The notes below the pieces were generated by a model. That model was not told the origin of the DNA, made no database searches, and worked only from the letters and a program-made list of their open reading frames with translations. The position numbers and the translations under genes are program-made. Below, piece by piece: positions 1 through 30,225 of a stretch of DNA of 30,225 nt (the stretch's first letter is position 1; each line of letters starts with the position of its first letter). Source of the stretch: Zoogloeaceae bacterium (GTDB taxonomy: Bacteria > Pseudomonadota > Gammaproteobacteria > Burkholderiales > Rhodocyclaceae); assembly GCA_031273145.1 (NCBI GenBank), contig JAISSL010000032.1, positions 1 to 30,225 on the forward strand. Direction: 5' to 3'.

Positions 1-558
1 AGCTATGGAAGGGAAGGGAAGGGAAGGGAAGGGAACGGAAGGGAAGGGAAGGGAAGGGAAGGGATGGTATGCGAATTTGGTGTCTATAAAGGGGAGTCAC
101 TGAACATGATTGCCAGACACTTCGCGCCAAATAAAGTTTTCGGCTTCGATACCTTCACTGGTTTGCCCGAATTCTGGTGTTACGAATATCCCGAAGGCGC
201 TTTTGACACATCTGGCGAAGAACTGAATTTCGAACCAAATTGTGTGCTGTATAAGGGCTTGTTTGATGATACGCTTCCGAAGTTTCTGCAAGACGTTCAA
301 GGCACAGCCAGCCTGATTCACATTGATTGTGACCTTTATTCAAGCACGGTTTCCGTGCTTCGTCATCTTGCCCCACGCATCTGTGTCGGTACAGTTCTCG
401 TCTTCGACGAGTACTTCAATTATTCTGGCTGGCAGAATCACGAGCACAAGGCTTTCCGGGAGTTTCTCGATGCGACAGGTTTTGAGTGTCGATACATTGC
501 ATATAACAGACTCGAAGAGCAAGTCGCCGTTGTTATTACTAGAGCGGCTTCTGTTTAA
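1..558 (+). CDS. TylF/MycF-type SAM-dependent O-methyltransferase, 5'-partial
   Basis: This is the C-terminal part of a class I SAM-dependent methyltransferase of the TylF/macrocin O-methyltransferase family, which usually methylates sugar hydroxyls in antibiotic or surface-glycan synthesis. Counting from the ATG at 64, EFGVYKGES (residues 4-12) is the SAM-binding motif I region, FGFDTFTGLPE follows, and IHIDCDLYSST (about 86-96) plus FDEYFN (about 114-119) hold the acidic residues that bind the metal in this family. The ATG at 64 is probably not the start: the frame is open back to base 1 through the GGGAA tract, encoding a Gly/Arg/Glu/Lys-rich stretch, and family members carry more sequence before motif I. 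There is no ribosome binding site other than the repeat itself. The acceptor substrate cannot be told, and no glycan genes are visible. Confidence 0.75.
   Translation, partial: SYGREGKGREGNGREGKGREGMVCEFGVYKGESLNMIARHFAPNKVFGFDTFTGLPEFWCYEYPEGAFDTSGEELNFEPNCVLYKGLFDDTLPKFLQDVQGTASLIHIDCDLYSSTVSVLRHLAPRICVGTVLVFDEYFNYSGWQNHEHKAFREFLDATGFECRYIAYNRLEEQVAVVITRAASV
7..64 (+). repeat. GGGAA pentanucleotide tandem repeat
   Basis: About eleven consecutive GGGAA units are present, with one variant unit (CGGAA at 36-40) and partial units at both ends. The tract lies in the open frame of the methyltransferase and stops at its ATG at 64. Because the unit is five bases, gain or loss of one unit shifts the frame. 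Confidence 0.95.
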
Positions 559-600
559 TCCTGTCCATGAATCTCCATCCCGCAACCGGGGCTAAAGCAT

Positions 601-707
601 GACACGGGCGGCAGGTTGCCGCCCCTACGGACAAATTCAGTGGAATCGCGCGCTGAAAGAGGTGCCGCGCATTGAATAACTTGTAGGGGACGCAACCTGC
701 GTCCCGC
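601..707 (+). repeat. Composite palindromic element, intergenic copy
   Basis: Two short perfect hairpins are joined by a less conserved spacer. The left one has GGGCGGCA and TGCCGCCC around a 3-base loop (605-623), followed by CCTACGGACAAATTCA. The right one has GGGACGCA and TGCGTCCC around a 3-base loop (687-705), preceded by TGTAG. The same arrangement occurs in inverted orientation inside truB (6371-6456). The rest of 559-828 holds nothing I can recognise as a gene. Confidence 0.85.
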
Positions 708-828
708 TAAAGTCGGCGCAACGTGCAAGTATGCAGATTGTCATTTCTGTCAGACGAAACCGCAAGCAGGGTCGGGAGCATGATAAGTCACTCTAGCGTC
801 TGCGCCACCTGGTTGAGAATGCGTTCCT

Positions 829-1317
829 TCACCTTTTTTCCCGTTCCGCCGTGCGCTTGAGCGCAATGCGTATTCCATCGCTGATGTTCCCTTTGCCCAG
901 TTTCTTTGCGAATTCCCGCGATTCAACGTCCAGGGTTATGCCACAGCGGACTACCTTGCCCTGGTATCGGGTGCTTGATTTGCGGATCAGTTCCAGCTCT
1001 GTTGCCTTGCAGTAAAGGTTGTTCATCCCCTTGTTGAGCCGTTGCGCCAACTCCCGCTTTTGGGTGGTGCGATAATTTGCCTTGAGGTACTCGATTTCTT
1101 CCTCCGTCCACGGCAACACGACGTTTTTTTGTTTTCCGGGCAGACCAAGCGCCCTTACGCGCTCAAAGACAGCATATCTGGAACGCCCCATTTTTTCGGC
1201 CAGGGACGTGATTGTGGTTTTGAGATATTCCGAGCGCAGCAGCGCGTCTTCCTCTTCCGTCCACATAACCTGGTTGTTGCGGCTGGCCTGCTGTTGCGTC
1301 TTGCGGTTGTCTGTCAT
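829..1317 (-). CDS. Myb/SANT-like double-repeat DNA-binding protein with RHH-like tail (paralogue 2)
   Basis: This 162-residue protein is probably a DNA-binding regulator of unknown target. Residues 19-59 (from WTEEEDALL) and 69-112 (from PWTEEEIEYL) are two Myb/SANT-like helical repeats, each opening with the Trp-x-Glu-Glu-Glu signature. Residues 122-156 (VRCGITLD, then REFAKKLG and ISDGIRIALKR) have the strand-helix-helix pattern of ribbon-helix-helix proteins. The ATG at 1317 is chosen because AAAGGA lies just upstream; a longer frame to 1611 runs through the neighbouring gene and is not needed. It follows its paralogue by 11 bases, so the two are likely co-transcribed. Similar Myb-like proteins occur in phages and plasmids. 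No transport or enzyme motif is seen. Confidence 0.7.
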   Translation of the reverse strand: MTDNRKTQQQASRNNQVMWTEEEDALLRSEYLKTTITSLAEKMGRSRYAVFERVRALGLPGKQKNVVLPWTEEEIEYLKANYRTTQKRELAQRLNKGMNNLYCKATELELIRKSSTRYQGKVVRCGITLDVESREFAKKLGKGNISDGIRIALKRTAEREKR

Positions 1318-1328
1318 GGCGTTTCCTT

Positions 1329-1781
1329 TCAAACTTTTCCCTTTTCCGCCAGGTGCTTGAGCGCTATGCGAATGCCCTCGCTGACGTTGCCCTGTCCAAT
1401 TTCCCTCGCAAATTCCCGATCCTTCACATCCAGGATAATGGCGCAGCGTACCTGGTTTTCCTTCTTGATGGCGCGCATCCTGCGAACCAGACCAAGCTCC
1501 AGAGCCTTGAAATACACGCTGTTTATCCCCTTGCGGACCCTTTTGCATATTTCCGCCTTGGGAGTCCTTTTGTAATTTGCCTGGAGGTACGCGATCTCTT
1601 CTTCGGTCCACTTGAAAACGAAGTCTCTTTTTTTCCCGGTCAGGCCAAGCGCCTTTGCGTGAGAGGCAACGGCGTTCTTGGTGCGACCAAGCTGCTCGGC
1701 CAGAGCTTCTATGGTGCTGTTGACGTAGTGCTCGTTAAGCACCTGCTCTTCTTCAATCGTCCAACGGGGTTTTGTCTTCAT
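1329..1781 (-). CDS. Myb/SANT-like double-repeat DNA-binding protein with RHH-like tail (paralogue 1)
   Basis: This 150-residue protein has the same architecture as the one encoded just downstream. Residues 6-49 (from RWTIEEEQVL) and 57-99 (from KWTEEEIAYL) are Myb/SANT-like repeats, and residues 110-145 (VRCAIILD, REFAREIG, VSEGIRIALKHL) are RHH-like. The two proteins align along their whole length with many identities, so they arose by tandem duplication. The ATG at 1781 is used because it lies 5 bases after the stop of the preceding small ORF and has GAG nearby; the longer frame to 1820 would overlap that ORF. The target and physiological role are unknown. Confidence 0.7.
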   Translation of the reverse strand: MKTKPRWTIEEEQVLNEHYVNSTIEALAEQLGRTKNAVASHAKALGLTGKKRDFVFKWTEEEIAYLQANYKRTPKAEICKRVRKGINSVYFKALELGLVRRMRAIKKENQVRCAIILDVKDREFAREIGQGNVSEGIRIALKHLAEKGKV

Positions 1782-1786
1782 GGCAG

Positions 1787-1909
1787 TTACTCGAAAGAAG
1801 CGCCCGCGCATTTCAGGCACGCGGCTATCTTTTCCTCATCCCGGAAAATGGGTATGGCGTTTTCTCCGAAGTTCGGGTTGGCGGCGAAAATTTCTTCCAG
1901 GGTGTTCAT
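1787..1909 (-). CDS. Small ORF (40 aa) leading the Myb-like gene pair
   Basis: The ORF encodes 40 residues beginning MNTLEEIFAANPNFGENAIP and containing a single Cys-x2-Cys (CLKC) near the end. I do not recognise the family. The start at 1909 is supported by a well-placed GGAG (CTGGAG about 7 bases upstream). A longer in-frame start at 1984 exists but has no comparable ribosome binding site. The stop is 5 bases before the ATG of the first Myb-like gene, which suggests translational coupling and one transcript. It could be a real small protein, a leader peptide or a truncated gene. Confidence 0.5.
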   Translation of the reverse strand: MNTLEEIFAANPNFGENAIPIFRDEEKIAACLKCAGASFE

Positions 1910-1961
1910 GATAAGCTCCAGAAAGGGCGCAACGCATACGCTCCCTTGGGGCGCGTACAGG

Positions 1962-1985
1962 ATTGTCAGATAAGACATAGACAAT
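1962..1985. promoter_or_regulatory. Possible operator: ATTGTC-N12-GACAAT inverted repeat
   Basis: A perfect 6-bp inverted repeat with a 12-base spacer lies about 50 bases upstream of the small ORF at 1787-1909. On the minus strand a TATGAT at 1998-2003 could be a -10 hexamer, but I see no good -35 partner. It could be a site bound by the Myb-like proteins; this is a positional guess only. Confidence 0.25.
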
Positions 1986-2100
1986 TATGAGAACCGTATC
2001 ATACACCAAAATGAAACAGAATCCGCGCAACGGTTACAAAATGCGATAGAACAGGGAAATAAAAAATCCAGGCATACACTCGAAGCCCTGAAAAAGTAGA

Positions 2101-2156
2101 AAAATCGCCGTCCGCAAGGACATCGCCGTTCGCAAGGATGGTTGCTGTCCGCGTCC
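2101..2156 (-). repeat. GCCGTCCGCAAGGA-type repeat, three imperfect copies, at the murB stop
   Basis: Three imperfect copies of a unit like ATCGCCGTCCGCAAGGAC stand in tandem. The block ends one base before the murB stop triplet at 2157-2159. Within it GTCC-GCAA-GGAC forms a small stem-loop. The region 1985-2100 holds no recognisable gene. Confidence 0.7.
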
Positions 2157-3191
2157 CTAAAGAAAGATGGGTTCCGGTTCCAGATGGATGCCGAAGCGGG
2201 CAAAGACGGCTTCTCGGACGGCGCGGGCAAGGTTTTGCACATCGGCAAAGCGCGCGCCGCCCCGGTTGACCAGTACCAACGCCTGCGCTTCGTGCATTCC
2301 AACCGCCCCCAGATTACGGCCTTTCCAGCCCGTTTTTTCGATCAGCCAGCCAGCCGCGAGCTTGACCTTGCCATCCGCCTGCGGATAGACGGGCAAACCG
2401 GGATGGACGCCGGTCAGCGCGGCGGCAAGCTCTGCGGCCACAACCGGATTCTGAAAAAAGCTGCCCGCGTTGGGGAGTTTGGCGGGATCGGGCAGTTTTG
2501 CCCTGCGGATGCGGATGACCGTTTCCGCCAGTTGTTGCGGGGTAGGGGACTGAATGCCGCGCACTTCCAGATGCGCCTCGATTTCTCCGTATCCGGTACG
2601 GGGTTGCCAGCGTTTCGGCAAGCGAAACAGGACGCGAAGAATGGCATAGCGCCCGGAAAGATGCCAGCCTTCCTGCTTGAAAATGCTCGTCCGATAGGCC
2701 AGCTTGCAATCGGCAGCGGAAAAATGGCGAATTTCGCCGCTCGTGAGGTCGAAGGCTTCCAGTTCATGCAGAAAGTCTTTTATTTCCGCGCCGTAAGCGC
2801 CGATGTTCTGAATGGGCGCGGCGCCAACCGTGCCGGGAATGAGGGAAAGGTTTTCCAGTCCCGGATAGCCGTTTTGCAAGGTCCATTGGGTGAAGTCGTG
2901 CCAGTTTTCGCCAGCGGCGGCGGTCACATAGTGAAAATCGTCATCTTCGCCAGCCCATGCCCGTCCTTTTAACGCCATTTTCAGGATGAGGCCGGGAAAA
3001 TCGCCGGTCAGCACCAGATTGGAGCCTTCCCCCAGCATGAAACAACGCTGCCCGATCAGGTCGGGATGTTGCGCGAGCGCCGCGAGTTGTTCGCGCGTTT
3101 CGATACGTGCGAAGCGTTCGGCAGAGGCGGAAAGCCCCAGCGTGTTGTGGGCAGTCAGATTGGCCTTGGGGACGATGAAGTCGGGCAACAT
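2157..3191 (-). CDS. murB: UDP-N-acetylenolpyruvoylglucosamine reductase MurB
   Basis: MurB is a cytoplasmic FAD enzyme that uses NADPH to reduce UDP-GlcNAc-enolpyruvate to UDP-MurNAc, the second committed step of peptidoglycan precursor synthesis. The protein has 344 residues, the usual size for the E. coli type (type I). Visible landmarks are the FAD-binding GEGSNL (54-59), PGTVGAAPIQNIGAYG (119-134), the catalytic-site Arg in YRTSIFK (about 167), the proton-donor Ser in NAGSFFQNP (about 244) and the C-terminal LEPEP with the conserved Glu. The start is the ATG at 3191, 9 bases after the stop of the PACE gene, so the two probably share a transcript. The ribosome binding site is weak. A short repeat block abuts the stop codon. 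Confidence 0.97.
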   Translation of the reverse strand: MLPDFIVPKANLTAHNTLGLSASAERFARIETREQLAALAQHPDLIGQRCFMLGEGSNLVLTGDFPGLILKMALKGRAWAGEDDDFHYVTAAAGENWHDFTQWTLQNGYPGLENLSLIPGTVGAAPIQNIGAYGAEIKDFLHELEAFDLTSGEIRHFSAADCKLAYRTSIFKQEGWHLSGRYAILRVLFRLPKRWQPRTGYGEIEAHLEVRGIQSPTPQQLAETVIRIRRAKLPDPAKLPNAGSFFQNPVVAAELAAALTGVHPGLPVYPQADGKVKLAAGWLIEKTGWKGRNLGAVGMHEAQALVLVNRGGARFADVQNLARAVREAVFARFGIHLEPEPIFL

Positions 3192-3200
3192 GAAAAAAAT

Positions 3201-3641
3201 TCAGCGAATGGGAAAGAGGTGATCGTAGGCGAGATTGTAAACGTAAGCATAGCCGATGTAGGCCAGGGCAAGTCCCAAATCGGCAGTCAGCGCGAGCCAG
3301 AATCCCATGTCCGTCCACAGCAGGATGACTGGCAGGGTGAAAAGAATCAGCCCGCCCTCAAACCCGAAAGCGTGCAACAGGCGTAGCCGGAAAGGGCGCT
3401 GGTCGGCGGCGCGGCGGGCAAGGCGGCGCTCGATTCGGTCGAACAGGTCGCAATAGAGGGCGTTCCAGAAGAGGGCGATGATGGAGAGCGCCACCAGCAG
3501 TCCCGCCGAAGAAAGAAGCGCCTCGCCGCTTGCCAGGGCAAACAGGGGCGTTATCAGGAGCAGGCCGAAAAATTCAAACAGGATGACCTGCCGCGCCCGG
3601 TCGGCAAAGGTACGCAGAGGAATGGCAAGCGGTTCGGTCAT
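3201..3641 (-). CDS. PACE-family (AceI-like) multidrug efflux protein
   Basis: This 146-residue inner-membrane protein has four predicted hydrophobic helices arranged as two bacterial transmembrane-pair units. Each unit opens with the family signature of Arg followed by Phe-Glu: RQVILFEFFGL (about 17-27) and RLLHAFGFEGGL (about 87-98). WNALYCDLFD (59-68) and YVYNLAYDHLFP (133-144) match the conserved ends of the two halves. Members of this family export biguanides, acriflavine or short diamines by proton exchange; the membrane-embedded Glu (here about residue 23) is the key residue in AceI. The ATG at 3641 is preferred over an in-frame TTG at 3653; neither has a clear ribosome binding site. 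It lies just upstream of murB. Confidence 0.85.
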   Translation of the reverse strand: MTEPLAIPLRTFADRARQVILFEFFGLLLITPLFALASGEALLSSAGLLVALSIIALFWNALYCDLFDRIERRLARRAADQRPFRLRLLHAFGFEGGLILFTLPVILLWTDMGFWLALTADLGLALAYIGYAYVYNLAYDHLFPIR

Positions 3642-3793
3642 CGCGGCGGGCAAAAATGTGAAGAAACAGCTTCATATTTTGCCGAATCTGGAATGTTTTG
3701 GGAAACCCCAAAAACGCCCCGGTTTGTAACGAAAAAGTCCCTGAATCTGTGTTTTAGAGGGGTTTCGATTCAGATAGGCACATTTTACGCTGG

Positions 3794-3857
3794 TTTGCCC
3801 TCTCCCGCCCCTTCGGGGCACCCTCTCCCACAAGTGGGAGAGGGGATGCTCAGTGCC
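3794..3857 (+). repeat. 64-bp CTCTCCC palindromic element, copy 1
   Basis: This block contains two hairpins: GCCCCTTCGGGGC, and CCTCTCCCAC paired with GTGGGAGAGG. A copy of exactly the same length, differing at only a few bases and with compensating changes in the stems, lies at 8897-8960 in the same orientation. The rest of 3642-3888 shows no gene. Confidence 0.85.
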
Positions 3858-3888
3858 GCCCGCATCGTTTGCTCGGCATCCTTTTTCC

Positions 3889-5151
3889 CTAATGCCGTGT
3901 ATCAGGAGCGCCGATTCCTGGCGGGTGGATAACAAAAATCCCGCTTTCCGGCGGTTGTCTCGGTTCAGGCAATTCAGAGTGGCGATCCTCGGACGATTCA
4001 AGCGGCTCAAGCGGTTTAAGGGGTTCCCGCAGTTTAAGCGGTTTGTGCGGTTCAGTCGGTTCCGACGGTTGTCGCGCAATCCAGCGCAGCACTTTTACTT
4101 CTGCCTTGAGCCGCGAAACCTCATGCATGAGCCTCGCGATTTCTTTATCATGCGCCGCATATTTTTCCTCAAGCGCCATGATTCTTGCTGTAAGAGCCTC
4201 GTTGTCCATGATGATCTGTCCGTTAAGCGTATCTGCGGTATCCAGAAGCCGCTTTGTATCCTGATGCGCTTTTTGTGTTACTTCAAGGTCATGCACAGCC
4301 TTGTCGCGTTGCGCGATTGCGGCCTGCTTTTCCGTTTCCAACGCGGTTTTCTCCTTTAGCGCGGCGTTCAGTTCGGCAAGCGCGTTGCCGGCGGACTGCA
4401 TCCGATCCCGCAACTTGGCGCTCAGTTCATCTACTTCCGCCTTTTTCGCCCGGTAGGCTTCCACAACCCGGTTATGTTTTATGACCACGGTGTTGTGCTT
4501 CGCTACCATGGAGCGATAGCCCTCTGCCGCCGCTTCCGCCAGGTTGCGCTGTTTGTTCAGGGCTGTTTCAAGCTCGGCGCGTTCCTTTATGGCATCCGCT
4601 TTTTCCTTACGCGCCCTTGATAACGCCGCTTCATACTGGCTGATGGCTTCCATTGCGCCCACCAGTTCATCCTTACGCCCGCTCATGACATCCACGGCAT
4701 CCGCAAGTTTCTTCCGCACCTCGCCTAGTTCCTGCTCCAGCATTGCGCGATCCGCCGCCGCTTCGATGCGTTGCTTCTCCGCGTCGCCTTCCAGAGTCTT
4801 GTTTCTGGCTTCCAGGCGTTCACACTCCAGGCGAAGCTCAATTTCCTGGGTTTCCAGAGCCTTGCATTTTTCTACCGATGCGTCGAACTCCAGGCGAAGT
4901 TCGCTCACCCTGCCTTCCAGGCGGATACGTTCGCCTTCCGAAAAATCATACTCCCGGCTAAGTTCATCCGTAGACCAAAGAGGGTTTGCATACCTACGCG
5001 CTACTACCGGGCTGGCGCTTCCCAGCGGGACGACCGGCGCCAGTTTACCCGCCCCCTCGGCAGAGCTGGAGGCGGACTGTGTTACTTCCGACCCGGTTAC
5101 AGGCTCTGGTTTATCCGCATTTTCTGCGGAGTCTGGTTCCGCATAACCCAT
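3889..5151 (-). CDS. Long coiled-coil protein with a Pro/Glu tripeptide-repeat tail
   Basis: This 420-residue protein has no signal peptide or membrane segment and I do not recognise a family. Residues 1-60 are low-complexity (Ala/Ser/Pro/Glu). From about 65 to 345 the sequence is a nearly continuous coiled coil, rich in Glu, Lys, Ala and Leu, with an SMC- or tropomyosin-like look but no ATPase motif. The tail from about 350 is a run of three-residue units such as EPL, KPL and EPT encoded by a 9-bp tandem repeat. The ATG at 5151 has GAGG at the right distance and a good promoter upstream. A structural or scaffolding role is possible, but the function is unknown. Local similarity to SMC or kinesin-like proteins would be compositional. 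Confidence 0.7.
   Translation of the reverse strand: MGYAEPDSAENADKPEPVTGSEVTQSASSSAEGAGKLAPVVPLGSASPVVARRYANPLWSTDELSREYDFSEGERIRLEGRVSELRLEFDASVEKCKALETQEIELRLECERLEARNKTLEGDAEKQRIEAAADRAMLEQELGEVRKKLADAVDVMSGRKDELVGAMEAISQYEAALSRARKEKADAIKERAELETALNKQRNLAEAAAEGYRSMVAKHNTVVIKHNRVVEAYRAKKAEVDELSAKLRDRMQSAGNALAELNAALKEKTALETEKQAAIAQRDKAVHDLEVTQKAHQDTKRLLDTADTLNGQIIMDNEALTARIMALEEKYAAHDKEIARLMHEVSRLKAEVKVLRWIARQPSEPTEPHKPLKLREPLKPLEPLESSEDRHSELPEPRQPPESGIFVIHPPGIGAPDTRH
3994..4074. repeat. 9-bp minisatellite within the coiled-coil gene
   Basis: Nine successive 9-base units of the type CGGTTCAAG are seen on the plus strand, with two or three more degenerate units at 3952-3978. They code on the minus strand for the Pro/Glu/Leu/Lys tripeptide tail. 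The unit is a multiple of three, so copy-number change keeps the frame. Confidence 0.8.
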
Positions 5152-5182
5152 GATACACCTCTACTACGATCAAGATTTAAAC

Positions 5183-5210
5183 ATCATAGTACAACTATGT
5201 ATAATTTCAA
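5183..5210 (-). promoter_or_regulatory. Sigma70-type promoter for the coiled-coil gene
   Basis: On the minus strand TTGAAA (5205-5210) and TATGAT (5183-5188) are separated by 16 bases. Transcription would start near 5176, leaving a short leader with GAGG before the ATG at 5151. The surrounding 5160-5225 is unusually AT-rich for this window. Confidence 0.6.
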
Positions 5211-5357
5211 ATATATTTTGCATAGAAGCGTTACCGCCAGATTCCAGAAAACAACATATCCATCACTCGGCACTCCACCCACGCAGGATTAACCCTTATT
5301 CCGCGCAGGGCAGACATTTCATCCACGGCTTGAACACGAATGCGGTAGCTTGCATCC

Positions 5358-5840
5358 CTAGCGGTATAAGAGTCTACCGTTCGGGCAGCCGTAGTCGCGC
5401 AGGTATTTACCATTCCGGCTATCGTCGGCGTCACTGCTCATGATTTGCGGCGAGAAGTGACCATCCCAATTTCGGTACGTGTACGGACACAACACAAGAC
5501 GACCTTTCTTGTCCGTATCGACTTTGGCAATGATGATTCCCTCGTCACCGTTTCTGGGATCGGGGCCGCAGTTTGAGGGTCGAACTGACAGGGCAATTTT
5601 AGCGCCTTGATAAACCCTTGCGTCTGATGCCTTTAGAACCTGCATGACCGTAGCCGTAGCCGTAGTTATAGCAGTAGCCTCCTTTACGTCCGACAAGGAA
5701 ACTTTCGCAATCACATCCGCATCAGGTGGCGGATCGGGAATGGTCTTAAAGAAAATGGTCTTATAACTAAAGGGATGGCAAGCATGTACCTGTGGCGATG
5801 CCAGCAGGAAGCAAAAAGCCAATGCAATGAAGGGACGCAT
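5358..5840 (-). CDS. Small exported protein, possibly NTR/TIMP-like beta-barrel
   Basis: This 160-residue protein begins with a clear signal peptide (MRPFIALAFCFLLASPQVHA, cleaved before Cys-His-Pro). The mature part starts with Cys, has VMQVLKASDARVYQGAKIALSV followed by NCGPDPRNGDEGIIIAKV, and ends with a Cys-containing segment. A leading Cys, a strand ending in a Gly-containing turn, then a Cys-Gly pair and a Gly-rich turn before a hydrophobic strand resemble the netrin/TIMP-like OB fold seen in some bacterial exported proteins. That assignment is tentative. The ATG at 5840 has GGAG 6-7 bases upstream and is preferred over a start at 5867. The gene has its own likely promoter, and nothing nearby indicates its role. 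Confidence 0.6.
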   Translation of the reverse strand: MRPFIALAFCFLLASPQVHACHPFSYKTIFFKTIPDPPPDADVIAKVSLSDVKEATAITTATATVMQVLKASDARVYQGAKIALSVRPSNCGPDPRNGDEGIIIAKVDTDKKGRLVLCPYTYRNWDGHFSPQIMSSDADDSRNGKYLRDYGCPNGRLLYR

Positions 5841-5869
5841 ATGTTTCTCCAAAAGTTCGGTAGTCAATC

Positions 5870-5898
5870 ATTATGCAGGCGGCAATTATAAACAACAA
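5870..5898 (-). promoter_or_regulatory. Sigma70-type promoter for the small exported protein
   Basis: On the minus strand TTGTTG (5893-5898) and CATAAT (5870-5875) are separated by exactly 17 bases. The predicted start near 5863 gives a leader of about 22 bases containing the GGAG used by the ATG at 5840. Confidence 0.5.
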
Positions 5899-5931
5899 TT
5901 GCCGTCCGCAAGACATCGCCGTCTGCAAGAC
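5898..5931 (-). repeat. GCCGTCCGCAAG-type repeat, two copies, at the truB stop
   Basis: Two tandem imperfect copies (ATTGCCGTCCGCAAGAC and ATCGCCGTCTGCAAGAC) end immediately before the truB stop triplet at 5933-5935. They belong to the same family as the repeats next to the murB and cytochrome b561 stops. Confidence 0.7.
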
Positions 5932-5932
5932 C

Positions 5933-7051
5933 CTATCGCGCCAATAGCCGCCTGGGATATAACAGGCCGTCCGCCTTGACCTCTCCCACGCCCAATAATT
6001 CCCTTTCCCCGGCATACACCCGGATTTTTGTCCCCGGCTCGCCCGCTTTATCCACGCGCACAGGATTGCCGCAGCCAAAACGCGCACTCATCCCTTCGTC
6101 CAGAAAAACAGCCGACAGGGAACGAAGCAGATAATCTACCGGCAATAAGGCATCCATAAGCGCCCCATCTGCCGCCAACTGTTCCAGTTCCGGCAAGGAA
6201 CGCGCCCCGGTCAGGGTCAAATCCCCAACCGCAATCCGGCGAAGCCCCGCAAGGTGCGCGCCACATCCCAACGCTTCGCCGATATCTTCCGCCAAAACGC
6301 GAATGTACGTCCCCTTGCTGCAACACACTTCCACTTCCAGCCAGGGCGTATCGTCCGCCAAAGCCTGTGGCGGGACGCAGGTTGCGTCCCCTACAGAATT
6401 TTCCATGCGAGGCGCTATTGAATTGTCCGTAGGGGCGGCAATTTGCCGCCCGTATCCTGGCGCAAAATTTCCGGGCGAGGGGAGATTCAATACCCTCTCC
6501 TCTAACCCCTTTGTTGGATACTTGATTCCCGCCTGCGCGGGAATGACGTTGAGCAGTTCCAGGCGATGAATCCGTATCTGCCGCGCTTCCCGTTCTACCG
6601 TGACGCCCTGCCGCGCCAGTTCATACAACGGCCTGCCTTCCCGCTTCAGGGCGGAATACATCGGCGGAACCTGCGTCATTTCGCCCGTAAAGGCCGCCAA
6701 CACTTCCTGTACCCGTGCCGCATCACAACAAACCGGGCGAATTTCCAGCACCGCGCCTTCCGCATCGCCCGTCGTGGTCGTCATGCCCAGACGCACCCTG
6801 GCGCGATAGGTTTTGTCGGCATCCAGCAAATCGGCGGAAAACTTGGTCGCCTCCCCCAGACAAACCGGCAAAAGGCCACTCGCCAAGGGGTCGAGCGTGC
6901 CGGTATGGCCTGCCTTTTCCGCCTGAAAAAGCGCGCGCGCCCGTTGCAACGCCGCATTGGAAGACATCCCTTCCGGCTTGTCCAGCAGGAGTACGCCATC
7001 CACCTTGCGCCGGATACGGCGCGGCTGCGGGGATGCCTTTTCAGATGGCAT
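5933..7051 (-). CDS. truB: tRNA pseudouridine-55 synthase TruB with repeat-derived insertion
   Basis: TruB converts U55 of the tRNA T-loop to pseudouridine and acts as a tRNA chaperone. The first 167 residues match the family: VDGVLLLDKPEGMSS (17-31), the catalytic GHTGTLDPLASGLLP (48-62, nucleophile Asp54) and Y82RARVRLG. The family motif CSKGTYIRVLAEDIGE then appears at about 244-259 and LGCGAHLAGLRR at 261-272. Between the strand IHRLELL (161-167) and the strand LEVEV (about 238-242), where relatives have a short turn, lie about 62 extra residues (168-229), encoded by intergenic-type palindromic repeats. The total of 372 residues exceeds the usual 300-320. The ATG at 7051 overlaps the upstream ABC gene by 11 bases and has GGAAG before it, so translation is probably coupled. 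The frame has no stop or frameshift, so the protein is probably made. Confidence 0.95.
   Translation of the reverse strand: MPSEKASPQPRRIRRKVDGVLLLDKPEGMSSNAALQRARALFQAEKAGHTGTLDPLASGLLPVCLGEATKFSADLLDADKTYRARVRLGMTTTTGDAEGAVLEIRPVCCDAARVQEVLAAFTGEMTQVPPMYSALKREGRPLYELARQGVTVEREARQIRIHRLELLNVIPAQAGIKYPTKGLEERVLNLPSPGNFAPGYGRQIAAPTDNSIAPRMENSVGDATCVPPQALADDTPWLEVEVCCSKGTYIRVLAEDIGEALGCGAHLAGLRRIAVGDLTLTGARSLPELEQLAADGALMDALLPVDYLLRSLSAVFLDEGMSARFGCGNPVRVDKAGEPGTKIRVYAGERELLGVGEVKADGLLYPRRLLAR
6365..6550 (-). repeat. In-frame palindromic repeat insertion inside truB
   Basis: About 186 bp (62 codons) interrupt the turn between two TruB beta strands. In truB orientation the insert contains the IPAQAGI palindrome, a linker, a GGGCGGCAAATTGCCGCCC hairpin followed by CCTACGGACAATTCA, and finally a GGGACGCAACCTGCGTCCC hairpin. 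The last two parts are the same composite as at 601-707. The insert length is a multiple of three and no stop occurs in the truB frame. Confidence 0.85.
6524..6547 (-). repeat. IPAQAGI-type palindrome
   Basis: GATTCCCGC and GCGGGAATGAC form an imperfect palindrome. In the truB frame it reads VIPAQAGI, a peptide that commonly appears when this widespread proteobacterial intergenic palindrome falls in an open frame. Confidence 0.85.
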
Positions 7052-8849
7052 CTTCCATCCCTTCCCGCCGTTCCGACCGTTGCCGTTCCCACATCCGCGC
7101 ATAGAGGCCGCCCTGCCGCAAAAGCGCGTCATGCCGTCCGCGCTCGACAATCCGCCCGCCTTCCATGACCAGAATCTCATCTGCGTTCATTACGGTGGAG
7201 AGACGATGCGCGATGACCAGCGTGGTGCGTCCCCGCGCCGCCGCTTCAAGCTGCTTTTGGATTGCCCATTCGGTATGGGAATCCAGCGCCGAAGTCGCCT
7301 CGTCGAAAATCAGGATGGCCGGATTTTTCAACAACGCGCGGGCAATCGCTACCCGTTGTTTTTCCCCGCCGGAAAGTTTGAGGCCGCGCTCGCCTACCCG
7401 TGTTTCCCAACCTTCCGGCAAACTTTCGACAAACCCGGCAAGCTGCGCGGCGCGGGCGGCAGCCAGCACGGCTTCCCGGCTTGCCTCTGGATGGCCATAG
7501 TGGATGTTGTAATACAGGGTATCGTTGAAAAGCACGGTATCCTGCGGCACGATGCCAATCAACGCGCGTAAACTTTCCTGGGTAAAGGCGCGAATATCCC
7601 GACCATTGCAGGTAATCGCGCCGCCCGTCACTTCGTAAAAGCGGAAGATGAGCCGCGCCAGCGTGGATTTGCCCACGCCGGAAGTCCCCACGACCGCAAC
7701 CGTATGTCCGGCAGGGATGACGAAATCCACGCCGCGCAGAACGGGACGCGCCGGGTCATAGGCAAAATGCACATCCTTAAAGCGCACTTCCTGCGCCCCG
7801 GCGGGCATTACCGCCGCGTCCGGGCGGTCGGAGACTTCCTGATGGGTTGAGAGCAACTCGAACATCCGCCCGATGTCCGTCATTGCCTGGCGCAGCTCGC
7901 GGTAAATCACGCCCAGAAAATTGAGCGGCAGATAAAGCTGCATCAAAAACGCATTGACCAGCACCAAATCCCCCACGCTCATTTCCCCGTCCGCTACGCC
8001 CCGCGCCGTCAGCCACATCATCAGGGTCACGCCGACGGCTACAATCAACTGCTGTCCCAGATTGAGGTAGGAGAGCGACACTTGGCTTTTCGTCGCCGCC
8101 TCAGCCCAGTTGCCCAGACGCTCGTCGTAAGCGCGCGCCTCAAACGCCTCATTGCTGAAATACTTGACCGTTTCGTAATTCAGGATGCTGTCAATGGCGC
8201 GGCTGTTCGCGGCAGAATCCGTCTCATTGACCCGGCGACGAATCTCAATCCGCCAGTTGCTCACCAGTACCGTAAAGCATCCATAGACCAGCAGGGAAAA
8301 AAACGTGACCAACGCGAAAATCGGCGGGAACTCCCGCCACAGAATCACCAGCACCAGAGTCATTTCCACCAGCGTGGGCAGGATGGAATAGAGGGTGTAG
8401 TTAATCAGGGTCGCGATTGCGTGAGTGCCCCGCTCGATGTCGCGCGACATCCCGCCAGTCTGCCGTTCCAGATGAAAGCGTAAGGAAAGCGCGTGCAGAT
8501 GGCAGAACACTTCCAGAGCCAGACGACGGATGGATTGCTGCGTTACCCGCGCAAAGATGATTTCGCGCAGTTCCGTAAAAAGCGAGGCGGCAAACCGCAA
8601 AACGCCATATAAACACAGCAACGTCAGCGGAAAGGTGAGGGCCAGACGCGCCGGGTCGAGGTCATCTACAATCTGGCGAAATGCCAGGGGCGCCGCGACG
8701 GCTGCCAGCTTCGCGCCAATCAGGCAGAGGAGCGCCAACGCTACCCGCAGCCGGTATTGCCACAGATAAGGCCAGAGCCGCCACAAGGTAGGCGCGATCC
8801 CGGAAGAGGGCATCGGCAGGGACGAGGAAGCAGAAGAAAAATGCTGCAT
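7041..8849 (-). CDS. Atm1/HMT-type ABC exporter (fused permease and ATPase)
   Basis: This 602-residue half-transporter works as an inner-membrane homodimer. Residues 25-320 form the six-helix exporter domain. It carries TGGMSRDIERG (131-141) and the NYETVKYFSNE segment (224-234), both typical of the Atm1/HMT1 branch, which exports glutathione-linked metal or sulfur species. The nucleotide-binding domain has Walker A GTSGVGKST (388-396), Q-loop VPQD (434-437), signature LSGGE (492-496), Walker B ILIFDE (512-517) and the H-loop His (548). The start is the ATG at 8849; its ribosome binding site is weak. The stop overlaps the truB start. An MsbA-like lipid flippase is less likely because of the two Atm1 motifs. 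Confidence 0.93.
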   Translation of the reverse strand: MQHFSSASSSLPMPSSGIAPTLWRLWPYLWQYRLRVALALLCLIGAKLAAVAAPLAFRQIVDDLDPARLALTFPLTLLCLYGVLRFAASLFTELREIIFARVTQQSIRRLALEVFCHLHALSLRFHLERQTGGMSRDIERGTHAIATLINYTLYSILPTLVEMTLVLVILWREFPPIFALVTFFSLLVYGCFTVLVSNWRIEIRRRVNETDSAANSRAIDSILNYETVKYFSNEAFEARAYDERLGNWAEAATKSQVSLSYLNLGQQLIVAVGVTLMMWLTARGVADGEMSVGDLVLVNAFLMQLYLPLNFLGVIYRELRQAMTDIGRMFELLSTHQEVSDRPDAAVMPAGAQEVRFKDVHFAYDPARPVLRGVDFVIPAGHTVAVVGTSGVGKSTLARLIFRFYEVTGGAITCNGRDIRAFTQESLRALIGIVPQDTVLFNDTLYYNIHYGHPEASREAVLAAARAAQLAGFVESLPEGWETRVGERGLKLSGGEKQRVAIARALLKNPAILIFDEATSALDSHTEWAIQKQLEAAARGRTTLVIAHRLSTVMNADEILVMEGGRIVERGRHDALLRQGGLYARMWERQRSERREGMEDAI

Positions 8850-8896
8850 CAGAGCTTTTTCTGTTTAGGGCAATTTCTGTTTGATTCTGCACATGG

Positions 8897-8960
8897 TTTG
8901 CCCTCTCCCGGCGCTTCGCGCCACCCTCTCCCATAAATGGGAGAGGGGATGTTCAGTGCC
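8897..8960 (+). repeat. 64-bp CTCTCCC palindromic element, copy 2
   Basis: Same length and layout as 3794-3857. Here the first hairpin is GGCGCTTCGCGCC instead of GCCCCTTCGGGGC, with both arms changed so that pairing is kept. The element lies upstream of the ABC gene in the 251-base gap 8850-9100, which otherwise holds only repeats. Confidence 0.85.
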
Positions 8961-8968
8961 ATATCTCC

Positions 8969-8990
8969 CCTCTCCCGCTTGCGGGAGAGG
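8969..8990. repeat. CCTCTCCCGC-TT-GCGGGAGAGG hairpin
   Basis: A perfect 10-bp inverted repeat with a 2-base centre, followed by a G-rich stretch (8990-9007). A shorter version of the same hairpin occurs at 13522-13541. Confidence 0.8.
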
Positions 8991-9047
8991 GGGCGGGGGA
9001 GAGGGGTTCTGCGGACGCAGATTGCGCCTGGGCAATTTTTTAAAAAA

Positions 9048-9083
9048 CATTGCCGTCCGCAGGACACGCAACCTGCGTCCCGC
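9048..9083. repeat. Hybrid of two repeat families near the nitroreductase stop
   Basis: The left part (ATTGCCGTCCGCAGGAC) belongs to the stop-codon-associated family. The right part (ACGCAACCTGCGTCCCGC) is one arm of the composite element of 601-707. It lies 17 bases beyond the nitroreductase stop. Confidence 0.7.
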
Positions 9084-9100
9084 CCAATTCACGCAAGACC

Positions 9101-9688
9101 TCACGCAAACGTGCACACCGTCTCGAACGGTAGTCTGGGACCGCGCGGATAAAGCGTTTCCGCCACGCCGTAGCCCAGATTGCAGAGCAGACGCGCGTTA
9201 TAGCGCCCGTCCGGGAAAAAGGCCGCATTGACCGCCGCCGCGTCGAAGCCGGTCATGGGGCCGCAATCAAGACCCAGAGCGCGCGCGGCAAGAATCAGAT
9301 AGGCAGATTGCATGTCCGTATTCTGGCTTGCGGTATGCGCTGCCATTGCCGGATTGCCCGCAAACATGGGCTTGGCGTCATAGGCAGGAAATTGCGCGGT
9401 GATGTGGTCGTAGAATTGTTTATCTTCCGCCACGATGACCGTTACCGGCGCGGCCAGGGTTTTTTTCACGTTGCCGGCCATGAGGCAGGGTTTTAGTTTT
9501 TCCTTGCCGGCCTTCTCCCGCACAAAGACCAGCCGCGCCGGTTGAGCGTTCATCCCGGTCGGCGCCCATTTCCATATATCGAAAAGCTGGCGCAGAACTG
9601 CTTCCGGGACGGCCTCTGGCCGAAAATCGCTAAACGTGCGCGCATTGGTGAAAAGCTGCGCGATACTTTCTGACGCAAGGGATGCCAT
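9101..9688 (-). CDS. rutE: RutE/HadB-type nitroreductase family protein (malonic semialdehyde reductase-like)
   Basis: This 195-residue FMN-dependent oxidoreductase aligns end to end with E. coli RutE (196 residues), which reduces malonic semialdehyde in pyrimidine degradation. Matching landmarks are LFTNARTFSDFR (12-23), KWAPTGMNAQPARLVFVR (39-56), LKPCLMAGNVKKTLAAPVTVIVA, MQSAYLILAARALGLDCGPMTGFD, LLCNLGYG and LPRLPFE near the end. The ATG at 9688 has GGAG 8 bases upstream and gives exactly the family length; a longer frame to 9799 has no support. No other rut genes are near, so the true substrate may be another aldehyde, quinone or nitro compound. It appears to be a single-gene unit; the 153 bases upstream contain nothing recognisable. 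Confidence 0.88.
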   Translation of the reverse strand: MASLASESIAQLFTNARTFSDFRPEAVPEAVLRQLFDIWKWAPTGMNAQPARLVFVREKAGKEKLKPCLMAGNVKKTLAAPVTVIVAEDKQFYDHITAQFPAYDAKPMFAGNPAMAAHTASQNTDMQSAYLILAARALGLDCGPMTGFDAAAVNAAFFPDGRYNARLLCNLGYGVAETLYPRGPRLPFETVCTFA

Positions 9689-9841
9689 GATGTTTTCTCC
9701 AGAAAATGACAGACAAAAGATGATGCGGTGAAGGCCACTATCTCGGTAGGCGCGTTCCTGCCCGCAAGGATACGTCTGAAAGTAGGGACGCTTGCACAAA
9801 AATCAAGGGCGCATGGACACGGCTCATGCGGGCTGGGCGTC

Positions 9842-10942
9842 TTATCGGGCTTTTTTCTGCTCTTCGCAGATTTGTTCAGCGGTCTTTTTCGGCCAGGTGA
9901 TCTCGCCTTGAGCATTCTTCAGGACTTCAAAGCCGCATATTTTTTCAATGTACACAACAATTTCGCCCTTCACATTGATGTAGCCCCATTTATCGTTTTC
10001 CTTGACCTGCGCCAAGCCATTGGCAGAAAAATACCAAGTCCAGTCAAACTTCGGCGAAATGACCAACTCGTCCTTGGCGTTGACATACCCGTATTTTCCG
10101 TTTTCCTTGAACGGAGCCAAGGCATTTGGATTTACGGTGAAATATAATTTTCGTTCAAATTCAACATCTTCCTTATCAAGCGTTGGTGGAATCACCCACT
10201 CGCCTTGTTGGACATTGAAGTAACCAAGTTTGTTATTTTCCCAGATTGCTGCAACGCCATTGATAAAAATCCCATCGCTCGCACCAAACCTTGGCGAAAC
10301 GACCCATTTACCCTTATCGTTGATGTAACCCCATTTTCCGTTTTCCCAGGCCGCAGCCAAACCATTGCGGTTAAAAGGTTCAGCCGCTTCAAACCTCGGT
10401 GAAATGACCCATTTGCCCTCAGCATTGATGTAGCCCACTTTCCCGCCTTCTTTTTCTTGTACCCACGCCAAACCATTGGCGGAAAAACTACCACCCCAAT
10501 CAAACTTAGGCGGAATGACCCACTGACCCTTGGCATTGATGTATCCAAATTTCCCACCTTGCCTGACCAGAGCCAAACCGTTGTCGGTAAAGTACCCTAT
10601 CTTGTCATCTTCCTCACCGACACCCTCAAACTTTGGCGGAATCACCCATTCGCCTTTGGCGTTGATGTACCCATATTTTTCATTTTCTTCTTCTTGAACC
10701 CATGCCAAGCCATTGGCGGAAAAAGTATCTGCCTTCACAAACCTCGGCGGAATGACCATCTTACCTTGAGTGTTGATATAACCGCACTTTCCATTCAGAC
10801 ATATCAGGGCAAGATTCTTCGCCGCGCTGCCCGTTTCTGCCGCCATTGCAGGCAGGCTGGAAACCAGAAGTACCGCCCCAATTGCCAGCACAACCGCTAT
10901 CACTCTGGCGAATCTGGTTTGCCGCATGATGTCCTGGTTCAT
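9842..10942 (-). CDS. Exported WG-repeat protein
   Basis: This 366-residue protein starts with a signal peptide or anchor (residues about 10-35, ending LPAMAAE). It then carries eight tandem WG/KWG repeats of about 35-47 residues, each reading roughly NGLAxVxExxKxGYINxKGxWVIPPKF. The tail (about 335-366) is Lys/Glu-rich with two Cys. WG repeats are thought to form beta-propeller-like or elongated binding folds, and their function is not established. The ATG at 10942 has AGGAG 8 bases upstream; a GTG at 10960 is less likely. It lies 18 bases after the HTH regulator gene and is probably co-transcribed with it. The repeats are well conserved in DNA too, which suggests recent expansion. Confidence 0.85.
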   Translation of the reverse strand: MNQDIMRQTRFARVIAVVLAIGAVLLVSSLPAMAAETGSAAKNLALICLNGKCGYINTQGKMVIPPRFVKADTFSANGLAWVQEEENEKYGYINAKGEWVIPPKFEGVGEEDDKIGYFTDNGLALVRQGGKFGYINAKGQWVIPPKFDWGGSFSANGLAWVQEKEGGKVGYINAEGKWVISPRFEAAEPFNRNGLAAAWENGKWGYINDKGKWVVSPRFGASDGIFINGVAAIWENNKLGYFNVQQGEWVIPPTLDKEDVEFERKLYFTVNPNALAPFKENGKYGYVNAKDELVISPKFDWTWYFSANGLAQVKENDKWGYINVKGEIVVYIEKICGFEVLKNAQGEITWPKKTAEQICEEQKKAR

Positions 10943-10960
10943 CGTCTTCTCCTGTGCCAC

Positions 10961-11284
10961 TCATGCGGCAAATACGACCGCGACATGTCCAACCGCTGGC
11001 GCGCGGCGAGCAGGACCGACGACAATTTGCACGTCACGCCCCAGCCGGGTCAAGCAATCCAGCATTTTTGCTTCACTGATACCATGAAACTGCCCACGTA
11101 ACATTCTGGAGAGCTTTGGCTGAGTCAGGCCAAGCATTTCTGCCGCCTGCTGCTGGCTCCATTTGCGGCTTTTGACAATCTCGCCAATCTTGGTCGCAAG
11201 CTGCGCCTTGACGATCATCTCATCAGCATCCGCCATGCCCAGATCGGCGTAGACGTTGCCGGAACCTTCCTCAATTTCGATCAT
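10961..11284 (-). CDS. HigA-like XRE-family HTH regulator (antitoxin type)
   Basis: This 107-residue protein has a helix-turn-helix of the XRE class at about residues 33-66 (IGEIVKSRKWSQQQAAEMLGLTQPKLSRMLRG) with the following ISEAKMLDCLTRLGRDVQIVV typical of HigA-type antitoxins. The N-terminal 20 residues, including VYADLG, fit the same group. Such antitoxins are normally encoded next to a RelE/HigB-like toxin. Here the upstream neighbour is dsbD and the downstream one is the WG-repeat gene, and no toxin frame is visible. It may be an orphan regulator that controls the WG gene. The ATG at 11284 is preceded by a palindrome and a promoter that fit autoregulation. Confidence 0.85.
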   Translation of the reverse strand: MIEIEEGSGNVYADLGMADADEMIVKAQLATKIGEIVKSRKWSQQQAAEMLGLTQPKLSRMLRGQFHGISEAKMLDCLTRLGRDVQIVVGPARRAPAVGHVAVVFAA

Positions 11285-11294
11285 CTCATTCTCT

Positions 11295-11310
11295 CATGTG
11301 CTGCCACATG
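11295..11310. promoter_or_regulatory. Probable operator CATGTG-CTGC-CACATG
   Basis: A perfect 6-bp inverted repeat with a 4-base spacer lies 10 bases before the ATG of the HTH gene and covers the predicted transcription start. This is the usual arrangement for autorepression by XRE-family antitoxins. Binding by this particular protein is inferred. Confidence 0.55.
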
Positions 11311-11316
11311 TTTTAC

Positions 11317-11345
11317 ATCATATCCAAATGGGCATAGATACGCAA
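11317..11345 (-). promoter_or_regulatory. Promoter for the HTH/WG-repeat operon
   Basis: On the minus strand TTGCGT (11340-11345) and TATGAT (11317-11322) are exactly 17 bases apart. The predicted start, near 11310, lies inside the palindrome. The promoter fits in the 64-base gap after the dsbD stop. Confidence 0.55.
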
Positions 11346-11348
11346 ATG

Positions 11349-13127
11349 CTACCTCACCGCCTGATCCAGCGTTTTCAAAAAGCGTTCCGCGTTCTGAAAA
11401 CCGACCACGCGAATACCGGCCATCTCCCGTCCATTCGCGTCGAAAAACAGAATACCGGGCGGACCAAAAAGCTGAAAGCGGCGCAACAATTCACGATCCG
11501 CCTCGGAACTTTCGGTTACATCCACCTGCAACAACACAAAAGGCGCAAGACGGGTGCGAACCGCAGCATCGGAAAAGGTAAAACGCTCCATCTCCTTGCA
11601 GGCAACGCACCAGTCGGCATAAAAATCCAGCATGACCGCCCGTCCGGCAGCCGCAGTCTCCAAAAGCCTTGCTTCCAGTTCGGCAAGCGTGCGTACCCGC
11701 TCAAAAGGCAAATTATCGGCCTTCGCTACTCCTGCATTTTGCGTCAGATTCAGGCGGGCAAGCGGTTGCAGGGGATTATCCCCGCCGGAAAGCGCCCCGA
11801 TAAAAAGCGCCACGCCCCAAAGCAACAGCAAAAACGCAAACAACTTACGCAAATACGCGCCGCCTTTCGCTTGTGTTGGCAATGCCTCGAAAGCGCGCAA
11901 AAAAATAGCCGCGCCCAGCAGAATCACGCCATAAGCCGCAAGCACTGCCGTTGCGGGAACCACCGGGCTGACAATCCAGACTGCGGTTGCCAGCAGCAAA
12001 AATCCGAATCCCTTTTTTACGCCGCCCATCCAGGCTCCGGCCTTGGGCAGCAGGATGCCTGCGGAAAGCCCCAGGGCAAGCAGCGGCATACCCATGCCCA
12101 ATGCCATCACGAAGAGCGCCGCGCCTCCCAAAATCGCATCGCCCGTCTGTCCGATATAGAGCAACGCGCCCGCCAGCGGCGCGGCAACGCATGGCCCCAC
12201 AATCAGGGCGGAAATTGCGCCCATCAAAAAAACCGCGAAAAAATGTCCGCCCTTGAACCTTCTGGAATGACGCGCCAAAAAACCCTGCAACCCCGCCGGC
12301 ATTTGCAGGGTATAGACATCGAACATGGCAAGCGCAAGCGCCACGAAAATCAGGGCAAAGATAGATAACGCCCATACGTTCTGCAAAAGGCTGGAAAGCA
12401 GCACGCCGGAAAATCCCGCCGCCACGCCCGCCGCCGCATAGACCAACGCCATGCCCAACACGTAGGTAAGCGAAAGCAAAAAAGCGCGTAACTTGCCGGG
12501 CGTCTCCTTCTGCCCCGCAATAATGCCGGAGAGAATCGGCAACATGGGAAACACACAAGGCGTCAGCGACAATCCCAACCCGGCTACAAAGGCAATCAGG
12601 AGCTTGCCCCAAAACCCGGCATTCAAGAGCATCCGGGCAAAAAAGCCGCTCTCATCCAGCATCCCGTCCGCATCGTCCGCCCCTAGAAGGGGAAGCACCT
12701 CGGTTTCGGCAGGCAGTTCCGCCTCCAAAACCTGCGTCTGCGGCAGATAACACAACCCGGATTCGGCGCAGCCCTGCGAAGTCACTTCCAGAGGAAAACG
12801 GATTCGACCGGAAGCATTGCGCTCTACCGGCAGGACAATCGCCACCGAATCATAAAAGACTTCCACCAGCCCAAAGGCGTCATCCATTTTCTCCTTGCCC
12901 GGCGGAATGCGCGGCGGCAAAAGCGGCGGCGATTCGCTCTTGAAACGAAAACGCTCCCGATACAGATAATACCCAGGCGCAATGGCAAAGCGCACTTCCA
13001 ATGTGTTGGCATCCAGCGCGCGGACGGAAGGCTTGAAGGCAAGGGCAGGGTCGAGAAAATCATCCGCCCAGGCAGGCGCAATCAGCCCCAATAGCCAGAC
13101 GAGAATCAGCAATCCCTTTAAGCGCAT
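11349..13127 (-). CDS. dsbD: Thiol:disulfide interchange protein DsbD
   Basis: DsbD passes electrons from cytoplasmic thioredoxin across the inner membrane to periplasmic partners such as DsbC and cytochrome c maturation thioredoxins. The 592-residue protein has a signal peptide (1-21, APAWA). Its alpha domain carries the pair Cys120/Cys126 (SQGCAESGLCYLP). The eight-helix beta domain carries Cys191 (SLTPCVFPMLP) and Cys313 (GPCVAAPLAG). The C-terminal thioredoxin-like gamma domain carries Cys507-Val-Ala-Cys510 (YADWCVACKEME). All six redox cysteines are present. The ATG at 13127 has AAAGGA upstream and overlaps the cutA end by 10 bases, so the two genes are coupled. A longer frame to 13184 is unlikely. 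Confidence 0.96.
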   Translation of the reverse strand: MRLKGLLILVWLLGLIAPAWADDFLDPALAFKPSVRALDANTLEVRFAIAPGYYLYRERFRFKSESPPLLPPRIPPGKEKMDDAFGLVEVFYDSVAIVLPVERNASGRIRFPLEVTSQGCAESGLCYLPQTQVLEAELPAETEVLPLLGADDADGMLDESGFFARMLLNAGFWGKLLIAFVAGLGLSLTPCVFPMLPILSGIIAGQKETPGKLRAFLLSLTYVLGMALVYAAAGVAAGFSGVLLSSLLQNVWALSIFALIFVALALAMFDVYTLQMPAGLQGFLARHSRRFKGGHFFAVFLMGAISALIVGPCVAAPLAGALLYIGQTGDAILGGAALFVMALGMGMPLLALGLSAGILLPKAGAWMGGVKKGFGFLLLATAVWIVSPVVPATAVLAAYGVILLGAAIFLRAFEALPTQAKGGAYLRKLFAFLLLLWGVALFIGALSGGDNPLQPLARLNLTQNAGVAKADNLPFERVRTLAELEARLLETAAAGRAVMLDFYADWCVACKEMERFTFSDAAVRTRLAPFVLLQVDVTESSEADRELLRRFQLFGPPGILFFDANGREMAGIRVVGFQNAERFLKTLDQAVR

Positions 13128-13495
13128 GGCAAATCCTTTCCGCTTGCCGGGTTTTCCTCTGCCTCGCCCATCCGCCCTACCCAATCCAGATAGGCCGGCA
13201 ATCCGCAGGTAAGCGGTAGCGCGATAATCTCCGGCACCTCATAGGGATGATGAGCGCGAATGAAGGCTTCCAGCTCTGGATAATGCGCCCGGTCGCTTTT
13301 GATGAACAGGGGAATTTCTTCCGCGCGTTCCACCTCGCCCTGCCAGCGATACACGGAAGTACAGGGCGAAAAGAGATTGACGCAGGCGGTCAGGCGGTTT
13401 TCCACCAGCGCCGCCGCCAACCGTTCGCCCTGCGCCCGATCCGGCATGGTCACGAGTACGAGCAGGATGTTTTCTGGATGGGTCATGTTAGGCAT
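13118..13495 (-). CDS. cutA: Divalent-cation tolerance protein CutA
   Basis: CutA is a small trimeric protein with a ferredoxin-like fold. It was linked to copper tolerance in E. coli, largely through the neighbouring dsbD. The 125-residue protein shows the family pattern: VLVTMPDRAQGERLAAALVENRLTACVN (about 13-40), YRWQGEVERAEEIPLFIKS (about 49-67) and YEVPEIIALPLTCGLPAYLDWV (84-105). The ATG at 13495 is used; an in-frame ATG at 13486 is possible, and neither has a strong ribosome binding site. The tail after about 112 is longer than in many relatives and runs into dsbD. Confidence 0.93.
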   Translation of the reverse strand: MPNMTHPENILLVLVTMPDRAQGERLAAALVENRLTACVNLFSPCTSVYRWQGEVERAEEIPLFIKSDRAHYPELEAFIRAHHPYEVPEIIALPLTCGLPAYLDWVGRMGEAEENPASGKDLPCA

Positions 13496-13521
13496 CAGGG
13501 CAATTTCAGGTTAAGGATTAC

Positions 13522-13541
13522 CTCTCCCGCAAGCGGGAGAG
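13522..13541. repeat. CTCTCCCGC-AA-GCGGGAGAG hairpin
   Basis: A perfect 9-bp inverted repeat of the same family as 8969-8990. It sits upstream of cutA and next to the larger element at 13546-13665. Confidence 0.8.
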
Positions 13542-13545
13542 ACAA

Positions 13546-13665
13546 AGCCCCCTTTCCAAAGGGGGTGGCGCGTCTTGCCGTCTGCAAGACGCGCCGGGGG
13601 TTTGCCTGCTGAGGACGGGAACAAACCCCCGCCCCTTCGGGGCACCCCCTTTCAAAAAGGGGGCT
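13546..13665. repeat. 120-bp MITE-like element with AGCCCCCTTT terminal inverted repeats, copy 1
   Basis: The element begins AGCCCCCTTTCCAAAGGGGGTG and ends CACCCCCTTTCAAAAAGGGGGCT. Inside are a GTCTTGC-CGTCT-GCAAGAC hairpin, a GCCCCTTCGGGGC hairpin, and GGGGGTTTG / CAAACCCCC facing each other. A related element lies between hsdS and hsdM at 21722-21850. No open reading frame is inside, so any movement would need a transposase from elsewhere. Confidence 0.8.
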
Positions 13666-13670
13666 AGGCT

Positions 13671-13693
13671 AAAACATCGCTGTCCGCAAAACA
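13671..13693 (-). repeat. GCTGTCCGCAAA-type repeat at the cytochrome b561 stop
   Basis: A single degenerate copy of the stop-associated repeat (ACATCGCTGTCCGCAAAACA) ends at the base before the stop triplet of the cytochrome b561 gene (13694-13696). Confidence 0.55.
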
Positions 13694-14389
13694 TCACCAG
13701 CTTGGCGTTTCTGTGGCGGCGGGTGGGGGAGGCGCGGGCATCCACGCCCCGGAAGCGCCCCACATCACCAGAACCGCAAACAAAAGCGCCACCACCAGCG
13801 ACAAAAGTCCGCCGCCTTTGTAACCCTTGTCGGCGTCTTCCGGCGGCACTTCCTTTTTGCCGGTCAGCATGGGCGTGAAGAGGTCTTTCTTTTTCACCAG
13901 CTTGTAAAACAGCATGGCCGCCACATGCAGCCCCACGAGTACGGCAAGGCCGTAGTAGGCAAGCTGTTTATGAAAACCCGTCCACCAGAGGGAGACATCG
14001 TGATCCACCAGTTTGTAGAGCGGGCCGTAAAAGCTGATTTCATCGTTGCTTATCAAGCCGGATACCGTCTGGATGAGTATCAGCAGCAACAGCGTGAATA
14101 CGGAACAAGCGCCGAGCGGATTGTGACCATAGCCGTGCCACTTGCCTTGCAGGTAGGCCAGGGTGGAAGAGGGCGTGGGAAAGAACTGGAGAAACCGGAC
14201 GTAGGTTGAGCCGATCACGCCCCAGACCAGCCTAAAAGCCAGCAAGCCCGCCACGAAAATGCCGAGTTTGCCGTGCGCGTCAATCAGGTTGCCGCCTTCA
14301 ATGCCGGTCACGAAAAGAAGCACAATCGCCAGCGTCAACAGCCAGTGAAACACGCGGGTGGGAAGGTCCCAAAGTTTGATTTTTTGCAT
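13694..14389 (-). CDS. Cytochrome b561 / Ni,Fe-hydrogenase b-subunit-type membrane protein
   Basis: This 231-residue inner-membrane protein probably binds two b-type hemes and passes electrons between a periplasmic partner and quinones. It has four main hydrophobic helices plus a fifth near the C-terminus (about 195-215). Candidate heme ligands are His15 in WDLPTRVFHW, His39 in DAHGKLG, His140 in GFHKQLAYYG and His155 in VGLHVAAM. GHNPLG (88-93) is a further family signature. The C-terminus is Pro/Ala-rich. The ATG at 14389 has AGGAG upstream. It follows secF by 42 bases on the same strand. No c-type cytochrome or hydrogenase gene is adjacent, so its electron donor is unknown. Confidence 0.87.
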   Translation of the reverse strand: MQKIKLWDLPTRVFHWLLTLAIVLLFVTGIEGGNLIDAHGKLGIFVAGLLAFRLVWGVIGSTYVRFLQFFPTPSSTLAYLQGKWHGYGHNPLGACSVFTLLLLILIQTVSGLISNDEISFYGPLYKLVDHDVSLWWTGFHKQLAYYGLAVLVGLHVAAMLFYKLVKKKDLFTPMLTGKKEVPPEDADKGYKGGGLLSLVVALLFAVLVMWGASGAWMPAPPPPAATETPSW

Positions 14390-14431
14390 CGTTTTTCTCC
14401 TCTGTTTTTTTATGGCCGAAGCCTGTAAGTC

Positions 14432-15406
14432 TTAAACGCAAGCCCCGTCTGCGCTGCGGGTTGCGTCCTGGGGTTTTGGCGGCTTGACGAACTGCTCGCG
14501 GGAGACGCCCAGCCACATCACGATAGGCGAAGCAACCAGCACCGACGAATAAATACCAAAGCAGATGCCAACGGTCAACGCCAGCGAAAAATAATGCAGC
14601 GTCTCGCCGCCGAACAGAAGCATGGACAGAACCATGACCTGCGTTGAGCCGTGCGTAATCACCGTCCGGGAAATGGTGCTGGTGATGGCATGGTCGAGAA
14701 TCTGCGGCGTCGTCATGCCGCGCGTCTTGCGGAAAGTCTCCCGTACCCGGTCGAAGATAACCACCGATTCATTGACCGAATAGCCCAGTACCGCCAGTAC
14801 CGCCGCCAGCACGGAAAGAGAAAATTCCCATTGGAAAAAGGCAAAAAAGCCCAGGATGATAATCACGTCGTGCATGTTGGCGACAATCGAAGCGACGGAA
14901 AAACGCCATTCAAAGCGAAACGCCAGATACACCATGATGCCGATGATGACCATGAGCAGCGCCATTGCGCCCTTTTCCGCCAGTTCCTTGCCGACCTGCG
15001 CCCCCACGAATTCCACCCGGCGCAATTCCGGCACGGCGGCATTCGGGTCAGCGGTCAATGCCGTTAGAACTGCTTCGCTCTGCCGCGCCATGCTTTGACC
15101 GGCATCCGTTCCTTCTGCCGCTTCCTTCAGGGGTAGCCGGATCAGCACGTCTTCCGACGAGCCGAAATTCTGCACGACGAAATCGGTATGCCCCGCGTTG
15201 GCAAGCAGGGTACGCATCCCGACGGTATCCGCCGCCTGGTTGTAATGCACCTCAACCAGCGTGCCGCCGGTAAATTCCATGGAAAAATTAAGGCCGCGCG
15301 TCGCCAGAAAAAATACCGCCAGAACGAAGGTCAACAACGAAATGATGTTGAAGACCATCGCATGACGCATGAAGGGAATGTCTTTTTTGATGCGGAAAAA
15401 TTCCAT
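14432..15406 (-). CDS. secF: Protein translocase subunit SecF
   Basis: SecF pairs with SecD to use the proton gradient to complete Sec-dependent protein export. The 324-residue protein has the first membrane helix at about 15-35, a periplasmic domain with FSMEFTGGTLVEV (about 41-53), and five further helices. These include the conserved GYSVNESVVIFDRVRE and the SRTVITHGSTQVMVLSMLLFGG segments. AAGGAA precedes the ATG at 15406. It lies 15 bases after secD. Confidence 0.96.
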   Translation of the reverse strand: MEFFRIKKDIPFMRHAMVFNIISLLTFVLAVFFLATRGLNFSMEFTGGTLVEVHYNQAADTVGMRTLLANAGHTDFVVQNFGSSEDVLIRLPLKEAAEGTDAGQSMARQSEAVLTALTADPNAAVPELRRVEFVGAQVGKELAEKGAMALLMVIIGIMVYLAFRFEWRFSVASIVANMHDVIIILGFFAFFQWEFSLSVLAAVLAVLGYSVNESVVIFDRVRETFRKTRGMTTPQILDHAITSTISRTVITHGSTQVMVLSMLLFGGETLHYFSLALTVGICFGIYSSVLVASPIVMWLGVSREQFVKPPKPQDATRSADGACV

Positions 15407-15421
15407 CTTGAGGTTTCCTTG

Positions 15422-17296
15422 TTATTTCTTGCCGGTTGCCGGACTCGCGTCCGGCTTCCATATCTGGCCGATGGCGATGCTGACGAGCTTGCTCTTGCGA
15501 CTATAGACCAGTTCCACCATGACGCGGGAGACCACGACCGCAGAAAAGATGGAAGTCAAAAAGCCCAGACAATGCACCACCGCAAAGCCGCGCACCGGGC
15601 CGGAACCGAAAATCAGAAGCGCCAGCCCCGCAATCAGGGTCGTGATGTTGGAGTCGAGAATCGTATCGAACGCCCGTTCGTAGCCCGCGACAATCGCCGT
15701 GTGCGGCGGCATTCCGGCGCGCAGTTCTTCCCGTATCCGCTCGTTGATGAGCACGTTGGCGTCAATTGCCATCCCCAGGGTCAGCGCAATCGCCGCGATC
15801 CCCGGCAGGGTCAGGGTTGCCTGCAACATGGAAAGGAGCGCAATCAAAAAGAGAATGTTGGAAGAAAGCGCCAGCGAGGAAATAATCCCGAACAACTGGT
15901 AATAAACGCTCATGAAAACCACGATGGCGACAAAGCCCCAAAGGGTCGACCGAAAGCCCCTTGCGATATTTTCCGCCCCCAGGGAAGGGCCTACCGTGCG
16001 CTCTTCGATGATTTCCATCGGCGCGGCAAGCGACCCGGAACGAAGCAGAAGGGCAATGTCGCTGGCTTCCCGGCTCGTCATGTGGCCTGAAATCTGCACG
16101 CGCCCGCCGCCGATTTCACTCTGGATTACCGGCGCGGTCACCACTTCGCCCTTGCCTTTTTCAAACAGCAGAATCGCCATGCGCTTGCCGACATTCTCCC
16201 GGCTCACGTCGCGGAAAATTTTTGCGCCGGTGGGATTGAAGGTCAGATGGACGGCAGGCTTGCCGTACTCGTCAAAGCCGGGTCTTGCGTCGGTTAGATG
16301 ATCCCCGGTCAGCACCACCTGTTTTTTGAGGAGAATGGGATATTCCAGCCCGTCGCGGTTGCGCTCGACAAACAGTTCGGTATTGTAGGGAAGCGCCCCG
16401 CCAGCCGCAGATTCAAGCGCGCCCGGCGTTTCCTCCACCATACGGATTTCCAGGGTCGCGGTACGCCCCAGAATATCCTTGGCCTTGGCCGTATCCTCTA
16501 CGCCCGGCAACTGCACCACGATGCGGTTCGCGCCCTGCTGGACGATGACCGGCTCGGCAACGCCCAGTTCATTGACCCGGTTGTCCAGCGTATTGATGTT
16601 CTGTTGTATCGCGCTTTCGGCAAGGGTCGCAAGCGCTTGGGGACGCAGACTGGCAACCAGTTTTCCTTCCGCCTCGATCAGGGCAAGGTCGGCATAATCC
16701 CGCTCGATCAGGGTACGCGCCTTTTGTTGGGTTTCCTCATCCCGAAAGGCGATGACGATCGTCTTGCCTTCCCGGTTGATGCCCGCATGGCGCAGATTGC
16801 GGTCGCGCATTAGCACCCGCAACTCGGCGGCCAGGGAATCCAGCCGTTTTTGTTCCGCGCCCGGCATGTCTACTTGCAGCAGGAAGTGCACCCCGCCCTG
16901 CAAATCCAGCCCCAGATACATGGGTAATGCGTTTAAGCTGGATAACCAGGCGGGAGAACTGGAAAGCAGATTCTTCGCCACCACGTAATCCGGGGACGAT
17001 GCGTCCGGGTTGAGCGCCTTTTCCAGAGCTTTACTCGCCAAATCCTGCTGGTCGACGTTGGCAAAGCGCACCTTGACGCCGTTGTTTTCGACGAAAAAGC
17101 CGTTGCTCTCGACGCCTGCGTCTTGCAGGATGGCTTCGATTCTCGACTGCATGGAAGCGTCGACCTTCAGGGTTGCGCGATTGGAGGCAATCTGTATGGC
17201 GGGCGCCTTGCCGAAAAAATTGGGCAAGGTGTAGAAAAATCCAAGCGCCAGCGCCAGGACAACCGTTACATATTTCCAGAGGGGATAGCGTTTCAT
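15422..17296 (-). CDS. secD: Protein translocase subunit SecD
   Basis: SecD has 624 residues, the usual size. The N-terminal membrane helix lies at 8-26. LGLDLQGGVHFLLQVDM (128-144) is the conserved start of the first periplasmic region, and LDNRVNELGVAEPVIVQQGANRIVVQLPGVED belongs to the P1 domain. The C-terminal membrane region carries ALTLGMAIDANVLINERIREEL, with the acidic residue needed for proton use. The ATG at 17296 gives a correct N-terminus. It is 63 bases downstream of yajC, giving the standard order yajC-secD-secF. Confidence 0.97.
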   Translation of the reverse strand: MKRYPLWKYVTVVLALALGFFYTLPNFFGKAPAIQIASNRATLKVDASMQSRIEAILQDAGVESNGFFVENNGVKVRFANVDQQDLASKALEKALNPDASSPDYVVAKNLLSSSPAWLSSLNALPMYLGLDLQGGVHFLLQVDMPGAEQKRLDSLAAELRVLMRDRNLRHAGINREGKTIVIAFRDEETQQKARTLIERDYADLALIEAEGKLVASLRPQALATLAESAIQQNINTLDNRVNELGVAEPVIVQQGANRIVVQLPGVEDTAKAKDILGRTATLEIRMVEETPGALESAAGGALPYNTELFVERNRDGLEYPILLKKQVVLTGDHLTDARPGFDEYGKPAVHLTFNPTGAKIFRDVSRENVGKRMAILLFEKGKGEVVTAPVIQSEIGGGRVQISGHMTSREASDIALLLRSGSLAAPMEIIEERTVGPSLGAENIARGFRSTLWGFVAIVVFMSVYYQLFGIISSLALSSNILFLIALLSMLQATLTLPGIAAIALTLGMAIDANVLINERIREELRAGMPPHTAIVAGYERAFDTILDSNITTLIAGLALLIFGSGPVRGFAVVHCLGFLTSIFSAVVVSRVMVELVYSRKSKLVSIAIGQIWKPDASPATGKK

Positions 17297-17359
17297 GAAC
17301 GACCTGCGAGGAAAACAACCAGTAAAAGCCGCCCTGAGTCAAAAAACGGGCGGCAAGGC

Positions 17360-17689
17360 TCAAAGGGCGGATTTCAGGGTTCCCTTGGGCAGCACCAGAA
17401 CGACGGCATCGCGCTGCATGAGCACTTCCGTGCCGGACGCCACTTCCAGGGAAACATAGGTTTCGCCCACCTTGGTTACGCGCCCGGTCAGGCCGCCCTG
17501 GGTGATGATTTCATCCCCTTTTTGCAGACCTTCCACCAACTGCCGGTGCTCTTTGGCGCGTTTCATCTGGGGACGGATCATCATGAACCAGATGACCCCA
17601 AAGAGCAGGAGCATGGGCAAAAATGACATGAGACCGCCCGATGGCTGCGCCTGCGCGGCGGCTTCCTGGGCATAGGCAAGGCTAATCAT
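17360..17689 (-). CDS. yajC: Sec translocase accessory subunit YajC
   Basis: YajC is a small single-helix inner-membrane partner of SecDF. The 109-residue protein has one membrane helix (about 20-40, LMSFLPMLLLFGVIWFMMIR) followed by PQMKRAKEHRQLVEGLQKGDEIITQGG and GRVTKVGETYVSLEV, the most conserved YajC segments. The ATG at 17689 has AAAGGA upstream. A longer frame to 17857 is not supported. The tgt gene that often precedes yajC is absent here; instead a RelA/SpoT fragment and a type I RM locus lie upstream on the other strand. Confidence 0.95.
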   Translation of the reverse strand: MISLAYAQEAAAQAQPSGGLMSFLPMLLLFGVIWFMMIRPQMKRAKEHRQLVEGLQKGDEIITQGGLTGRVTKVGETYVSLEVASGTEVLMQRDAVVLVLPKGTLKSAL

Positions 17690-17726
17690 GGAAAATCCTT
17701 TGAGTGGGCAATAACGAAAACAGGGA

Positions 17727-17735
17727 ATTCTATCA
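17727..17735 (-). promoter_or_regulatory. Possible extended -10 promoter for yajC-secDF
   Basis: On the minus strand TGATAGAAT matches an extended -10 element (TG, one base, TAGAAT) about 40 bases before the yajC ATG. No convincing -35 is visible. Confidence 0.35.
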
Positions 17736-17844
17736 TTTCTCACATTTTCGCGCATCGCCACGCTGAACCCGGTCAGGGCGATGAGGAAAAAAATGCGCGG
17801 AACCGTCGAGGTCAAAATGAAAAAAACGTGAAAACGGGTCTTGA

Positions 17845-17973
17845 TTGACTCCGCCATTCATGGGCAAGGCCAGAATGGGCTTTACGGTAGAAGTGAAAAA
17901 CCTGCCTCAACTGGAACACACCTTGCGACTGATTCACGCCATTAACGGCGTTGTTACAGCCCGGCGAAGATAG
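17845..17973 (+). pseudogene. C-terminal ACT-domain remnant of a RelA/SpoT (p)ppGpp synthetase
   Basis: The frame from the stop at 17842 to TAG at 17971-17973 reads ...ARMGFTVEVKNLPQLEHTLR, then a stretch ending GVVTARRR. This matches the extreme C-terminus of RelA/SpoT proteins: a conserved FxVEV strand, a helix QLxxxLRLI, and GVxxARR at the stop. About 40 codons remain out of a protein of more than 700; the rest is absent. It has no plausible start signal of its own. It probably marks a deletion or insertion breakpoint beside the RM locus. Confidence 0.65.
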
Positions 17974-17981
17974 GGTATAGT
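17951..17981 (+). promoter_or_regulatory. Possible promoter for the type I RM genes
   Basis: TATAGT at 17976-17981 is a good -10 about 30 bases before the GTG of hsdR. TTGTTA at 17951-17956 is a possible -35, but the 19-base spacing is long. It lies inside the end of the RelA/SpoT remnant. Confidence 0.35.
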
Positions 17982-18010
17982 GACAGAAATTTTTTGCGTG
18001 GGATAAAACA

Positions 18011-20416
18011 GTGGCTTACAACGAAGCAGAAACCCGCTTTTATCTGATTGACCCGCTCTTGCGCGAGAAGGGGTACGATGATCCTTTGCGGATAAAGCTG
18101 GAAACGCCTGCGCCGGTGGAGCCGATCGGTTTCAAGGGACGCCGCCGCAAGGGCGCGGGGCGTACCGATTATCTGTTGTGCGTGCAGGCGGGCGAGATGC
18201 CCAGGCCGTTGCCGGTTGCGGTGCTGGAAGCCAAGAAAGAAAGCGAAGACCCGTTGAAGGGGATGCAGCAGGCCAAGAGTTATGCCGATTGCCAGCGTTT
18301 TGACGTGTGCTATGTTTTTGCCACCAATGGTCGTTTGTATGTTGATTACGACAAGTTGAGCGGCTTGCAGACGGAGCCGCTTCCGTTGGCGGATTTTCCG
18401 CCGCATTCTGATTTGTGCGCCCGTTATGCCAAAGACAAGGGTATAGACCTGAACCGTCCCGAAGCCGCCTTGCTGTTTCAGGCCGATAGTCCGGCGTGGG
18501 CGCAACCCCGTTATTATCAGGATGCCGCGATTCGCGCCGCTTTTGAGAAAATCATTCTTGAGCGGCAGGCGGGTCATGCGCCGCGCGTGTTGCTTTCGCT
18601 TGCCACGGGCGCGGGCAAAACGATTATCGCCACGAATCTGCTGTGGCGGCTGGAACGGGCGGAGCAACTCTCCAAGCCTGCGCTGTTTCTGTGTGACCGG
18701 GATGAATTGCGCGAGCAGGCTTACAGCAAGCTCAAGGCCGCTTTTGGCGGCGATGCCCGCATCGTGCAGACTGAGCGCGGGCAGAACGCCGCCAAAAATG
18801 CCCGCATTCACATTGCCACCTATCAGACGTTGGGCATTGATGAGGCGGGCGACGCCAGTTTTTTGAGCGAACATTACGGCGAAGATGCCTTTTCCGTCAT
18901 CATCATTGATGAATGCCATCGTTCCGCCTGGGGCAAGTGGTCGGAAGTCCTGAGGCGCAACCCCAACGCGATTCACATTGGCTTAACCGCAACGCCGCGC
19001 AAGTTGAAGGAATCCAAAAACTTAAGCGAGGAAGCGCAGGACGATCTTGCGATTACCGCAAGCAACGTCAGGTATTTCGGCGAACCTGTCTATGAGTATT
19101 CGCTACCGCAAGCGCAGGAAGATGGTTATCTGGCGGCCTGTGCAATCGTCAAGCGCAAGGCCAGCATTGATGACCGGGTTTTTACCCGCGAGGAAATCCT
19201 GCAAGCCAGGGTGAAGGACATCAAGACGGGTCGTCTGCTTACGGAAGAAGATTTGCCCAAGGACAAATATACCGGCAAGGATTTTGATGATGAGCTGTTC
19301 ATCGAACTGCGTACTCCGGCCATGTGCGAAGACCTCTTTTTATTGCTGTGCGAAAACGGCGGGCCGGAGCAGAAGGTTATCGTTTTTTGTACCCGCGAAC
19401 TTCATGCCGACCGCGTGGCGGCGAAGCTGAACAACCTCTATGCGGAGTGGTGCAGGAAAAACGGAAAACCCCGCAAGGACGATTACGCTTTCAAGTGCAT
19501 GGGCGGGGCGAACAACGGCGCGGACAAGATTGAAATCATGCGCGGCAGTGGTGAACGCGCCTTCATTGCCTGTACTGTTGATCTGCTGGAAGCGGGCGTG
19601 GACATCGAATGCCTGAACGCGGTGGTATTTTTTCGCTACCTGCAATCGCCGATCAAGTTTTACCAGATGGTCGGGCGCGGAGCGCGCATTCACGAAGAGA
19701 CGCAGAAATATAAATTCTGGCTGTACGACTACACCGGCGTCACTGACCTGTTTGGCGCGGAGTTTATTACCAATCCGCCGCGCTCAGGCGGAGGCGAACC
19801 CGCCCCAGACCCCGAACCCAACCCCGACCCCGAACCGCCCGATGGTCCCGCCGTGCCGGTGATCGGCGGGCAGCGCGTGATCGTGACTGGAGAGGGGCGT
19901 TTTATTCTTGGCAGCCGCGAGGGTAAATCCGCGCTTATTCCCATAGACGAATACCGGCGTGAAGTGATGCAGCGGGTGCTTGCCGAAGCGTATGACTTTG
20001 GCGAATTTCGCGCCCTGTGGATTGAAACGCAAAAGCGCCGCCAGTTGATTGACCATCTGATTGGCGATCACTACGTGCCGGAACTGGTGCGGAATGCGGA
20101 ACAGATGGACGAGTTTGATTTGTTTGACGTGTTCGGCAAATACGGCTACAACGCTCGCGCCCTGAAGCGGATGGAACGCGGCGCGGAATACGCGCGCGTC
20201 AATGGCGGGTGGTTTGCGGACATGGATGCCAAAGCCGCCATTGTGCTGAAAGGCTTGGGCGCGCAGTTCGCGCAGGGCGGCACAGACGCCCTGGAAACGT
20301 CCGCTCTGTGGGCAGTGCCGGAAATCGCGCAGGCGGGCGGGTTGAACGCGCTGCGTCCGCTTGGCGAACCGGGACAGGTTATGCGGGAGGCAAAAGTGAG
20401 GTTGTTTGGGGTATGA
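18011..20416 (+). CDS. hsdR: Type I restriction endonuclease subunit R (HsdR)
   Basis: HsdR is the motor and nuclease subunit that translocates and cuts DNA lacking the cognate methylation. The 801-residue protein has an N-terminal PD-(D/E)xK nuclease with Asp53 (GRTDYLL) and Glu73-Ala-Lys75 (VLEAKKE). A superfamily 2 helicase motor follows: Walker A ATGAGKT (198-204), DECH (300-303), GLTATP (about 324-329) and QMVGRGAR (motif VI, about 553-560). A Pro/Asp/Glu-rich linker (about 595-615, many PDPEP units) joins the motor to the C-terminal helical domain that docks on the methylase. It resembles the EcoEI branch. The start is GTG at 18011 with GGGAT before it. The TGA overlaps the hsdS ATG by four bases (ATGA). 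Confidence 0.95.
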   Translation: MAYNEAETRFYLIDPLLREKGYDDPLRIKLETPAPVEPIGFKGRRRKGAGRTDYLLCVQAGEMPRPLPVAVLEAKKESEDPLKGMQQAKSYADCQRFDVCYVFATNGRLYVDYDKLSGLQTEPLPLADFPPHSDLCARYAKDKGIDLNRPEAALLFQADSPAWAQPRYYQDAAIRAAFEKIILERQAGHAPRVLLSLATGAGKTIIATNLLWRLERAEQLSKPALFLCDRDELREQAYSKLKAAFGGDARIVQTERGQNAAKNARIHIATYQTLGIDEAGDASFLSEHYGEDAFSVIIIDECHRSAWGKWSEVLRRNPNAIHIGLTATPRKLKESKNLSEEAQDDLAITASNVRYFGEPVYEYSLPQAQEDGYLAACAIVKRKASIDDRVFTREEILQARVKDIKTGRLLTEEDLPKDKYTGKDFDDELFIELRTPAMCEDLFLLLCENGGPEQKVIVFCTRELHADRVAAKLNNLYAEWCRKNGKPRKDDYAFKCMGGANNGADKIEIMRGSGERAFIACTVDLLEAGVDIECLNAVVFFRYLQSPIKFYQMVGRGARIHEETQKYKFWLYDYTGVTDLFGAEFITNPPRSGGGEPAPDPEPNPDPEPPDGPAVPVIGGQRVIVTGEGRFILGSREGKSALIPIDEYRREVMQRVLAEAYDFGEFRALWIETQKRRQLIDHLIGDHYVPELVRNAEQMDEFDLFDVFGKYGYNARALKRMERGAEYARVNGGWFADMDAKAAIVLKGLGAQFAQGGTDALETSALWAVPEIAQAGGLNALRPLGEPGQVMREAKVRLFGV

Positions 20417-21624
20417 AACTTTGTGAAGTCGCCGATATTGTTGCGGGTTTCGCTTTCCCGGAAGTTCATCAAGGGCGGGATAACTTGCCTACGCCTTTTA
20501 TTAAAGTAAGCGATTTTGCGAGAGCACAGGAATCTTACATTTTCAGTGCGGTCAATACGGTGGATGATGGGTTATTAAAGCTGATGCGTGCTAAACCCTA
20601 CCCGCCTGGCACTGTCATTTTTCCGAAGGTTGGCGGGGCATTGCTGACGAATAAACGCGCTCGCCTTGGTGTTAGTGCTACTTTCGATAACAATGTGATG
20701 GGACTGATTCCGCGCACGATAGATGGTGACTATCTATATTGGTTCATGTGTCAGTTCGATATGGCACAACTTGCCAATACGCAAGCACTACCCTCTGTCC
20801 GGGCAAGCGACGTTGCACAAATCGAGATTCCGGTTCCATCGCTGTGTCAACAACGTCAAATCGCCGCCCGTCTAAAGGCGCAACTGGCTGAAGTGGAGAC
20901 TGCGCGGCAGGCGGCAGAGGCGCAGGTGCGGGAAGCCGACCTGTTGCGCCGCCGCGTGTTGCAAACCAGCGTGGATAATACTGGTGGTGAAGGCGAGTCC
21001 GCTTGGGGTATGAGTAACTTCGTTCGTCTTGGTGACTGCACTACCAAGATTGGCAGTGGTCAAACGCCGCTTGGTGGCTATCGAGCCTATACCGATAATG
21101 GCATTCCGCTTATCCGAAGCCAAAACGTCCTGATGGGTAGCTTTACTACGGAAGGTCTGGCGAACATTCCCACACAAATTGACGAAGAGATGCGTGGTTC
21201 GAGAGTCGCACGACATGATGTTCTGTTGAATATAACGGGCGCATCCATCGGGCGTGTTTGTGTTGTGCCGGACGACATTTGTCCTGCCAACGTAAACCAA
21301 CATGTTTGCATCATTCGATGCGGCGAGAAGTTGCATCCTGACTATGTGATGCTAGTGCTTTCCAGCCCTAGTTTTCAATCATTGATTTGGCGAGACCAAG
21401 CCGGAGCAACGCGACAGGCGCTGACAAAAGATATGATTGAAAATTTCCGAATTCCTTGGGTATCACTACCTAAACAACGCCAAATCGCCGCCCGCCTGAA
21501 AGCGCAACTCGCCGAAGCAGACACTCTACGCGCCGCGCTCTCTGAACAGCGGCGCGAACTGGACGCGCTGCCGCAACGTATCCTCGCCCAAGCCTTCGAC
21601 ATCAAGGGAGTTGCATCGTCATGA
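20413..21624 (+). CDS. hsdS: Type I RM specificity subunit (HsdS)
   Basis: HsdS sets the DNA target of the whole complex. The 403-residue protein has two target-recognition domains (about 1-140 and about 200-350). Each is followed by the conserved helical repeat QRQIAARLKAQLAE, once at about 146-159 and again at about 355-368, which spaces the two half-sites. The first domain begins MKLCEVADIVAGFAF and ends IEIPVPSLCQ; the second has RLGDCTTKIGSGQTPLGG and ends FRIPWVSLPK, the usual pattern. The ATG at 20413 is inside the hsdR stop, so translation is coupled. The specificity cannot be read from sequence alone. The two central repeats are also similar in DNA and could support domain exchange. 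Confidence 0.95.
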   Translation: MKLCEVADIVAGFAFPEVHQGRDNLPTPFIKVSDFARAQESYIFSAVNTVDDGLLKLMRAKPYPPGTVIFPKVGGALLTNKRARLGVSATFDNNVMGLIPRTIDGDYLYWFMCQFDMAQLANTQALPSVRASDVAQIEIPVPSLCQQRQIAARLKAQLAEVETARQAAEAQVREADLLRRRVLQTSVDNTGGEGESAWGMSNFVRLGDCTTKIGSGQTPLGGYRAYTDNGIPLIRSQNVLMGSFTTEGLANIPTQIDEEMRGSRVARHDVLLNITGASIGRVCVVPDDICPANVNQHVCIIRCGEKLHPDYVMLVLSSPSFQSLIWRDQAGATRQALTKDMIENFRIPWVSLPKQRQIAARLKAQLAEADTLRAALSEQRRELDALPQRILAQAFDIKGVASS

Positions 21625-21721
21625 CCGAAAAACACATCCGCAAACAGCCCGTGAGCGACCATTTTGGTAACGTCACCAAAATGGTCGACATTGGCTCTGG
21701 CGCGAAATACCGACGGTTTTT
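21621..21721 (+). pseudogene. dinD: dinD remnant truncated by a repeat element
   Basis: The frame starts at an ATG overlapping the hsdS stop (ATGA). After eight unrelated residues it reads QPVSDHFGNVTKMVDIGSGAK, which matches the internal segment of DinD (DNA-damage-inducible protein D) that reads roughly SGxxxxDHFxxVxxMVxIGSGAKR. DinD genes are common passengers in type I RM loci. Only about 22 of roughly 275 codons remain. Eleven bases later the AGCCCCC element begins, and the frame continues into it only as repeat-encoded residues up to 21905. The N-terminal 50 or so residues are missing as well, so both ends were lost. Confidence 0.65.
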
Positions 21722-21850
21722 AGCCCCCTTTTTAAAGGGGGTGCCCCGACAGGGGCGGGGGTTTGTGGGCGGCGGATTGACAAACCGGAGACGCTTTCAT
21801 CCCCCGGCAAACCCCCGGCGCTACGCGCCACCCCCTTTGAAAAGGGGGCT
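21722..21850. repeat. 129-bp MITE-like element with AGCCCCCTTT terminal inverted repeats, copy 2
   Basis: The element begins AGCCCCCTTTTTAAAGGGGG and ends CCCCCTTTGAAAAGGGGGCT, with GCCCCGACAGGGGC and GGCGCTACGCGCC hairpins inside and GGGGGTTTG facing CAAACCCCC. It matches the element at 13546-13665 in layout and terminal sequence. It separates the dinD remnant from hsdM. A GCGGC-TTC-GCCGC hairpin follows at 21858-21870, just before the hsdM start. Confidence 0.8.
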
Positions 21851-21889
21851 TGAAGTGGCGGCTTCGCCGCTTGAAAAAAGAGCAAAACT

Positions 21890-23821
21890 ATGCCACACGC
21901 CATGAAAAATTCTGCCCAAAAACCGCCCAAGGCCATTGCCTCTACCCAATCGCTGTCGGCCTTCGTCAAGAGCATCTGCGATGTGATGCGGCGTTCCAAT
22001 TGCGCCAGCGCCTTGCAGTACGTGCCGGAACTGACGTGGATTCTGTTCCTGCGTATCCTGGACGCGCAGGAAACCCGCGAGGAAGAAGAAGCTAAAGCCG
22101 TAGGCGCGCCATTCCAGCCCGCGCTGCACTCGCCCTATCGCTGGCAGGATTGGGCCGCGCCGTGGTCGGACAAACCTCATCATCCACAAACGCCGGAAGG
22201 CAACCCGCAAGGCTGGATGCGGCAAAAACTCCGCGCCGCCGGGATTGGCAGGCTGTTCGACTTCATCAATCAGGAATTGCTGCCCTACCTGCACGCGCTC
22301 GATGTCAATCCGCGCACAGGTCTGGCAAACCCGACCGCCAGCCCGAAACAACGCATCATCGGTCGCATCATGACCGCTGTAGAGCGCGTCCGCGTAGACG
22401 ACGAGGCCAACCTGCTCGACATCCTCGACCGCGTGCACGAAATCAGCATTGACCACATTGACGACACGCATTTTTTCACCCTGTCGCAGGTGTACGAGGA
22501 TTTGCTGCTGAAAATGGGCGAAAAGAATTCCGATGGCGGCCAGTTTTTCACCCCGCGCGAAGTGATTCGCGCAATGGTGCATACGGTCAATCCATCGCTG
22601 GGACAGACGATCTACGACCCCTGCTGCGGCACTGGCGGTTTTCTGGCAGTCGCCTATGAACACATTGCGCGTAAGCTGGGCAACGCGCCAGTCGCCACCG
22701 ACATTGACAAACTCAAGCACGATACCTTTTTCGGGCGGGAAAAGGAAAATCTGGTGTTCCCCATCGCGCTGGCAAACCTGGTGCTGCACGGCATTGACCA
22801 GCCTAATCTATGGCACGGCAATTCCCTGACCCGCCGCGCCACTTACAGCGCATTATTCGAGGGCGCGCCCCGTCAGTTCGACGTGATTCTGACCAATCCG
22901 CCCTTTGGCGGCAAGGAAGGCCGGGACGCGCAAAAGAATTTCGCCTTCGAGACCAGCGCCACGCAAGTGTTGTTCGTACAGAACATTCTTTCCGAACTGG
23001 CATTTGGCGGCACTTGCGCCATCGTGCTGGATGAAGGGCTATTGTTTCGCGCCAACGAGACCGCCTTTGTCGAAACCAAGCGCAAACTCCTGGATGAGTG
23101 CGACCTGTGGACGATCATCAGTCTGCCGGGCGGCGTGTTCTCCACGGCAGGCGCGGGCGTAAAAACCAATCTGCTCTTTTTCACCAAAGGCCAAAAGACC
23201 GAGCGCATCTGGTATTACGATCTGTCATGGATCAAAGTGGGCAAGAAAACGCCGCTGACGCTGGCGCATTTCGGTTTTGACAGGGATGGCGCAGTGTTGG
23301 GCGACGCTGCCTTGCCCGCCGCATTGTTGGCTGAATGGCAAAACGACGAAGCCAATGCGGGGCAGCCGTTCCCAAGCTATGCGCGTCTCCTGCCCCAACG
23401 CGGTACGCGAGAAGGCGAAAGCCGTTATTCGTGGACGATAGATTTCGCCGCGCGTCGCGCCAAAGCGCGCGAAGAGATGCAACCCTTGCTGGATAAGGCA
23501 GCAAGCATCAGGGCGACAGTCGTCGACCTGAAAGAAGACCTCAAACGGTTAAAAAGGGACAATGCGCCAGAAGACAGGCTCGACGCGCAGGAGGCCAACA
23601 TCCGCGCCCAGGAAAAAGCCGCGCGTGATCTGGACATGGAAGCCGCCGCCATTGACGCAGCCGTATTCGACCTGAAGGCGGTCAACCCGAATGCGGTAAC
23701 TACGACGGATGAACGCGCCCCGGCACAAATCATCGCCAGCATCCACGCGCAGGGACAAATCATAACGCAGGCGCTGGAACGGTTAAGCGCATTACTGGCG
23801 GAAACGCCAGAGCAGGGGTAA
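21890..23821 (+). CDS. hsdM: Type I RM modification methyltransferase (HsdM)
   Basis: HsdM is the N6-adenine methyltransferase of the type I complex (two copies with one HsdS). The 643-residue protein has the N-terminal helical domain (about 20-215) with LRILDAQETREEEE, the conserved GGQFFTPREVIRAMV (216-230), SAM-binding motif I DPCCGTGGF (243-251) and catalytic motif IV NPPF (336-339). Residues about 525-590 form a C-terminal coiled coil that contacts HsdS. The ATG at 21890 is chosen; a second in-frame ATG at 21902 is possible and neither has a strong ribosome binding site. It is 265 bases from hsdS because the dinD remnant and the repeat intervene, so coupling to hsdS is lost. Confidence 0.95.
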   Translation: MPHAMKNSAQKPPKAIASTQSLSAFVKSICDVMRRSNCASALQYVPELTWILFLRILDAQETREEEEAKAVGAPFQPALHSPYRWQDWAAPWSDKPHHPQTPEGNPQGWMRQKLRAAGIGRLFDFINQELLPYLHALDVNPRTGLANPTASPKQRIIGRIMTAVERVRVDDEANLLDILDRVHEISIDHIDDTHFFTLSQVYEDLLLKMGEKNSDGGQFFTPREVIRAMVHTVNPSLGQTIYDPCCGTGGFLAVAYEHIARKLGNAPVATDIDKLKHDTFFGREKENLVFPIALANLVLHGIDQPNLWHGNSLTRRATYSALFEGAPRQFDVILTNPPFGGKEGRDAQKNFAFETSATQVLFVQNILSELAFGGTCAIVLDEGLLFRANETAFVETKRKLLDECDLWTIISLPGGVFSTAGAGVKTNLLFFTKGQKTERIWYYDLSWIKVGKKTPLTLAHFGFDRDGAVLGDAALPAALLAEWQNDEANAGQPFPSYARLLPQRGTREGESRYSWTIDFAARRAKAREEMQPLLDKAASIRATVVDLKEDLKRLKRDNAPEDRLDAQEANIRAQEKAARDLDMEAAAIDAAVFDLKAVNPNAVTTTDERAPAQIIASIHAQGQIITQALERLSALLAETPEQG

Positions 23822-23903
23822 TCTGAAATTTCACTCTTCATCCAATTTGTAACAAAACGTGTAGGATGTAAAAGAATGAAACTTTCAAAAAAGAGTGCCG
23901 ATA

Positions 23904-23921
23904 ACATACACGCGCGTATGT
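23904..23921. promoter_or_regulatory. Probable TetR-type operator ACATAC-ACGCGC-GTATGT
   Basis: A perfect 6-bp inverted repeat with a 6-base centre overlaps the -10 region of the efflux operon. The half-sites resemble those of the E. coli acrAB operator bound by AcrR (TACATAC ... GTATGTA). An AcrR-like TetR gene starts at 30108 at the end of the same operon. Binding is inferred. Confidence 0.5.
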
Positions 23922-23940
23922 ATAATGAGCGCGTTTTTTT
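23910..23940 (+). terminator. Hairpin plus T-run overlapping the efflux promoter
   Basis: ACGCGC (23910-23915) and GCGCGT (23929-23934) can pair around a 13-base loop, followed by seven T. It has the form of a weak intrinsic terminator for transcripts coming from hsdM, but it also contains the TATAAT of the next operon, so the roles may overlap or the resemblance may be chance. Confidence 0.3.
23921..23926 (+). promoter_or_regulatory. -10 hexamer TATAAT of the RND efflux operon
   Basis: A consensus TATAAT lies 34 bases before the MFP start codon. The base positions expected for a -35 (23898-23903) read CCGATA and do not match, so the promoter may be weak or need an activator. Confidence 0.4.
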
Positions 23941-23960
23941 ATGGCTCAGGAGCACCCTCC

Positions 23961-25148
23961 ATGCGTTTACATCCAAACCAATCGGTCGCCCGCAGCGTCC
24001 TGCCACTGTTGTTGGGCAGTCTGCTGTTGTCGGGCTGTTCCAAAGAGCCGGAGGCACCGCAAATGCCGCCATTGCCAGTAACGGTCATCGTCGCGCAGCC
24101 GCAGAGTGTGCCGCGCGTGCTGGAAGTCATGGCTCAGACCGAAGGCGCCAAGGAAACCGAAGTGCGCGCCAGGGTGGGCGGACTGTTGATGATGCAGCTC
24201 TATCAGGAAGGCGACCGGGTCAAGGCCGGACAGCCGCTTTTCGTGATTGACCGCGCCTCTTACGAAAATGCCTATGCCGAAGCCAAAGCCAGAGCCGAAC
24301 AGACGGCGCGGGAACGGGCGCGTTACCACAAACTGCTGGAGATAAACGGCGTCTCCCGCAAGGAATACGATGATGCCATCTCCGCCAACGACATGGCTCA
24401 GGCGGCGCTCAGGCAGGCTTCCCTGAACCTTTCCTGGACGACCGTTACCGCGCCGGTTGATGGACTGACGGGACGGGCGGAAAAATCGGTCGGCAACCTG
24501 ATTACTGTGGGGATGGATAGCCTCTTGACCGTCATCCACCAGAACGATCCCATCTGGGCGCGTTTTTCCCTTTCCGAAAGCGAACTGGCCAAGCTATCCG
24601 ATGGTCGCCTGACGCCGGATACCATTACCGGCGTGGAACTGATTTTGCCGGATGGCTCGGTCTATGGAGAACCGGGCAAGGTCAATTTTCTCGCTTCGTC
24701 CATTGATACGATGCTGGGGACGCAGCAATTGCGGGCGGAATTCCCCAACCCGGAGGGACGCCTGCTGCCGGGGCAGTTCGTGCGGGTGCGGCTGATTGCG
24801 GGCGCATACGAAGGCGTCTATCGGGTTCCCCAGACGGCGGTTCTGCAAACCATGCAGGGCGATCTCGTGATGACGGCCGATTCGGAAAACAAGATTGCGC
24901 CGCGTCCGGTCAAGCTGGGCGAATGGTTCGGCAAGGACTGGGTTATCCTCTCCGGCTTGAATCCGGGCGACAAGGTGATTGTGGATAACCTCATAAAGCT
25001 GCGACCCGGCAATCCGGTTGCGCCGCATCCGCCGCAAGCGCCCCAAATGCCGGGAGCGCCGGGGCAGCCCGGACAAGTGCCTGGCGGACAGCCGCCTTCC
25101 GGGCAAGCGCAAAATCCGGGTGGAAAACCAGAAGAAGCCGGACAATAA
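23961..25148 (+). CDS. RND efflux periplasmic adaptor (membrane fusion) lipoprotein, AcrA/MexA type
   Basis: This 395-residue periplasmic adaptor links the inner-membrane pump to the outer-membrane channel. The signal peptide ends in the lipobox LLLSGC (Cys26), so it is a lipoprotein. VTVIVAQPQSVPRVLEVMAQTEGAKETEVRARVGGLL begins the lipoyl/barrel-sandwich region; a helical hairpin spans about 90-150, and the second lipoyl half starts near SLNLSWTTVTAPVDGLTG. The beta-barrel and membrane-proximal parts follow, with LLPGQFVRVRLIAG and LNPGDKVIVDNLIKLRPG as family signatures. The last 45 residues are a Pro/Gly/Gln-rich tail not needed for the fold. The ATG at 23961 has AGGAG 9 bases upstream; the longer frame to 23895 lacks the lipobox context. 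It lies 9 bases before the pump gene. Confidence 0.95.
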   Translation: MRLHPNQSVARSVLPLLLGSLLLSGCSKEPEAPQMPPLPVTVIVAQPQSVPRVLEVMAQTEGAKETEVRARVGGLLMMQLYQEGDRVKAGQPLFVIDRASYENAYAEAKARAEQTARERARYHKLLEINGVSRKEYDDAISANDMAQAALRQASLNLSWTTVTAPVDGLTGRAEKSVGNLITVGMDSLLTVIHQNDPIWARFSLSESELAKLSDGRLTPDTITGVELILPDGSVYGEPGKVNFLASSIDTMLGTQQLRAEFPNPEGRLLPGQFVRVRLIAGAYEGVYRVPQTAVLQTMQGDLVMTADSENKIAPRPVKLGEWFGKDWVILSGLNPGDKVIVDNLIKLRPGNPVAPHPPQAPQMPGAPGQPGQVPGGQPPSGQAQNPGGKPEEAGQ

Positions 25149-25157
25149 GGAGCCGTT

Positions 25158-28100
25158 ATGTTTTCCAAGTTCTTTATTGACCGGCCTATTTTTGCGTCGG
25201 TCATCTCCATCGTGATCGTGATTGCGGGGCTGGTGGCGTTTCGGGTTTTGCCAGTCGCGCAATATCCGCACATTTCGCCGCCGACCATCATGGTTGTCAC
25301 CGCCTATCCGGGCGCTTCCGCCGAAACGCTTGCCAAGACGGTGGCAGCGCCGATCGAGGAACAACTGAACGGACTCGAAGGCTTGGCCTACTTCACTTCT
25401 TCCGCGACGGCGGACGGAAGCATCAACATTACGGTGACCTTCGAGGTCGGCACCGACCCGGATATGGCGCTCGTCAATGTGAACAACCGGGTCAAGATTG
25501 CCGAGCCGAGGTTGCCGGAAGACGTGCGGCGCTATGGCGTGACGGTGTTGAAGCGTTCAGCCGATATTCTGAAACTGTTTGCCATTCTTTCTTCCAAGGG
25601 GCATTCCCGCCTGTTTCTTTCCAATTATGCGTCCATCAACATCGTTGACGAATTGAAGCGGGTTCCGGGGGTGGGCGATGTCATGGTGTTCGGGGCGCAG
25701 GATTATTCCATGCGTATCTGGCTGCGACCCGACCGTATGGCGCAACTGAAAATCACCACGGTGGAAATTGCCGCCGCCATTCGTGAGCAGAACAGCCAGA
25801 ATGCCGCCGGGAAAATCGGGCAGGAACCCGCGCTGGACGACCAGGTGTTGATGTATACCGTGAATGCCAAGGGACGGTTATTGACGCCGGAAGAGTTCGG
25901 CAACATCGTGCTGCGCGCGGAAGGCCCCGGCGGCGTTCTGCGCGTAAAGGACGTGGCGCGGGTGGAACTGGGCGCGAACAGCTATAGCGCGCGCAGCCTC
26001 TCGGCGGGGCAGGACGTGGTCGGGATGGGGATTTTCCTGCAAACGGGCGCGAACGCCCTCAAGGTTTCCCAGGCGGTGGAAGAAAAGATGGTGGAACTGA
26101 AAGAAAAGTTCCCGGAAGGCATGGATTACTTCGTGCCGTTCGATACGACCAAGTTTATTTCCGCCTCCATTGATGCCGTGCAGGAAACGCTCATAGAAGC
26201 GGGGGTGCTGGTGTTGCTGGTCATCTTCATTTTTCTGCAAAGCTGGCGCGCCACGCTGATTCCGATGATTGCGGTGCCGATTTCGTTGATCGGCACCTTT
26301 GCCGGCCTCTGGCTGTTTGGCTTTTCCATCAATACCCTGACCCTTTTTGCGATGGTGCTTGCCATCGGGATTGTGGTCGACGATGCCATCATCGTGCTGG
26401 AAAACGTCGAGCGCCTGATGACGGAAGACAAGATGTCGCCTTATGCGGCCGCAGTGGAAGCCATGAGCGAAGTTTCCGGCGCGCTGGTCGCCATCGTGAT
26501 GGTGCTGTGCGCCGTGTTCATTCCGGTGGCCTTCCTGGGCGGCATTGCCGGACAGCTTTACAAGCAGTTTGCGGTGACGGTTGCGGTTGCCGTTGCGCTT
26601 TCTGGAACAGTGGCGCTGACCCTTTCCCCGGCGCTGTGCGCCATTCTGCTTAAGAACAAGCACGAAGAACATCGGTTCTTTGCGCCCTTCAACCGGCTAT
26701 TCGAGCGGTTTACCCAATCCTACACGTCGACGGTCGGTTACGTTCTTCGGCATGGGATCATCGGCGTGGTGGTATTTGCGCTGGTGATTGGCGCCTGCGT
26801 GTTTTTCCTGCGTTCCGTGCATAGCAGTTTCGTGCCGCAGGAAGACCAGGGAATGCTTTTATCCGCCCTGATCCTGCCGGATGGCGCAACCCTGAAACGC
26901 ACGGTTGACGTGGGGCAGCAGATGTCCGCGCAGGTGGATCGGCATCCCGCCGTCAATCGCACCATGATGGTCGCCGGGTTTGACATGATCGGCGGCAGCA
27001 AGGGCACGATGTTCATTGACCTGAAAGACTGGAAAGACCGGGAAGGCACCGGGTTCTTCATGGGGCTGATCGGCAAGCTGTTCGGGAAAGAGAAACAACC
27101 CCCCATGCCCGCGATGGCGCTGGTCGGCCAGTTTTCCGGCATGGGGCAGCGGATGGGCGATGGCATGGCGCTCGTATTCAATCCGCCCGCCATCATGGGG
27201 CTTGGCTCGGTTGGCGGTTTTGAAGCCGCTATCCAGAACCGCGCCGATGGCGACCCGATAAAACTGGCCGCCGTGATTCAGGAATTCATGGCGGCCATTT
27301 CCAAGCGCCCGGAATTCCAGTGTCCGACCTGCCGCGTGACTACTTCCATTCGCGCCAATGTGCCGCAGTTGTTCATTGAGGTGGATGAACCCAAGGCGAT
27401 TTCCCTGGGGCTTTCCTTGAGCGATGTCTATCTCACGCTTCAGGCCAACATGGGCGCGCTTTACGTCAATGACTTCAACATGGGCAGCAAGGTCTACAAG
27501 GTGCAATTGCAGGCGGAAGGCGAATACCGGATGAAGCCGGAAGACCTGGGCAAGGTCTATGTGAAAAGCCGGAGTGGCGCGATGATTCCCGTTTCGGCTT
27601 TCAGCGCCATCAAGCGCATCATTGCGCCGGAAGTCGTGGAGCGTTTCAACGGGTTTACTGCCGCCAAGGTGATGGGCGAAACCCGTGCCGGCGTGAGTTC
27701 CGGCGATGTCATCCGAATGGTTGAGGAAACCGCCGAACAGATTTTGCCGGAAGGGTACAGTCTCGCCTGGATGGGTTCGGCCTATCAGGAAAAATCGAGC
27801 GCCGGCTCTTCCGTGGATGCCTTCGCTTTTGCGCTCGTGATGGTGTTCCTGATTCTTGCGGCGCTGTACGAAAAATGGTCGTTGCCGGTTGCGGTACTCA
27901 TGGCGGTGCCGTTCGCCCTGATGGGGGCGTTGACCGCCGTCTGGCTGCGCGGAATGCCGAACGACATCTATTTCCAGATCGGCCTCGTGGTGCTGATTGG
28001 GCTGGCCTCCAAGAATGCCATTTTGATTGTGGAATTCGCCGTGCAACGGTTCGCGGAGGGCATGACGGTAGTTGACGCCGCAATTGAGGCGGCGCGGTTG

Positions 28101-28343
28101 CGTTTCAGGCCGATCATCATGACTTCGCTTGCCTTCACCCTGGGCGTATATCCGCTCTTCAAGGCGACCGGCGCGGGCGCGGCGGCGCGGCGTTCGATGG
28201 GAACCGGCGTCTTCGGCGGGATGCTGGCCGCAACCTTCATTGCCATTATCTTTGTCCCGCTCTTTTTCAAATGGTTCGAGCGCGGCAAGGCGGTCTTGCC
28301 GACCGGGCACAAGAGTCATGCTGTAAAGGGAACTGCGCCATGA
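25158..28343 (+). CDS. RND multidrug efflux pump, HAE1 family (AcrB/MexB-like)
   Basis: This 1061-residue trimeric inner-membrane pump expels hydrophobic drugs by proton antiport. It starts with the family N-terminus MFSKFFIDRPIFA, and has PVAQYPHISPPTI (32-44) and YPGASAETL near the first periplasmic loop. The proton-relay pair Asp408-Asp409 lies in GIVVDDAIIVLENVER, and Lys952 in GLASKNAILIVEF; these correspond to Asp407/Asp408/Lys940 of AcrB. Twelve membrane helices and two large periplasmic loops are present. Compared with AcrB there is a small extra segment around residues 630-660 (GLIGKLFGKEKQPPMPAM). AAGGAG precedes the ATG at 25158. The stop overlaps the next start (ATGA). The substrate range cannot be predicted from the sequence. 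Confidence 0.96.
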   Translation: MFSKFFIDRPIFASVISIVIVIAGLVAFRVLPVAQYPHISPPTIMVVTAYPGASAETLAKTVAAPIEEQLNGLEGLAYFTSSATADGSINITVTFEVGTDPDMALVNVNNRVKIAEPRLPEDVRRYGVTVLKRSADILKLFAILSSKGHSRLFLSNYASINIVDELKRVPGVGDVMVFGAQDYSMRIWLRPDRMAQLKITTVEIAAAIREQNSQNAAGKIGQEPALDDQVLMYTVNAKGRLLTPEEFGNIVLRAEGPGGVLRVKDVARVELGANSYSARSLSAGQDVVGMGIFLQTGANALKVSQAVEEKMVELKEKFPEGMDYFVPFDTTKFISASIDAVQETLIEAGVLVLLVIFIFLQSWRATLIPMIAVPISLIGTFAGLWLFGFSINTLTLFAMVLAIGIVVDDAIIVLENVERLMTEDKMSPYAAAVEAMSEVSGALVAIVMVLCAVFIPVAFLGGIAGQLYKQFAVTVAVAVALSGTVALTLSPALCAILLKNKHEEHRFFAPFNRLFERFTQSYTSTVGYVLRHGIIGVVVFALVIGACVFFLRSVHSSFVPQEDQGMLLSALILPDGATLKRTVDVGQQMSAQVDRHPAVNRTMMVAGFDMIGGSKGTMFIDLKDWKDREGTGFFMGLIGKLFGKEKQPPMPAMALVGQFSGMGQRMGDGMALVFNPPAIMGLGSVGGFEAAIQNRADGDPIKLAAVIQEFMAAISKRPEFQCPTCRVTTSIRANVPQLFIEVDEPKAISLGLSLSDVYLTLQANMGALYVNDFNMGSKVYKVQLQAEGEYRMKPEDLGKVYVKSRSGAMIPVSAFSAIKRIIAPEVVERFNGFTAAKVMGETRAGVSSGDVIRMVEETAEQILPEGYSLAWMGSAYQEKSSAGSSVDAFAFALVMVFLILAALYEKWSLPVAVLMAVPFALMGALTAVWLRGMPNDIYFQIGLVVLIGLASKNAILIVEFAVQRFAEGMTVVDAAIEAARLRFRPIIMTSLAFTLGVYPLFKATGAGAAARRSMGTGVFGGMLAATFIAIIFVPLFFKWFERGKAVLPTGHKSHAVKGTAP

Positions 28344-30103
28344 ACAAGTTAATTTTCCCGGCTCTTGCCGTTGTCCTTGTGGTTTCAGGTTGCGCGGTAG
28401 GCCCTGATTATCGCCGCCCGGAAGTTGCGTTGCCGGAAGAGTATAACGCCTTCCAGCCGGAAGCTGCCGCCGGGGAAGAGCACGTAAACCCGGAATGGTG
28501 GCGGCTTTTTGGCGACGCCGAACTTGACCGTCTGGTTGAATTGACCTTTGCCAACAATCAGGACCTGGTTGCCGCTTCCGCCCGGATGGAAGCGGCTGAA
28601 GCGGCGGCGCGGGAGGCAAGGGCGGGTTATTTTCCCGGCGTGGATGCTTCCGGCTCTGCCAGTCGTACCCGCACCAGCGGCGCGACGCTTAGTGGAATGC
28701 AGACCGGCTCCGTCATTGTGCCCGACCGTCAGGCGGCGCTTTCGGTGGGCTATGAACTCGACATTTGGGGACGCATCCGGCGGCAGAATGAGGCGGCGCG
28801 CGCTCAGGCGCTTTCCAGCCGCTATGCCCGCGACGCGCTGAGAATTTCGCTGGCCGGGATGGTCACGTCGGACTATCTGACCTTGCGGATGCTGGATGCG
28901 GAGCTGGATGCCGCGATGGATACCCTGGCAAGCTGGCTGAAGACGGAACGGATCATGCGGGCGCGGTTTGATGCGGGTTTGTCGGCGGAGATAGACCTGA
29001 AACAGACGATTGCCGCGTATGCCGCCGCGCACGCGCAATGGGTGGAATTGAAGCGCCAGCGCGATTTGATGGAAAACCGGCTGGGACTCCTTGCGGGGCA
29101 GCCCGGTCTGATGATTGCGCGTTCGCTGGAGCGCGGGATGCAACGTAACCGGGAAATCTTTCAGAGGATTCCATCGCCGCCCATTCCGCCGTTGGGTTTG
29201 CCTTCCTCGTTGCTGGAAGCAAGGCCGGATGTGCGACAGGCCGAGGAAGCTCTGGTTGCGGCCAATGCTCAAATCGGCGTTGCCAGAGCCGCCTATTTTC
29301 CGACGATAGGCTTGACCGGCCTTTTGGGTAGCGAGAGCGCCGAGTTTTCCGATCTGTTTACCGCGCCTGCGCGCATCTGGTCTTATGGCGCGGCGCTTAC
29401 CATGCCGATTTTCAATGCGGGGCGTACCGGCGCGCGGGTGGATCAGGCGAGCGCCCATCAGCGGGAGGCGCTTGCCAATTACCGCAAGAGCATACAAACC
29501 GCCTTTACCGAGGTGCGGGACGCGCTTGCCAATCTGAACTATTACCGGAGGGTGGTGGAATCTCTGGAAATTCAGGTCAATGCGGCGCGCGATACCGAAC
29601 GGCTGGCGATGGCGCGTTACGAGGAGGGTTACAGCAGCTTTCTGGAACCGCTGGATAGTCGCCGGACGCTTTCAAATGCCGAGCTTTCCTACCTGACCGC
29701 GCATCGTAACCGTCTGGCGGCTACGGTGGATTTGTTCAAGGCGCTGGGAGGCGGCTGGCAGAAGAATCCCCAAAAGGCGCATCGAAAAGAAGTAGCGAAA
29801 GAAGAGCCGACGGATACGGAAGAATCCGGGGAAGAAGAGCCGAATGAGGCGGCATCGAATGAGGCAGAGCCAAATGAAGCAGAACCCAATGAAGCGGAGC
29901 CGGATGCGGTAACGTCAAATGAGGCGGAGCCGAATGAGGTTGCGCCAAACGAGGCTGAACCCAATGTGGCAGAGCCAAATGAGGTAGAACCGAATGAGGC
30001 GGAACCGTATGAGATAACGCCGTATGAGGTGATGCCGGATAGGGTAGCGCCGTATGGGGAAGAAGCGCTCCAGCTTGAGCTGATTGGCGGCTTGGGGGAC
30101 TGA
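28340..30103 (+). CDS. RND outer-membrane factor lipoprotein (NodT/OprM type) with pentapeptide-repeat tail
   Basis: This 587-residue protein is the outer-membrane channel of the efflux complex. The signal peptide ends in the lipobox VVSGC (Cys17), and CAVGPDYRRPE is the classic start of OprM/NodT proteins. Two structural repeats follow: NPEWWRLFGDAELDRLVELTFANNQDL in the first and RPDVRQAEEALVAANAQIGVARAAYFPTIGLTG in the second. The family normally stops soon after the ALGGGW motif (here at about 469-473). This protein runs on for about 115 residues: a Lys/Glu-rich linker, then fifteen EPNEA-like pentapeptides (500-574) and a short end. The ATG lies inside the pump stop and has AAGGGA upstream. 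The tail would face the periplasm. Its role is unknown. Confidence 0.93.
   Translation: MNKLIFPALAVVLVVSGCAVGPDYRRPEVALPEEYNAFQPEAAAGEEHVNPEWWRLFGDAELDRLVELTFANNQDLVAASARMEAAEAAAREARAGYFPGVDASGSASRTRTSGATLSGMQTGSVIVPDRQAALSVGYELDIWGRIRRQNEAARAQALSSRYARDALRISLAGMVTSDYLTLRMLDAELDAAMDTLASWLKTERIMRARFDAGLSAEIDLKQTIAAYAAAHAQWVELKRQRDLMENRLGLLAGQPGLMIARSLERGMQRNREIFQRIPSPPIPPLGLPSSLLEARPDVRQAEEALVAANAQIGVARAAYFPTIGLTGLLGSESAEFSDLFTAPARIWSYGAALTMPIFNAGRTGARVDQASAHQREALANYRKSIQTAFTEVRDALANLNYYRRVVESLEIQVNAARDTERLAMARYEEGYSSFLEPLDSRRTLSNAELSYLTAHRNRLAATVDLFKALGGGWQKNPQKAHRKEVAKEEPTDTEESGEEEPNEAASNEAEPNEAEPNEAEPDAVTSNEAEPNEVAPNEAEPNVAEPNEVEPNEAEPYEITPYEVMPDRVAPYGEEALQLELIGGLGD
29837..30061 (+). repeat. 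15-bp minisatellite (15 units) encoding EPNEA-type pentapeptides
   Basis: Fifteen in-frame units of 15 bases (typified by GAGCCGAATGAGGCG) code for units such as EPNEA, ASNEA, EPNEV, APNEA, EPYEI and TPYEV. Early units are nearly identical; later ones drift. The array is very acidic. Confidence 0.9.
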
Positions 30104-30107
30104 GCAC

Positions 30108-30225
30108 ATGGTCAGGAAAACCCAGGAGGATGCGCTCGTGACCCGCGAGCGCATTCTGGATGCGGCGGTTGTGATGTTTGAGGAACAGGGCGTTTCCCAC
30201 ACGACCCTGGATGACATTGCGCGTT
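30108..30225 (+). CDS. TetR-family repressor, AcrR/TtgR-like, 3'-partial
   Basis: The frame beginning at the ATG at 30108, 4 bases after the outer-membrane-factor stop, reads MVRKTQEDALVTRERILDAA, then a stretch with MFEEQGVSHTTLDDIAR before the window ends. This is the standard N-terminus of AcrR/TtgR-type repressors: a basic start, RERILDAA, and the first helices of the HTH. Such proteins bind drugs and repress RND operons. Its position as the last gene of the operon, co-directional rather than divergent, would give feedback control through the operator at 23904-23921. No strong ribosome binding site is visible, so it may depend on coupling to the upstream gene. Confidence 0.85.
   Translation, partial: MVRKTQEDALVTRERILDAAVVMFEEQGVSHTTLDDIAR

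Follow-up and report, generated by a model that had tools for sequence, protein, structure and literature searches.

The locus described here raises the question of how a tRNA pseudouridine synthase gene came to carry 62 extra codons within its reading frame, and whether the added DNA serves the enzyme that bears it. The gene, truB, lies in a 30,225-nucleotide stretch of a Zoogloeaceae bacterium (assembly GCA_031273145.1, contig JAISSL010000032.1, positions 1 to 30,225), referred to below as the window, and its features are collected in Table 1. We consider it highly probable, at roughly 87%, that the insert consists of the host's own dispersed REP-class palindromes, inserted into truB in what were probably two or more steps, and that it is carried as a tolerated passenger.

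Table 1. Positions of truB, its insert, and the tagged palindromes within the window.
Feature	Position	Strand	Basis
truB, tRNA pseudouridine(55) synthase, 372 aa, with 62-codon insert	5933..7051	-	Pfam, TIGR00431, PDB alignments
In-frame insert, residues 168-229	6365..6550	-	Extra relative to solved TruBs and relatives; site empty in relatives
CGTC-tagged REP: CGTC, 8-bp stem ATTCCCGC/GCGGGAAT, 4-nt loop GCAG; codes VIPAQAGI	6525..6548	-	Tagged-hairpin scan, folding
Spacer, 68 nt, imperfect hairpin, essentially unique in host genome	6453..6520	.	Folding, host genome matches
GTAG-tagged REP, 8-bp stem GGGCGGCA/TGCCGCCC, loop ATT	6429..6451	+	Tagged-hairpin scan, copy alignment
GTAG-tagged REP, 8-bp stem GGGACGCA/TGCGTCCC, loop ACC; tail-to-tail with 6429-6451, tags 34 nt apart	6372..6394	-	Tagged-hairpin scan, copy alignment
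GTAG-tagged REP of intergenic pair copy	606..628	-	Tagged-hairpin scan
GTAG-tagged REP, partner of 606-628, tags 54 nt apart	683..705	+	Tagged-hairpin scan
Degenerate, incomplete stem of the GTAG-type REP seen in the insert pair	9063..9084	-	Motif matches

The gene itself is clearly a truB. The Pfam models TruB_N, TruB_C_2, and TruB-C_2 all matched above their cut-offs, TIGR00431 scored 241.8 bits against an equivalog cut-off of 151.45, and alignments to three PDB entries positioned the insert between two matched halves. Residues of the motifs GHTGTLDP and KGTYIR have a catalytic role in TruB, and both motifs are present, with G48-P55, Y82, K246, G247, Y249, and R251 invariant and T248 almost invariant across 75 aligned sequences. 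A first-pass annotation of the sequence had proposed that the insertion keeps the frame and introduces no stop, and reading is indeed open through 6365-6550, with both halves of truB in one frame. Because the frame is intact, the gene should encode a TruB in which the tip of a catalytic-domain beta-hairpin carries about 60 extra residues, predicted to be disordered. AlphaFold2 modeled the TruB fold confidently and placed residues 175-230 in the beta-hairpin turn at very low confidence, a value that may partly reflect alignment depth, since residues in the insert are present in only 2 of the 75 sequences aligned. The insert is thus probably a floppy, tolerated surface loop, as far as the model predicts, and the earlier proposal of a repeat-derived peptide in a surface turn of TruB is borne out, its disorder coming from the structure model that had been suggested as a check. 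The start of truB lies inside the 3′ end of a same-strand ABC transporter gene (ABC_membrane, ABC_tran; 7041-8849), and the gene is found outside the nusA-infB-rbfA setting that is usual for truB. The enzyme had also been described as essential-class, and this description does not hold for E. coli, where truB is dispensable under optimal growth, yet the mutant is outcompeted (PMC12503941).

On the coding strand, the insert runs from a CGTC hairpin through a 68-nt spacer to two GTAG hairpins with their tags facing. Bacterial REPs have been sorted into GTAG and CGTC superfamilies (PMC3733652), and by the sequence features given there the elements of the insert fit both. In the CGTC hairpin, the unpaired tag CGTC at 6548-6545 stands directly before an 8-bp stem that starts with A-T pairs and closes on a 4-nt loop, as in the CGTC-1 family, and many of the 76 matches in the host genome fall on this part (query 158-196), as expected of a repeated family; the tail is CAA, one base off the usual CCA of CGTC-1 in the one copy scored. 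The two GTAG hairpins have an unpaired GTAG tag, 8-bp stems, and 3-nt loops, within the published ranges of 5-13 bp and 2-20 nt, and they form a multicopy tail-to-tail dimer, with 23 copies aligned, whose 34-nt tag distance falls within the 20-100 bp described for such dimers (PMC3733652). The window holds five perfect tagged hairpins, all within two composite elements, compared with 0-3 in 20 mononucleotide shuffles, and only 0.00-0.04 occurrences per window are expected for GGGACGCAGGTTGCGTCCC, GGGCGGCAATTTGCCGCCC, and ATTCCCGCCTGCGCGGGAATGACG in dinucleotide shuffles with up to 3 mismatches. The insert also folds strongly (z-scores of -3.83 as DNA and -4.25 as RNA), and no Rfam family matched the window at gathering thresholds. 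The first-pass annotation had read the insert as an IPAQAGI palindrome joined to the composite element found intergenically at 601-707. The 62 codons and the palindrome stand, and the likeness to 601-707 is limited to the GTAG pair: the intergenic element at 606-705 is a pair of the same kind with no CGTC hairpin adjoining, and the middle 68 nt of the insert (6453-6520) are not a repeat in the host.

The host genome, at 1.98 Mb in 294 contigs and 86% complete, matches the insert in at least 76 places, a count taken from 40 scored of 163 first-look candidates, and most of them lie on the GTAG pair or the CGTC hairpin. Across the 23 aligned GTAG-pair copies, the stems are nearly invariant and the sequence between them varies. 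Beyond itself, the 68-nt spacer has only two 30-nt matches in the host genome, with E about 0.01. Among the matches listed for 11 other genomes of the genus, the CGTC part was matched in five (G001, G012, G014, G017, and G018) and the GTAG pair in none. One contig of G017 (C6; L202:13-2055) bears a dense cluster of 11 CGTC-type copies in about 2 kb, with partly even spacing. Elsewhere in the window, peptides such as LSHKWERG and LSHLWERVPRRGG in open reading frames at 8881-9231 and 3672-4079 may point to a further dispersed hairpin repeat family.

The search for truB covered 60 genomes including the host, and a match was found in 55 of the 59 relatives (all except G008, G011, G040, and G041). 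As had been suggested, TruB was aligned for the presence or absence of residues 168-229, and they were absent in every one of these 55, the two halves of the gene adjoining at an empty site with distances judged by eye. An order-wide truB survey, for which a part of the matches, N-terminal ones, was listed, was left out of the insert counts. Two proteins are particularly informative. P0003 (336 aa) has the site empty and is identical to the window TruB at 262 of 309 positions outside the insert, and P0002 (357 aa), a different protein from another contig according to its ENA source, is identical at 299 of 309 and carries an insert in the same place. Over its first 27 residues, the window insert is shared by P0002, with 21 of 27 identical (NVIPA.AGI..PTKGL.ERV.NL.SPG), and the sequences then diverge. 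An insert that is shared in its first half and different thereafter is consistent with stepwise growth and speaks against misassembly, and the identity of 21/27 in the shared part against 299/309 elsewhere indicates faster drift in the insert than in the enzyme. Searches with each insert region for further proteins returned only P0001 and P0002. The simplest history, its order drawn from two sequences, would be a first insertion that included the CGTC REP, followed by different additions in each lineage. The CGTC block would have been inserted first and the rest later, with the GTAG tail-to-tail pair added after the CGTC stretch in the lineage of the window; the sequence of P0002 is different in that part. 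At the window truB insert, no target-site duplication is apparent.

There is next to no chance that a long TruB loop is ancestral and its likeness to repeats coincidental. Three TruBs of uncultured Burkholderiales (L088, L090, and L096) do have 56-70 residues in this segment, but this reading is contradicted by copy number and empty sites, given the at least 76 host matches to the insert, the nearly adjacent halves in 55 relatives, and a segment of exactly 22 residues, by eye, in 87 of the 109 truB loci other than L031, which is the window itself. Misassembly at a repeat is very improbable too, even in an assembly of 294 contigs in which the elements are dispersed repeats, because a related insert occupies this site in P0002, which comes from another contig; both halves of truB also stand in one frame, and the 68-nt spacer is essentially unique.

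An insert with a function, whether by altering TruB (tRNA binding or chaperone activity) or by tuning expression through mRNA hairpins, appears unlikely to us. Conservation is lower in the shared peptide than elsewhere in the protein, P0001 and P0002 differ in the second half of the insert, the region is predicted to be disordered, and the relatives and most of the 109 loci lack such an insert, all of which weighs against the points that would suit a function, namely the strong RNA folding, a second bacterial group in which another dispersed repeat occupies this turn of TruB, and the several pseudouridine synthase genes noted as carrying REPs (PMC3733652). We prefer a tolerated passenger, a status that would follow if the turn accepts extra length. 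Many frames of the elements are free of stops, which would help an insert to survive, and selection would keep truB open while the peptide drifts.

The elements may be moved by a RAYT-type transposase that acts in trans or has since been lost, as hypothesized in published work for GTAG REPs; association with RAYT is described as common for GTAG REPs and not obligatory (PMC3733652). The Y1 transposase family PF01797 had no hits in the host genome (86% complete), and it was found in 7 of 20 genus genomes, the host being among the 20. A scan of 8 of the 15 PF01797 loci from the genus revealed no REP-like tagged hairpin next to the transposase; seven loci were without a tagged hairpin, and the eighth (L164) had one CGTC hairpin that looks unrelated.

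It had further been suggested that these elements spread into coding DNA, which is true of truB and found no support in other genes at the loci examined. Among 45 host loci round element hits, some of them overlapping, no other gene with an in-frame element was supported. Stop-to-stop open reading frames of at least 120 aa that contained an element were considered, and the ten longest besides truB were tested with Pfam, one L009 frame that duplicated L153 being left out. Four had domains (an M16 peptidase, two Sel1, and NusB), always with the element ahead of them, and six had none. At L007, the element lies just after a gene that, from its sequence, we take to be kdsB. In the relatives, 79 CGTC copies were scanned in 38 loci (20 stretches of G012 and 18 of G017, which cover some of the 70 and 48 matches in these genomes); as in the host, only genes left unbroken by an element could be registered. 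The ten frames tested there had no interrupted domain; three had domains with the element ahead of them (UvrB-like in L210 and ParB_N in both L216 and L217), and the other seven were without domains. Spread into coding DNA thus looks rare here.

A truB gene that bears REPs is already a known kind of thing, as PMC3733652 names such genes in S. maltophilia, E. litoralis, and S. alaskensis, and recalls that truB of R. conorii carries RPE-1. The same source notes REPs in several pseudouridine synthase genes and describes clusters of REPs within genes of Thauera and R. conorii that encode 43-82 residues. The intragenic GTAG and CGTC REPs of that source resemble the insert in tag, stem, loop, and dimer layout and in occurring in the same gene, truB; the window insert differs from the truB REPs described there in that it holds both superfamilies and has a relative with a partly different version. 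The comparison with Rickettsia palindromic elements drawn in the first-pass annotation is a fair one by analogy, since these too are in-frame palindromes in conserved protein genes, truB included, and the CGTC part of the insert has the layout of CGTC-1, a family that includes Neisseria dRS3 and R. conorii RPE-6 (RPE-6 and RPE-4 being placed among the CGTC REPs; PMC3733652). Segments encoded by such elements have been reported as solvent-exposed (PMC3767692). RPE-1 is described as a different and longer element. The window insert works in the manner of an RPE, and we do not class it as one. Going by its description, dRS3 is like the window hairpin in its 8-bp stem beginning with AT, its 4-nt loop, and its interleaving with other repeats, whereas the CGTC hairpin of the window lies within a gene, next to a GTAG REP pair. 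Among 149 genomes sampled at family level around L101, a Lysobacteraceae bacterium, 145 had a truB match and none of these showed a large interior insertion, each match being one unsplit hit with a largest excess over the query span of about 8 residues, by eye; the result neither confirms nor contradicts the published S. maltophilia case.

A different in-frame sequence occupies the same TruB turn in four of the 109 other truB loci, all from Gallionella-type bacteria (L062-L065). A 121-base query from L063 had 30, 16, 27, and 27 matches in the four genomes of these loci, truB included, and this multiplicity makes it a dispersed repeat. Among 61 Gallionella-type genomes, 58 had any match, with a whole truB in only some, and five carry the repeat in truB (G435, G436, G437, G438, and G454), all at the genus level around L063. 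The repeat in L062-L065 and L175 is like the window insert in being an in-frame dispersed repeat in the same beta-hairpin turn, and it differs in sequence and in lying slightly further on, by a few residues as judged by eye. L065 has a longer insert with extra sequence, and in four 84-nt inserts inspected by eye neither strand has a GTAG or CGTC tag. In a quick TruB tree of 57 sequences built without the insert columns, the presence of the insert required four changes, at least three of them forced by well-supported branches; shuffled labels gave a mean of 4.9 changes and reached as few as four in 56 of 500 cases, so that genes with the insert show hardly any clustering. In pairwise comparison, L062, L064, and L175 have inserts identical at 82 of 84 positions, as against 68-81% identity at flanking third positions, from which the insert seems to have arrived after the divergence of truB, in at least three lineages; the L063 insert is 73-74/84 identical to these three, with 70-71% at flanking third positions. 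Arrival by repeated insertion or by transfer of a short tract would seem to account for this distribution, loss of an old insert being a less probable alternative. In L062 and L064, GAACTC stands on both sides of the insert, a possible target-site duplication.

Three things are new here: the composite of two superfamilies, the insert that P0002 shares by half, and, in the same turn, the independent insert of Gallionella-type bacteria. Titles and abstracts of the literature, searched with terms that did not include Gallionella, gave no report of this insert or of the growth of such an insert in truB. Outside Rickettsia, the locus is a clear example of selfish palindromic DNA turned into protein, for which one relative with an empty site and one with only part of the insert are available. 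Together with the Gallionella-type insert, it makes testable whether such insertions prefer certain protein turns and whether the extra peptide makes no difference to an enzyme of tRNA modification and chaperoning. We suggest tentatively, and with clearly less than even odds, that the beta-hairpin turn before CSKGTYIR in TruB may be a landing pad that repeatedly receives dispersed palindromic repeats unrelated to one another; the frame would be kept there, the insert would grow by further insertions, and the Gallionella-type repeat would have arrived in several lineages after truB diverged. If so, TruB might offer a natural gauge of the conversion of selfish repeats into protein.

The window has several other features of note. 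At the contig edge, a pentanucleotide array (GGAAG x 11.6; 7-64) lies directly before the start codon, at 64, of a TylF/Methyltransf_24-type methyltransferase gene and could be a phase-variation tract. A cassette resembling a type I restriction-modification system extends over 18011-23821 and encodes a ResIII/helicase protein, a Methylase_S specificity subunit, and an N6 methylase with HsdM_N. A WG-repeat protein with six matched stretches is encoded at 9842-10960, and tandem repeats of 15 bp and 75 bp at 29836-30013 code for the C-terminal PNEAEPNEAE tail of the protein at 28271-30103, which is presumably an outer-membrane factor.
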